From contig JAPJBO010000128.1 in the NCBI GenBank assembly GCA_030068145.1, positions 291,698-355,697 on the forward strand: a stretch of 64,000 nt of DNA, read 5' to 3'. The notes under the pieces are model-generated. The model worked only from the letters and a program-made list of their open reading frames with translations. It was not told where the DNA came from and did no database searches. Origin of the DNA: Diplonema papillatum (taxonomy: Eukaryota; Euglenozoa; Diplonemea; Diplonemida; Diplonemidae). Shown here one piece after another: positions 1 through 64,000 of this stretch. Both the position numbers and the translations under genes were made by a program. Numbering within the stretch: position 1 is the first letter of the stretch; each line of letters starts with the position of its first letter.

Positions 1-268
1 TTTCCGACTGAAAATAGCTGGCGGCGCAAAATAAGGTCGTAGGCAGAAATCTGTAGGGGAGACCCCTCGCAAAATTTTTTTTCTCCCTGTGGTGAGTGAA
101 ATCGCGTGTTTTGAGCTCGTTTTGAGTCTAATTCATCCTTTCTGATCCTGGCAGCTCTTCGGTTAGAGTCGCACAAGGCATTTCCATTACAAAAAACTTC
201 GGTTAGAGTCGCAAGCCATTTTCATTGAGAAAAACTTCGGTTAGAGTCGCGTAGAGCATTTCCATTAC

Positions 269-380
269 CATGCAGGGTCAAAACCTTGTGTCTTTTTGAA
301 AATGGCAAAAAAAAAAATTCCGGAAAAAAATTGGGTTTTTTGAATTTTAAAAGTTTGGAACAAACTCTGCAGTAATTTTT
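269..380 (+). repeat. Left half of the TA-MITE found at 5413
   Basis: This stretch matches the left half of the MITE at 5413-5627 from its terminal GCAGGGTCAAAACCTTGTG motif to the central CTCTGCAGTAATTTTT. The right half and the second inverted terminus are missing, so this copy is truncated. Confidence 0.7.
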
Positions 381-921
381 CCCCCATTTCTTTTTCCTTT
401 TTTCATCCCCTAATCCGTGCCTCGTAGCACACAGCCGCCGATCAACACGAAACCATCCAGAAGAAAAGCCAGGCACCGGGATCTTCCTGACGAGCACGCA
501 ACCCGGTGAACTTAATCAAGAGTCGAAGATTAGCGTCGAAACTTCCTGGCTTTTCACGCCGCAGCAGAACGACCACACCCTACCCAAACCCAAACACCCT
601 CTAAACGCGTTAGGGGACTTCACAAGGTTTCACAACGGAGTGACACAACACCCGAAACGAGTCGCACTCTTTTACTTTTCTCAACCCCCCGCCATACCCA
701 AGCCTCTACGGTCAACCGGAGACTTTAAAATACCGACCTTCTAATCCACAAATAACGCTACAAAAATTGGTCGATTTAGTGAAACCTTTGGTGACTGTGT
801 GCGCTGCCATAGGGTGGTCATTTTTGACATATCAAAGTAAAAAGTGACACACCCCCAAAGATGGTATAATACAAGGGTCAAATAATTAAATACAAATTCA
901 ATAATAAAATACAATAATAAG

Positions 922-1118
922 CATTTATTCGGCAAGATAATTTCCGTTTATTTTGTCGAGGTGTCGGTTTTAGTCCCGAGGGAGGCCCGAGGGGGGGTTT
1001 GCAACCCCGAGCCACGAGCGGAGCGAGTGGCGAGGGGTTGCAAACCCCCCCGAGGGCCTCCCGAGGGACTAAAACCGACACCGAGGCAAAATTGGCGGAA
1101 ATTATTGCCGAATAAATG
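922..1118. repeat. Large ~197-bp hairpin
   Basis: The sequence from 922 to about 1010 is repeated in reverse complement to 1118. The strongest arms carry GTGTCGGTTTTAGTCCCGAG on the left and its complement near 1060-1081, with matching CCCCCCGAGG blocks further in and a short loop near 1013-1025. The outer parts, around ATTCGGCAA/TTGCCGAAT, pair imperfectly. It would form a very stable stem in DNA or RNA. No coding potential is visible. Confidence 0.75.
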
Positions 1119-1192
1119 ATTTTATTGGGAAAACTAAATTCCCGAGGATGGAAAGAAAACCATACTGCTTTGCAGTTATGTTGGTGTCTAGC

Positions 1193-1356
1193 AGAACGTT
1201 GCGTAGCAAATGTGCACGGCAGAACGTTGTGTAAGACGTTGAGCATATTGCATTGCAGTTACGTTGGTGTTTAGCAGAACGTTGCGTAGCAAATGTGCGC
1301 GGCAGAACGTTGTGTGTCTGAGACATTGCGTAGCAGAACGTTGTGTAGATTTTGGC
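1193..1356. repeat. Short degenerate tandem repeat around CAGAACGTTG
   Basis: The units GCAGAACGTTGCGTAGCAAA and GGCAGAACGTTGTGT recur at about 1193, 1221, 1276, 1304 and 1330. The reading frames that cross it are low-complexity by-products of the repeat. Confidence 0.6.
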
Positions 1357-1661
1357 AAACGTTGCGAACGCTTCCCACTCCGCCTCGTACACAGGTGCAC
1401 TTTTTGCAGGCACCTTGGCGTTCTTCAGAATGTCATCTGCCTCGCGCTGGCGCTTCGACGGCATCGGGATTTTGATTTCTTCCTCTGTCCTTGGGCTGTT
1501 TTCACAGTTGGCAGGATCAGAAAGGATGAATTAGACTCAAAACGAGCTCAAAACACGCGATTTCACTCACCACAGGGAGAAAAAAAATTTTGCGAGGGGT
1601 CTCCCCTACAGATTTCTGCCTACGACCTTATTTTGCGCCGCCAGCTATTTTCAGTCGGAAA

Positions 1662-1940
1662 AATAAACGAATTTATTTCGCCGCCAGCTATTTTCAGTCG
1701 GAAAAATAAACGAATTTATTTCCCTAGGGACAATAAATTTCATTTATTTGTTTCGACTGAAAATAGCTGGCGGCGCAAAATAAATTCCGAGATCGGAAAA
1801 AAATAAATTCGTTTATTTGTCCGGCCTGTGTAAACACAACGGAATCCTGTCAAAAAATAAACGAAATTTATCGTCACGCTCCGCAAGCCATTTCCACCAG
1901 AGGGAATTTATTTTTCCCAATAAAATACAATTAAATACAA
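1662..1940. repeat. Scattered fragments of the foldback arm
   Basis: The first ~35 bases of the window recur in reverse orientation near 1679-1703 and in direct orientation near 1751-1784, separated by AT-rich AATAAACGAATTTATTT blocks. No gene is seen here. Confidence 0.6.
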
Positions 1941-2284
1941 TTAACCCCTTACGGACGGAGGGGGGGGGGGGTTAATTTTGGGAAAATGTACTTTTTCGGG
2001 AACTTCGGGCCGCAGTCAAAAATGGGTCGCAAACGGAGAGAATGGGGGCCTAGGGGTGCATTTTAATGATTTCGCAGCCGATCTTTCAAATGCGCACCTC
2101 AGAAATGAACGCGTACACATGCAGAGTGACACAGGAGACACATGGTCACAGGAGACACCTGGTCGGAAAAACCAGCACAAAATATCCGAACAACACCTAG
2201 AATTGTTGTCCAAAAATAACCGAAAAACCCCTACAAACAAAAATATTCAGGCCAAAACACAATTGATGAACAGAACTACTAAAA

Positions 2285-3434
2285 ATGGTGAAGAAGAGTG
2301 TGCGCTTTGCCGAAGACATGTCGGAGGAGCCAGACACCTCCTCCGCGTCGGACACAAGTGAATCGGATGATTCCTTGAACCCGGAAGAGCTTCAGGTGAT
2401 GACGATGATGCTGGTACGCACAACGCGGACATTGGCTCTATTTCGATAACTACTACACCAGTGTCCCCTTGATGAACCGTCTTTTTCGTTGGGGCTTCAC
2501 GCATGCGGAACGGTCAGATCCAACCGGAAGGGGCTTCCAGTCTTGCACCAAGTAGAGAAGAAATGGTAATCGTGGGAAAAGAGGACGCAAGAGCAAAGAA
2601 CAAAAGGCGAAAGAGCCTCAGCCAGGGGACGTCTTTTTTCGTCAGGCAGGGAACGTGACCTACGTCGAGTGGCACGACAAGCGCCCTGTGAAAATGCTGT
2701 CCACGCTTCCTGTTGGGGAAACCACTACCACAGTGGAGCGCAAAATCTCCAACAAGGAGACACGCAAGGTGGAGAAGCCGGATATCGTCAGCTCGTACAA
2801 CACGTACATGGGCGGCGTCGACCTGGGCGATCAGCTCATGGCGAGTTGCGGGCGACTCATGAAGGGCCGGCGTTGGTACCTCAAACTTTTTTTCTACTTA
2901 GTCGAGGTCTCCACTGTGAATGCCTACATCGTGTGGAAAATGCTGAGCACTGACAAGAAAGGAAGAACACCTTCACTTCCCGATTTCAAGCGCAAGCTGG
3001 TGATGGAGCTCCTTTCCGCCGAAAAGGACTGCCCAACAGAGTGCTCTACAGAGACGGGACCCCCTTCCAAAAAAACGATACCGCCACCCTCACCTTCGCC
3101 CCAATCTGCTCGCAAGACAGAAAAGCAGAAGCACGGCGTTGATCACAGGTTGAACGGGCTATTTCACAACCTCGTCAAGCTGGATCAGCAGCGACGGTGC
3201 ATATGCCACGTGCAGCGCAAAGGTGCGCTTTACAAATGCGAGCAGTGTGATGTCCCTCTTTGCCCTGTGCCGTGTTTCGGAAGGTACCACACCATGGCGC
3301 AACATCTCTTCGATGACCCAACCATGCAAGGCACCGTTGACCGTTTGAAGGACCCCAACGGCCGGCACTTCAAGAGAGGGAGGGATCGTACACTGTCGGC
3401 TGGCCACAGAATCAGCAAAGTTGCAAAGAAGTAG
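2285..3434 (+). pseudogene. piggyBac transposase, deleted and frameshifted
   Basis: Three pieces of one transposase can be read. An acidic N-terminus begins at 2285 (MVKKSVRFAEDMSEEPDTSS). A short piece near 2485-2565 contains CGTVRSNRKGLP, the conserved block after the third catalytic acid. A long C-terminal frame runs from about 2556 to 3434 with YNTYMGGVDLGDQL and the RRWYLKLFFYLVE block. The C-terminal cysteine/histidine cluster (CHVQRKGALYKCEQC, then CPVPCFGRYH) is the zinc-binding domain typical of piggyBac. The region with the first two catalytic aspartates is absent, and a frame change lies near 2565. The copy is therefore very unlikely to be active, though its ends could be mobilised in trans. 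Confidence 0.88.
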
Positions 3435-3596
3435 TGGAATCAGAGACCCTTTCTTCCCGTCGCTGCACCAAATCAAATGATCATCTCTTCGCATGCCCGT
3501 TTTTCCTTGTCCGCCTTTGAGCTTTCACCCCCGTCTTTTGCTACTGTCCCATGCTGGCTGGGTCCCAGGTTTCGCGGTGGCATCTGTTCGTCACTC

Positions 3597-3897
3597 GGGC
3601 AACAGTTTTGTCAGATGAAGGGCGCATTTGAAAGATCTGTGACGTATCTTTCCAAAGAAGCAAACATCGACCACTTTGACCAACATGCACTGGCTGGGTG
3701 TGGCTTGGGTCCCTGGCACGTGCCAGAGCTTGGGTTCTGTAATGGGCACAGGCAAGAACTCGAAAACCCCCAATTTCTGGCCAGCCCCCAAGTTTTGCAG
3801 AGGCATCCGCTTGGCAGCTCGGGCAGCAGTTTTGTCCGATGAAGGGTGCATTTGAAAGATTTGTGACGTATCTTTCCAAAGAAGCAAACATGGATCA
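3597..3897 (+). repeat. Two direct repeats in the piggyBac right end
   Basis: A ~65-bp block, including GCATTTGAAAGATYTGTGACG and CTTTCCAAAGAAGCAAACAT, occurs at about 3597-3672 and again at 3832-3897. These subterminal repeats are likely transposase-binding regions. Small frames crossing the region are not convincing genes. Confidence 0.7.
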
Positions 3898-3987
3898 CTT
3901 TCGTTGTGTCTTCATAGGCGAGATGATCTCCGCAACCTTTTTTGATTTTTCGACATATATATATGTCTCCCGTCCGTAAGGGGTTAA

Positions 3988-5053
3988 ATACAATTAAATA
4001 CAGAATAAAATACAGACCCTGTAGGCTACAGTGCAGCTGCCTTGTGGTTGATGTTTTTGACATGTCTTTGTGTGTGTGGCTCTAAATGATCCCTGATTCT
4101 CGACTACATCTACGACTTTTTCCTTGGCTTCAGCCTGCTTTTCCTCGCGCTTCTTAGTTTCCTCGGCAGCTTTGTTTTTCCGGTCGATATCGGCAACTAA
4201 CTCGTCAAGACCTGCCCATATTTGTGGTGGCGTGGACTCTCGCCAAGAAGGCGCTTTTCACCCCATGAAGCTGAACACCCTCTCTGCGTCACGGAATTCT
4301 GAATTCGTGCACCCAGTGTCACACTTCGGAGTCCACGTTCACTTATGTGGGGAGTTGTAGAGTACGGGAGGAACCGGAAATCTCCGGAAAGATGGTACCC
4401 GCATTCCAACTCGTCTCGGGAAAGGTCAGTCGACGACCTTATGCAGGTGGGTGGACTTGCGTTATCTCTCTGTCCCAGTCGCCATAGCAACGTTATCCTC
4501 GCCCAGCATCATCCTGCAACCCTGCTTTCAGGATGGCCATCGTGCCTCTCATTTTGGTTATCAACCTTACTCCTCGCTCGAATTGCCGTCTTCGACCTTC
4601 ACTGCCCCTGGTCCTGGTGGTTAGGACTACTTTCGTGACAACCTCTTCGTGCCACCTCTCTTCGTCACTGGTACCTTATCTTGCACCTCTGCCCGCCGCG
4701 GAGTGCACGTCTCTGTCTTCGATGCTGGCGAGTCCTTACGCCGCAAAGGAAATACCCCGAAACTCCCCGAATTTCTCTGAAATTTCCCGATATTTTCGTC
4801 TGGACGAGGTGGATACAGGCAAAATAAAGACATGTCAACTACAGGCAAATGGGATTCCAAATACAGACTTGTATTAAATACAAATTCTCCAGAATAAAAT
4901 ACAATAAAATACAATAAAATACAATAAAATACAACGAATAAAATACAAGTGTATTTTATTATTGCCATCCTTGCACACCCCCCCTGAATATAGAAGTTTG
5001 ATAGAAGAAATAACGCTAGAAGTTGTGTAGGCTCCTAGTGGGTAACACCAAAG
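3988..5053. other. Non-coding stretch with an ATAAAATACA microsatellite
   Basis: I find no recognisable gene. The block at about 4873-4952 is a tandem run of AATAAAATACA units. Around 4330-4430, GGAACCGGAAATCTCCGGAAAGATGG resembles a stretch at 27620-27670 and is probably a degenerate dispersed repeat. Confidence 0.5.
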
Positions 5054-6180
5054 TTGAGCAATTCTTTTTTTCCAAACTTTTTTTTTGGGGTCCATCGGCC
5101 CCGCGGGAGCGTTTTAAAAAGACACAAGGTTTTGACCCTGCATGTTATCCAACAAATAGTGCTAAGAACCAGGGGGGAGGTTGGTTGCTTGGTCAAGCGA
5201 GACGAGGCCGTGATCGACAATCCCAAAGGGGAGAAGGGCCATGCCGTTCACGCACTCAAGGTGGGTGGTCATCAAGGGCGATCTGACAGAGGCGATCTTC
5301 TTGCTTCTGACTTCTCTGCCACCGTTCCAGAGGTTGACCTCATGGACGACTACAAAGTTGGTGGGGGTGTGGCGAAGAAGCCCGCAACTGTCTGTACTCG
5401 GCTCACAGCATAGCATGCAGGGTCAAAACCTTGTGTCTTTTTGGAAATGGCAAAAAAAAAAAAATTCCGGAAAAAAAATGGGTTTTTTGAATTTTAAAAT
5501 TTTGGAACAAACTCTGCAGTAATTTTTGAGGAAGTTGAGCTAATTTTTTTTTTCCAAATTTTTTTTTTGGGGGCCATCGGCCCCGCGGGAGCGTTTTAAA
5601 AAGACACAAGGTTTTGACCCTGCATGCTACACAGTAACTCCTGAGCTGCAGAGGATGCGACCAGTGCAGCAACTGTGTGTTGCACAAGGTGTAACCGGCA
5701 AAGCAACTGTCTGAGTGCAGAGAATGTGACCAGTGCAGCAAATGGTTGGGTTGCATAGTGTGCTGCCGGCACAGCTACTGTCTGAGTTGCAGCGGATGCG
5801 ACCAGAGGGTGGTGACTTTGCAATGAGGCCGGTTTGATAGTCTCTGCAACCTGGGAATCGAGCTATCCTCCGAGTTTAGCCGGTGCTACCACATGAAGAA
5901 TGGAAAGCAAGAAGACGAAAAAGGCGTGCACGAAACCAAGAAAACGGAAAACAAACACTGTGGGAAACAAAAAAGCCTTGCCGAAGACAAGGTCACAGGG
6001 GGATGGGTGGGCGGGATTCAAGGCTTTGAGACCACCAACCAAGCAACCAACCTCCCCCCTGGTTCTTAGTACTATTTGTTGGATAACATGCAGGGTCAAA
6101 ACCTTGTGTCTTTTTAAACGCTCCTGCGGGGCCGATGGACCCCAAAAAAAAAGTTTGGAAAAGAAATTGCTCAACTTCCT
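5054..6180. repeat. Inverted duplication enclosing MITE copies
   Basis: Positions 5054-5190, ending in ACCAGGGGGGAGGTTGGTTG, recur in reverse complement at about 6040-6180. The two arms each include half of the MITE described separately plus ~50 bp of shared flank (CAACAAATAGTRCTAAGAACC). The inverted unit is therefore older than, or larger than, a single MITE insertion. Confidence 0.65.
5413..5627. mobile_element. 215-bp MITE with 29-30 bp inverted termini and TA duplication
   Basis: The ends are mirror images: GCATGCAGGGTCAAAACCTT at the left and its exact complement at the right, continuing into AAAAAGACACAAGG. The element is flanked on both sides by TA (5411-5412 and 5628-5629), as for Tc1/mariner-type (Stowaway-like) MITEs. 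The centre is AT-rich homopolymer tracts with no coding capacity. Confidence 0.85.
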
Positions 6181-6490
6181 TAAAAATTACTGCAGAGTTT
6201 GTTCCAAACTTTTAAAATTCAAAAAACCCAATTTTTTCCCGGATTTTTTTTTTTGCCATTTCCAAAATGACACAAGGTTTTGACCCTGCATGATAAATAG
6301 CTACTAGGGGCAATTCTCTGGAATGTCGATTCCCCAAATGAATCTGCAGAATCGAGCTATCCTCCGAGTTTAGCCGGTGCTACCACATGAAGAATGGAAA
6401 GCAAGAAGACGAAAAAGGCGTGCGTGAAACCAAGAAAACGGAAAACAAACACTGTGGGAAACGAAAAAGCCTTGCCGAAGACAAGGTCAC
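5856..6490 (+). repeat. 141-bp direct duplication flanking the second MITE
   Basis: Positions 5856-5996 and 6350-6490 are nearly identical (AATCGAGCTATCCTCCGAGT to CCGAAGACAAGGTCAC). The small basic reading frame in both (KKTKKACTKPRKRK-like) is too short and A-rich to call a gene. Confidence 0.8.
6086..6293. mobile_element. Second full copy of the TA-MITE
   Basis: This copy is in the opposite internal orientation to the one at 5413. It starts ACATGCAGGGTCAAAACC and ends GGTTTTGACCCTGCATGA, with TA at 6084-6085 and 6294-6295. The interior matches the first copy in reverse (CGGGGCCGATGG; CTGCAGAGTTTG). One terminus carries a small deletion. Confidence 0.8.
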
Positions 6491-6501
6491 TTCCGCCTCC
6501 A

Positions 6502-6720
6502 CTACGCATGTTGGCCCAGAAAACGCCTCACCGCCTGTAGAACCTGGTCCTGATTGTCACGGGTCATCCTGATGGGCGGAACGCGCGATGGCATATCAGC
6601 AGGATTGCATTCCGACTTCACCCACTCAAGGGAAAAAGTGCATCTACTGTCTTTCAGTGTCTGCAACGCACCCACGACTGAGTCGTTCAGGATCCTGCTC
6701 TTGACACTGCTTCTACCTTG
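6502..6720 (-). pseudogene. Retroelement RNase H C-terminal fragment
   Basis: The minus strand encodes FSLEWVKSECNPADMPSR. This is the conserved end of a retroelement RNase H domain, in which an aspartate follows an asparagine-proline-alanine turn before a serine-arginine. Only this end is present. It lies head-to-head with the recombinase fragment on the other strand, so the locus has been rearranged or hit by nested insertions. Confidence 0.6.
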
Positions 6721-6722
6721 CG

Positions 6723-6923
6723 GCGCCAACAACGGTTGTGTTGGAGCTGGGGGTTCCTTCACACATGATCAGACATGCCGCGCTGACTTGGGTGGCTTTT
6801 GTGGAAGGAGAGCAAGCAGCGATGTGCGTAGGTCGTCACCTCAACCCCAGGACGACGCGGCTGTACACGCCGCATCACCTTTGGACAGTCCCGGGTACAG
6901 CTGCGCTGCAGAAAACCGACTGA
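6723..6923 (+). pseudogene. Tyrosine recombinase C-terminal fragment
   Basis: The frame reads LELGVPSHMIRHAALTWVAF and continues with GRHLNPRTTRLYTP. This fits the tyrosine-recombinase active-site order: an HxxR box (HMIR), then a second histidine (GRH), then the nucleophile tyrosine after a TT pair. The N-terminal part is absent. With RT/RNase H just downstream, it suggests remains of a DIRS-like retrotransposon, a class that uses a tyrosine recombinase instead of an integrase. A Crypton or other recombinase element is possible. Confidence 0.6.
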
Positions 6924-7059
6924 ACGACCGCCCCGCTAAGCCTCCATTGTGGCCGCGCCACCTGGACAAGATCCTCCAGGGTTACGACTACGCCAACGGT
7001 TGGTTGGACGCCAGCAGTGGAAAACGCGTAACGAAAGCATCCTATGAAGGTGAAATAGC

Positions 7060-7983
7060 TTCGACGGCTCCGCCGTTCAGTCGCCGCTCAGGGTGTGGAC
7101 GTTGAGGTTCGCGTGGATCGATAACGTGATATTTGTGGCGGACACTGAGGCCGAAGTTATAGAGGCCTCAGCTCGCTTCAAGGCTTTGACTTCGAAGTAC
7201 GGCTTGACCATCGGGAGCTGGTCCAAGCCTTCTACCCGGACGGTGCTGCTGGGATTGGAAGTCGACCTCGCAGCGAAGAGATGGCGTGTGGACCCATCCT
7301 GGATAGGGAAGGCTGGACCGGTGATGGATCGCATCCGGGAGTGTAGTGAGGCTCCCGTCCGCGTGTGGTGGAAACTGACCGGGTCTCTGCTCTGGCGTCG
7401 CCACGTGATGGGGTACCCTCTCCACGAGGTACTTCTCCTCTTGCAGTGGATGTCAACCCTGGCTTCCGGCCGTTCGTCCACCGACAGCGCGTTCTGGGAC
7501 TCCGTCGCGCCTTGCCCAGCTGCGGTCAAGAGCTGCCTCGTTGCCCAGTGCTCCGACATGCGGGGTAACGCCTGGCGGCAATGGTGTAAACCGGTTTACA
7601 CTCGTTCGATCGATGTCGTCTCCGACGCCAGCATGTCGGCATGGGCCTTCGTGGCAGACGGGTCCCATGTCTACGGCGGTTTTCCTGCGGAGTTACTCCA
7701 CGCGGACATCTTCATGAAGGAGCTATACGCCGTCGTTCGGGCCGTACAGCACGCGGTCCACGGCCAGTCGAGCGTGGACATCAACCTGCTGTGTGACAAC
7801 AAGGCGGTGATAGGCTGCATACGCCGCGGCTACACGCTTCGTCAGGATGCGATGCAGCTGCTAACTCTGATCAACAAGAGCTTGGCCTCATCCAGAAGCC
7901 GGCTGAATATCAGCTACGTCCCGTCGCTCCAGAACATCGCGGATCAGTACACAAGACTAAAAAAAAATCGCCCGCAATGTTAG
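7060..7983 (+). pseudogene. Retrotransposon reverse transcriptase (end) plus RNase H
   Basis: The frame opens with the reverse-transcriptase active-site region FAWIDNVIFVAD, where the usual Y/F-x-D-D box reads WIDN. It continues with the thumb-like region GLEVDLAAKRWRVD. The second half is a full RNase H: DVVSDASMSAWAF (first Asp), MKELYAVVRAV (Glu), LLCDNKAVIGCI (second Asp) and YVPSLQNIADQYTR (last Asp). These are all four metal-binding acids. The N-terminal fingers and palm are missing and there is no upstream gag, so the copy is truncated. The order and sequence style fit DIRS-like or related elements more than Ty3 or Copia. Confidence 0.75.
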
Positions 7984-8690
7984 CGCCCAACATCGACAGC
8001 CCACTTCGTCGAGTCCTCGTCAAGTGGGTCGGTTGGTTCTTCCTCCGTGTGGCATGCAGTTCATCATATCAGCCGAGCAACCCTTTTTGCTTAGTTTTCC
8101 GCCGGGTCCCATCCCGCGTTATCAGTCGCTCACGGTAGGAGGGGGGGGGTTCGAATAGGGGCCACTCGTGCTCCGGTGCCTGTTCTTTTTTGCGACAACC
8201 AATTTCTGCTTCCCTGGAGACAGTATTTGTTACAGCTAAAAAGAACGTTGGCAGCGGCTTAACCAGAACACATGTAGGTTATATCGCACAAACACAGACC
8301 GTACCACTATCGCAGCAAGAGTCCGAATCTCAAAGCAGGTTAATGTGCTGTAGCCGACATGAAGCACAGGTGAGTCTGGGTTTAGTGGCGGGTGTAAGCG
8401 TTCAACAAAAACCTATGTTCACCAGCTTTTCCGGCTTGCTGGCAGCCAGAAAACACCCTGACTACAATTGTTGTCACGAGTAGAAAGGGACAGGGAGAAG
8501 TCTCAGCGATGCCGGGAGGTGTCAGCCAAAGTTTAGACCCGTCTCCTTCGCGCTTACAATCTTATGGTCACCGTAGTTTTAGTTAATCAACCATCGTGTG
8601 TGTAGCAACATTCGAGCTTAGAGAAAACTCTAAACCACAATAAACGCTAGAAATACATACCAACAGACCCCCAGTAGATAACGAAAGGAA
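7984..8690. other. Intergenic region with two dispersed repeats
   Basis: No gene is seen. About 8192-8310 matches 30010-30125 in reverse complement (GACAACCAATTTCTGCTTCC; AACACATGTAGGTTATATCG). About 8340-8410 matches 34828-34900 in direct orientation (CTGGGTTTAGTGGCGGGT then GTTCAACAAA). A poly-G tract lies at 8141-8150. The promoter of the gene starting at 8691 is probably in the last ~150 bp, but no clear motif is visible. Confidence 0.55.
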
Positions 8691-11600
8691 ATGCCTCGTG
8701 TCTTGACTCCATGGTGGTCGATCCTTCCGCTTCTTGCAACCGGACTGGTCGGAGATTGCGTCGACCACGAGATCACTCACTGTCACTCCGCCGAAGAGAC
8801 AAGTGAAGGGTATTGTAAATGCATTGAGTGCGAGTCCGGCTACGCCCTTGCAGCCGATGGTCTTGTCTGCGAAGATGCTTCGTGCAATCAATCTGATGTC
8901 GGAGAGCTGTGTGAAAAAGTGGGAGGAACGAAGGGCAGTGGGTGTTACTGCAGCCAGTGTCCACTAGAAATGGTGCCCTGTCACACGGATCCCGGACAGT
9001 GTTGCGCGTCCGTATGGTGTGGGGCCGCCATTTCTGACCCACTGCGGGAGGCATGCGCAGATGTTGCCGACGATGCGTACGAGCGAGCACTTCCAAGCAA
9101 CACGTCAACCTTTACAGGACTTTGCACGTGTCAACAACGATGGATCTGCAGCCTCGGTCGATGTTCAAAGAGAATAGTCCGATGTGAACAAGGCATTTCA
9201 GAGGCATACGACGTATGTACTGCAAACGCATCAGCGGTAGGAACTGTCTGTAGGTGCTCAGAGGGACACGAATGTACTGCCAACGGAACCTGTCTAAATA
9301 GGTGTAAGTATAAAGACTCCGCGTGCGATCATTACGAGTCTGAAATTGAAACTGATTCAGTCCCGTGCAGCTGTCTGAGCTGCGCCAAAGGATACTCTTT
9401 ATCAGCCTTAGGCCAGTGCCTGCCATCGATGGGGTGCGGTCAGGCAGCAACCGACGCAAGGCAGTGTCCCTCACAAACTAGCCTAACCAACGGACGTTGC
9501 GAATGTGTCGAGTCGCACTACTGCGATGACGACTTACGATGCCAGCTGAAATTGGAGCGAGGATGTGGGCAGGTGATTGATCTCTCGACGGAGGTTTGCG
9601 GAGGCACCTCACGAGAAGCACCGGCGGCCGAAGCACCAAGCTCAATTGCTGAGGTCTTCTGTGCGTGTCCTCCAGACAGGAAGTGCAACAACGCAACATT
9701 GTCGTGTGAAACTGAGCTACTGCCGTGCGGGGCGAAGGTACTTTTTGACTATCAGGTCTGTCCTACTCCTCTCGAAATTCGAAATGGCGTGTGCACGTGC
9801 CCATTACAATACAGTTGTGGCGGATCTGACAATTCAAGTTGTGTTCTGACTTCTTGCGCCGGAGATGTCGTCCCATTCTGTGACGTGTATCGCTTCCTTG
9901 CTCCTCGTCTGGAAGACAATGGATTGTGTCTTTGCAGAAAGTGTCGGGACGATAGGGTTCTTGAATCTGGGCTGTGTGACCTTGAGGCAGAGGACACCAC
10001 ACCGGCGCCGGGCGCTGCACAGGAAACTGTTACTGTCGCTGTTTTGCGCGCAGCGACAGGCGACCTTGCCTTGTTCGAAAAAGCAGTCCTCTTCGGAGCA
10101 GCTGCAGCCGTGAATGAAATAAATGAAGCGGGCGGCCTCCTTGGCAAACGAGTTCTATTCGTAGACGTGGACACTGCATCCTCTTCGGCGATCGCCGGAG
10201 CACGTGTTCAGGAAATATTGGACTCTGGAACTAAGGAGCTCATAGTGGGTTGTACCACCGTTTCGTGTAGAGACGCGGTCGTTGAGAGGTTGTTGATAGG
10301 CTCAAAAGTCGGTGGGACAGTTCCCCCCTTCTGGTACACTGGTGCAAGCGGCACAACAGTTTGTCACCAAAGTGTGTTTTCGACAGGAGTCGCCGCGAGT
10401 CAGGTAGTCAGACCCGCCGTTGTATGGACAGTCGAAACGTTGGGCAAGCGCACGTTTTTTCTTCTGAGTGACGCTTCCGACCTCTCTACTGCTTTTGTTA
10501 GGCAAACCAAAGTAGCGCTTCAAGAGCTCGAACTGAGTTATCGAGCAGAAGCGAAGCTCATGGACCGTAACTACAATGAAGCCTTGACTGCTTTGATCAA
10601 AGCGTTGCCAGACGGCGGTGTCGTGTTCAACTTCCTCACAGGAATAGATAACGCGGGATTCTTTCAAGCCCTTGCGAAGCTGGAATACAAATTGTTCACG
10701 GTAGTTTCATTTTTTGCATACGAAGAAGACCTGAAGTCCACTGGGAGCGTCTACATGGAAGGATCGTTTTGTGTAGCTTCGTTCTCCAACAGTGCAGGCG
10801 ATCAACCGTTCAAAGCATCTGTGGTGGCGGCCTCTGCCGGAACTTTGAGTGCAGGGGAGGTGTCAGAACGCGCTTACGATGCGTATTTGGCGGTCAAGTT
10901 GTGGGCAATGAGTGTTCGTCGTGCGGGCTCATTCTCGTCTGAGTTGATGTCAAAGCTGAATGACATCAGCGTTGCGTCACCAACGGGAAATCGGCTTCAC
11001 GTTACAAGTAGCCATCAGGTATCTAAAACGATTGTTATGCTCAAAGTAACAGGCGGTGCATTGGTTCCGGTTGCGCAAACAATGACCCCTTCGTGGCCTG
11101 CCTCGAATGAATGCAAGTTCTCGACGTATAGCAGCTGTGCCTTAAGTACCGATGATGTTTCCACTACTCAAGCATTGGCTGAGGGTGCTTGCGTGCCGTT
11201 TGCCTCTGTCTCTGCCCGAGGCGGTTGCGTTTGTGGAGCTGGCAGAATGTGTACGTCGGCAGGACTCTGCGTGCGTCGTGGACGAGGTTGCGGCCAGTCT
11301 TTGTCACCCGGTGACTTCTGCAAATACTACGGTGCAATGACGGTGAATGGAAGTTGCGTGTGCAAGGACGCGCTCGTTTGTGATCAAGGACATTGTAAGA
11401 TAAACGACTCCTCGCGTTCTGCGATCGTCTCCTTTCTTGTCAGCGGAGTTCCGAGGAGCACACTTTATAGCTATGGAGTGCCAACCCGGTTCGCGCTGTC
11501 TCTCGTTGAAGGCTTGACCACTCGCTTGACAAGTGACCTGTCCACGACAGCAGAGCTACGGAGAATTTGTGACGTGCGCCGCAATCGCACGTTTGACTGC

Positions 11601-11882
11601 GTTCATGCCGGCGAGCTATCTCCAGACAATGTTCACAGCGGCGTTTTACCGGCCTCGTTTTTGCCAGTAGGAGACACTGATGTTCTTTTCGGAAGGTACA
11701 GTATTCAGTTCGAGTTTCACTTGTGGCCTTCCGGTGATCACGCTCACGATGTTGCAAGGCAGTTCGTGGCTAGGTTTGCGAGCGGCACTGTGCTTGAGGG
11801 GTTGGCCGAAACTTCCCTAACTGTCATTCACAGCTCTTCGTACGTCAAGAGCTCCTTTGGGTTTCGCTCGCTCTTCATCTAG
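8691..11882 (+). CDS. Secreted cysteine-rich protein with UrtA-like ligand-binding domain
   Basis: This single 1063-residue frame starts at the ATG in GGAAATGCCTCGT. Residues 1-22 look like a signal peptide (hydrophobic PWWSILPLLATGLVG). Residues ~23-430 hold about nine cysteine-rich modules of the EGF-like form CxCxxxxxC. Residues ~440-790 resemble a type-I periplasmic-binding domain closest in pattern to the urea-binding protein UrtA: AAVNEINEAGGLLGKRV, the GCTTVSCRDAVVE block, FNFLTGIDNAGFFQALAKL and SERAYDAYLAVKLWAMSVRRAGS. Two further cysteine-rich modules follow (~800-920), then a C-terminal domain of unknown type. No transmembrane helix is visible, so it is either fully secreted or continued by an unseen downstream exon. 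Binding of a small nitrogenous ligand is inferred only from family likeness. Confidence 0.88.
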   Translation: MPRVLTPWWSILPLLATGLVGDCVDHEITHCHSAEETSEGYCKCIECESGYALAADGLVCEDASCNQSDVGELCEKVGGTKGSGCYCSQCPLEMVPCHTDPGQCCASVWCGAAISDPLREACADVADDAYERALPSNTSTFTGLCTCQQRWICSLGRCSKRIVRCEQGISEAYDVCTANASAVGTVCRCSEGHECTANGTCLNRCKYKDSACDHYESEIETDSVPCSCLSCAKGYSLSALGQCLPSMGCGQAATDARQCPSQTSLTNGRCECVESHYCDDDLRCQLKLERGCGQVIDLSTEVCGGTSREAPAAEAPSSIAEVFCACPPDRKCNNATLSCETELLPCGAKVLFDYQVCPTPLEIRNGVCTCPLQYSCGGSDNSSCVLTSCAGDVVPFCDVYRFLAPRLEDNGLCLCRKCRDDRVLESGLCDLEAEDTTPAPGAAQETVTVAVLRAATGDLALFEKAVLFGAAAAVNEINEAGGLLGKRVLFVDVDTASSSAIAGARVQEILDSGTKELIVGCTTVSCRDAVVERLLIGSKVGGTVPPFWYTGASGTTVCHQSVFSTGVAASQVVRPAVVWTVETLGKRTFFLLSDASDLSTAFVRQTKVALQELELSYRAEAKLMDRNYNEALTALIKALPDGGVVFNFLTGIDNAGFFQALAKLEYKLFTVVSFFAYEEDLKSTGSVYMEGSFCVASFSNSAGDQPFKASVVAASAGTLSAGEVSERAYDAYLAVKLWAMSVRRAGSFSSELMSKLNDISVASPTGNRLHVTSSHQVSKTIVMLKVTGGALVPVAQTMTPSWPASNECKFSTYSSCALSTDDVSTTQALAEGACVPFASVSARGGCVCGAGRMCTSAGLCVRRGRGCGQSLSPGDFCKYYGAMTVNGSCVCKDALVCDQGHCKINDSSRSAIVSFLVSGVPRSTLYSYGVPTRFALSLVEGLTTRLTSDLSTTAELRRICDVRRNRTFDCVHAGELSPDNVHSGVLPASFLPVGDTDVLFGRYSIQFEFHLWPSGDHAHDVARQFVARFASGTVLEGLAETSLTVIHSSSYVKSSFGFRSLFI

Positions 11883-14268
11883 CGTGCAGGGGACACTGCG
11901 GTCGAGCGCCTGCCCATCCTTCGCCGTTCCCCGTACTTCGTGCGATAGAAGTACGCGACAAGAAGACAAAGCATTCTTACCCCACAATCAGTCGCCATGT
12001 CGGCCCCATGGCGAGCGAAAGCTATTTGCCGCTTTACTCTTTCTAACTCGTGTGAGCCACGGATCATGTGCTTCCGCTCGATGTGTCCAGTCAGGCAACA
12101 CATCCCTTTAACCCATTCTTTCAACGTGATCTTCCAGCAACTGTTATTTTCTCTTTTCAGGAACGCAACAAGCGGCAGCGATGCAGGAAAAGCTTCTCAC
12201 CTCTGTTCTATGAAAACTCTGCGGAAAGTATCCCGTGACTTGAAGCGTGCTTCACTAAAAGGGGGGGGTCGACTCATTATGAAGGCCCACTTTCCCAATT
12301 CTTATAAAACCTGGATTCTGTATCCCCACTATGTACTATGCAATCGTGGGTGTAATGCACCATACCGTTTGTTGGAGACGTCAACCTCCAGACCCACACA
12401 ACCGCCGAATTCGTTCCCGATGGCCAGAGGCCGGAAACCTGGACAGCTTGCAGAATGGAAGTGCTCACCAACCAAAACTGGACGTGAGCAACTGAAGATG
12501 CCGGACCGACTTGCGGAGCTCCCCGAAACCCCCAGCCTCGTCTTGCGGAAACCCTTGTTGTCGACCCCAGTCGCTAACAAGTGGGCTCCACCAACAGGAT
12601 ACAGCATAAGCAGTAATTTTTGGCGTTTTTTAATTTTGGCGGTTTCGGGGTTGCCGACAAACTAGAAGCGCCTAAACTATTGTCGCCAAAAATAAAGCCG
12701 CTAGACGGTCGGCTGAAACCTCCTGCAGAAGACCCTGCCCTCCTCTCAATCACTGCATGCACCGTGCAACCATTCCTCACCAAGCACGGTCCGTGGCTAA
12801 GGCCGCTGCCAGTTTGGTCGGCATAATGATGCGACAGCGCAGTGACTGCGTCGTTGCAGGACACCTCGAAGGAAAGTGGTGGTGAAGTCATGTGTGGCTT
12901 CCGGCATCTTGCGACGAACCCGCCCGCAGTTTGTGCTTCTGGACAGGCAATCAAACGCAAACGGAACCCTGCGAGAAATACGATGGTTCGTTTCGAGGAA
13001 GCGCAACCAAGAGGACGTCGATTAGTCTTAGTGACCATCAAAAGTGCACGCCTGAATGCCGAGCGTACCACGCCCAACAGCCGGCAGCTAGAGACCAGGC
13101 GCGCTCAAAGGGCAAGGGGCTGTGCCAAAAGGGGAAACCATTTAGTAAAAGCCAAAAATGCAAGTTTTCGGATTTTGGCCGTTCCGACCACACACAAATA
13201 ACGCTACAAAACGCCAAAATCATTGCGACCCCCAATTGAGACTGCCAGAAATACCGCTTACGCTGTATTCCAACTGCAAACCTCTGAACAATACAAACGA
13301 CATGAAGTTCCCACTTTTATTCTGATGTTGACGACCCAGACAACGAGCCCGAAGCGGTTGACGAAGAATACAGTGATGTTGGTCGTTTTTTAGGGGAAGT
13401 GCTGTATCATCACGTCGATGATGCTGCATCAATGTTCAATGTTGATGAGAGTCGGAAGACGCAGAAGTTGACGTTGTCGAGGTAAAGTGTCTACAAGACG
13501 AGGAAAAAAGAGGCAAGAGAGGCACACTGAAGAAAACGTGTCCAGGTCTGCTTGGGCAAAGTGAAACGTGCTGTTGAGTCGCGCCGGCAAGTGGCAGCCA
13601 TTCTTGGGCTGTGCAGCCTATCGCAACAGTCCGGCGACTGCTTGAAAATTACCTGCATTACACGCTCAGGGTTCCCAGCTCACCGTCGCTGCCATTGTAG
13701 AGTGTGAAACGTGCGACACCACACCAGGAACGGAGTAAAGGGGTTCCACACACCTCAACTTAGCACTGCATACTGTTCGACCACAAACTATCAGAAATGT
13801 ATGAAATTACATGAAAAAAGAGTCGGCTCATTATGACAAGTCAACCACGTCTTTAATTTGGCTAGAAGAAGACCCCCTTCCCCCTTAAAGCGTCCGAAAT
13901 GTCTTTGAGAGGAGGATGGTTTGCAATCGCTCCCTGAGGCGTCCTGGACTTGGGGATATCCTTTGAGGGTCGGAATGTCGTTCGTCCCACACAACGTGCA
14001 GCAAGAACAAGCTCAGCTGGCATATCGCTCAACTTCGACAGAGCAAGCAGGCAAGCGAGTGTCCCGCACGGGGCAAGCCAACCAGGCAAGCAGAGACGCA
14101 TGATGCGCTCTTGAAACTGCTCGTTTAACACCGCAGTGTACCCGGTCGACAAATCCAAGAACAACCCGCAACAGAACCTGAACAAATTGGGCGCGTTTTG
14201 AGAAGCTGCGGAAGTTGTTTCAGGACCCCCTGGATGAGAAATGATTAGCGAACCTAGAGAAAAGCAAA
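11883..14268. other. Intergenic stretch, mostly unrecognised
   Basis: No complete gene is supported. A dispersed repeat lies at 12345-12570. A short acidic frame at about 13313-13485 (DVDDPDNEPEAVDEEYSDVG) reads like protein but has no start and ends after ~57 codons; it may be an exon or transposon remnant. The segments at 12606-12700 and 13140-13240 share TTTTGGCG-type motifs. CACAAATAACGCTACAAAA at about 13193 also occurs at about 748. Confidence 0.4.
12345..12570 (+). repeat. Dispersed repeat, second copy inverted at 43480-43700
   Basis: The segment from about GTTTGTTGGAGACGTCAACC to CCTCGTCTTGCGGAAACCC is present in reverse complement at 43480-43700 with scattered mismatches. A frame shared by both copies reads LPDRLAELPETPSLVLRKPL, so it may be a degraded coding region of a transposon. 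Confidence 0.7.
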
Positions 14269-14775
14269 ATGCCGCTACTTCGCCCCGTCGTATCCGTTCT
14301 AGACAAGATCTGCAATCCAACGGGACTTCGAGTGATCGAGTACGGATGCGGAGGTGGGAAAACGACCCGTTGGCTCCTGAAGCATAGATTAAAAGCTTAT
14401 GTGGGCCTTGAGCTTCAGCCGGAGTTCGTGAACTTACTCCAGAGCAGAGGGCAAGAAGGAGTTGTTCAACATGACATACGATGCCCATGGCCAGCACTCG
14501 GGAACCCAGATCTCATTATTGGCACGCTGGTCATGTCGTCGTTGGACGAAGCTGGGATGCGGGCTTTTTTTGTGCACGCGCGTGCTGCACTGAAAGACTC
14601 TTCTCGTGATTCACGCGTTCTTGTAGTTGAATATCACCCACACGAGGACCACCACGAGAGGTCTCACGAGCTAGCGGCTGTGGTCAAATTGGCAACTACG
14701 CACGCTTTCACTGTCAAAGTTGTTTTCAGCGATGAACTCTTTTATGCCGTTGACGCCCGCCCGCGACTGATGTAA
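14269..14775 (+). CDS. SAM-dependent methyltransferase, class I
   Basis: This is a 168-residue single-exon frame with ATG at 14269 and TAA at 14773. Residues 21-30 (RVIEYGCGGG) are the glycine-rich SAM-binding motif I. YVGLELQPEFV, with an acidic residue at the end of strand 2, is motif II. VVQHDIRCPWPALGNPDLIIG matches the motif III/IV region. The substrate cannot be read from the sequence. At 168 residues it is short for a complete class I methyltransferase with a substrate domain, but the core Rossmann fold is present; a further exon upstream is possible. Frames on the opposite strand over this gene are antisense by-products. Confidence 0.75.
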   Translation: MPLLRPVVSVLDKICNPTGLRVIEYGCGGGKTTRWLLKHRLKAYVGLELQPEFVNLLQSRGQEGVVQHDIRCPWPALGNPDLIIGTLVMSSLDEAGMRAFFVHARAALKDSSRDSRVLVVEYHPHEDHHERSHELAAVVKLATTHAFTVKVVFSDELFYAVDARPRLM

Positions 14776-15851
14776 TGGGCTATCCAGAGCCACGGGTAAG
14801 CCTCGGAGTACAGTACTGCAGGATCAACGAGGGAATGCTGCAGAGAGTTGTCCAAATGCGGTTCGCGATGTTTTCTTGCAGTTTATGGGCAACCACTTAC
14901 TTTATTCTTTTGATGGTGACCGGGTATCCGGACTGAAAACAACATTAGAACCAAATTGTATCGTCCATCGTCGTGCTCTCAAACCTGCATCCCCCTTCGT
15001 CGATTTCACTAGCTCCGAATTTCTATCCGCCACCTTTGAATGGTATGTCATTCGAGAGTGGAGCCTTTGCCCCAATTACTGCGGCAAACTTCCGTCTTAC
15101 CCTGCTAACCACACGATATTGGAACGGCAAAGTAGAACTAGCTATCGGCCCCAAATCATAGCACCTGTTGAAGCTTAAATCCAACAAACCTTGCAAACGG
15201 AAACTAGTGGTGTCCCAGAGTCGGCGGCCCCAGCAAATGAAGCGACTGGCTCACGGAAGCCAAACGCGGTTGTCTACGTATTCTTGTAAGCGTCTGTCAG
15301 AACAGAGTCAAAACCTTTTCTGACGTCCATCCAAAAGAAGACTCAGTCTATCTTAGCTCCCAACGCCGAAGCACCTGCAGGGGGAGTCGATCAGCTTCCA
15401 AACAATGGACCGTGCGCCTGTCGGGAGGTGGACGTGCACCGTTTCACGGTGTCGCGTACCCTCGACACGGCAAATAACGACCATGTACAGTGACAGTACG
15501 ACGGCGGTTGTTGAGAACGTGATCAAGAGCGCGCGACCCCCGAACCGTGGTCTTTCGGAACACAACTTGATTAATCCTGGCGACAAACTGGAACTCAACC
15601 AGTGCCCCGAAGCGAACTCCGAAGTGACAGTCAATGAAGTAAAATGTATGTTTACCACCACTGCCTTTCCTCAACTGGCGCGCTTTAGCGAACAACCTTC
15701 CAGCCGATGAAGCCAGTTGAATTGTCAACGCAGAGCTCTTCCCTCGGACGCCACGCTTAGACTGCAGGATAGGCGTCCGCAAGTATTGTTCCCTCAAGAT
15801 CCGGGATTAGAGCCCGACCCTTCAAGGACCCGCGCTACGAAACCTTCCTTA
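14776..15851. other. Intergenic, nothing recognised
   Basis: Only short unrecognised frames are present (for example 14876-15178 and 15405-15710). They show no family motif and could equally be leader exons of the gene that follows. Confidence 0.4.
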
Positions 15852-18673
15852 ATGCACACAGATGTCCTCGAGCGCTACGCTGCAGATCAAGGGACCTCAT
15901 TGCACGCTGCACAGTTGCGGTACCTGGTCTCCGAGGTTGTCGGGTTCGAGGTGTCAGCAGCCGCTGCAATTCACGTGCTGCTAGCAATGGAAGTGAATGC
16001 GGACAGGCAAGTCAGCCTCAGAGAGTTGCTCGCGTTCTGGCCGGGTATTCACGCTTTCATGATGAACATGAGAGAGACCGGGCAGCTACGGGCGTCGGTT
16101 ACCCCTCCGACACTGATCTGTGAGTCCATGCCGACAGAGAGCACTTCTCTTCTTCAAGCATCGCCCGAGTACACAGAAGAAACTGACCCAGTTCCTGGCG
16201 AGGGTGGCAACCTCATGAGCCCACTCGAGCGAGCCGTGTTCCACGAAATTAACTTTGCGCGGACGCAGCCGGTTGCCTATGCGAAGTTTATCGAAGACGA
16301 GATACCCCACATCGACAGTAGTAACATCTTGCGCAGGCCTGGCGACATCCCGATACGGTGCAGCGAGGGACCGGCGGCGTGGCGTGAGGCCGCCGACGAA
16401 TTGAGAGGCATCAAGCCTTTACCAGCAATTAAATCAGCACCCCTCGGTATGGGCTTGTAATCAACGATACGCAGGGTTCTGCCTCCGGGCAGGAACCAAT
16501 CGACCACAGCTTCATTTTCTGCCATGCTGCCAGTATGCAGACCGCTCCACTTGGGCACTTCGCCCGCGTCCTTTCTGCTACCGCGCCTTGAGTGCTCTCC
16601 AAGTTTTCCTAAAACCTGGGAGCTCTACTTATTTTGAGTCTTTCACACTTACTTTATGCCTCGTCCTCGCCTGCCATTATGCGGCTTTATGCTTTGCTCC
16701 ACGCCAAAAACAAATGCCGCTATCAGGTCTCTATCTCGCTGCGAAAGACCACGTTCTTGATCAAGCAAAAGGCGCCGTGGGGCACGGCGGGACAGATGGT
16801 TCACAGCCTTCGGACAGGTGCATGCGTTACGGTAGGTGGCAGGTGATGTGCGGTGAGAACTTATCGTACGGTATGAAAACAGGTACGCAAACTTACTAGT
16901 TTTTGTGTTAACAATGCATTGTTGGTACTAAAAATTAGTAGTTGGCAGCGTACTAAAAGCAACTCACCGAATCAGGCGAAAAGCCGCTAGTGCGCACAAA
17001 CAAATGTAGCGAAAGACAGCCCTTTGTTTATTGGTGATACAGCGTTCTATGCAGTCGGCTGCAGGAAGACATTTCCCCCACAACCGCCACACCCTGAAAG
17101 TTGCACAAGTTGCAGATCTACGACACCAACAGCCCGCGACATCCTCATCCGTTTAATAGTCGATGCCGGGGTGCGGAGCCGAAGCCATCGCCGCAACATA
17201 TACAACCCGAGGTGGGCCGTTTGCGGAACGGCAGTTGCCCAACACAACGCGTTCGGCTTGTCGTGCGCGCAGACATTTTCCGAAGGCTACCTAGACGGTG
17301 ATGCGTCGGACAGAAAACTGCTCGATGCCTTGAAACGGGCTCGGAACGCGAACGCAACGGACTTGAGCAGTAAGCCGGCCGTATCCGATCGGGACTTGCA
17401 TGCTGCGCTGATTCAGGGCGAACAGCATTCCAATGTTCAGGAAGCGCTAGGAACAGATGCAAGCCAGGTGCGCGTTCGGCTCTGTTGTGCTCATAAAGCC
17501 AGAAATACAGAATGCCTGAGTGAAGAGCTTCAAATACTGGACTTCCTTCTACCAAGTTTGCCTGCGGCAACCTGAACGTGCAAGGCGTGCCAGAGTTCTC
17601 GTTTCTTCCAGTCCACAGCAGTGGTCCAGCGATATGCATCGGGTCCGGAAGCTGAGCGATACGGCCCATGATTTCGCTTGGTCTTTTTGACATCTGTATT
17701 TCAAGCACCGGACTACAAAACTAAGCAGGTCAAGGTGTACGTGAAGAACGATTGCCGCCTATGCGCCGCGACGCAAGAGGCGTTCCGCAATGCGGGTTTG
17801 CCGTTCGCCGTGCGCGAGGCCCAGCGGGACCGGTCGTTCTTCGAGGCCATGGCGCGGTGTGGGTTCAAAGGCGGGCCCTTTTCGCTGCCCGTCGTCGTCG
17901 TCAACAACCGCACCGCCCACTGGAACTTCGGCGACTGCGCCGGCCTCGCCGTCGCGGTCAGGGTCGAGCTGCAGCGGCGGGCGGGTGCACGGCAATCAGC
18001 CAAGCCGCCCGCTCCCACTGGCTGCGGGAGTCCGCCCGCGCTCCGTTCGGACCAGCGGATTAAGCTCTTCACCCTCAAAGGCTGCGGGCGCTGCGCCAGC
18101 ATGCGGAAGCTGCTCTCCGCCGGAAGCGTGCCGTTCGAAGAGTTCGACGTGCACGACGACGAGTCGTACTTCCCGCACCTCGTGGACAGCGGGTTTCGCA
18201 GCGGGAGCATCGGGATGCCGCTGGTGGTGGCGGGGCCGCGGGCGTACTGGAGCATCGCGAACCAGCGGTCCTTCGTCGACCGGCTGCTGGGGCGGGCGAG
18301 CGAGGACCCGGCCGTCCTGCTGTCCGAGGCGCTCGAGCCCGGGTTCACGGCGGAGCTCCGGAATTTGGCCGGCGCCGCGCTTCGCGCGGCCGACGGCGAC
18401 GGGTGCCTGTCGAAGGACGAGATCGCCGCGTTCCTGGAGGCCCTGTACCAGGCCGCCGGGCTGCCGACGCCGCCGGACGAGACGCAGCGGAGGGACATCG
18501 TCGAGCTGTTCAGGGAGCACGACGTCGATCGCAACGAGAGGCTCTCCGTCGCAGACCTCGCCGACTACCTCACCAGGTCCCGCTTTTCCGAGCTGATCGC
18601 GTCCAAGCAAGCCGCAGCAGGTGTTGGACGCCGCTCGAAGACCAGATCGCCCCGCGGGTGGCAAGGCGGGTAA
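15852..18673 (+). CDS. Four-exon EF-hand / CAP / double glutaredoxin / EF-hand protein
   Basis: Exons are read at 15852-16446, 16727-16882, 17133-17467 and 17729-18673. The donors are gtatgg, gtacgc and gtgcgc, the acceptors all end in AG, and junction phases 1, 1 and 0 all match, giving 676 residues. An EF-hand-like loop (VNADRQVSLRELL, ~50) precedes a CAP/SCP domain (~121-300): VFHEINFARTQPVAYA, LYLAAKDH...HGGTDGS, GENLSYGMKTARDILIRLIV, then SRSHRRNIYNPRWAVCG. Two glutaredoxin-like folds follow, with CRLC (371-374) and CGRC (481-484). Two EF-hand loops close the protein (DGDGCLSKDE ~583; DVDRNERLSVADL ~627). The CAP histidine/glutamate residues appear kept. Further 5' exons, including any signal peptide, may be missing. 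Splicing between CAP and glutaredoxin is inferred from phase, so two adjacent genes remain possible. Confidence 0.75.
16899..17007 (+). repeat. Intronic dispersed repeat, family E
   Basis: Inside intron 2 of the CAP gene. GTGTTAACAATGCATTG and TTAGTAGTTGGCAGCGTACT recur at 63637-63745 just after the SHOCT-like gene and, more weakly, at 38706-38776. It ends near GCTAGTGCGCACAAACAAA. Confidence 0.75.
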
Positions 18674-19793
18674 AGGCGGCGGGTATCCCTGCATTTCGGC
18701 AGTCGTGCGCGCTTCGCCCCACCGCCGCCTCAACGATCAACCGGAGGTTCAAAAATATTGACTGCTTGGAACACGAAACTGTCTCGGGCACTTGCGCTTT
18801 ACAATGTACTCGGCTGCACGTCATCGGATTGCTCAGGCGAACAATTAGACAGCACAGGTGGTTGACGAACACTCAGTCCCAGACAACATCTTCTCAACCA
18901 ACGTACTGCACTCTTAGCAGAACCATACCGACGATTCTCGTCCGGGTGAGGCTCATCGTCGTCGGGATGCGTCCACCCGCCTTTTGTTGCACGGTGCCAG
19001 GCTCCGTTTACCAACGGGCCATCACGGCGACCTGCCTCTTTCTCCCTTTCCGCTCTTCCCGCTGGGTCCCAACGACGGCACATTTCTGCTCAAACCCATT
19101 CTTGTTTCTTCGCCGAGCATCGCCTTAGGCCCTTTGCTGGATTGCTAGCCTGGTTTGAGACACGGAGATTTGAGCACACCTCTTTTCCTTCGGTTGCCGC
19201 TCTTTCAAAGTCTCCGGCGAGTCCGCGTGTGGAGCCGCACCCGAGTCAGAACGCAGCCACATTTCCGGTGTGCGGGGGCCGGCCAGCCGCCACTCGGCGA
19301 CACCGCTTCTGAATGGGAGGCTTACTGAAACCGGAGACCTGAACCCGCCAATAAGGCTAGTGAGCCCGACGCTGCTGGATGCTGTCGCTACCTTTGCGCC
19401 CAGAAGAGGCGGGGTAGGTTCGTGTTCGGACAACTGTCGCCTACAACTAGAAACGTGGCTACAGCGACCCACCTGCCACCTGAGAACGAAGTGCCGTCTT
19501 CGTAACAGAAAGACTGATCGTCACCTACTGCGGCACTGCGCCACCGCGCTGGAGAAGTCCAGCAGTACGGAGCCTTCACAGCTCTTAGTTGTAAGACGAT
19601 AGCTTGACGTTAGCAACGAACAGGCAAGGAATAAACATCAACCCAAGGTCCCCCCCCCTCCTAGCTAAGGCTCCCTAACCTCCAAGTGTCTTCTTTGCGA
19701 CAAGAAGACAACACACCAGCAAACATATGCAAGAGGCAGAGTTCTGCTTTTCATCACGAATTAAGCTCCCGCGTCACCCCTTTCTCCGGACCA
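18674..19793. other. Intergenic, no gene recognised
   Basis: I see no supported gene. A copy of intronic repeat family C (AAGAGGCAGAGTTCTGC) lies at about 19686-19748. A run of C occurs at 19650-19658. Confidence 0.45.
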
Positions 19794-19985
19794 ATGGCTG
19801 ATTTCGTGGACGACCTGCCGCGGATGCTGCTCCTTCCCCTGTGCTTTTTGGTCTCGATTCTGGTGTGCGTTACTCCCAGCAACGCGCCCGCTTTCGGCTC
19901 GCGCAGGCGGCGGCGTTTCTGGGGCATGCTCAGCTCTGGACTCGACGCCCTGCTCCCGGCCGGCAGGCGACGCAGATTCGTTTGA
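19794..19985 (+). CDS. Small putative secreted or membrane-anchored basic protein
   Basis: A 63-residue frame starts at ATG 19794. Residues 11-25 (MLLLPLCFLVSILVC) form one hydrophobic segment like a signal peptide or anchor. The rest is basic with two RRRRRF/RRRRF motifs. Nothing identifies a family. It could be the first exon of a longer gene, or chance. The transcription unit is unsupported apart from the hydrophobic-then-basic pattern. Confidence 0.3.
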   Translation: MADFVDDLPRMLLLPLCFLVSILVCVTPSNAPAFGSRRRRRFWGMLSSGLDALLPAGRRRRFV

Positions 19986-22093
19986 ACCAAAACCCTCGTG
20001 ACTGAGCCGGTCCACCTGCTGATAGACTGTGATCGGCGCAGAATGTTTGGGTTATAATGCAAAGAATCTGTGGCGATAGTCTGCTGATGATAGACTATGA
20101 TCGGCGCAGAATGTTGGTTTACACAAAAGAATACCTGTAGCATTGGTCACAAGGTGGCTACCTCTTCGATCGTACCGTGTCGTGCTTTAGGCACTTGCAC
20201 TCATTCGAATCGAAGAACTGTGATATATAGAACAGTGATATACAGCAGTTGGCAGTTCGATGCGGTTCTAGAAGGGTAGCGGGAACCGGCTCAGTGAACG
20301 AAGTGAGAGGTACCATCACCTGGATTCCACACGTGATTCCAAAGAGGTTTTTTGTACGCACGGGCCTCCGTACGCGTTTCCGCATACAGTGTGTTACGTA
20401 AGTTGATCCCAATCTTTTGTGGTCAAATCCACCATGTATCCGGGTATGTCACGGACTAACGTGAGCAATCAACATCAACAAATGTCCATACATTGGCGTC
20501 GGTCCGACTGGGACGGGCCGAGGTTGGGCCCGACGGACGATTCATCTCGAGCATGATCTGTCCGAGGTGGCTTCAAAGACCGCAAGCTCCAAGCTCGACG
20601 AGTAGTGGGCAGTCGCCCACACGCGCGGCTGCATTGCTTCTCCCCTGCCGCAACCCCTGTGCTATCCCTCGTTGGTGACTACATCCCCCTGTCTGTGGTC
20701 CTTCCTTCCTCCCGTAATGGCAGACCTCTTTCCTTATACGGTGAGCCACCGGTCCAAGGTTATGAGGTCGCTGTACACCGACTCTCAACCACAAGGCTTC
20801 AAACTTCTCTTTAGTTCTAATATCCGAAGCCATCCCTACACGGCACACACGGACACACAGCTGGGGCTCATGGCGAAGCAGCTTTTCGAGTCGCCTCCTC
20901 GCCTGGCGGAGCCGGGTGATTCCATCCGACTGTTTCCGTCGTCGCACTCAAGGGATGATTTCTCGCCTTCGCACCCGCAGAAAGCCGCGTGATCGACAGC
21001 TTCTGGGCCGCCATAGCGTTGCCGACGTACCCTATCCCGTCCTGCTGTCAGATGGATCTCGTTCACGCGGCACATCGCCGAAGTGTTCCCTGTCCCGCTA
21101 TTAGTCAGTCAGACAGCTTCTGTCGTCATGGCATTGCTGATGTGTATTCCGCTGTCAGACTCACTACCTCCAGTTGGGGTCTGATGAGCGAACATTCAAC
21201 AACTTTCACTTCATCCCGCTCGCCGGTCCTGTGACCCACTCTTACTCGGGTTCTTCGGGACAGATGCCGAGAATAGGTCTTCTGCTCTACTTTTGTGGCG
21301 TTTCGGATGGTGATTGCTTGTCGTAGCTGTGTCCCCATGTCGATCTGGCTCTTGGCGATGCTACAGAGTACCACACTTTACCTGTTTGCACGCTTGACCG
21401 ATCGACGTCCCAACCGCAGCGGGCCAGGCAGCACAGCCGAAGTGTGCATCTCTGGATAAGAATCTGAGGTCAAGTCGAGCAATTGAGGGGGAACCATGCC
21501 TGGAGCCTGACTAAGCAGAAGACCGTTTAGGAGTTTGAGGTGCTATCTGCGTCAAAGCTGGGTCAAGGCTGGACCTACCGCTTGCACTGATTAAATGCAG
21601 GGACAGAGCGAGTTGCACGCGTAAACCCAGCGCCTTCTTGTTGCGCCTTCTGTTAGTGTTCCGAACGACTCTAGCCTGGTGATCACTTCGTCCTTCCTCT
21701 CGACGTGCAGGAGATCTCAACCAAACTCGAATGCTTCCAACGGTCGCATTTTCAAGTGCCACCCCCTGGTCACAACAGCCCCCCCCTCAAAATTTGCCAC
21801 TGCGCCTCGTCCTAAAAAAGTGCCACCGTCAAGAGTGATGACTTTGCAAGTCGGCTTGTGCGGACAAAGCGGCAGAAGTGTCGCTCGCCGACCGGCTGGT
21901 TGACAATAGAGGCAGACGAGGGTTCAGCTACTGCGCACGCGTTTCCCTCTTGGGAGCTGTCGTTTCGGGGCGGAACCCATTAGTACTAGCATACTGCCTA
22001 TCAAACCTACACTCTTAAAAGCGCTTAGAACGACTTCCAAATACGATTCGAGCAGGAGGGGCGTGGCGGGAAGGGTAAAGGAGTGACCCAGCA
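19986..22093. other. Intergenic stretch with a 36-bp direct duplication
   Basis: CTGCTGATRATAGACTRTGATCGGCGCAGAATG occurs at 20012-20048 and 20080-20116. Reading frames between 20.5 and 21.9 kb are short and unrecognised. Unseen 5' exons of the downstream leucine-rich-repeat gene could lie here. Confidence 0.45.
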
Positions 22094-25000
22094 ATGGGTA
22101 CCGGGCTGTCTACAGAAATTGGCGACTCTGCCCTCTTCTACGAGAATCTGCAGGAGCTCGAAAGCGTGTCCGAGAAGGTGCGATTTTTTTGTCTTTACCA
22201 AACGTGAAGTCTTAGAGAAGATGCGAAGCTCGTTGCCGCAACCCGTGACGTTGCCACTTGCCTGAATCCAGCTTTAGGTAAAAAAGATCAGGCCAACGCG
22301 TTCAACGAAAAACAACACTCTTCTATCACAATCAATACTTTTGTATCAGCTGCAGTTGTGAGTGACGAGCTCATTGCCTTGGCGCTCCCGAGGGAAATCG
22401 CGCCCCTGTTCGGTGATCATTTAGCGGCGGACGGGTGGGTGCCCCGCATGCATAGTGGCGGTACGATTGTGACAAACACACCAGAATCACTGTCTGACCT
22501 TTCTACCTTCGACTTTTGCATCACGCGACGGTGAAAACAAAGGGAGCCAGTATCCACAGCGGGAGGAGGATGTATTATACGAAGGTCGCTGCTTCCGCTT
22601 GGTGGGTGGTGTGCCGAGGACGAATTCTGGGTATATGCAGAAAGAAAAACGGGCACTGGCTTCCCGTGGCCTCATGTCCAAATTCTCTCTTTTTTAGTGC
22701 TGACAATCTTGCGGGTTGTCCTGCATTGTATTGTGCAGGCTAAAACGACGCAGGCAGCGTGTTTTGGCTGAACAACATTCATTAAGTACAAGTGGAAAAT
22801 TGATCAACCGGCACGCACAAACAAAACGAAGCGCCTGTTCTATCGCGGCGTTGATGCTTCTGCGAAACCAGCGCAGCAGAAGATTTCCCTCCAGCATCCA
22901 ACGCTCCAACAGATCGGCACAAATGACATCTCGACGGAAACTCTCGATCTTTCCAACCGTTATGTCGGCGAAGAAGGGATAGCTCGTTGTAGAATGCAGC
23001 TCAAGGTTAACACCATGATCCGCAGCCTGAACCTCAGCTACAACAAATTGAGCGACAACGCCATCGGGCTTATTTGCGAAGCGCTTTCAGACAACCCCGT
23101 GGTATGCGTAACATGTGGTGGAGCTTGTAGTCAGGCCCAGTGTACCAAATTCAACTCGTGCTGACGCACCTGCTCGCAGCGGCAAACATTGATCCTGTTG
23201 CTGTGCAAGTGAGCGTCCTTACGCAGCGTACGAACACTTCAGTCTTTCGACATGATCGGGAGATATGTGTCCCCCGTAAAGTCACACCAAGTGGCCATTG
23301 TTCCTCCTTGCAGTGTATGCGGCTCGCATCGTCACAGGGGCATCAGATCAGGCACCAAGCCGCTAGTTGCCTTCTCTACTCAACCCTCTGTACGCGACGT
23401 GCTATGCGAGAAGAAATGCCTCGTCATTGCAGCTCAGGTAGTCTTCAAGTCAACGAGTACCACACCATCAATCAACAATCACCCCTTCAGCTCGAAGTTC
23501 TGAATCTTTCCGGCAACGCGATGACAGAACAAGGCGCCTCGTTCGTTGCCGCCCTGCTCCAGGCGAACAGCTCTTTGCACACTTTGGTTTGGATTTACCT
23601 TTCAACAGGATTGATGCCATGCGTGGCATCATCTAAATGGGACCTTGTCAACACAATGTGTTGTCAACAACGAACAAGTAAAGGGGGGGGGGTCGAATAA
23701 TAACACCTGTGTTATTATTCGATTTGTCGAATACTAAAAAAAGTTTCGGGTAGCCGAACAGTAGCAGGATCAAATAGTGGTAGTGTTGTTAGACGACGTG
23801 TGTCAAATACCCATTCATGAACGGTCACACGGAGACCCTAAACCCCCGGAATTTCAAGCGAACTTTAACTCTAAATAACCGTTATTATTCGACCCCCCCT
23901 TCAATAATAGTTATAGCAAAACTACGCAAATCTTTGTGTATGGAGCAGCAGTCCATAGTGAACCTGCCAGGCGAGTGCGAGCTCTCGGACCAACGACTGC
24001 GTCTGATGCGGCTGTTGTATGGGAGCACCTGCATACATTTGCAGCAACCTCCTCTGCATGGGATGGCAAGAAAGAAGTTGTCGACAACGAAAGAAAAAGC
24101 GATGACCAAGCTGAACCTCACAAAACAAATGGTCCAAAGACACCGATCTGCACGTCCCACGGGATTACAAAGCTGGGAAAAAATGCCATCGATAGCGAAA
24201 GCAAGTAGTAGGATTGGACTTTCGGCTTAAGGAGTGTTCTACATTGAACTTCTCTCAAAAAATAAACGCTGAAAAAGAAGCTGCTTCCGCAGGGGGAAGC
24301 CCGTGAAAACCCTTGCAAAACGGGAGGCCCAATACTAAACTCCACGAAGGAATGTACTTGGTGTCGGTCACAAACAGTTCCGGACATGGCTAGCCATAAC
24401 CCATAACGAAAGCGTGCACTAAATATACAACCCGTAACCATGTAGCCCTTTCTTGCTCTAGGAGAACCCATCCATGAATGGTCACACGGAGACCCTAAAA
24501 CCCCGAAATTTCAAGCGAACTTTAACTCTAAAGCCCCACTGGGACAAATAATATCGTATTTCAGAACTCTGCTCACCGAAACCGCGTAGACTTGGTGCTG
24601 GCATCAAGCATACTTGAGAGACAAGATTCTGCCCACTAAATATTTCCCACTCCCTGTTCCATTTTTGCAAGTCCTTTTTCGAAACAACACCTTCTTCAAA
24701 GAAGACTTGGTGCTGGTATCAATCATGCATGAGAGGCAGAGTTCTGCATAAAGTCTTCCTCCCCGCGACAGGTGCTTTTCAACTGCAACCTCGACGACAA
24801 GTGCGCGCTCCACCTGGCGAACGCGCTGCAGCAGAACAACACCCTGCACACGCTGAACCTCGCGATGAACAATTGCTCGGACGCCGCGTGCGACTTCTTC
24901 CTGCAGGCGCTCAACCACAACAAGGCGCTCGCCGTGGCCGACCTCGCGCAGAACGAGGCCATCAGCGACGACAAGTGCAACCAAATCAAGGCCGCGCTGC

Positions 25001-25510
25001 TTCAGCACGAAGAGTACCAGCTCCAAGCCGCGGAGGACCGGAAGCTGCGGAAAGAGGCGGAGCAGCGCAAGCGCGATGCGGAGCAGAAGGAGCGCTCCGA
25101 GAAAGAGGCCCGCCGCGTGCAGGAGAAGGAGGAAATCGTGCTGCAGGTGCGCTTTCCATTTCTTTTCTTGAAAGTGTGCTAATCCTGCAGGGAATAGTAG
25201 TTGACTAGACCTCTTGAGTTTGTGCTAACCACGATTTGGGGAGCCGGAGACACCTTAGCGTACATTTCGAAAAATGGTCTAAAATGACTGGTAGTGACCG
25301 GATGAGAAGCTGAAAGTTTTGTGCTATTCTGTTACGCGTCTGCAGAATAACACGAAAAGCCTCTAGGCAAGTCCCCGTTTTCACCATTCTTCTGGTACGT
25401 CTTTTGTAGCCAAGCGTTCATAGCGACGTTGCTTTATGATCCTTCGGTGTCGGCTCTTCCTAACCTAGACAAGCAGAATTGTCTAAGGGTTGGATTGTTC
25501 ACCCACTAAC

Positions 25511-25552
<42 letters not shown>

Positions 25553-26153
25553 GTTTACCCTACTGATGGAGAGAGCCCATCGGGCCAGCGCATTCCGACA
25601 GCAATACGGGGTAGTACGAGAGGAACTCCCGTTTCTAGTCCCTGGTATCTACGGTTGTTCGATCGGACAGTGCCGTGATGCTACCACTGGATGGCTTATG
25701 GCTGAACGCCTCTAAGCCAGAACCCAATGCGTGAGTTTCTCAGGGCACATCGGATTTATCGGGCCACGACTAGCTTCGGCGAACGGCAACTTCCAAATTC
25801 ACATCCAGATCCCGTGTCTCCAACCGGGTCTATACAGGTGTTAGTAGTGCAAGAAAACAACGCAGGAGAAAGCGATGGCGACCCGCCAAGAGGAGCTCGA
25901 AACAGAGGAAGCCATGTTGCGGCAGCAGCACGTGGTGACCTCGAACGAGCTGAACCTGTCTAAGGAGAGCGCGCGGGCGAAGCGGCAGAAGTTTGTAGAA
26001 GACGCGATCGCCGGCGCCTACCAGTGGCGGGATAAGCACTCGTCCGGCGGAACTCAGCGACCGTGGCAATCCGGATTCACCTATCGCCCACAGAGCTCAA
26101 CCGGCGACCCGAACGTCGACTCCTACGGTATCGCAACCCTTACACCTAAATGA
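22094..26153 (+). CDS. Multi-exon leucine-rich-repeat (RNase-inhibitor type) / coiled-coil protein
   Basis: Well-supported exons are 22094-22177 (MGTGLSTEIGDSALFYENLQ), ~22787-23101, 23491-23586, 24772-25146 and 25866-26153. All junctions after the third exon are phase 0. A coding-like piece at 22233-22400 (EDAKLVAATRDVATCLNPAL) is probably exon 2, but its splice phase does not fit the simple GT donor of exon 1. The repeats read MIRSLNLSYNKLSDNAIGLI, LEVLNLSGNAMTEQGASFVA and NTLHTLNLAMNNCSDAACDF, typical ~28-residue LRR units. A charged coiled coil follows (KLRKEAEQRKRDAEQKERSE), continuing across the last intron into MATRQEELETEEAMLRQQ. The protein ends at 26153. It is likely cytoplasmic and scaffold-like; no nucleotide-binding domain is seen. 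The last intron contains rRNA sequence. Confidence 0.75.
23685..23902. mobile_element. ~218-bp MITE with GGGGGGTCGAATAATAAC termini
   Basis: The left end GGGGGGTCGAATAATAAC is mirrored by GTTATTATTCGACCCCCC at the right (about 23880-23899). The left end itself continues into a perfect 14-bp-arm palindrome around TCGAATAATAACAC (23693-23722). The interior carries a copy of repeat family A (23810-23875). It sits in an intron of the LRR gene. No clear target duplication could be fixed because of the poly-G run. Confidence 0.65.
24352..24462 (+). repeat. Intronic repeat family G
   Basis: GGTGTCGGTCACAAACAG, CCGGACATGGCTAGCCATAA and AGCCCTTTCTTGCTCTAGGA are found in reverse complement at 36683-36792 inside another intron. 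Confidence 0.75.
24466..24532 (+). repeat. Intronic repeat family A, second copy in the same intron
   Basis: The stretch from ATGGTCACACGGAGACC to GCGAACTTTAACTCTAAA matches 23810-23875 almost exactly, and matches 32403-32477, 39381-39432 and 39534-39586 more loosely. A reverse-complement copy lies at 38570-38640. Confidence 0.8.
24588..24750 (+). repeat. Intronic repeat family C, two adjacent copies
   Basis: CTTGGTGCTGGYATCAA followed by CATGAGAGGCAGAGTTCTGC occurs at 24590-24640 and 24691-24750. It lies immediately before the 3' splice site at 24771. The same family is at 43952-44010, also before an exon, and at 19686-19748. Confidence 0.75.
25405..25795 (+). rRNA. Fragment of large-subunit (28S) rRNA 3' domain inside an intron
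   Basis: The sequence runs from AGCCAAGCGTTCATAGCGAC through TTGTTCACCCACTAACAGGG and GTGAGCTGGGTTTAGACCGT to the sarcin-ricin loop GTAGTACGAGAGGAAC, and on to GAACGCCTCTAAGCCAGAAC. These are hallmark blocks of eukaryotic LSU rRNA domains V-VI. Only about 390 bp is present, cut abruptly at both ends, so it is an inserted piece and not an rDNA unit. It lies sense-strand within the last intron (25147-25865) of the LRR gene. Confidence 0.93.
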
Positions 26154-26328
26154 TATCGATGAATAAGCTGTCGACAACGAACGAGTAGAATAGCGAAACA
26201 TTCCAACGTATTTTCTATGTTCAGGCAGCAGTTCTCGGGCGCACCTGGTTTAATTGCGGCAACCGATAAACAGGGGGGGGGGTGCAATTGTTGCCACAGA
26301 TCCTGGGGTCACTCAAACCTACCAACAA

Positions 26329-26420
26329 GATGACGTGCACACAGTCCGTGACCCACGCCGAAGAAGGCCACGATGATGACGTGTGCACAGTCCGTGACCC
26401 ACGCCGAAGAAGGCCACGAT
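26329..26420 (+). repeat. Tandem duplication of a ~47-bp unit
   Basis: The unit with ACAGTCCGTGACCCACGCCG and AAGAAGGCCACGATG is present twice back-to-back with two or three differences. A poly-G tract (26272-26281) lies shortly upstream. Confidence 0.8.
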
Positions 26421-26563
26421 GGAGTCGATCGTTACGGGCCACAGATCTTTTAGAGTGAAAGTCTTTGCATTCTAATCCGAGCGATATGGGCCGAATTCAA
26501 CACTGCTAGAAAGCCCCAACACACGACGCGTTGCGAGCAAGATGGCCCATTTTGGAGTGAAAG

Positions 26564-26991
26564 TTGGCTTGGAACTCCGGGGAGATCTTGCCGCAAATCA
26601 TCGCCAATGACGACCCGAAAGACTTTCAAGTTTCCGGAGTTTTGAAAGCGGTCTTCTTGCGAGAGCTACACTGCCTGCTCCCAGGCACGGTTTTCACTCT
26701 GGAAAGGACAACCGAAAAACTGCCCCGACTACAGGTATCGTGCGACGGTTACAGCCGTGCTGGTGCCAGCCGAGTGACGCTCCGGTGGGCTACGCGGGGC
26801 AACTGCATTACCACTGCAAATACGAGAGAGAGCCCGAGCTCTTCACCAGCAGCGGCGACACACCGAAGTACGAAGGCTGCAAGCGGACGGGGCACCCGTG
26901 CGTGTCCGTCGGCGTGTACGCGAAGCCCCTGCAGCGAGACACGGCGGCAACGTTCTTCTCCTCGCGGCCGCCGCATCAACTCCCCGATTGA
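26564..26991 (+). CDS. Possible cysteine-rich protein exon(s), unrecognised
   Basis: The frame from 26564 (AWNSGEILPQIIANDDPKDF) reads like protein to LPRLQ at 26734. A second frame from about 26755 encodes PCWCQPSDAPVGYAG, HYHCKYEREPELF and GCKRTGHPCVSVGVY, ending at 26991. The two frames differ by a 20-base segment (26735-26754) that begins GT and ends AG. It may be a tiny intron, a frameshift or chance. The start region overlaps a reverse-strand family A repeat (26548-26585). No family is recognised. Confidence 0.35.
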
Positions 26992-27129
26992 GTACCCCCC
27001 GGTCTCTCCCACTCTCACTTCGCCACCTCAAAGGACCTTGCACTTTGCATACACGACTCCCCGTGGTCGATACGGCTGCAGCCGCACAGTGGAAGCGAGA
27101 AGGATTCTGACGAGCAACACGAGTATTAC

Positions 27130-27247
27130 GCTATCATTGGATGGATTGCGCTGGGACGCCTCTAAGCCAGAACCCAGTGTAAAGGAATGCGTGTGTCACT
27201 CAGGGCACATCGGATTATCGGGCCACGACTGGCTTCAGCGAACGACA
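27130..27247 (+). rRNA. Second fragment of 28S rRNA 3' end
   Basis: It covers the last ~120 bases also present in the 25.4-25.8 kb fragment: GGACGCCTCTAAGCCAGAAC, CTCAGGGCACATCGGATTAT and GGGCCACGACTGGCTTC. It differs at several positions, including an extra AAAGGAATGCGTGTG stretch, so it is an independent or diverged insertion and not a recent copy. Confidence 0.85.
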
Positions 27248-27599
27248 GATGACTGCTTGCGCACGCGCTGTGACTCGGAGAGGTAGCTCATGCCTTGCCG
27301 CTCGCTGCACGTCTACGCGTGTCTACGCGTGGCGAGCGCTACCCGAACTCGTGTTCCCCACGTGTTTGCCGCCCGCTACCTCAGGCTCGGAGATCGGCTG
27401 CCCCTCAGCAATCGCGGTTTTTCGAACATTCGCTGCTTTCGCTGTCGTCCGGCCCGGCCTCTGTCCGACGTGCGTGCCGACTGGGCAGTACTCTACTCTA
27501 CGTCCCTTGACGTCCCTTGAAGGGCTACCGTCCACGGATCTGCAGACCACTGTAGCAGAGCCGCAACCTGCAGCGCGCCTCCGGAGCGACTTACGCCCG

Positions 27600-28571
27600 C
27601 CGTAGCAGCTCGGAAAGAAGTGAGGAGACCGGAAACTCCCCGGAGATGGTCCCTGCACTCTAACTCGTCTCTCTCTTTATCTCTATCATGGGCAGTTGTG
27701 GATACCACAACGTGTGTACACGTGGTGTGCGTATCTTATACTTCTCAACACCACGTGTACGCGTGGTGGTGTGTGTATCTTACACACCTAACACCACGCG
27801 TGGTCTGTGTATGTATGTATTTCCACCTCGCAACACACCAGTCGCCCCAGAAACAAGTGCGCGCGCCGCAGCTGCCGCATCAGGCGGCAGCTGCGGTGCG
27901 CGCACTTCTCGCACCGCAATGCAGGGACGGCAATCGACCCCGGCGCGCACAAGCAGACGAACCGCCTGTCTTTCTCACTCCACCCCCTCTGTTTTCTTTT
28001 TTGCGCGTCTTTTGTTTGCAAGTCCTCTTCTTTGTAAATTTGCGAATCCTGAAGGGTGCCGTTGACTGGACGTTGTCGAGAAGTGCGACTCAGGTGTTCT
28101 TTTGCGGGTGGTCAGTCTGGGTGCTGGCAAGCACTCGGGGAAGCTACACCCTCGCATGCTTGATAGCAATCCAGGTGCATTTCTTCCTCTCCTTGTCTAG
28201 CGCAAAAACAGAAGGAAGGGCGCCTATCGAATGTAGGATGTGTTCCATTGTTTGCCTCGTATTGCATCCCAGTTGTGAGAGGATACCTGGGTCATCGCGA
28301 GCGCGGAGTAAGTTACCACGTCAGCTTTTTGAGAAGACAGGGAAGCCCCACTTCGTGCAGAGCAAGCTTTGCGTTCACTTCAACGGGAGGCGTGCTGCAC
28401 TTCATCAAGAAGCTGCGGAATGCGTGGTCGCAAGGCTTGACAGTTCGTTGCAAGGATGAGGGTGACACAATGTAGTACCACCGTCCCACTTTGGGGCCGC
28501 TCGCAGTTGTGGCGTTTACACTGCAGGCCCGTCCCACAAGTACCTGATGTGAATTTGTTGCATTAGTGTGT
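27600..28571. other. Non-coding repeats: CACGTG-rich tandem and a hairpin
   Basis: 27710-27815 holds imperfect tandem units of ACACCACGTGTACGCGTGG and GTGTGTATCTTA. At 27857-27905 there is a hairpin with 21-bp arms (GTGCGCGCGCCGCAGCTGCC against its complement, one mismatch) and a 7-base loop. Frames here are unconvincing. Confidence 0.55.
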
Positions 28572-28770
28572 GGGCTTTTGAAGCGTGGATGATGCCTCTC
28601 GCGCTGCTCCCCTTGAGGTTCCTGGCTCATGCCATAGCGCCGCCGCCCGGTTAAGGGGTTGCGGCATCAGGCGTGGGCCAGGGCCAGGGAGGCTGTTCGG
28701 AGGGGTCACCAGAATTCGTTGCATTAGGGTGGCTGTCAGGCCTTCGACCACCCTGAGCAACGCACTATAC
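28572..28770 (+). repeat. Dispersed repeat, family H
   Basis: GCGTGGATGATGCCTCTCGC, CTTGAGGTTCCTGGCTCATG and GGCATCAGGCGTGGGCCAGG recur at 34411-34600. The 3' part, GTCAGGCCTTCGACYRCCCTG, is also found in reverse complement at 58463-58520. Three copies in one window indicate an abundant family. Confidence 0.85.
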
Positions 28771-31654
28771 CTGATGTTTGGAAGAAAGAACCCGTTGTAT
28801 CGGGCTGGATAAACCTTGTTGCTCCAGTCTTTGTACCGTTGTAGTGATGATAAATGATCCTTTCGACACGAATTGCGGTACTTGGGACTTTGACCGGCTG
28901 CAGAATGCCGAGAACGCAAGAAATACAGGAAGTATGATGAACCCGGCCTTGACCCTTGGCCATGTTATCCGAATAGCCTGAATGGCGTTGAGTAGGTAGC
29001 ATACATGGCGCTGACCACCACTTCATCACTTCACCGAACTGAAAAGCCACACACGGTGCTCAAACTTTGATGCTGGTGAAGGCTGACAGCTGCCCCACAC
29101 AAGACAAGCTTAGGAGAAAAAAAATTTACTACCTCGGATGGCACCTCGGCTCGTATTTTTTTTTCCACCACTTCACGAGCGTCTGCCTCGCCGCAAGTTA
29201 GCGCCATGTATGAGTAGGTAGTGTACAGCGCAGAGGAGCAGGAAATAAATCGGAATCGCAAAACAAACAAAACGTCTCGGAAAAAAGAAAGAAAGGAACG
29301 AACTCAAACAACTCCTGGGCTGACAGAGATATCCCAGGGTTTAACGCGCTTCCGACGCTGCTGCCGTCGTGCGAACAACGAAAGCGAAAGCGGTCTGCCA
29401 GACTGCCGCAGAAGTCGAAACCGTGGGCCATTGCACGTCCAGTACGTCTCTGCCCAGAGGTTCAGGTGGCAATTGCCCGGCGCCCACAGGGGTATCCAAG
29501 TCGGTTCGCTTGTTGCAGGCGAGCACAGCTTGGTTGTGCTCACCGGCAAACCGCAAGAGGGGACACCAGCAGGGTACGTCTGTCACATATTGCAGGCCAG
29601 AGACACAAAGCTCAGCGCGAGCAGGAAGAAAGTTGCGTGACCGACCGATGGCAGCTTCCAGACACTCGGCCATTGCTGGCCGACTTCTAGACAATGAATT
29701 GCTAGGAGCTTTTGCTCTTTGTATCGCCTGATGAAAACTGCCCGAGAAGAAAAGAAGTAGCACGCGTTTTTGTCGAGGTCACCGGGGGTTAGGGAAGGTG
29801 GGAAAACTTTGAATTTCTTTGACCAACCACATCCTGAAGGCGATGCGCAGCTCTCTGGTCGATGCAGATTATCGCTACAGATTCTTTGCATTCTAACCCA
29901 AAACTCTTATCGACTTCCGTGGTGCATCAACCCACTGAAACTGTGAGAGCGGACTAAGCCTGGTGTGCCATCCTTCCCGGAGAAACCGGTCGAATCAGAA
30001 GGGGTTTGTGTGTGCGATGCAACCTGCATGTGTTCAGATTAAACCGCAGCCATCGATCTTTCTTAGCTGCAGCAAACACTGTCTCCAGGGAAGCAGGAAT
30101 TGGTTGTCGCAAAAACACTGACTGACGATGGCGCACCACGGACGAACCCGTGGACCCAAGCGTCACGTCCGTGGGCCCAAGCGTCACGTGCGGCGTGACC
30201 GCCACGAAAGCAACAATGTCACAGTCACACGGGTGGAGCTTTGCTTGTGGGGACTTTTCAGTTCCCCCTAAACGCAACGCCGCTGCACACCCGCTCCTTC
30301 TTCCTTCTCAGTACCAACGCCGGGCAACAGGGCGCGCCAAGCATTCACGCTCCGCATAGTCGGAAAGGGAAAGCAGAAAGAAGAAACTGGTGCATCACTG
30401 CCGCTGCCCGTTTGCGGCGCTGATCCGCTTGAGAAAGCACAAGGAAAATGTAGCGGGAATATCGTCTGTTTTCCCCTTCGCGCACACCCAAAAACATCGC
30501 ACGCGAGTTAGACTTCGTGGTCCCAAAGACGGGTAGTAGAAATTCGCTGCGTCTGGCCTGAGCCTGCGAGAGTCAGCCCATTAGGGAGCAACGACGTTGT
30601 CCTTCACTGACGGTGTCGCGGGTCACCTCCTTGACGCATTCCGACGAAGAACGATCCGAGCAAACGGACACAATGACCAACTCAGCAACGCAGTGCAGCT
30701 GTGCGGTAAACGCTGGCTACGCGCAAGCAGGGGGCGTGCTCTCCAGGCCGCAGTGCGGGCGGAACCGGGGCTATTGCTGCTGACACACGCCAGATGCGAG
30801 CCTCTCAGCCTCTGTTCATGTGGAGAGCCGCAGACTCCGTCTGCGCCGGTTGCTGCGAGTGTGCTAATTTTGTACTACTGTGTATATGACAATTATTGTG
30901 CACGAAGATCGTACCCACTGGAGACCGATATAAAACAGGGACCAACCGTGCGTTGGGATCCTCGAGATATGTCGCGGGTGTGGAGGTGGACGAAGCCGTT
31001 CATTTGCGCAGCATTTCAGTTCACCGACGAGCCTGCGGAAGAGAATTCTGGAGGGCGAGGGGGGGCTGCGCACTGCCTCTGAAGCTGGAGTTAAAGAGGG
31101 CGTCCGAGTCACACCGAAACGCGGGTGACACCCGCTTTCTCCAGAATTCTCTTGCATACACTCCGTCTTTAACCCCAACTTATGAGGCTGGACTCCGCCG
31201 TGTGGAGGCGTGGGCAAATCTAGCCCGACGCATTCGACGGTGATGAGGTCCATGCTTCTGCGAATCCCGGGAGCATCGCGCCCGGTCGACGACGTCACCC
31301 CCGGCCGACCGCAGTTGAGTTGAATGGATTTGTTGTTGCCTGTCTCCCTCCTGCTACGATCACGGAGAAGTCGCCTTATGTGCCGTGGCTTAAAGGACCA
31401 AAACACGGTGCAGATGGGACCTGTGCGGTGTTGAGCACACATCCATTCCAAGCACGTTCTTGCAACCCCCCTGCGTTAGCATCCAGCCCGTCACCCACAC
31501 AGTGCAACAGGCCAACGCCCGCCATGGCAGTTAGGGGGGTAGTGTAGCGGCGTCCACATCAGCTCCTGCCGCGAACGGGGGGGCACCTTTGCACGGGTCC
31601 GTGTTTGGACCCTTCGGGAAGCTCACGTCAAGCTTGCATTTCAACCTCTCACCC
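28771..31654. other. Long stretch without a supported gene
   Basis: 30010-30125 is the inverted partner of 8192-8310. 30530-30665 matches 60590-60740 (GGGTAGTAGAA, CTGGCMTGAGCCTGCGAG, GACGTTGTCC). A small inverted pair AGAGAATTCTGGAG at 31040 and 31139 encloses ~85 bp and may be a tiny MITE. A plus-strand frame at about 29440-29595 (VSAQRFRWQLPGAHRGIQVG then SLVAGEHSLVVLTGKP) has protein-like character and could be an isolated exon. I cannot name it. Confidence 0.45.
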
Positions 31655-31789
31655 GTAAGACACCAATCTTCACGTCCAACGGGATCGTCGGAAACACAAA
31701 CGCATTACGTTACTCACGCTCTAACAGAACCCACTTAGCAAAAAGTCATCTGGAAATCCCGCATCCTCAACCGAACTTTCACTCTAAAA
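31655..31789 (+). repeat. Repeat families B and A upstream of an exon
   Basis: 31655-31707 (AAGACACCAATCTTCACGTC, GGGATCGTCGGAAACACAAA) is family B. 31739-31789 (CCGAACTTTCACTCTAAAA) is family A. Together they lie just upstream of the first exon copy of the Ser/Pro-rich gene. Confidence 0.65.
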
Positions 31790-31900
31790 CAAAACGACCA
31801 GGACTTCCGGGGTGGACGCGCGGGCCGGGGTAGGAGAAGGGGAACGTGTGGGGGGGTGTCGCTGGGCCCCCCTCTCTCCCGTTTTCCCGAATCCATGCAG

Positions 31901-32380
31901 CCGTCGATCGTGGGACCGAAAGGCGGCTCGCTGAAGAGCAGCCTGGGCAACAGCCGCGGGAGGGAGTTGGGGGGCAGCGCGAAGCGGGCGCCGGCGCCGG
32001 GGAGCCAGCCGCCGCCTCGGACCCGGAGCAGCGGCGGCCGCCCGGGCGGCAACGCGTTCACGCCGGCCTCGCGGGCGCACAGCATGCACAGCGCGTGGAA
32101 GGCGACCGGCGCCGGCAGCAACAAGCCGGCGTCCACGCCGCCGCACGAGTCACGGCCGGGGTCCGTGAAGACGCCCCCTTCGGTTCCCGGCGCGTCCGGC
32201 AGCTCGCGGAGGCTCAACCAGACCACGCCAGCGGCCGCTTCTCGCCTGCCCGAAGCGCCCGCCAGCGGGTCGGCCGGCACCCGGCAGCAGAGCATCAAAG
32301 CGGTGCCCTCGGGACAGACTCCCCTCAGCCACTCCGCCTCGGTCGCCAGCCTCCGCAACACGGCGAAGCGCAAGAAAAAT
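31901..32380 (+). CDS. Duplicated first exon of the Ser/Pro-rich coiled-coil gene (copy 1)
   Basis: Begins after the acceptor CCATGCAG and encodes PSIVGPKGGSLKSSLGNSRG and onward, rich in Ser, Pro, Gly, Ala and Arg. It is ~98% identical to copy 2 starting at 32600. The duplicated unit (about 31784-32468 and 32468-33060, each with the upstream TCCGGGGTGGACGCG spacer) is tandem with a family A repeat at the joint. After about 32365 copy 1 diverges into KRKKNVAFPARKEP and non-coding sequence. Whether it is spliced in as an extra exon (phase 0 at both ends is possible) or is a dead duplicate cannot be decided. Confidence 0.5.
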
Positions 32381-32599
32381 GTTGCCTTCCCCGCTCGAAA
32401 AGAGCCCATCTTTAACAGAGTCACCCGGAGACTTGCCCTTAAAATACCGGAATCTCAAGCGAACTTTGACTCTAAAAACCAAATCAACCAGGACTTCCGG
32501 GGTGGACGCGCAGGCGGGTGAGGGGAAGGGGGACGTGTGGGGGGGCCCCCCTCTCTCCCCTGTCCACACACAGACACCCGTTTTCCCGAATCCATGCAG

Positions 32600-35101
32600 C
32601 CGTCGATCGTGGGACCGAAAGGCGGCTCGCTGAAGAGCAGCCTGGGCAGCAGCCGCGGGAGGGAGTTGGGGGGCAGCGCGAAGCGGGCGCCGGCGCCGGG
32701 GAGCCAGCCGCCGCCTCGGACCCGGAGCAGCGGCGGCCGCCCGGGCGGCAACGCGTTCACGCCGGCCTCGCGGGCGCACAGCATGCACAGCGCGTGGAAG
32801 GCGACCGGCGCCGGCAGCAACAAGCCGGCGTCCACGCCGCCGCACGAGTCACGGCCGGGGTCCGTGAAGACGCCCCCTTCGGTGCCCGGCGCGTCCGGCA
32901 GCTCGCGGAGGCTCAACCAGACCACGCCAGCGGCCGCTTCGCGCCTGCCTGAAGCGCCCGCCAGCGGGTCGGCCGGCAACCGGCAGCAGAGCATCAAAGC
33001 GGTGCCCTCGGGACAGGCCCCCCTCAGCCACTCCGCCTCGATCGCCCGCCTCCGCAACACGGCGCCCCCCGCGCGGCAGCCCGCCACGGGGCCCGGCCGC
33101 AAGGTCCCGTCCGTCGACGTGCCGTCGAAGTCTCCGCCGAGCGCGTCGCCGACCAGCAGGGCCACGCCGTCCCCCTCCTCCACCTTGCCGTCGAGAACCC
33201 AGAAGCAGGACTTGGCGATGATCCTCAAAGCCTTGGAGGACAGCATGGAGAGCAGGGCGACCCCTGAGGAAATCGACGTGTCTTCACCGCAGGGTACGGC
33301 TTCTTTCTTACGCTGTCGGGATAAATCATCCATCTCCGATGAAAATGCACTACGATGCGCCATAGTTAGTTTTCTTTGCAGGGGACTCGATTAGGCACCT
33401 AAGCAGGGCTGCATCCTCGTGTTGTAGCCGTGTTGTGTTTAAGGCTTCGTGGGGGCCTGGTCAACCACCTCATCACAATAGGCGCAAACTTTCTTGACAG
33501 TGATTGGACAGTCGGGATGCCGGGGGCGGGTCTCCATGAAGAAGTGAAAAGTAAAGCAAGACCTGCCTCCTGCGCCTGCTTTCTCCGGTTGCTTCGGCAG
33601 ACGACACATACTACTACTACTGCAGGGGATTAGTTTACGTTGCAGATTTAGACCGTCTAAATCTGCAAACGGGGTCGGGCCGGCACTCGGCAGCAGAGCA
33701 TCAGGCGTCATCATCAGAAGCTTAATCAATCAAAGCCACGACGGCTTCAAAAGCGTCATAAGATGCTCGGCCACAAACATCGACGACGTACCGTATTGCT
33801 TGTTGCTGTAGCAAGGTGTTCCGTATTGAATCGCGTTGATAGTATTGCGGATTGCCTACAAGCCAAGCCACAGGCGCGAACGACGTTTTTTAGTCGTTGG
33901 TCAGAAGTCGCTGGTACCTCCCTCCCGTTCTAGCGAGTCGCAGTCACATGCGGCGTTGAAAACCTAACCATCCCGACATTGAGTTCTTTAAAGTGCAAGT
34001 GCCATCAAGGCAGGCGAGCACTGTTCACGGGCTAGTGTTACTTTATGACGTCGTCCGTCGGGAGAGTCAACGATGATGAGTCAAACGGGTCATTTCCGAG
34101 TCAAGTTCTGTTCCCGCTCGCTTTCGCGGTGCGGACTTTCCGGGCCGTTTTGGCTGTTTCCGGGTCGACGATGGGGAAGAAGTCAGGCGTTCCATTTCGT
34201 GGTCTGTTCGTGGCCTGCCGCGATCGCTTCGACCTTCGTGGCTTCCCTGTCGGGGATGCGAGCTTCGAGGACTCCTGCAGGGGTCGCTTCCGCCGCCTTC
34301 TGGGAGGCGCGTCTTTGAGCTCGCCTGTCGCAGTCACATGCGGCGTTGAGCCTATAACCATCCCGAGCAGTTTCTTGCGTTCCCCCGCTGCCAGTAGTAA
34401 ATTTGTTCTTTGAAGCGTGGATGATGCCTCTCGCGCTGCCCCCCTTGAGGTTCCTGGCTCATGCCAAAGCGCCGCCGCCCGGGTTGAGGGGTTGCGGCAT
34501 CAGGCGTGGGCCAGGGCCAGGAGGTTGTTCGGAGGGGTCGCTACCCACCGAATTTGTTGCATTAGTGTGATTGTCAGGCCTTCGACTGCCCTGCCAGTAC
34601 TTCGCGTAATGCGACATGCTGCTTTCAGCTCGCAGGATTACTTCCTCGCACTCTTTACCCTCGGTACTTCAGTCATTGATGCTGCACGGCAACCCCATGT
34701 TCACTATGCTTCACTCACTATCAGGCGAATCATCCCCCGGCACGCATCGCGCCTATTCTTTTTTGTATAAGCACCCGCCTTGTAGGAAATGCTTGAGGAG
34801 ACTGCCAGTTGCGAAATATCAAAGGAGGTAAATGCGCTGTAGCCCTACTCGAAACACGGGCGAATCTGGGTTTAGTGGCGGGTAAGCGTGTCAACAAACC
34901 CCACCTTCAGGTCTCGAATCCGCTTCGGCATCACCGGAGGACGTTGCCGCAAGCCGCGCCGAGGACGAAGGGCGCACCAGCCACGGCGCGACCTCCGCGG
35001 GCGGAGCCGCGGAGGTCCCGCCGCCGAGCATCGGCGGCGAAAGCGGCAGCAGGACCGCCCCCGCGCAGCCCAACGCCAGCTATTCGGCCGCCAGCAGCGG
35101 C

Positions 35102-35147
<46 letters not shown>

Positions 35148-37911
35148 CCTCGTCCACCTCCGGTACGGCCGCAAGGGAAGAGCCGACCGAACGTCCGTCG
35201 CCGCCGCGCGAGGCGCCCACGCCACCGCGCAGCGACGGGCAATCCGCGAGCGTTTCGCCGCCGCGCGCCCCTGCGGCCGCCGCGGGCGGGCCGCCAGGGC
35301 AGCGCAGCGTGAAGGTCCCCTCCCCAGGGGGCGCGACCCTATCCAGCAGCTGCAGCAGCAGCGGCGGCGGCGGCGGCGCCGCGCGCACGGAGGCGGCCGA
35401 GGCGCTGCTCGTTGTGGCGACCGGCAACCCCAGCCCAAGCCCGGCTGCGGGGAACGGACCGCCGGAGGGCAAAAGCCTCGGGCAGGGCAGCCAGCGGGGG
35501 GGGGTCTTAGATCTCGGCTCCGGCAGCAGCAGCGCGTCGGCGGGAACCAGTCGTCGAAGAGAAGAAGCGGCCGCCGGCATCCAGGACGGCTCGGACAGTG
35601 CGGATACTGCTGTCCAACCGGGCGTCGCACTGCGGGAAGGAACGAGACCCACCGCCGGGCCCACGCGCAGCTCCGGCAGTCGGCATGGAGGAGAAGCGGC
35701 CGGCGGCAGCGAAGACGGTTCGGACGGTGCGGGCGCTGCCGTCCAGACGGGCACCGGGCGCCCGGCGGGAGCTCGGCTCGCTGAGCCGCCGGCAACCTTC
35801 GAGAAGCAGCCGACCCCGCACAACAGCGGCACCAGCGACCAACCCGATGCCCGCGCCGCGGGTCCCGTCGAGAAGCAGCTGGAGTACGGCGACGCAGAAT
35901 GGCGCGCCGCTGAACCAAGCGACGCACCACCGGCCGGCGGCGGCGAAGAGCTGCTCGGCCGCCGCGACGGCAACCTCGGCGACCACCAGCCCCGCGAGAC
36001 CCCGCGCCGGAAGAAGTCGCCGGCGCCCCCGCCCGCTGCTTATGCTCCGGGGACCGCGCCCCCTGCGCCCGCCGCGAATGTGCTCGCCTTCCCGGGTTCC
36101 GCGGAACCGCCGCCGGCCGCCGCGAGGTCCACCACTCCGTCGCCCCCCGCGTCTTCCGCCTACTCGGCGGCAGCCCGCGGGAAGTCCGACGACGCCTCGT
36201 CCGCCTCATCATCCAGCTCTCCTGCGTCGTCTCCGTCGACCGCATCTCCACCGCCCCATGTTGGCCATCCGGCCCGGGCGGCGGCGGGGGGTGGTGCGAA
36301 GTCCGGAGAGAAGCGGAGGAAGCGGAAAAAAAAAGCCGCCGCCGCCGGCAAAAAGCAGAAGCCCCCCGCGGCGGCCGCGAAGCCAGCGGCGCACCACCAC
36401 GGCAACCGCGGCCCGCCGCCGCCGGAGGCACGGAGCCGCCGCAGCAGCGTGTCGAGCGCGTCGGGCGTCCCGCCGAGCGGCAGGCCGGCCGGCTCCCAGC
36501 AGCTGCAGCAGCCGGCGGCGGCGGCGGCGCGGAAGGTGACGGCCTCGCCCGCCCGGGACGCCGAACGGGCTCGGCTCGAGCACGCGTTGGTGCAGAAGGA
36601 CCGGGTTATCGATATCCTTCAGGTGCGCGACTTCTGGGTTTGTTTTTAGAGCCAACGTTCGGACATGTGACTGTTGTTGCATGTGTTCTCTTAGAGCAAG
36701 GAAGGGCTGTATGGTTACGGGTTGTATACTTGGTGCCCACTTTCGTTGTGGGTTATGGCTAGCCATGTCCGGGACTGTTTGTGACCGACACCTTTTTTGT
36801 GTGTGGGTGTGTATGTGTGTGTTACGGACCCGGTTTTACGTGTGTATGAATGTGTGAGAGAGGGAAACGGCCTAAGATGTGCAATACTAACTCTGCCCAA
36901 CCTGGAAATAGGGGGCAGCATGTCAAATGGAAGTTCTCTTCTGCGTGGGAAGCGTAACTGGGAATGAGGCGGGCTAATTCTAGCACACCACTGACCGAGT
37001 CTCGCCCAAACCTGCATAAACTAAAAGGAAAGAAGTAGACCAAACGATGGTACCAACAAACTGGGAAGGGGGGAGAGCAAACAAGATATGTCAGGCAGGG
37101 GCGGTTTGTTTGGCCTGCATGGCTCCAGCTTTTCCAACCTCGGAACGAGGGGATATAACAGAAATACATTGCCTTTCTTGAGACACGTGCTAGCAAGCAA
37201 GCGTGCTCGTGTATATAATACCATATGCGTGTGTCTTGCGTTGTGCTACGTTGCTCTGCCTGCATAAAATGCCATGCCTAAAATGCAAAAAAATGCTAGA
37301 AATCGCCATTTTACCCTATTTGGGGTGCGCTTGGGGTGTACTTGGAAAGTACTTGGGAAGCTCGTAGTAAATTCATGGGAAGTTAAGTTTTTCTACTAAA
37401 TTTACCACGAACCCCCTCTTCGCACAGGAAAAGCTGAAGGAGTTGGAAGAAGAGATCACGGCGTTCGATGCGAAGGTGAGGCGGAGCCTGTCCCCTGACC
37501 GGCCGGAAGTCGTGCTGCGGCGCGAGATCGCGGCGCTCGCGCGGGACAAGGAGGCCCTCGAAACTGCGCTGGCCGAGCAGGAAGAACGCATCGCGTCGCT
37601 GACGAAGTCTCTCCGCGACCAAGGCGGCGAGGCCCTTGAGGCCGTCCACGACGTCGAATCCCTGAAGGAGGAGAACCTGCAGCTCCGGCACGAGCTGCGC
37701 CGGCTGCGCGACGGGCTGTCCGCGGGCTGGGGCGAGCAGCAGTCGCTCCGGTTCAAAGCCAACGAAGCCGCGTCGCACCACCGCGAGGCGGAGCAAGAAA
37801 TAGCCCGCCTCAACTCGCTCCTGTCCCGCGCTACGAAAGACCTCCAGGAGTTCAAGAAGTCGTCAGCCGAAGCCACCCGCCAAGTCAGAGAAGCCGAGCG
37901 GTACCAGATGG
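32600..37911 (+). CDS. Ser/Pro-rich and coiled-coil protein, three joined exons (part of a larger gene)
   Basis: Exons 32600-33293, 34911-36622 and 37428-37911 join with matching phases: phase 1 at PQ-G-LESASASPED, then phase 0 at VIDILQ-EKLKELEEEI. The first two exons are low-complexity (Ser/Pro/Gly/Ala, with 16 consecutive serines from an AGC run at 35102-35147) and probably disordered. From about 36570 the protein becomes a coiled coil: LEHALVQKDRVIDILQEKLK, LRREIAALARDKEALETALA, ESLKEENLQLRHELRRL and AEQEIARLNSLLSRATKDL. Such architecture suits a cytoskeletal, centrosomal or flagellar scaffold, which is inference from composition only. The 5' start is not visible and the 3' donor is uncertain. 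Long antisense frames over these GC-rich exons are artefacts. Confidence 0.7.
33294..34910 (+). other. Repeat-filled intron of the coiled-coil gene
   Basis: A 1.6-kb intron by the phase-matched model. It contains a perfect palindrome TTGCAGATTTAGAC/complement at about 33640-33669, and a ~45-bp direct repeat (GTCGCAGTCACATGCGGCGTT at ~33938 and ~34323). It also contains family H (34411-34600), family D (GCTTGAGGAGACTGCCAGTT, 34770-34826; second copy 61322-61381) and the repeat shared with 8340-8410 (34828-34900), which ends just before the acceptor. Confidence 0.55.
36683..36792 (-). repeat. Intronic repeat family G, inverted copy
   Basis: Reverse complement of 24352-24462, lying shortly after the donor at 36623. 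It is followed by a GTGTGTATGTGTG tract and CGGACCC, a combination also seen near 60140-60165. Confidence 0.75.
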
Positions 37912-38064
37912 GTTTGCACTTCTTTTTCCCGTCTTTCGAAAGAAAACTTAAAGTACCGTCACTAAAAAGGCATGAAAAGACGCTGAAAGTAAAATAATGT
38001 TGCCGACAACGAAAAGCAAAAAGTAAAAACCAAACCTGCACATTTCTTTACCTCCTGCTACCAG

Positions 38065-38371
38065 ACGAGGACACCCGAGAAAGCCACCCTCCGTCCGGCC
38101 GTCCACGACGTCGAAGCCCTGAAAGAGGAGAACCTACAGCTCCGGCACGAGCTGCGCCGGCTGCACGACGGGCTGTCCGCGGGCTGGGGCGAGCAGCAGT
38201 CGCTCCGGTTCAAAGCCAACGAAGCCGCGTCGCACCACCGCGAGGCGGAGCAAGAAATAGCCCGCCTCAACTCGCTCCTGTCCCGCGCTACGAAAGACCT
38301 CCAGGAGTTCAAGAAGGCGGCGTCAGCCGAAGCCACCCGCCAAGTCAGGGAAGCCGAGCGGTACCAGATGG
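38065..38371 (+). CDS. Duplicate of the coiled-coil exon
   Basis: This encodes TPEKATLRPAVHDVEALKEE and onward, repeating residues of the exon at 37640-37911 with ~97% identity at a period of about 460 bp. The flanking intron motif AATGTTGCCGACAACGAAAA is repeated too (~37995 and ~38456). A third start of the unit (ACACCCGAGAAAGCCACCC) appears at 38530 but stops. Its acceptor phase (0) does not match the simplest donor of the first copy (1), so it may be a non-functional tandem duplicate or be joined through another donor. Confidence 0.5.
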
Positions 38372-38529
38372 GTTCGCACGTCGTTTTCCCGTCTTTCAAA
38401 AGAAAACTCAAAATACCGTCACTAAAAGACATGAAAAGACGCTGAAAGTAAAAATAATGTTGCCGACAACGAAAAACAAATAGAACAACCCCCAAAAAAC
38501 GCATTTCATTACTTCCCTGCAACCAGACA

Positions 38530-38776
38530 AGGACACCCGAGAAAGCCACCCGTGCTCCCTTCCCATTTTCAGAGTTAAAGTTCGCTTGAGATTCCGGTAT
38601 TTTAGGGTCTCCGGACGACATTTGTTACACGGGCTCTTAGAGCAAGTAAGGGCGAGTCGTATTTTTGCATCGGGAAACCGTCTCAACAAATGCATCGTAT
38701 TTCCAAGAGTTGTAATTGGCAGCGCACTACATAAACTTGCGAAGACAGGCGAGTTCCGCTGGCGCGTACAAACAAA
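38530..38776. repeat. Cluster of family A (inverted) and family E repeats
   Basis: 38570-38640 is family A in reverse (TTAAAGTTCGCTTGAGATTC, TTTTAGGGTCTCCGG). 38706-38776 resembles family E (TTGGCAGCGCACTAC, GGCGAGTTCCGCT, GTACAAACAAAA). Confidence 0.65.
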
Positions 38777-38989
38777 AGAAGTCCCATACCCAGTACACTA
38801 TTTAAAAGGAAGTACATGATACTCACTCTTCACGGCCGACGGTAGAGAGCGGCCACCCCCATTTTCTTGACGACGCAGTAACTCCGTCCCTCAACCTCTC
38901 CGCCCCACCCCGAGCCTCTGCGCTACAGGGAGACTCTCAATTATTAGTCGTTGGAACCTTACAAGGTGTTCAAGCACGATTCCTGTGTA

Positions 38990-40700
38990 CGTGTTCCCAT
39001 CGACACGTCAGCTCCCTCCACTGCTACCAAAGCGGCAAGGGAGACCGACCTCATCGGCTGCACCTGCACCTCTCGTTCGTAGTTCCTTTCCTGAAAGTAT
39101 CCCAACGCGGCACGCGACCTCCCCCACCTTTACTGCCTCGGAGTGGAGAGGGATGCCTAGCAGTATCTTAACGGTCTGCGTTGTCTCTCGTTATGCTCCC
39201 CGGCGTCTCTATTTTTACTGCATCCAGATTGAAGACGGAATAGAACCTTACCGGTCTGCACCTTCTATCGTTAAAGTATCCCACTCGCGGCATGACCTCT
39301 TTACCTTACCCTCATAGCAAAGCAGGAGGCCGAGTAGTATCTCATCGGTCTGCGTCATTGTTCTTGCTAAAAGCGACGAAGGTCACCCAGACTCTAAAAC
39401 CCCGGATTCTCAAGCGGACTAGAACTCTAAAAACAATAGGCAACAAACACACGCACAAGCGCACGTACTGCCACTACCACAGATACGATACGCACACTAA
39501 TATACGATAGTTTAAAGGAACCTTTTCGACCATGGTCACCCGGAGACTATAAAGCCCCGGATCTCTAAGTGAACTTGCACTCTAAAATAATACCCCACCA
39601 TCTTGTCTCCACCATTCGCTGCTTTCTGCTCGAATATTTCGCAGCAGTATCTTGTTGGTCTGCGCCTTCTCTTCTTGAAAGTTTCCCGCGAGGTATCCCT
39701 TTACCCAGGGCTTCCTATACCTCAGTCTTGTTTCCTTCGGAGTGGAAAGGAGGCCGATTCTCGGCCCGCGTCTTTCTTTTGTTAGATCATTCCACTAGAC
39801 CCACCACCTCCCGTACCTCTACTATTCGTGAGGAGGACGCCGAACAATATCATTACCCTATCGGTTTGCGTCTTATCTCGTAAAAGAATGCCACTCGCGG
39901 CCCATGACCTCCTGTACCTTACCTTTTCTGCCACCAGCGTGAAGAAGACCGAGTATCTCATCGGTCTGCGTCTTATCTCGTAAAAGAATGCCACTCGCGG
40001 CCCATGACCTCCTGTACCTTACCTTTTCTGCCACCAGAGTGAAGAAGACCGAGTATCTCATCGGTCTGCGTCTTATCTCGTAAAAGAATGCCCTTCGCGG
40101 CCCATGACCTCCTGTACCTTACCTTTTCTGCCACCAGAGTGAAGAAGACCGAGTATCTCATCGGTCTGCGTCTTATCTCGTAAAAGAATGCCCTTGACGG
40201 CCCATGACCTCCTGTACCTTACCTTTTCCCAAAGACGCAGTACCTTCTCGGTCTGCGTCTTTTTGTCAGGCGTATCGCACTAGCGGCCCACTACCTCCTG
40301 CACCCCTACCTTTACTACCTCCCGAGTGGAGAATAATGCCGAGCAGCAACTTATCAGTCCGCGTCATTCTTTGTGTGGGGAGCATCCCACTCGCGCCTCC
40401 CCCTCCTTCCCACCCGCCTCCCGCACCTCTACTTTTTGCGAGAAGGATGTCGTCTCTCGTTAAAAAATTATCCTAGCTCCGTGTCCTCCTGCCACTGCCT
40501 GAGGAGAAAGGAGACCGAGCAGTACCTCATCATCGGTCCGCGTCTTTCCCTTTTCCACATTTCTGCGTGTGCTAAATTATCCCACTAGCCGCCCTCTGCC
40601 TCCTACAACTCTATCTTTACTACCCCCGGAGTCGAAAAGCAGCATCCCATCGGTCAGTGTCTTCTCTCGATCAAAGTACCCCACCAGGGGCCCACGGAGC
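38990..40700. repeat. Minisatellite with a ~100-bp unit
   Basis: Four almost identical 100-bp units run through 39866-40208, marked by GGCCCATGACCTCCTGTACC at intervals of exactly 100 bp (about 39898, 39998, 40098 and 40198). More diverged units with the same words (TCGGTCTGCGTC, CCACTAGCGGCCC, CTACCTCC) extend the array from about 38990 to 40700. Two family A copies are embedded (39381-39432, 39534-39586). Frames in it are repeat by-products. Confidence 0.85.
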
Positions 40701-41261
40701 AGCCGGCGTCCTCACTCTGTACAGTTTTCCACTAACGCCACATACATCACCGTGTATTCCAACCGTAGATGGACGCCGAGCAGCGTTATCGCAGACGATG
40801 CAGGGGAGGCAGGGGCAGAGGGATTCATCTTCGATGCTGTATGTGTGGTATGCGAGCAGGGACCGCTAAACCCAGAGAGACGGGGCGGGATTCTATGCTC
40901 AGAAGATGGCCCGGATGAAGGCTGCCGGACACACCCAATCGCGCCCGTCTTGTTGCTGACTTGTCTAAACAAATAGTACCGCCCGGCAGTTGCTCGGTTC
41001 TTCCACCGAGGCATGGACTCAGCCCTCGGTGAATGAGCGAAAGCTTTGGACATGCCAGAGATCCGGGGGCTTCCTCCGGCCTGAAGACCCGTCCATCACT
41101 CACTTGGCAAACACTTCCAAGCGAGCGATGCCAAGCGGCGAACCCACGTGGCGGCTGCCTAGCAGAAGTCCAGCGACAGGCCTTCCGAATCCCGTACAAC
41201 GTCAGACGGATCAGCCTGGTTCCCCTACATTGGATCATACACGTTCAAGGGCTGCGCGCGT

Positions 41262-41412
41262 GAGGAGAACTGCCGCCCCGCCGGAGGCGGCGGGTCCGGG
41301 CTCTCCCAGGCGGATGGTGGAGGACCTGCGCCTGCATCTCTCGAGCGCCGCGATCACGAAGATCGAGCAGAAGGGCGACGCCGTCTGCCGGCTCGCCGGC
41401 CGCGGCAGCGGC
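41262..41412 (+). CDS. Possible isolated exon, unrecognised
   Basis: A short GC-rich frame encodes SPRRMVEDLRLHLSSAAITK and IEQKGDAVCRLAGRGSG, unlike the AT-richer surroundings and similar in composition to the coiled-coil exons up- and downstream. It could be another exon of that gene. Splice sites are not clear. Confidence 0.3.
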
Positions 41413-43479
41413 GTCCTGCGTAGATGTCATACTTAACGAGTTCGCTGGTCGGTACGGTCCGTTCCTGGAACAGCCAGCATCCTCGGGGTCTACTGCAAGC
41501 GGCTAATAGCAGAGGACCCTGGGGAAGGTCTCACGCCACAGCCGGCTCAAGACATTAGGAGGATGAACAGCCTTCGGCCGTCAACACCATTATGGTGCGC
41601 ATGGGGCTCGGAGGTTCTTTGCGAACAGGGTTTGCCACGCGTTGTGTCGCGAGCACGTGGCGTGGCCTATGAGGCCTATTTGGCAGTCAGGGGGTTAACC
41701 TTTTTTTTGTTGGGGGAGCTGCCTTCCTCTCAAGAGACCCAGTGCGGCCGTAGGCGCGGCCGGCAACGGGATTCTTTTTGGCTGTTGCGCCTCCCGGCTG
41801 TTTTCCGAGCGATCCTCACCCGTCCTGAAGTGGGGCAGTCGGGAGGCTCTCCTTCCTCACACGACCGATCTTCTCCCTCCAGATACTGAGCGGGTCTCAC
41901 AGTTTCCCTGGCACAACGGAGCATGTCCCGTTCAGAATGTCCCCTTCGGAGGTTTCACCGCGCACGACGACTCGCATCAAGCAGGCTCTGCTCAGGACTA
42001 TGTCCAACTGCTAGCCTTCTTCGAGGTTGCTCCGCGGAATTAGAATGCCTCCTCTCTCGAGGGGAGGAATTTCGCCGAATTCAGAGATTGCTGGACGATT
42101 CAACCCCGTCTCAGCCCGTCAGTACCTGGCCTGCTGCAACCAGTTGCTGCCGACCGCAAACGGCCTTGCTGCGAGCCCTGACGAGCCGTCTCCTTAGTGT
42201 TCAAAAAGAGGCGACATGGACAGAGTTCCGGGGCTCGCCATCAGAGAGGCGATCCCGAAGGCTCGCTCATCCGGTCGGTCGCCCTGGCGCTTGAGGCTCG
42301 GGAGCCCGTTGCGTGGATCTGGTGCGGGTTTGACATTTTCATGTCCAGCTCCAGCGTCGGGACCTGCGCACCAGTTCATGGTGCCCTGTTGGTCAAAAGG
42401 CAAGACCCATGCCTGCAAGACGGACCCAGATAAGGCCGAAGATTCCGGCCTCTTTCAGCCCGTTTCCTGAAGTAGTTCCATGCCCTCCGACCTCTGACAC
42501 CCCTGGTCATAAGGCTCTGAACAATGAGATGCAACCAGTGCCTGAGGGGGAAGCCGTTCAAGTTCATCCGAATCGCGGCCCTGAAAATGAAGGGCGAAGA
42601 GTCTGCCGATGCTCTTTGAAGAATGTCGAAGTACTGTTGGCCCGACACTACACTGACCGCGGCGATGGAATCTCGATGCGAAAGGTCCTCGGACAGGCCT
42701 TCCTACGAAGAGAAGCTAAGCCCCTCCTAAGAAGAGTGATTCTGCCACGACAATGGCGAGGTGAACGTCAACGTGCTGACGTCACCAGGAAGAGCGGCAT
42801 GACTAGGTCTCGATAAATGCCCGCAAATGGCGAACGTGCAGGCATTCGAGACCGTATTGCGAGCGTACGAGACCGTTCCTCGGGCATGTCTCCGGAAAGC
42901 GGCGTTTCCAACTGGGAGATTTTCCCCCGAGAAAGTCGACGCAGCGGGCTGGAGACATGGATACCTCGCGCCAATGGCCGGTCGTTGGAGCTAACCAGCT
43001 CGAAGGAGGAGTCTAAAAGACGTGGTATCACCGACTCGGACATACCAGCCGAGAACAGCCTATCAGGGAACCCCAGGGCAGAGGGGAACGTGTGGCGGTG
43101 AAGTAGTAAAGCTCGCATGAGTGTCTGGTGAAACCGTCAATATTACCCAACAGCCGTGACAAGCATTCACAATGCCGGGCTAGCGTCCGGCAAGAGGAAG
43201 CTTGCTGCCGTATAAAGGTGAAATGACAAAACCACTGCTCCAACAAAAGTCGATTAGTCAAAGGTCTCTCGACGCTGAGCGTCTCCAAACCGTCCTCTAA
43301 CAGCTTGCCAGCTACAATCTCCTGGAGCCGACCACACACGACGTGCTCGTCTTTGGAGCGCCTAAGAAAGTCCCGCATAAATTGAGGTTTTGTCACTATC
43401 TGAAAACGCAGCCCGTGAGCGCACAAGCTTCCACTGTGCAAGCTTCCGTCCATAGTTGATGCCCAGTTCTTCACCTTTC
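41413..43479. other. Unrecognised, probably degraded transposon sequence
   Basis: Many short frames on both strands but none with a convincing family motif. The stretch at 43028-43474 on the minus strand (RFQIVTKPQFMRDFLRRSKD, EIVAGKLLEDGLETLSVERP) is the most protein-like. It adjoins the inverted dispersed repeat at 43480, so this region may be a decayed element. Confidence 0.35.
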
Positions 43480-43700
43480 GGGTCGGAACAAGGGTTTCCG
43501 CAAGACGAGGCTGGGGGTTTCGGGGAGCTCCGCAAGTCGGTCCGGCAGCTTCGCTTGCTCACGTTCAGTTTTGGTTGGAGATTCCGGCCTCTGGCCATCG
43601 GGGACGAATTCGGGTTTAACGTGGAGCGGTCGTGTGGGTCTGGAGGTTGACGTCTCCAGCAAACGGTATTGTGCATTCCCGCGTGGCAAGATTCCGCACG
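43480..43700 (-). repeat. Dispersed repeat, inverted partner of 12345-12570
   Basis: Reverse complement of the 12.35-kb copy, with landmarks GGAGCTCCGCAAGTCGGTCC and GGTTGACGTCTCCAGCAAAC. Confidence 0.7.
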
Positions 43701-43951
43701 CTTCTGCTCGTGCCGACTTGAAGGGGGAGTCTCCGCGTTTCTGTGATCTAGCGGGGGCTATTTTCAACTCATGGGCGGCCTGGTCACCACCTCCAATTCG
43801 CAGCATGGGGCATACACGGATGACAGTCTGACGGGTGGTTCTTCATTCTCTCCCAGAGCAAGGAGGATACCATGGGCTTCGCTTCTTCTGATTTTCTTTC
43901 AAAAGAGAAGGGAGGGTAACGCGTTCATAAACTGAGGGCGAAGACGTCATA

Positions 43952-44010
43952 TTCTTCAAAGAAGACTTGATGCGAACATCAAACATACATGAGAGACAGT
44001 CTCCTGCCTA
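43952..44010 (+). repeat. Intronic repeat family C
   Basis: TTCTTCAAAGAAGACTTGATG followed by ACATACATGAGAGACAGTC. It lies ~290 bp before the acceptor of the coiled-coil exon at 44296, as in the LRR gene. Confidence 0.7.
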
Positions 44011-44295
44011 CACATGAAACTATGAGTTTCTGACCATTATTACATCCAGCACAAGGGGCTGGTTTGCCCGTCGTGATTAGGTTTCTCCTCAAGATGAAAC
44101 CATTCCTTCCTTCCTGCGAAGACCACCGGGCGGCATTCCAACGGTTAGCTAGGAGAAACAACCCACTACCTGTGTTGTTCGTACGTGCACTTCCGCACCT
44201 CCTGTACTGCAAGCGTCTACCGTGACATGTGATCAACCTCCTGTTCCCTTGTTTGCTTCAAAATCAATGTACTTATCCACACGACAGATAACCAG

Positions 44296-44528
44296 GCGTT
44301 GCAGCTGGACCTTCATAAGCACGTTGCATACCTGGAGGAAGCGCAAGAGAAGGAAAAGCACGCGCAGAAGGTGCTCAGTGACTACCGCAAAGCGGAGAAG
44401 ACGGAAGTACATCACCTGCGCGGCGAGGTCAAACGGCTGGAAGAAGAGCTGCGGAAAGTTGCCCTTGCCACTAAAGGCTTCCCATCGTACGACATCATTG
44501 AGAAACTCCGAGCGGAGGGCAACACGAG
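44296..44528 (+). CDS. Coiled-coil exon
   Basis: It follows the acceptor ATAACCAG and ends at the donor gtatgc with phase 2. It encodes ALQLDLHKHVAYLEEAQEKE, KHAQKVLSDYRKAEKTEVHH and LRGEVKRLEEELRKVALATK, a clear heptad-repeat coil. The same strand and style as the 37.4-kb exons suggest it belongs to the same gene. Its 3' phase fits the acceptor at 57178 (AG plus C gives serine). Confidence 0.6.
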
Positions 44529-44696
44529 GTATGCCAATTTCACGTTTCTAAGCAGCCTCGCAATAATCGCAAAAGGACGCCACCGGCAGCACACCATTTT
44601 TCTTCTTTGTGTATACGCATCTGCTTTGTACGAAATACTCCAGGACCGCCAATTGCTAAAAGTACATTTGCGCCGGTAAAGACCGGCGCGCAGCGA

Positions 44697-46010
44697 GGAA
44701 ACAGTAAAGTTCGGGCGAAGCTAAGTTCGGGCGAAGCAAAGCAAAGCTCGGGCGAAAGCAAAGTTCGGGCAAAGCGAAGTTCTGGCGAAGCAAGTTCGGG
44801 CGATGCAAAGTTCTGGTCAAGCAAAGTTCTGGTCAAGCTAAGCTCTGGCGAAGCAAAGTTCGGGTGAAGCAAAGTTCGGCGAAGCCAAGTCAAAGCAAAG
44901 TTCAGGTGAAGCTAAGTTCTGGCGAAACAAAGTTCGGGCGAAGCTAAGTCAAAGGAAAGTTCGGGTGAAGCTAAGTTCGGCGAAGCCAAGTCAGCAGCAA
45001 GTTCGGGTGAAGCTAAGTTCTGGGGAGGCTAAGTTCTGGTGAAGCAAAGTTCGGGGGAAACAAAGTTCGAGTGAAGCTAAGTTCTGGTAGTAAAGTTCGG
45101 GCGAAGCTAAGTCAAAGCAAAGTTCGGGTGAAGCTAAGTTCTGGGGAGGCTAGCAAAGTTCCGGCGAAGCTAAGTTCTGGTGAAGCTAAGTTCGGCGAGC
45201 AAAGCAAAGTTCGGGTGAAGCTCAGTTCTGGGAAGGCTAAATTCTAGTGAAGCAATGTTCGGGCGACACAAAGTTCGGGTGAAGCTTAGTTCTGGGGAAG
45301 TTCTGGTAAGCAAAGTTCTGGTGAAAAAAACTCGGCAGCAAAGTTCGGGCGATGCTAAGTTCTGGTGAAGTAAAGTTCGGGCGAAGCTAAGTCAAAGCAA
45401 AGTGCAAAGTTCGGGCGAAGCAAAGCAAAGTTCGGGCGAAGCTAAGTTCGGCGAAGCAAAGCAAGGTTCGGGTGAAGCTAACTTCTGGGGAGGCTAAGTT
45501 CTGGTGAAAGCAAAGTTCAGGCGAAGCTAAGTTCTGGTGAAGCTAAGTTCGGCGAAGCAAAGCAAAGTTCGGGTGAAGCTAAGTTCTGGGGAGGCTAAGT
45601 TCTGGTGAAAGCAAAGTTCGGGCGAAGCAAAGCAAAGTTCGGGCGATGCTAAGTTCTGGTGAAGTCAAGTTCGGGCGAAGCTAAGCAAAGTGCAAAGTTC
45701 GGGCGAAGCAAAGCAAAGTTCGGGCGAAGCTAAGTTCTGGTGAAGCTTCGTTCTGGCTCGTGAGGCTAAGCAAAGCAAAGTTCGGGTGAAGCTGAGTTCT
45801 GGGGAGGCTAAGTTCTGGTGAAGCAAAGTTCGGGCGAAACAAAGTTCGAGTGAAGCTAAGTTCTGGGGAAGTTCTGGTGAAGCAAAGTTCGGCAGCAAAG
45901 TTCGGGCGATGCTAAGTAGTGGTAGTAAAGTTCGGGCGAAGCTAAGTCAAAGCAAAGTGCAAAGTTCGGGCGAAGCAAAGCAAAATTCGGGCGAAGCTAA
46001 GTTCCGTCCG
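44697..46010. repeat. 1.3-kb satellite of short AAGTTCGGGCGAAGC units
   Basis: It is built almost entirely from interchanged ~15-20 bp words: AAGTTCGGGCGAAGC, TAAGTTCTGGTGAAGC, AAGTTCTGGGGAGGC and CAAAGCAAAG. Higher-order repetition is visible, with longer blocks recurring every ~150-350 bp. Frames in either direction are repeat by-products (ASPELCFARTLL-like). Confidence 0.95.
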
Positions 46011-46106
46011 GGCCTGAAGTATGCAAATACCCGGTGCCAATAATCACGGGTCAAGAAAACCCCGGAGCGAGGGAATTGACCGAAGACCGAGGGGAACCAA
46101 AAAAAA

Positions 46107-46180
46107 GGTCCTCGGCGGGGTTCGAACCCGGGAACTTCAGCCCTAAACCCTGGCGCCGTTCACTCTGCCATCACGGTGTC
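46107..46180 (-). pseudogene. tRNA-like sequence with intact A and B boxes
   Basis: On the minus strand, TGGCAGAGTGAACGG matches the RNA polymerase III A box and GGGTTCGAACCCC the B box, spaced as in a tRNA. The T arm pairs well. The acceptor stem pairs at only about four of seven positions and the anticodon stem is poor (CAG/CTG around GGTTTAGGG). It is more likely a decayed tRNA or the head of a tRNA-derived SINE than a working tRNA. Confidence 0.45.
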
Positions 46181-46375
46181 AATTTCCAGGGGCAAAAAAG
46201 CTATGACCGCTGACAAAAATTCTGACCCAAAAAAACACTACGAAAAAGTGCCCCCGGGCTTCGCCCCCGACCCCCTAAAAAGTGGGGTTGGCTCGATGGA
46301 GCTATTAGCATACCTCTAGTCTCGGAATATCAGAAGAGGAAATGCGCTGGAGGCCACTCCGCCGATCGTACACGT

Positions 46376-47400
46376 TCATCGAAAAACGTCTATTCTTAAG
46401 TGTATCGCTTCTCCCTCTAGCCTCCGTCGGAGTAAACACTGGGTGGCCCCTCCGAGAATTCGAAAAGCGGGCCCGACCGCGTCTGTCGCGCCAGACGTAC
46501 TAATCTCGCGGTTAGTGGACCCGGTGGCAGGTACTCGGGCGGCCTTCGCCTCAGGTATATCTGGAGGCCAACCGCCTGGCCCCGGCTTCTCGACTTCGGT
46601 CACGTCCCCTGCCGGCAGGACTCGCACATCGGGAACCCGAGCGCGAGACAAGACCGTCGCCACCATCGGCGCGGGTGTGCCTTTTCGCTTCCAGTTTGGC
46701 GACGACTTCTTGAACCTGAGACGACTCCAAACAAAACGCACGAGGGCGGTATCGACCGGCGTGTCCTTCTCGACGAAGCTTTGAAACTGCGCCACCAGCC
46801 GCTCGGCTTCTGACGTCGACCGCTGCCCAGTCGCAAAAAGGCGTGCCGAATCGGGAGGAATCCGCTCCTTCAGCATCCGACCCAACTCGTGGCCGTCGCG
46901 AACCAGGAACAATTGGTGCTCCTCAACGGTAACGCTTGACGTGGTCGGACCATGACCGACAGCCTCTGCACGGCTTTTGACGTCTTCTGCACCGCACGAG
47001 TCCTCACACCCCTCACGCCGCGATCGGCGAGAGCCGCCATCAGGCGGGACAGATAGTTTCGAACGGTGGCCGGCTTCGCGCTCCCCGCTCGGCGCGTGCC
47101 CGTGCGTCTCCGACGAGCACCCGCGTCATGTCTGCCACTGTCGACCGGCTCACTCGCGGCTGTCCGACTTCCGGCTGCCGTTGCTGGTCGATCTTGGACG
47201 GTTGCCGTAGTAGCGGTTGCCGGGGGCGCGGCTGCCAGAGGCATGGTTCCCGTATGAACGGCCGCGAAAGGACCCCGCTCGGCGCGCGCCGTCTCGCGCT
47301 TCTGGTTGGGCGGCCTGTTTCGCCTTTGCCGTCTTCTTCTCGTGTGAGTTGCTGGTGTGCGAGGCATGTCTCAACCGGGACTGTGCCCTGCTAGGTCTGC
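46376..47400 (-). pseudogene. Tyrosine-recombinase element remnant
   Basis: Minus-strand frames overlap with one shift near 46900. The first part reads KPATVRNYLSRLMAALADRG, like the N-terminal core-binding domain of a tyrosine recombinase. The continuation runs EHQLFLVRDGHELGRMLKER, SEAERLVAQFQSFVEKDTP and LRFKKSSPNWKRKG. The upstream part is low-complexity and basic. No catalytic Arg-His-Tyr set is visible, so the copy is broken or only related. The 3' end shares CTCTAGCCTCCGTCG with 59960-59985. Confidence 0.4.
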
Positions 47401-47599
47401 AAAAGTGAGCTGGCAGCGCACTGCGACCAGAACAGCGGGCAGTGCCTCCTCTGCGGACGCATTTTTTCCCGCGCAAACTGCACAAGTGCTCGACACTCGA
47501 TGCACGCCAAAAAGGAACCTCGCCAACGAGAAAGCGCATGCTAACGTCTTTTGTTCAGATTATCGAGTTTTCTCTTTTCTCCCTTATGTGTTATATGCG

Positions 47600-48240
47600 A
47601 CTGTTGCCGTCATCTATTTCTTCCACGGGGCGACCGTGCGACTGATTGTACCATCCCACTCTTCCACTACTTGTATTGTGCGATTGATGCCAATAGTCGT
47701 TTCCTCCGTTAACACACGACTGACTGCACCATTTATTTCCTCCATTATCACGGTATCGGGCGATTGATTGTGTAGTCTATCTTTTTCTCCGGCGGGTTTG
47801 TGACTGCAACTTTCGTCTTCGTCTTTCTTAAATTTCTTGTAGCGTGCCGTCTTTTCCCCATCAAGATAGCGTACGACTGTGTCCGTTCCTCCACTAAACT
47901 GTATTGTGCCGTCTATTTGCTCCAGTAAACGTGCCACACGATTGTACCACCTATCTCCTCCATCGAACACGTGCTATGCGACCGATTGCGCCGGCTGTTT
48001 CCTCCATTACATCATGCATCGCTGCATTTCTCATTTCCTCCATTAACTCAGTATCTTTGCGCCGTCTGTTTCCTCCATTTGAACATCCCGTACGTTTGAT
48101 TGTGCCGTCTAGGGTTCTTCCAATATATCATGCGGTGTATCATGTCTGTTTCCACTAGAAGTTGCCAAGTGTGCCGCCTATTTTTCCTCCACGAAGAAGT
48201 ATACCCAGGCTGGTAGCCGATTGTTTCTTTCAATACAGCA
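47600..48240. repeat. Degenerate minisatellite (ATTGYGCCGTCTATTTCCTCC)
   Basis: Units of about 45-65 bp with GCGACTGATTGTRCC, TTTCCTCCATTA and ACAGTATC-like words recur from the left edge to 48240. The same words in the same orientation occur at 56870-57130. Confidence 0.75.
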
Positions 48241-48433
48241 TCACACATGCGTTCCTCCGGCAGCGTGAAGCCACGGGGGGCTCACGAACACCGGCCTGCG
48301 CAAAAAGGTTCCTCTACACGCATCGCGGCTGCAAGAAATGACACGAAGAATGAGAAGTCTTCCACACCTTCCACACGCTTCACTTGCACACGCTCGAAGT
48401 ATCCGATTTTTTTACGTCCTGATCATAGATGGC

Positions 48434-48765
48434 CGTTATATAACGTTATATAACGTTATATAACGTTATTCCCGGAGTTATTTGTTACCCCCCCCCTAAA
48501 TCCAGAAAAACCGTTATTGACCGTTATAAAACCGTTATTTGCCATTTTTGGTCGAAAAATACGTTATTTGACCGTTATAACGTTATATAACGTTATATAA
48601 CGTTATAATAACGGTATAATAACGTTATATAACGTTATAATAATTATATGAGCCAATTCACCTAGCCCCCCTGAAAATGACTTTAGCTCGATTACGCGTC
48701 GATTACACTCGATTACACTCGATTACGCTCGATTACGCTCGATTACACTCGATCAACTTTTGGGT
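48434..48765. repeat. Left-end palindromic and tandem arrays of the transposon
   Basis: TATAACGTTA runs at 48434-48475 and 48575-48640, GACCGTTATAA words between them, the spacer GAGCCAATTCACC, then (CGATTACACT)n at 48688-48752. The spacer recurs inverted just outside the second array (GGTGAATTGG). Confidence 0.9.
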
Positions 48766-48927
48766 GAATTGGGGGGGTACTGCAGTAATTGATTAACGGC
48801 GTAACACTCAGGCAATCTTGATTGGTCGGTTCAACGTACCCACTAACGCACCTTCTTCCGGGGCTAAAAAGGTGCTGATGACAGGATATTGAAATCGGAA
48901 TAAAAACAAGAATATTAGTCTGAAAAA

Positions 48928-51102
48928 ATGCCCGAGACAGGCCGTGCAGCTGGAGACCAGGAAGTTCGGGCTGACTTGCGGAAGCAGGTTGTCGAGTGCA
49001 TACGGGCTCGGGTACCAGTATCTCGCATTAGCTCGCATATATTCAATTTAGCGCAGCTAGTACTTGGGCCTTTCGGCATTCCGTGCGGGCCAGTTCCAGG
49101 CGATAGGGCTGTTCGCCGAGCGCTTGGTAGGCACCTTGTCCTCGGTGACATGGAGTTTCTGCTCCGGCTTGGGGGTGGTGACTTCGTCATTGCCGGGGAT
49201 GCAGGAGAGCTTCCGGGGAGCAAGGATATCCTCTGCCTGACGTTCTCGTACCTGGACACGATGGAGCAGAGGTGGAGGACGCGGCTTGTGCTTGCAGCAC
49301 TTGTGCGGCAGAAGGATCCAGCAACGACGACGAAGTATCTCCAGTACGTGCTGGACTACTTTCAGAAGCTGCAAGAGTCGCTCCTTGCCTTGGGGTTCGA
49401 TCTCCCTGGCGATGCACTGCTCCCAAGGATGAAGAAGGTTGTTACAGACAGAGGCCTCTTCACGACGGCTAGTGAGTTGTACGCCTGTGGGGCCGTCGAC
49501 GAGGTCATCATGGAGCCCGTGCATCGCCTGCACCTTGCTGACAAAGCCGTCCAAAAATGTCTGGCGACCGACCTTCCTTTGCGATCACTCATTCCATTGG
49601 CGTATGATTTCATCGCAGGAAACGATGCCTTCCACCACTGGCTGGAAGAAAACGCTGGCGTGAGCCCAGCAGGCGTGTTTTGGGCACCAGTCAAAGCCGG
49701 TCGGTTTTCAACACTGACGGCCGGAGCTTACAGCCTTTCAGAAGAGATTCGGGGAAAACCTCTTGCCGAGTGGGCGCGGCTTTATCTTTCCACGCGGCAA
49801 GTCCTGCTGTACGCGTCCAGCCCAATAGCAAAGAAGCGTGTGCCAAACCGGTTCCTCAAGCTGTATGAGGCCCTCGTGGGCACGTCGTTCCTTCCGAAGC
49901 TCCGCGTCCTCCGCTTGCTGTTCACGTCGCTCTGCTATCCTCTGACGCACTTGCTTTGGCATCTTGACCAGCTCGGCACCGTCAAGGAGGCGTGGTGCAG
50001 CATCCTGTGTTGCCTCTGCAAGAATGTGGGTGACCACGATCTTCAGAAATTGGTCGTGCAGGGCAAGAAGGACTGGTTCGGATGCGTCGTCCCGTTGCAG
50101 ATCCGAGTGGTGGAAACCGCATCCAAGTCGAAGCTGAAGTTCGGTGTTGTGGAACTCGAAGATGTTTTCCTTGTCGAGGACAAGCCTGGTGCAAAGCTAT
50201 CTGGATACGCAGCAGCTTTAAAAGACGCCCTCGCTCCCCATCGACAGTCCGACATACCCCAAGAAATTGAGTGTACTGCAGTCTCCGAGGAAGCCGAAGT
50301 TCTGGTTGGGCACGTAATGAAATACGTGCGGCATTTCAAGCGCCTAGAATTCGACAAGTACATCAACATGTCGAATGCAGCCAACGCACCCCCGAACTGC
50401 AATCCGAATTTAACGGAAACCCCTGTAGGTGTGGTGAAGCAGACTGTTGAAGACTGCAAGAACCAGACTGTCACCGATGAGGTACTCAGGGGTATAGCTG
50501 TTATTCGAGGAGGAAACGAACCTGAGATCAGCGAGTGGCTGCTTCGGGACTGCGCCGTTTCGACTCTTTGTGATACGGTGTACCGTTCATGGGAAAACTG
50601 CATTGAAAGGTCCCACCGCCTGGCAGACGAGTTCGAAGCACACACCCAGCGAAAACAGAATCTTGCTGATGAAAGCCAGCGCAAGCGCGATGCAAGGGAA
50701 GAGATCGCGAAGACACGCTTGGAGGCAATCGAGCAGTTGACCCCGAAGGAGATTGCTGAAAACGGCACTCGCGCATGCGTATTGAGTCAAAGCATGAAGC
50801 GACGCCTTCCCAAAAAGGGCAAAATGAGCGACCTTCTCGAAGCCATCATCGCCTTCGACAAGTCCGACTTCAAGCTGCCGACTACCTACGGCAAGGTCGG
50901 GCGAAAGCGTCCGGAGAAGCCCGGGGGAAAGCACTCTGTGAAACGTCGGAAAAAGAACCCTACGGTTAAGGCTGGGAAATCATCGAACAAGTCAGGCAGT
51001 AGTACCTCGTCCAATGGGTCCGACAATTCCGACGAGTCCGACAATTCTGACGAGTCCGACGAGTCCGACAGCGCCGACGATTCGTCAAGCGCTGACTCCT
51101 GA
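48928..51102 (+). CDS. Transposon ORF1, candidate transposase (RNase-H/hAT-like)
   Basis: This intact 724-residue frame starts at ATG 48928. I do not recognise it by name. Residues 84-116 (GDFVIAGDAGELPG then ILCLTFSYLD) look like the first strand of an RNase-H fold with Asp91. VVTDRGLFTTASELYACG (172-189) places Asp174 in the position of the second catalytic Asp. VHRLHLADKAVQKCL resembles the histidine-containing block that follows in hAT-type transposases. A long helical region follows, with CILCCLCKN among it. A charged coil (HTQRKQNLADESQRKRDARE), a basic stretch (KHSVKRRKKNP) and an acidic Ser/Asp tail complete the protein. Nuclear action on its own termini is expected. The catalytic assignment is inference from pattern only. 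Confidence 0.8.
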   Translation: MPETGRAAGDQEVRADLRKQVVECIRARVPVSRISSHIFNLAQLVLGPFGIPCGPVPGDRAVRRALGRHLVLGDMEFLLRLGGGDFVIAGDAGELPGSKDILCLTFSYLDTMEQRWRTRLVLAALVRQKDPATTTKYLQYVLDYFQKLQESLLALGFDLPGDALLPRMKKVVTDRGLFTTASELYACGAVDEVIMEPVHRLHLADKAVQKCLATDLPLRSLIPLAYDFIAGNDAFHHWLEENAGVSPAGVFWAPVKAGRFSTLTAGAYSLSEEIRGKPLAEWARLYLSTRQVLLYASSPIAKKRVPNRFLKLYEALVGTSFLPKLRVLRLLFTSLCYPLTHLLWHLDQLGTVKEAWCSILCCLCKNVGDHDLQKLVVQGKKDWFGCVVPLQIRVVETASKSKLKFGVVELEDVFLVEDKPGAKLSGYAAALKDALAPHRQSDIPQEIECTAVSEEAEVLVGHVMKYVRHFKRLEFDKYINMSNAANAPPNCNPNLTETPVGVVKQTVEDCKNQTVTDEVLRGIAVIRGGNEPEISEWLLRDCAVSTLCDTVYRSWENCIERSHRLADEFEAHTQRKQNLADESQRKRDAREEIAKTRLEAIEQLTPKEIAENGTRACVLSQSMKRRLPKKGKMSDLLEAIIAFDKSDFKLPTTYGKVGRKRPEKPGGKHSVKRRKKNPTVKAGKSSNKSGSSTSSNGSDNSDESDNSDESDESDSADDSSSADS

Positions 51103-51431
51103 TTAACCATGGGTCACTTTAGCTTCTCGTTCCTCTGCTCAAGTAATTTTGTTTGCGGTCAGCAGGCTCATTTTCATTCAGACGACGTCCTCATTCTTGC
51201 TGCTCTTACATAAACCATCTGGCCTGTACGGACTCTACGAAAACGCATGCCGTCATATGTTTGTCCCATCTCTCTTGCGTTCTTGTCGTTCTCTATCAGT
51301 GGCTGTCGTGCATTCGATGCCTTGTCTCGAATGTTGTGTGCGTTCAAGCGTGTGATCTGGTTGTGCTTCGCTTCGTGCTGCATTGATAATCTTTCATTGT
51401 GAACTTTATTGCAGGGGGTTTGAATTCTAAG

Positions 51432-52457
51432 ATGCCGCGCGAGAATGAGATCAGCTTCACCATGAAGGTGATTTGGGGGGAGCGCACAAAAAAGCTCCTT
51501 ACCAAAAAGGACCGAACAGCGGCCGCAGAGGCCGTTTTGTACGTTGAGCAGGGGGGTGACGACCTTGCGCAGTACGTCAAAAAGGCACGAGACGCAGCGG
51601 TGCCGATCGCGCGAAGGGAGGGCTTTACTGTCTCCCTAGCCCCCACCGCCGTTCGGTACACGCTGCCGAAATCCGCCGCGCGCCTCGACGACGATGACAC
51701 CGGCATCCGCGAGGTCGTTGGGCCGGCGGACTTGTTCGCAGCAGCCAGAGCGGACGCACGACAGCTTATTGTCGTGCTGGACGCAACCGAGAAGCGGGCG
51801 GCAGGCAAGCAAGCGAACACAGCGGCCCAGCTAGCCGCTAAGTTAACCGGCGCCGACCTGCAACCGGCCTTCAAGGTCGGTAAAGGCATCTCGCCCACCG
51901 TATCTTGCGTGGGATGCTCAAAGGTGGTGTTCGTCGCCAAGGAGGGGGACAAGGACAAGCTCAGGCTAGCCCCCTACGAAGCCCACATAAGCGGCTGTGA
52001 AAAGGGCGCCGCTCTGCTGGAGAAGACCGCGGTGGCTGCGGTCGAGAAGAAGCGAGGGTCTCATTTGCAAGACTCTCGAGTTGGGGCTCAAGCGCGACGA
52101 GAGGAAGAAAGGCGAGCCGCTGCCGCGAAAGAGGATCTGTCCAGCTACAGATCTCTTTTCGACATCTGGAAGAAGCCGAAGCCGACGAAGCCTGCAGGCA
52201 CGAGCACAGCCGAAGACAGGGCCTCGGAGCTACCGGATGCTGACCCGCCGGGGGAGCTACCGGATGCTGACCCGCCGGTGGAGCTACCGGATGCTGACCC
52301 GCCGGTGGAGCAACCGGATGCTGACCAGCCGGTGGAGCTACCGGATGCTGACCAGCCGGTGGAGCTACCGGATGCTGACCCGCCAGGGACTGTCCTGGTG
52401 AAGAGGAAGGCAGAGGAGTGCCAAGAGCCGAGGAAGAAGCTCGTCTTTCTGCTGTAG
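51432..52457 (+). CDS. Transposon ORF2, zinc-finger-like protein with decapeptide-type repeats
   Basis: A 341-residue frame is read from ATG 51432; an earlier GTG is in frame, and an AG acceptor-like site (TTTATTGCAG) lies just before. The centre holds CVGCSKVVFV followed by YEAHISGCEKG, a CxxC...HxxxC arrangement as in BED-like DNA-binding fingers. A 27-bp unit encoding ELPDADPPV is repeated six times (52228-52389). The C-terminus is basic (VKRKAEECQEPRKKL). Accessory DNA-binding proteins with such fingers are common in larger DNA transposons. No homologue is recognised. Confidence 0.7.
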   Translation: MPRENEISFTMKVIWGERTKKLLTKKDRTAAAEAVLYVEQGGDDLAQYVKKARDAAVPIARREGFTVSLAPTAVRYTLPKSAARLDDDDTGIREVVGPADLFAAARADARQLIVVLDATEKRAAGKQANTAAQLAAKLTGADLQPAFKVGKGISPTVSCVGCSKVVFVAKEGDKDKLRLAPYEAHISGCEKGAALLEKTAVAAVEKKRGSHLQDSRVGAQARREEERRAAAAKEDLSSYRSLFDIWKKPKPTKPAGTSTAEDRASELPDADPPGELPDADPPVELPDADPPVEQPDADQPVELPDADQPVELPDADPPGTVLVKRKAEECQEPRKKLVFLL

Positions 52458-52769
52458 TGCTGCAACGCAAGGTGCGGATTTCGTGTGCTTTCGAGCGGCC
52501 TAGCGCTTCTTCTTTTTTCATCATCGTTCATCATCCCGTCTTGCTAGGCTGCTCACAGTCGCTCGAAGATCTTTGTCCCTTTTCGCCACCAACTCGCCTG
52601 CAGTCCCCGAAAGCTTCCGGTCTCATATGCACATCGCCCACTTGCCTGCGGTTTCCGTCCCTCGTATGCTTATGCTTGGCACTTCTGGGGCCAGACAGTG
52701 GTCAACATGGTCGCCCATGGGCCAGTCAGGGGTCCACCAGTGGTCGAACCCAAAATACTAGTGTCAATC

Positions 52770-52960
52770 TCGATCACACTCTACAACGCTCTACTACACT
52801 CTACTACACTCTATTACGCTCGATTACGCTCGATTACACTCGATTACGCTCGATTACGCTCGATTACACTCGATCAGGGGGTAGGTGAATTGGCTCAAAT
52901 AACGTTATATAACGTTATAATAACAACGTTATATAACGTTATATAACGTTATATAACGGT
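52770..52960. repeat. Internal array: CGATTACACT run plus TATAACGTTA run
   Basis: Units change gradually from CTCTACTACA to CGATTACGCT (52777-52874). These are followed by GGTAGGTGAATTGGCTC, the inverse of the left-end spacer, and by a TATAACGTTA array (52900-52958). It thus mirrors the left end but inside the element, which suggests a captured or nested end. Confidence 0.85.
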
Positions 52961-52984
52961 TTTTTACCAATCCATGGGAGGTCA

Positions 52985-53295
52985 CACTGTCCTCCAGATT
53001 TTGGTCATTTTTGGCCATTTTTGCCACATTTTCCAGATTTTGGCCAATTTTGGTTATTTTTGCCAATTTTTCCAGATTTTGGTCAATGTTGACCAGTTTT
53101 GCCGTGTTTTCCAGATTTTGGCCCATTTTGGCCGTTTTTACCGATTTGGCCAGGATTGGCCATTTTTGCCATGTTTTTCAAAAATTTGGCTATTTTTGCC
53201 GATTTTTCCAGGTTTTGGTCATTTTTGGCCAGTTTTGCCATGTTTTCCAGACTTTGCCCATTTTGGCCGTTTTTGCCGATTTTTCCAGGGTTTTG
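52985..53295. repeat. Tandem array of TTTTGGCCATTTTTGCC words
   Basis: Units of about 20-40 bp (TTTTCCAGATTTTGG, CATTTTTGCC, GTTTTTGCCGATTT). The same array occurs in reverse complement at 54290-54690 (CGGCAAAAATGGCCGAAATC, TGGAAAAA), so the pair forms a long imperfect inverted repeat around ORF3. Confidence 0.9.
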
Positions 53296-53390
53296 GTCAT
53301 TTATGCCCTGCCCCTCACCAGAGCTATTCTTGTCTGAGTTTCTTAAACCCGCACAAGCTCGAACAGGCAGTCCGTGCGCGGAAAAAAAAA

Positions 53391-53476
53391 AAGGTCGAAA
53401 GACACCAATCTGTACACCCATTCGGGATCGTCGGAAACACAAAAACACGTGTACCGCCCCACCCGCTTCGATTTCA
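53391..53476 (+). repeat. Repeat family B in the transposon, ending at an acceptor-like site
   Basis: AAGGTCGAAAGACACCAATC then CCATTCGGGATCGTCGGAAA is the same family as at 57779-57839, 31655-31707 and 61621-61650. It ends CCGCTTCGATTTCAG, a good 3' splice site 34 bases before the ATG of ORF3, so the transposon may itself carry an intron ending in this repeat. Confidence 0.75.
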
Positions 53477-53509
53477 GCCACACTAGTCTTTCCAAAGGGA
53501 ATATCGACT

Positions 53510-53860
53510 ATGCCTGCGAAAAGCTCCCCGAAGGTCCAGCCGAAGCCGAAGGTTCAACCTAAAGCTCAGCCGAAAGCTCAGCCGAAGACCCCAGGTACAC
53601 AGCGCAAACGGCCTCGCGCCGAAAGTACGGATAGCAACAGCAGCAGCAGCAGCGCCTCGGTTGCAAAGGCGCGACGCGGAAGGAAGAAGGTGGCGGAAAC
53701 GCTGCGCGTCGAGGCCTTGTCCCGCGACCTGGCATTGACTGGCCCCAGCGTTCTCCCTGTCACGAAACCACCAAGTAAGAGCCCGGAACAACGATTCATC
53801 GACCGGATCAAGAAAACCGACCCCGGGCTGGCTGGGTTCTACGGGAAGCGCCAGCTGTGA
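53510..53860 (+). CDS. Transposon ORF3, small basic protein
   Basis: A 116-residue frame starts at ATG 53510. The N-terminal third is a Lys/Pro/Gln repeat (KVQPKPKVQPKAQPKAQPK), followed by KRPRAESTDS, a serine run and ARRGRKK. The C-terminal part, EQRFIDRIKKTDPGLAGFYG, looks like a folded short motif. The basic, disordered N-terminus suggests nucleic-acid binding. Frames upstream of this ATG run through the tandem array and are not real. Confidence 0.55.
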   Translation: MPAKSSPKVQPKPKVQPKAQPKAQPKTPGTQRKRPRAESTDSNSSSSSASVAKARRGRKKVAETLRVEALSRDLALTGPSVLPVTKPPSKSPEQRFIDRIKKTDPGLAGFYGKRQL

Positions 53861-54289
53861 CTGCTCGACTTTGCATGTCTCGTGCTCATCATGCACCCAT
53901 ATTTGGTACTGGGACCTTGTCTGACTGGCATAGTACGCAACGGTCTGCCGAGTGGACAAGCTTGGACAAGTTGGACTCCAGTGGCCGGATCATGCTGGTG
54001 ACATCTGCTGCCTCACGAAGGACACTGCAAACGACCGTTACGGGCCACCGACTGAGGGACACGCGCCGGAAACCCAAAACTGCAGACATCCACATCCCAA
54101 GAACAACATCGCACAGTGAAAGAGTCATGTGAATCCGGAAGGATCGCGTTTGTCGCGCTTGGGTGGAAGTCCGCAAGAAAATAAGTAAAAGAGAAAAAGC
54201 TCTGGGGAGGGGCTATACGGACCCCTGAGGACCGGTTACTACGAATTCTTTTCGGACCAGGGTTTGTTTCCGAACAGTTTTTGTGACCG

Positions 54290-54812
54290 GGATCCAAAAA
54301 TCGGCAAAAGTCTGGAAAAATTGGCAAAAATGGCCGAAATTGACCAAAATCTGGAAAATCGGGAAATCTGGAAAAATCGGAAAAAATGGCCGAAATTGAC
54401 TGATCTGGATAAATCGGCCAGAGTGGCCAAAATCTCAAAATTGTCCAAAATCTTGAAAAATCGGCAAAAATGGCCGAAATCTGGAAAAATCGGCAAAGAT
54501 TGCCGAAATCTGGAAAAAATCGGCAAAATGGCCAAAACCTGAAAAAATCGGCAAAAGTCTGGAAAAATTGGCTAAGATTGACCAAAATCTGGCAAAAATG
54601 GCCAAAATCGGAAAAAATGGCCGAAATGGACCAAAATGAGGAAAAAATGACAAAAATCTGGAAACATGGCCAAAATCGGAAAAATTCTAAAAACCGTTAT
54701 TTGCGTTATTTTTTCCGTTATTTTGCGTTTTCGACCGTTATATAACGTTATATAACGTTATATAACGTTATCACCGTTATAACGTTATATAACGTTATAT
54801 AACGTTATCAAC
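54290..54812. repeat. Right-end arrays of the transposon
   Basis: 54290-54690 is the inverted partner of 52985-53295. 54733-54808 is a TATAACGTTA array ending next to the terminal inverted repeat. Confidence 0.9.
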
Positions 54813-54819
54813 CGGCCAT

Positions 54820-55533
54820 CTACGCCTGATGTCCATAAGCGAATACCGCAGCAAACACGCGGTCTTCGAGCAGAGAAATCTGAAAGGAAGGGACTAGTAC
54901 TGCAGACCATGTGAGATAGTCTACTAGTGTTCTGGTGACGGTTAGTTGGTCTAATGGTGTGCAGAAGAGATGCCTGTCTCGTGGCACGATCAATGCAGCT
55001 TGCAAGGGACCACCATCATAATTCAGATGCATGACTTTAACACGATCACGAAGAAAAGCATGGAGTGACGAGAAGCTCTTGCGACTCATCTCGGTGACGA
55101 AGCTTAGCGCACGTTGCATACTGTTAACCAGCGACTTGCGTGCCGATGTCTCCTGAGAAACAACTGTCCTGATTGTGACGCCTTGTGACTGTAAGGCTTC
55201 AGCAACTGGCTGGGGAGCAGCGAGGACAAGTTGATCAAGAGGGACGTGAGTTCGAAGGTCCAACTGAATGGGGTTTGGCACATCTGGAAAGTATGGTGTG
55301 TCGCTTGTTGGTTGGGCTGTGGTTACTTCACGACGACGGACAAATTCCCATAGTGACAAAGTCGAAGTCGGGCGAAACCAGCCGCAGCGCGCAACCTTTT
55401 CTCGTGCAGCGCTTTCTCCTTGGCATCCCTCGCAACTGATACCCATCCCGATGCGGGACTCCACGAAGGCCTGGATATCGCCAACTATCTCGTCTTTCTT
55501 TTTGCAAAAGACCCCCCTTAATAAAAGGGCCAT
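54820..55533 (-). CDS. Unrecognised 237-residue protein, 3' end cut by the transposon
   Basis: The frame begins at ATG 55533 (MALLLRGVFCKKKDEIVGDI). It contains GISCEGCQGESAAREKVARC, suggestive of a CxxC...C metal site, and later LRDRVKVMHLNYDGGPLQAA. The last codons read GHQA then TAG, and that TAG is formed by the transposon's inverted repeat. Across the reconstructed empty site the frame would continue 12 further codons (DVKKSDTSSVCK) to a natural TGA, so only the C-terminal dozen residues changed. An in-frame stop lies just upstream of the ATG. A second open frame over 55500-55840 (VGSNCAVDVVGRAQRVYMTW) may be an upstream exon. No family is recognised; it may be an older mobile-element gene. 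Confidence 0.5.
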   Translation of the reverse strand: MALLLRGVFCKKKDEIVGDIQAFVESRIGMGISCEGCQGESAAREKVARCGWFRPTSTLSLWEFVRRREVTTAQPTSDTPYFPDVPNPIQLDLRTHVPLDQLVLAAPQPVAEALQSQGVTIRTVVSQETSARKSLVNSMQRALSFVTEMSRKSFSSLHAFLRDRVKVMHLNYDGGPLQAALIVPRDRHLFCTPLDQLTVTRTLVDYLTWSAVLVPSFQISLLEDRVFAAVFAYGHQA

Positions 55534-56869
55534 ATAGTACTCTGGACAGCTCCCTGGCTGAAACTGCCTTCCACGTCATGTAGACCCTCTGTGCCCGGCC
55601 TACTACATCCACAGCACAATTACTGCCCACACGTTCGCGAACACCGACCGTGCCAGCCGCACCAGATTCTACGACACCATCGCCCCCAACGTCCGCGATG
55701 TCTGCTGCACCGGGTGCCCCGTTCCTTGTGTCGGAAGCACTGCTGCTCGCGATTTCTCCGACGGTGTGATGTGCGGGCCACGTTTGCAGCACGGTGCAAG
55801 AGAATGGCTTGCTCGGGAGATGGGCGACCTCATGCAAGCGAAGGTTAATCTGACGCCTGCAGGACCACCCTTTGCGAGTCTAGCTTCTGTCCATTGTTGT
55901 TGTTGTTTCTGTGGATCAGACGAAGCGAACATGGTACATGCAGGCTGCCAGCGACAGCGTCTTTCCGTTTGGCACTTTCTTGTCATCCCTGTGGGCAGCT
56001 GAGTGCTTGCACATCACTCGGTTGTGTCCACGAGCACACGATGAGCCGTGATTTTGAATCAGAGAGAAAATTCCTCATCTTGGTCGTCATCGAGGTCGAA
56101 TTCGACTGCCTCCTCCGTGGTCGAAACTTGACAGGGGTCCTCTTCATGAGGGCACCCGAGGGCATCCACGAAACGACTGCTTCTCTTCTCGCTCGACTAG
56201 CGACCGTTCGCAACCGCCTCCGGGCCGCTCCTTTTCTCCCGCCCGATTTTTACACCCCACGTTTTACCATCTCATCATTGCTCATATTCAGAAGTCTCGA
56301 ATTCGAGCCGAGTTTCTGGTAGTCGATAGGGGTTTCACAACGTCTGGCAGCTACAGATTACGAAGGTCTCTGGTTTCCAATGTATATTGTAACTCGAAAC
56401 TGTCAAGAAACTGCCTCCTTGTATTAAGCGTTTTCTCCCTCACTTCATTGGTTTGGGTGGGGGGGGGGGGGTCGGCAAATATAAAACGGAGCAGGCCTAA
56501 ACAGTCGCATGCATACGACTGTTTAAGACAAATCTTTTCCCGGCTAGTCACCCGCAGCAGTCGCTCAAAGCATGGACGTCCAGGACTCTATGGCAGGGCT
56601 CGCATCTGATCCAAAACCTCGGCATAGTGGTACGGACAGGCGCGGCAGGATCCGCGTCAGCAAAGAGCAGCTTCATTTCAATCCTTCAAAGATAAGACAC
56701 AATATCTATTTCCTCGAAAACGGCACGCATACCCAACGTAGTAATCAGAACCGTATCGCAGGGGGGTCAATCACTATTATTCGACTGTACAGGATTTACG
56801 CTACGATTGAGTAGCCTTGCGAACCGCCCACTTTTCCCACATATCGTCACGGACACTGAACACGCCGAT
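55534..56869. other. Intergenic or intronic, no gene supported
   Basis: Overlapping short frames occur on both strands at 55.5-56.3 kb. The minus-strand QKQQQQWTEARLAKGGPAGV (near 55890) may be upstream coding sequence of the interrupted gene. A 13-base poly-G run lies at 56459-56471. GGGGGGTCAATCACTATTATTC at 56762 resembles the GGGGGGTCGAATAATA termini of the 23.7-kb MITE. Confidence 0.4.
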
Positions 56870-57130
56870 ACAAAACAATCGGTCAAAATACAAAGCCGTC
56901 TAATTTCTCCGCAGCAAAAGATGCGTGCAAAACTGGTTGCGCCGTCCATTCCGTCCGTTAGAGGATGACATGCAACTGATTGCGCCGTTATTAAAAAAGA
57001 TGCTGTTCTATTCTCCTCCGCTAATTACGCGACTGATTGCGCCTTCTATTTCCCCATAAGATATCCTTGCGATCGACCGCGTCTCTATTTTCTTCACAAC
57101 TGGCATACTGTGGCTGGTTGTCGTATTTTT
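56870..57130. repeat. Second block of the ATTGCGCCGT minisatellite
   Basis: GCGACTGATTGCGCCTTCTA, CAACTGATTGCGCCGTTATT and TGGTTGCGCCGTCCATTCC are in the same orientation and wording as 47600-48240. Confidence 0.7.
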
Positions 57131-57178
57131 TAGGCAAACCCCCGTTTTCACATTTCTTTCGTTGTCCCCACTTGTTAG

Positions 57179-58400
57179 CCTCGGTCACCCCAAAAACCAG
57201 CTCCAAAAATACCGCAGTCTCGGTCGAGGGTCAGCCCGTCTCCGAGAACGAGATGGGCGGCCGCGGATGTCAGCTCGGAGCGCGTCCCCCTGCACACCGG
57301 ACAAACAGTCCAACCGCAGCACGACCATGCCCATGCTCGACACACCCTCCACGACGGGGCATAGTACGAGAGCTGCTCCGAGGGCAGTGCGGCCAGGCAT
57401 TCCGACACACCCACTCGGCGCGTTCGAACACGAGCTCGCCTCTGTTCGAGCCCGCGTTGCGTCTCTTGAGGATCAGAATGAGCGCCTGCAGATCGAAGTG
57501 CAGGTCTGTGTTTCTCTTTTCCTTTCTCTCTGTGGCTATTTCTCTTGGCGCCGGCGTCAATGCACGCATTCTGCTGACCAACCGAGGTATTCACTTGTTC
57601 AGCTGCCGCAGGCCGTTGGTGGCATCCCGTCATTGGCTCCCCCGGCACGCGCAAATTAGAAAAAAAAGGCTGATGCACGAGATCAAGTCGCTAGCTCGAA
57701 GATACGACAAAACAAACATTTCTTTTGGGAACCCGCCGGTCACCACAAGCACGCACTAAGCTGAACTTCACGAACAAACAAAAGGTCGAAAGACACCAAT
57801 CTGCACGCCCATTCGGGATCGTCGGCAACACAAACGCAGGTAATGTCGTCGCAGCTCGAGAGCGCCCAGAAAGAGCGCGACAACACGCACCAGATGTACT
57901 GGGACAAGCTGGTCGGGCGGTGCGAGGACATCCTGAACCGGCAAAGGACCCCCTCGCAGTCCCAGTCGCGCCAGCGCCGCTCGTTCTCGCAGGACCACGC
58001 CCCGACCACGTTCAACCGCAGCCTGGGTACGCCTCCGCGCGCCCAGAAGCCGTTTTACGCCGGGATCCTGACGCCGAGGACCGACGTCGTCACCCCCGCC
58101 GGCAAGGGCACGCCGCCGACCGAGCCGAGGAGCACCGGCAGCCACGGCAAAACGCTGCCGCAGGCCGCCGCGCCGCCGAACCTGTGCCCGAGCCCGCAGA
58201 GCGCGTGCAGGCAGCCCAGCGGCGGGCCGTCGGCGGCCGGCGAGCCGCCGAAGCTCGCGTGGGCCGGCCGGTCGCCGTCGCCGCAGAAGACCGCCCACGC
58301 GCTCGAAGACCCGGGGAAGCGGCTGCCGGACGACAGGCACTCGCCCCCGCGCCGCGTCCCGACGCACCGGGTGCCCGCCCCCGTGCTGCGGAGGGTCTGA
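57179..58400 (+). CDS. C-terminal exons of a coiled-coil protein
   Basis: Exon 57179-57503 and exon 57840-58400 join in phase 0: ASLEDQNERLQIEVQ followed by VMSSQLESAQKERDNTHQMY, so the heptad pattern runs across the junction. The first exon starts with a basic, disordered stretch (TPDKQSNRSTTMPMLDTPST) and ends in coil. The second continues DKLVGRCEDILNRQR and then becomes a Pro/Ser/Arg-rich tail ending VPAPVLRRV at TGA. The intron between (57504-57839) ends in a family B repeat whose last bases are the acceptor. The start phase (2) fits the donor at 44528, so these exons may complete the gene begun at 31.9 kb. Confidence 0.65.
57779..57839 (+). repeat. Repeat family B supplying a 3' splice site
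   Basis: AAAGGTCGAAAGACACCAAT, CATTCGGGATCGTCGG and CACAAACGCAG: the repeat ends exactly with the AG used before the exon at 57840. Confidence 0.8.
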
Positions 58401-59230
58401 CAGTGAGGGGGTGCCTCTTTTGGACCGAAACTTCGCAGAATAGAATGCAAGGAACCCGTGGCGTAGTGCGTTGCTCAGGGTAGTCGAAGGCCTGACAATC
58501 ACACTGACAATCAACGAATTTACACAACCTGTGGCGGTAACCTGCATTGCCGGCGGCGTTGACTTTGATCGAAATGCCGGGTTGACCTTCGCTCCTTTGC
58601 CCGCGTTGGTGCCTTATTCGTGCCTCGATTCGCTCGCGAGACCAGTTCTTGCACTTCCGAGCCTTCCACTGCGTCTTCAGCTGCTTCCGCCGACAAAGGC
58701 ACGCCGCCGACCGAGCCGAGGAGCACCGGCAGCCAAGCCCGCAGACCCGTGGATGCGGCTGCCGGACGACAGGCACTCGCCCCCGCGCGTCCCGACGCAC
58801 CGGGTGCCTGCCCCCGTGCTGCGGAGGGTCTGACAGTGAGGGGGTGCCTCTCTTGGACCGAAACTTCGCAGAATATAATGCAAGGAACCTGTGGCGAGAA
58901 CCTGCATCGCCGGCGTCGTGGTCTTCGCAGGTGTAGTGTCATGCGGTTACCTTCAGCTCGTCTTGATCGTCATGTTCAGGCGCGCGCTTGATGCTTCGCT
59001 TCTCCTTCTTCTGCCCGATTCGCTTCTTCATCTGCTGGTGTTGACTTCGGTCGAAATGCCGGGGTTGACCTTCGCTCCTTTGCCCGCGTTGGTGCCTCAT
59101 TCGTGCCTCGATTCGCTCGCGAGACCAGTTCCGACCAGTTCTTGCACTTCCGTGCCTTCGACTGCGTCTTCAGCTGCTTCCGGAAGATCTGGGGAAGCGG
59201 CTGCCCTTCCGCTCGTCTTGATCGAAACCC
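58401..59230. repeat. Tandem partial duplication of the gene's 3' end
   Basis: 58695-58890 repeats the last coding part and 3' flank (58107-58130 fused to 58320-58465, with ~190 bp lost between). 59040-59190 repeats 58557-58690 (GAAATGCCGGGTTGACC, TTTGCCCGCGTTGGTGCC). Together they form a decaying tandem array of ~480-bp period. A reverse fragment of family H lies at 58463-58520. Confidence 0.75.
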
Positions 59231-61439
59231 TCGATAATAGAGTTTGACCCTTTGTGGACGGGAGACAATTATATATGACGGAACCAGCTGGAGTTCGGAC
59301 ACGGTTCCTCCAGGGTGAAGAGAGGCGTCGAAAAGGATCAACTTTTGCTGCGGTGAATAGAAGTGTTACGAAAGCGTTGGAAGGAGCCCGTGGTTCCCCG
59401 TCGTAGAGTCACGCACTCTAGCGTTCGGCGCGGAGCTTCCCGTTCGCCAAAACCCCTGCGCCGACCTACGGGACTATGCTACGGGACTATGCTGCACCCT
59501 TTCCGCCAAATAGGAGGCTTTCCGCATCCTGGACAGCCGCCAGGCCGTAAGCGCCACCCGAATACACCCGACTTAACCCCGCGTCTAAGGGGCAATTGTG
59601 TCTCGGCTGATCGGCCAACTACCGACTGGGGCCACGTGCCCTTGTGCGGTGCACCGAACTTGTGATTCCATCACAGGAGCGGATGACCCTTTCCCCGCGA
59701 ATCCGGGTGGGTGTTCCTTGGTTCTCTCCCCGACCGTGTTTTCAGTTGATGCCGGTCACGTTTTTTGGGGGCTTGGAATGTGGAGTTCCCTCGACGTATC
59801 GCAATAGGGCTCGCTTCATGACTTCGGATCAAGGATCCCACCCGGCTAGCACTAGGAACCGGCGGAAGAGGCCCCTATTCCCTTCCGAGAACCTGGAGGG
59901 TAGCCCGGTCGCCCCGATATATCCGGCGATGGCCCTGGGGTAACTAACGTATCGTGTACCCTTCTAGCCTCCGTCGAAATATGCGGCGGTGGCCCCCTCC
60001 CCTTCGAGTGTTTTGCGTTTGGCGGAAGCCGGCCGCCGGCACTTCATCTCAATGTTCAAGAACGTGTCTCAGTGTTCTGCGCTTTCTCGCTATCGCGTGC
60101 CAGCATGTTGCCAACACTCCTGGTCGTGCCTGTATATATGTGTATGTGTGTGCGTTGCGGACCCACGTTTTAACGTGGCACCCTTACGGCTGATGCCTCA
60201 CCAGGCTGCTGGTGGGCCCGGCGTCCCCTGCGGTCCACGTGTGAGTGTGTGTGAGCATCCGAATGTGCAGCATGATTCGCAAAGTGCAAAAAGCTATCCA
60301 CCATCCCGAGACAATCCCTCCCCCCCCCCCCCCCCGGTTTACCTTGTTGATGATTCGTTGCGAAACTGTGAATGTCGATGATGAATTGTAGAAACAACAC
60401 AACGATTTTGAGCAAGCCCGCCTGCACGTGTGCTTGTTGCTCGGTGCTAGCATGTTGCGTCCTGCGGAGGCGCCATGCGATGGTCTTTCCCTTTACGTGG
60501 CGGCATCCCTTTTGATGCGGTGGCGGCTTGCCGACCGAACAGGTGCGCACGACGAGTCACCATGCCTGGCACGAAGATCTCCGTGTTTCAACGGGTAGTA
60601 GAAGATCGCTGTGTCTGGCATGAGCCTGCGAGCGTTTAACCACGTCAGGCCAGCGGGAGCAAGGACGTTGTCCGAAGACGCCGACACTTACCCTTCGCTG
60701 ACGTCACCTCCTCAACTCATTCCTATCCTGGTCGATCCGAGCAAAACTGAGGCAGCCGGCAAAGCCGTCTCGCAACAACTATCCCAGAAACCACTGGAGC
60801 GCTCTGCTAGCGAATCGTAGGAGCGTTCGTCGACCATGCATTGGGACCAACCGCAGAAGTGCGCTCCCTCTTCGTTAGCGCGACCATCTTCCAAAAGGTG
60901 GAAGGCAACAAAAAAGCAAAAAAAGAAGCACGAAGAGGGATCGTCGGGAGCTAGCGCACAAAATTTGCTTGATCTCGCGCCTTACTATTCCGATGCCAAA
61001 TAGATGCTCCATTCTAACTCCCAACAAGCCACGCATTTCTCTTCTTCTCGCCTCTTTCTCGCCGAGTAAGGTTGTCTTGTAGATGCGTGCATGAAAAATA
61101 GATACGAAATGAGGAAGGTGAGACTGACATCCTTAGGTCCTGCTGGGTTTGGTCTATTCAGTACCGCCGGACTGCCGTCTACATGAAGCCCCGCCTCCTT
61201 CCAAACTCTCCTGGTGTTGGTTCGGGAAGGGCTCATCGTGACATGCGTAGGCTCCAGTACACAGCAAACAATAGCAGGTGGGGCTTGCTGGCGAGAGAGT
61301 TCTGCTCGCTGGTTTGCCTCGCTTAGCACCTGCTTGCAGGAAATACTTGAGGAGACTGCCAGTTGCGAAGTCTCAAGGCGACTTCGTTTTGGCGCGGACT
61401 ACCAACACCGCTAGGACGCTGCTGCAACGTGGCGAAGAC
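59231..61439. other. Unrecognised and repeat-rich stretch
   Basis: 59300-59990 has GC-rich sequence with minus-strand protein-like pieces (MKRALLRYVEGTPHSKPPKN) and shares CTTCTAGCCTCCGTCG with the recombinase remnant at 46.4 kb. It is probably a decayed copy of the same element. 60317-60333 is a run of C. 60590-60740 matches 30530-30665. 61322-61381 is family D (ACTTGAGGAGACTGCCAGTT). A frame at 60608-60820 has no supporting motif. Confidence 0.45.
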
Positions 61440-63012
61440 CGACCGCGCCAATGTCAACGCGACAGACGAAACATCTGCGTTCCGGAGGCACATCCACGCC
61501 AGAACGCGAGCGGCGAACGACAAGCGCAGCGGGGGAAGAAAGCGCCCCGTCGAAACAAATTTGTTATGCAGGGCTTTCGAAATCTCTATCGACCCCATGT
61601 TTTAAACGGCCCAAAGAAAAAAAAAATTCGGGATCGTCGGAAACGCAAATGAAAGCACGCCAGAAGCGTCCGTCGTCGACAGCCTCGCCCAGAAGTACGG
61701 GTTCAGCCCGCAGGCCGTGCAGCGCTGATGATCGGCGACGCGTTCAACCACGGGCTGAAGCACCGCGTGAGCGCGTCCACGAGAGGCACATTCCAGAGGG
61801 CACATGCACGCCACAACGCGAGCGGCGAACGGTACGCGCAGCAGGGGGAAGAAACCACCCCGCGTAACTTTCTTTCAGGCAGGACCTCCGAAACCTCCAT
61901 CGGCCCGCAGCAGGAAAAAGACATCTATCGACCCCAAGCAGGAAAAGCAAAAAGAACATCGAAACGAAAGGAGGGAAGCAAATCTTAGCGCGAGAAGCGG
62001 CCCCAAAAAACCTTCACTCTGAAAAAAGAACAGCATCGAAGCACGCCAGAAATGTCCGTCGTCGACAGCCTCGCCCAGAAGTACGGGTTCAGCCCGCAGG
62101 CCGTGCAGCACCTGGCGGTGGCCGTGCAGAGCGGCAACGGGGCGTGCGCCCAGTTTAACCATCCGGGCGCTGGGCGGCATGGGGCAGTGGGCCCGGGGCG
62201 GGATGCTGATGATCGGCGACGCGTTCAACCACGAGCTGAAGCACCGCGTGAGCGCGTCCACGAGAGGCACATTCCAGAGGGCACATGCACGCCACAACGC
62301 GAGCGGCGAACGGTAAGCGCAGCAGGGGGAAGAAACCACCCCGCGTAACTTTCTTTCAGGCAGGACCTCCGAAACCTCCATCGGCCCGCAGCAGGAAAAA
62401 GACATCTATCGACCCCAAGCAGGAAAAGCAAAAAGAACATCGAAAAGAAAGGAGGGAAGCAAATCTTAGCGCGAGAAGCGGCCCCAAAAAACCTTCACTC
62501 TAAAAAAAGAACAGCATCGAAGCACGCCAGAAATGTCCGTCGTCGACAGCCTCGCCCAGAAGTACGGGTTCAGCCCGCAGGCCGTGCAGCACCTGGCGGT
62601 GGCCGTGCAGAGCGGCAACGGGGCGTGCGCCCAGTTTAACCATCCGGAGCTGGGCGGCATGGGGCAGTGGGCCCGGGGCGGGATGCTGATGATCGGCGAC
62701 GCGTTCAACCACGGGCTGAAGCACCGCGTGAGCGCGTCCACGAGAGGCACATTCCAGAGGGCACATGCACGCCACAACGCGAGCGGCGAACGGTAAGCGC
62801 AGCAGGGGGAAGAAACCACCCCGCGTAACTTTCTTTCAGGCAGGACCTCCGAAACCTCCATCGGCCCGCAGCAGGAAAAAGACATCTATCGACCCCAAGC
62901 AGGAAAAGCAAAAAGAACATCGAAAAGAAAGGAGGGAAGCAAATCTTAGCGCGAGAAGCGGCCCCAAAAAACCTTCACTCTAAAAAAAGAACAGCATCGA
63001 AGCACGCCAGAA
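61440..63012 (+). repeat. Tandem array of ~480-bp units with truncated gene copies
   Basis: Units start at about 61665, 62052 and 62533, with a diverged partial unit from 61480. Each contains the first ~60 codons of the gene at 63013, then a non-homologous tail (AGAGGCACATTCCAGAGGGC) ending in a stop, then a constant spacer with CAAAAAGAACATCGAAA and the acceptor-like GAAGCACGCCAG before the next ATG. Unit 1 has lost ~93 bp. Units 2 and 3 are ~99% identical, so the expansion is recent. The truncated frames (62052-62348, 62533-62796) could make short proteins. Confidence 0.9.
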
Positions 63013-63615
63013 ATGTCCGTCGTCGACAGCCTCGCCCAGAAGTACGGGTTCAGCCCGCAGGCCGTGCAGCACCTGGCGGTGGCCGTGCAGAGCGGCAACG
63101 GGGCGTGCGCCCAGTTTAACCATCCGGAGCTGGGCGGCATGGGGCAGTGGGCCCGGGGCGGGATGCTGATGATCGGCGACGCGTTCAACCACGAGCTGAA
63201 GCTCCGCGTGAGCGCGCTGTGCGAAGACCTGGCCGCGGCTGGCGCGGCGGCGCCGCGCCAGCCGCGGCCGCAGGTGGCAGGGACCGAAGGACCCCCGATC
63301 CTTCCGATGGTGCCGTGCCGCCAGCCGCAGCCGCAGGCGCTGGGCTTCGCGGCGGCGGCCGCGTTCTGGCCGAGCGCGTGGGGCGCTCCGAGCTCGGCCG
63401 GCTCGCAGAACGACATGCAGTACGCCATCTTCTACAACCAGGCGAAGCTGGCCATCCGAAGAGGCGACGAAACCGCGCTCTTCGACACCAAAGGGCACCG
63501 CCTCGTCGGGGTTTCCCAGTTTCAGGTCGGATCGAGCGACAACTGCATCCTCGGCCTGCGCTTCCAAGACGAGAACGGTGTTGTGCTCACGGAGGAAGAC
63601 TTTGCACGCATCTGA
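63013..63615 (+). CDS. SHOCT-like small protein, only intact copy of the array
   Basis: A 200-residue frame starts at ATG 63013. Residues 1-70 (MSVVDSLAQKYGFSPQAVQH, GNGACAQFNHPELGGMGQW, GGMLMIGDAFNHELKLRVSA) resemble the conserved SHOCT-associated region seen in bacterial, phage and protist proteins, where FNHPELGGMGQW is the signature. A Pro/Ala/Gln-rich linker (~75-125) follows. The C-terminal domain QYAIFYNQAKLAIRRGDETA then LFDTKGHRLVGVSQFQ has the look of a small beta domain. The role of the family is not established. The gene lies at the end of a tandem array of its own 5' part. Confidence 0.7.
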   Translation: MSVVDSLAQKYGFSPQAVQHLAVAVQSGNGACAQFNHPELGGMGQWARGGMLMIGDAFNHELKLRVSALCEDLAAAGAAAPRQPRPQVAGTEGPPILPMVPCRQPQPQALGFAAAAAFWPSAWGAPSSAGSQNDMQYAIFYNQAKLAIRRGDETALFDTKGHRLVGVSQFQVGSSDNCILGLRFQDENGVVLTEEDFARI

Positions 63616-63636
63616 CCCTCCGTTACCTTTTTTTTT

Positions 63637-63745
63637 TTTTTTTGTGTGTTAACAATTTGCATTGTCGGTACACATAATTAGTAGTTGCCAGCGTACCACA
63701 CGAAACTCACCAAAGCGGGTGAGTTCCGCTAGTGCGCACAAGCGC
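63637..63745 (+). repeat. Family E repeat downstream of the SHOCT-like gene
   Basis: GTGTTAACAATTTGCATTG, TTAGTAGTTGCCAGCGTACC and GAGTTCCGCTAGTGCGCACA correspond to the copy at 16899-17007. A T-run (63630-63643) precedes it and may help transcript end formation. The remaining 250 bp of the window hold no recognised feature. Confidence 0.7.
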
Positions 63746-64000
63746 CGTGCTAATTTTTCTTGGGGGTTGCTTTTCTTTTTTCTTTTCTTTTTTTGTGCGC
63801 TTACCAAAAGAAAGCGCCGTTGCTCATTTTCTTACACGAAAACGTGAACTCGGTGTCGTCAGTCGCAAGAACTCCGGAAGAGACGAGACACATGGGAAAT
63901 GAGAGCGCGCTCTAAATAAGTCGAATCGATCGGGGCTAATAGGTCCCGGCTACGGAAGTAATGGAATTCGGATCCCGTTCACTACCCGACTCCCAGCCTC

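Follow-up and report, generated by a model that had tools for sequence, protein, structure and literature searches.

An unclassified transposon nested within a hAT remnant in Diplonema papillatum

The 6.4-kb unit described here, found in a window (the whole stretch of Diplonema papillatum DNA that was analysed) of 64,000 nucleotides, is two nested transposons rather than one, an unclassified element inside a hAT remnant. Positions 48649-52897 (4249 bp) form a distinct element that has termini of its own and, mostly, 5-bp target duplications; ORF1 and ORF2 are part of this inner element, which leaves ORF3 alone to the outer element, the one with the 6-bp duplication. The original prediction, in which the unit was a complete single 6.4-kb transposon, joined the termini of a hAT deletion derivative to the genes of a different transposon. 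Taken as a whole, the unit is very likely explained by nested cut-and-paste transposons, the inner one moved by a DDE-type transposase encoded by ORF1.

The outer element consists of the following features, with TIRs and duplications read from the sequence (and from genome counts for the left TIR) and the deletion junction placed by comparing the window with L045 and L023.

48418..48423, no strand: left target duplication CCTGAT, 6 bp
48424..54824, + strand: outer element (interrupted), a non-autonomous internal-deletion hAT derivative, ~2.14 kb after subtraction of the inner insert
48424..48435, + strand: left TIR CATAGATGGCCG
53510..53860, + strand: ORF3, 116 aa, the truncated 5' remainder of the outer hAT gene, whose longer ORF has a finger-like motif
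53840..53843, + strand: deletion junction, 4-bp microhomology TACG between the 5' and 3' parts
54813..54824, - strand: right TIR CGGCCATCTACG, 11/12 to the left TIR
54825..54830, no strand: right target duplication CCTGAT

The ends of this unit are as originally described, with 12-bp inverted repeats that agree at 11 positions, a perfect CCTGAT duplication, and TATAACGTTA-type arrays adjoining both ends. The CATAGATGGCCG sequence occurs 303 + 314 times in the genome compared with 4 + 5 times for the reversed control pattern, and thus the outer terminus is more than a chance match. Tabulation of sibling duplications, as the original prediction had suggested, revealed an exact 6-bp duplication at 27 of the 38 fetched pairs of outer termini, where an exact 6-bp match is expected by chance at 1 in 4096 per pair. 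Of the remaining 11 pairs, two match exactly over more than 6 bp (8 bp, within an AT run, and 7 bp), five match only when shifted by 1 nt, and four have no match. Within the fetched pairs, the left and right ends share CATAGATGGCCG, which was the pattern used for the search, and diverge from each other from base 13 on.

The three ORFs predicted to be intact and in the same direction (724, 341 and 116 aa) do all lie on the + strand, but ORF3 is a truncated stub: its residues 1-111 come from the N-terminal part of the outer hAT gene, and its last 5 residues lie past the deletion junction. In L023 and L045, ORFs of 335-339 aa extend the ORF3-like N-terminus into a possible BED-type zinc finger, based on a C-x2-C ... 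H-x3-H finger-like motif near the N-terminus that was identified by eye and has no Pfam finger match. The fuller C57 outer copy, which carries the 6-bp duplication ATTTTA, matches PF05699, the hAT C-terminal dimerisation region (1.4e-9, 38 bits, cut-off 21.4; located at L045:2648-3043); this region is missing from the window copy, in which no more than 111 residues of the transposase gene are left.

The outer element is a hAT deletion derivative, and it is an ordinary one because hAT families with 6-bp duplications are already published; passages of PMC12730594 describe hAT groups whose duplications measure 5, 6 or 7 bp. With these groups on record in those passages, and with a hAT C-terminus encoded by the fuller outer copy, the earlier argument that a 6-bp duplication excludes hAT does not hold (PMC12730594). 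The outer element falls within the hAT duplication lengths (8 bp, also 5, 6 and 7) and resembles hAT6 in its 6-bp duplications, short TIRs, finger-like N-terminal motif and, in the fuller copy, hAT C-terminus; it differs in that the window copy holds only 111 transposase residues and is interrupted. As an internal-deletion derivative, it resembles Ds of the Ac/Ds system. Dada elements have a duplication length near 6 bp, like that of the outer element. They insert into multicopy small-RNA genes, according to a passage of PMC8869645, whereas the duplications listed for the outer and inner elements varied. IS3EU likewise has 6-bp duplications, and its fungal members have TIRs of >30 bp ending TAYGG..CCRTA (passage in PMC12730594); we rejected IS3EU for the outer element, since the outer TIR is CATAGATGGCCG, the ends differ from base 13, and the fuller copy encodes hAT.

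The very likely history begins with an internal deletion at the 4-bp repeat, which removed most of the hAT transposase gene. The resulting 2.14-kb outer derivative then spread with 6-bp target duplications, presumably because relatives of full length mobilised it in trans. The AT-rich left array of one outer copy was subsequently entered by a 4.25-kb transposon from a different lineage, which duplicated AATAA. The features of this inner element are given below; its TIRs and duplications were likewise read from the sequence, with sibling copies used for the left TIR.

48639..48643, no strand: left target duplication AATAA, 5 bp
48644..48648, no strand: filler TTATA, five extra bases between the duplication and the inner TIR
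48649..52897, + strand: inner element, a 4249-bp TIR transposon with an unclassified probable transposase, defined by its own termini and an identical copy (L089)
48649..48664, + strand: left TIR TGAGCCAATTCACCTA
48687..48747, + strand: left subterminal tandem repeats, unit CTCGATTACR
48928..51102, + strand: ORF1, 724 aa, probable transposase, with D91, D174 and H199-x2-H202 conserved
51432..52457, + strand: ORF2, 341 aa, with a C-x2-C...H-x3-C zinc-finger-like motif at residues 159-189
52769..52868, + strand: right subterminal tandem repeats, unit CTCGATTACR, in the same + orientation as the left array
52882..52897, - strand: right TIR, reverse complement of TGAGCCAATTCACCTA
52898..52902, no strand: right target duplication AATAA

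Nesting is evident from both the outer and the inner copies. The common 2.1-kb form of the outer siblings aligns solely to element positions 1-226 and 4475-6399; these copies lack exactly the inner segment and thus support nesting. The uninterrupted site, a 62-bp string in which the window flanks are fused over a single AATAA, is present in nine fetched loci, which represent eight distinct places (L008 and L011 overlap). The termini and the 6-bp duplication of the outer unit are real, as are the three same-direction ORFs, and the left array of a second outer copy, L034, also holds an insert of the inner family, all of which would fit a single autonomous 6.4-kb transposon with the 2.14-kb copies as deletion derivatives. 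That explanation is almost certainly wrong, however: at other sites the inner 4249 bp occurs with TIRs and duplications of its own, contig C4 carries an identical standalone copy, inner termini (793 + 783 occurrences, ~790 per strand) are commoner in the genome than outer termini, and the uninterrupted site is found at its eight places. A single 6.4-kb transposon is thus ruled out by the standalone inner copies and the uninterrupted outer siblings. Indeed, the other full copies fetched of the element that carries ORF1 end in TGAGCC...GGCTCA, mostly with 5-bp duplications, and not at the ends that had been assigned to it; the 6-bp duplication that had been taken to mark an undescribed system is real but belongs to the outer hAT derivative.

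In the nested arrangement, the inner insertions have their own duplication pattern. An exact 5-bp duplication was found at 16 of 23 inner pairs, while the other seven deviate (three have exact 6-bp duplications, three have 5 bp with extra bases, and one has none). The extra bases number five in the window insertion and 1-2 nt in 3 of the 23 other pairs. Judged by its sequence, the inner element is recently active, because the window copy and L089 (contig C4, duplication TCAAC) have 0 differences over 4249 bases and 37 stop-free full-length ORF1 copies were listed. The inner element would most likely move by cut and paste, in which the ORF1 transposase would recognise the 16-bp TGAGCC TIRs and the adjoining CTCGATTACR arrays, which are candidate transposase binding sites, excise the element, and reinsert it at a 5-bp staggered cut.

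ORF1 is as unfamiliar as originally predicted, with no significant match in Pfam, PHROG, NCBIfam or PDB sequences and no homologue outside Diplonema among the matches listed; the RNase-H-like pattern noted in that prediction (two Asp and a following His block), which corresponds to D91, D174 and H199-x2-H202, is kept in a 46%-identical relative. The Pfam hits of ORF1 and its alignment at E up to 10 were DpdA 0.026, CSS-motif 0.03, SAP 0.11 and Saf4_Yju2 2.4, none of them a transposase family, and no homologue of known function supporting a transposase role was found. Both structure models are of low confidence (mean pLDDT 35.4 and 45.2), and fold searches gave no informative match; in the model of residues 60-216, an additional helix and strand at the N-terminus precede strands and helices that follow the order of an RNase-H core. 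Conserved acidic residues are many, E354 and E497 among them, and no single one stands out as the third catalytic candidate. A possible SAP-like motif lies near residues 600-644 (placed by eye; weak).

A relative of ORF1 was found, with an intact copy in L095 (46% identical) and a copy in two pieces in L096 (44-46%). The L096 copy is in a 2807-bp element, from which the TGAGCC ends of the relative were read (rather than from L095), with TGAGCCGGTCCACC at both ends, 10-bp subterminal repeats that differ in sequence from the inner-element unit, and a 5-bp duplication, GATAC, with one extra base. This relative between related TIRs argues against ORF1 being mere cargo of a 4.25-kb element moved by another element's enzyme, as do the at least 37 copies, including that of the window, in which full-length ORF1 is free of stops (the identical protein is encoded at at least 25 places). 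Similarly, apart from ORF1 and ORF2 the inner element has no ORF larger than an antisense frame of 241 aa that overlies ORF1. The role of ORF1 is deduced, and 16 of 30 pairs compiled from the listed inner termini are shorter than 4.1 kb, which makes frequent movement in trans likely for the inner family; a cargo role nonetheless seems improbable to us. ORF1 is probably a DDE transposase, either of a new superfamily or of a very divergent known lineage.

We give roughly even odds to the inner element belonging to a known superfamily that has diverged too far for profiles, most plausibly as a hAT5-like element or else a MULE/CACTA-like relative. The order of D, D and a paired-histidine/cysteine motif is typical of hAT, MULE and related transposases, the D/D/HxxH order of ORF1 resembles that of hAT, and divergent transposases are often missed by sequence methods. 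hAT groups with 5-bp duplications exist, hAT5 being documented in a passage of PMC12730594, and the inner element, with its mostly exact 5-bp duplications, is within the hAT lengths. It also resembles hAT5 in its TIR and subterminal repeats, but ORF1 has no hAT profile match, the finger-like motif sits in the second ORF, and the weak SAP-like region is in place of the hAT C-terminus. Moreover, the five sequences of the ORF1 alignment (A1; two distinct families in all) matched no Pfam transposase model, whether of Dada, Transib, KDZ, MULE or other superfamilies, in hmmscan at E up to 10, where HMMER filters discard most matches above E 0.1, although PF05699 does pick up two hAT proteins of this genome. 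A profile comparison between ORF1 and Diplonema hAT L009b, a weak test with a shallow profile, also detected no relation. Transib elements have 5-bp duplications and TIRs that start CAC, whereas the inner TIR starts TGAGCC and ORF1 has no Pfam match.

With somewhat less confidence, we suggest that the inner 4.25-kb family and the 44-46% relative, together the TGAGCC elements, may be a new eukaryotic cut-and-paste superfamily, still active in D. papillatum. Its traits would be TGAGCC TIRs, 10-bp subterminal tandem arrays, 5-bp duplications, and a transposase of RNase-H type that combines D/D/HxxH with a SAP-like tail, to which the inner family would add a separate zinc-finger ORF2. Repeats make up 52% of the D. 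papillatum assembly, and the DNA-transposon-like ORFs reported include TATE, MULE and Helitron, with rigorous transposon identification left open (passages in PMC10161547). The inner element is a concrete transposon candidate, intact and with clear ends and duplications. If ORF1 is a transposase that converges with no known superfamily, it represents a further class of DNA transposon and may be of use as a genetic tool in diplonemids; gene replacement in D. papillatum is mentioned in PMC10161547. Nesting also calls for caution, as termini and genes that come from different elements can together mimic a new system.

ORF2 has no Pfam match and is possibly a zinc-finger DNA-binding helper encoded apart from ORF1; its zinc-finger-like motif is followed by tandem repeats of the ELPDADPPV type.

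The stretch from 48424 to 54824 was originally predicted to be one complete 6.4-kb transposon of an unfamiliar kind that has a 6-bp target duplication and three intact ORFs. As a unit this is wrong, since an inner element with its own termini sits inside. The common 2.1-kb copies of the outer element, aligned to the window element, consist of its positions 1–226 and 4475–6399; the absent intervening part is 48649–52897, which begins with TGAGCCAATTCACCTA and finishes with its inverse. A transposon of unfamiliar type does lie within the reported unit: the inner element is recently active and apparently undescribed, with a probable transposase that is unclassified.

48424–54824, minus the insert: outer element, about 2.14 kb
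48649–52897: inner element, 4249 bp
48928–51102: ORF1 of the inner element, 724 aa
51432–52457: ORF2 of the inner element, 341 aa
53510–53860, plus strand: ORF3 of the outer element, 116 aa

The window insertion reads AATAA-TTATA-element-AATAA, with five extra bases on the left, and fusing the window flanks with AATAA present once gives a 62-bp string that 9 of the fetched loci contain, at 8 distinct places. Genome searches covered an assembly of 271 Mb in 2910 contigs; the published D. papillatum genome has a similar size (∼280 Mb; PMC10161547), and the window is probably nuclear DNA of this species. The inner terminus, TGAGCCAATTCACC, has 793 + 783 genomic occurrences, and its reversed control has 0. 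We examined 23 inner pairs (16 fetched whole, five whose two termini were read in different loci, and two that are nested, on contig C57 and in locus L034), sampled from 100 listed places of these termini and from the outer loci; the count leaves out the window, second readings of the L089 and L093 pairs, and L056/L057, which yielded no pair. An exact 5-bp duplication is found in 16 of the 23, while three have an exact 6-bp match (that of L034 within a TA run), three have a 5-bp duplication plus one or two extra bases, and one has no duplication.

The outer termini (48424–48435 and 54813–54824), the CCTGAT duplication and the flanking arrays are all present in the sequence as originally described. 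The outer terminus, CATAGATGGCCG, occurs 303 + 314 times in the genome, compared to 4 + 5 for the reversed control pattern. Outer pairs, defined as adjacent plus and minus termini ≤15 kb apart, were drawn from 100 listed places of 617, and 38 were fetched, 37 of them in full and the other in two overlapping pieces. The duplication is exactly 6 bp in 27 of these 38 pairs and longer in two (8 bp inside an AT microsatellite, and 7 bp); in five the match requires an offset of 1 nt (7, 6, 6, 5 and 5 bp), and four have no match. In both families, one to five extra bases at times separate the terminal inverted repeat from the target duplication, which would fit imprecise cutting of the donor or imprecise repair.

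Extra bases, inner element: window 48644–48648; loci L079, L087, L094 and L098/L099
Extra bases, outer element: loci L012, L014, L015, L018 and L020

The identity of the outer element emerges from its longer relatives. Residues 1–111 of ORF3 align, with small indels, with 335- and 339-aa ORFs of loci L023 and L045, which run on into a C-x2-C...H-x3-H finger. The window junction reads GGCTGGGTTC-TACG-GGAAGCGCC, compared to GGCTGGGTTC-TACG-ACGTCC and, farther along, GTG-TACG-GGAAGCGCC in L045 and L023; a deletion at the 4-bp repeat TACG has thus removed a segment of the window copy, and past this junction ORF3 runs into a stop five codons on. The outer copy on C57 has broken frames, in which an aspartate motif and a C-x2-H motif are retained together with a C-terminal piece that matches the hAT dimerisation region (1.4e-9), and L009, with the same outer ends, encodes a 666-aa protein with this region (8.5e-7). 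Based on the ORF3 stub, the TACG deletion and the hAT domain in these two copies, the outer element is a hAT transposon that is non-autonomous and has 6-bp duplications. hAT groups of this kind have been described: PMC12730594 covers hAT5, hAT6 and hAT7. Neither the nesting nor the hAT derivative is out of the ordinary.

The inner element has been active recently. L089 (contig C4, duplication TCAAC) has 0 differences from the window copy in 4249 aligned bases; L091 differs from the window copy by 0 substitutions and 10 gap columns, and L092 by 1 substitution and 11 gap columns. L090, L093 and L094 represent a second type that differs by 8 substitutions; their gap columns number 12, 778 and 42, respectively, and L093 contains an additional segment. 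In the genome search, residues 1–724 of ORF1 have a top-score match at 25 listed places including the window, with one more nearly so, and are full-length at slightly lower score at 11 further places. There are at least 37 full-length, stop-free ORF1s, window included (62 of 2230 candidates scored), although several are on short contigs and some could be assembly duplicates. ORF1 is disrupted in L092, one of the six other full inner copies that were fetched.

The strongest evidence for ORF1 as the inner element's own transposase comes from a relative. ORF1 homologues of 42–45% identity are among the genome search matches listed; L095 has an intact 707-aa version (46% identity), and L096, of the same family, has its reading frame split in two. 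The L096 element (C8:220516–223322) has TGAGCCGGTCCACC at each end and 10-bp subterminal repeats with a unit different from that of the inner element, and is flanked on both sides by GATAC, with one extra base on the left. In this one relative, homology to ORF1 thus coincides with TGAGCC ends, tandem arrays next to the termini and a 5-bp duplication. Eight places, L096 among them, share the same second-part score in the genome search and the frame is broken in the copy read, which suggests that an intact version, for example L095, propagated the L096 type in trans.

ORF2 is 97% identical to the hypothetical Diplonema papillatum protein DIPPA_18042, has two variants on record (23 and 8 contigs), and contains a C-x2-C...H-x3-C motif at residues 159–189; we infer that it is a DNA-binding helper. 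Only ∼340 bases follow ORF1 in the L096-type element, too short for an ORF2-sized frame, so ORF2 may be special to the window's inner family.

ORF1 is 100% identical to the hypothetical Diplonema papillatum protein DIPPA_07811 across 62% of its length; this public gene model covers only part of ORF1 (48928–51102) and has a different C-terminus, so the annotated gene structure may be wrong. Searches of Pfam, PHROG, NCBIfam and PDB sequences gave no significant ORF1 match, and the protein database matches listed were Diplonema proteins only. Both ORF1 families keep D91 (GDAG), D174 (KVVTDR) and H199-x2-H202 (EPVHRxHLAD), as well as many further acidic residues, E354 and E497 included. The AlphaFold2 model of residues 60–216 (mean pLDDT 45) has an N-terminal helix and strand, then strand-strand-strand-helix-strand-helix-strand-helix, with D91 two residues past the first strand of this run and D174 two past the fourth; this predicted order would be that of an RNase-H core. 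The motif order resembles that of hAT and MULE transposases. A SAP-like tail is possible, based on a SAP profile match in one member (E 0.11, ranked below two chance-level hits to unrelated families, at 0.026 and 0.03) and a match of L095 residues 501–646 to the end of a Ku70 model (E 0.01). The inner family is a reasonable candidate new superfamily.

The inner family entered outer-family copies repeatedly. An inner-family end lies inside three of 39 fetched outer places, window not counted (L034, 218–2098; L045/L046, on C57; L004/L048); ∼0.24 would be expected from copy numbers in the whole genome, or ∼0.47 with insertion confined to the repeat half. A preference for AT-rich arrays or repeat-rich DNA is possible in this small sample. 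The reverse nesting was seen by eye in L017, where the outer element is located in an inner-type terminus.

Outer-type copies also hold other inserts. L009:1666–4428 contains a 730-aa ORF (1953–4145) without a significant Pfam match, bracketed by 35-nt inverted repeats that are 74% complementary and start with TAGGGGGGGTCAAAAG; this is possibly another unclassified nested transposon. In a 9.1-kb outer copy, L041:2079–5850 (minus strand) has ORF matches to reverse-transcriptase/RNase-H and to the phage-integrase family (tyrosine recombinase), and is therefore perhaps a DIRS- or TATE-like retroelement.
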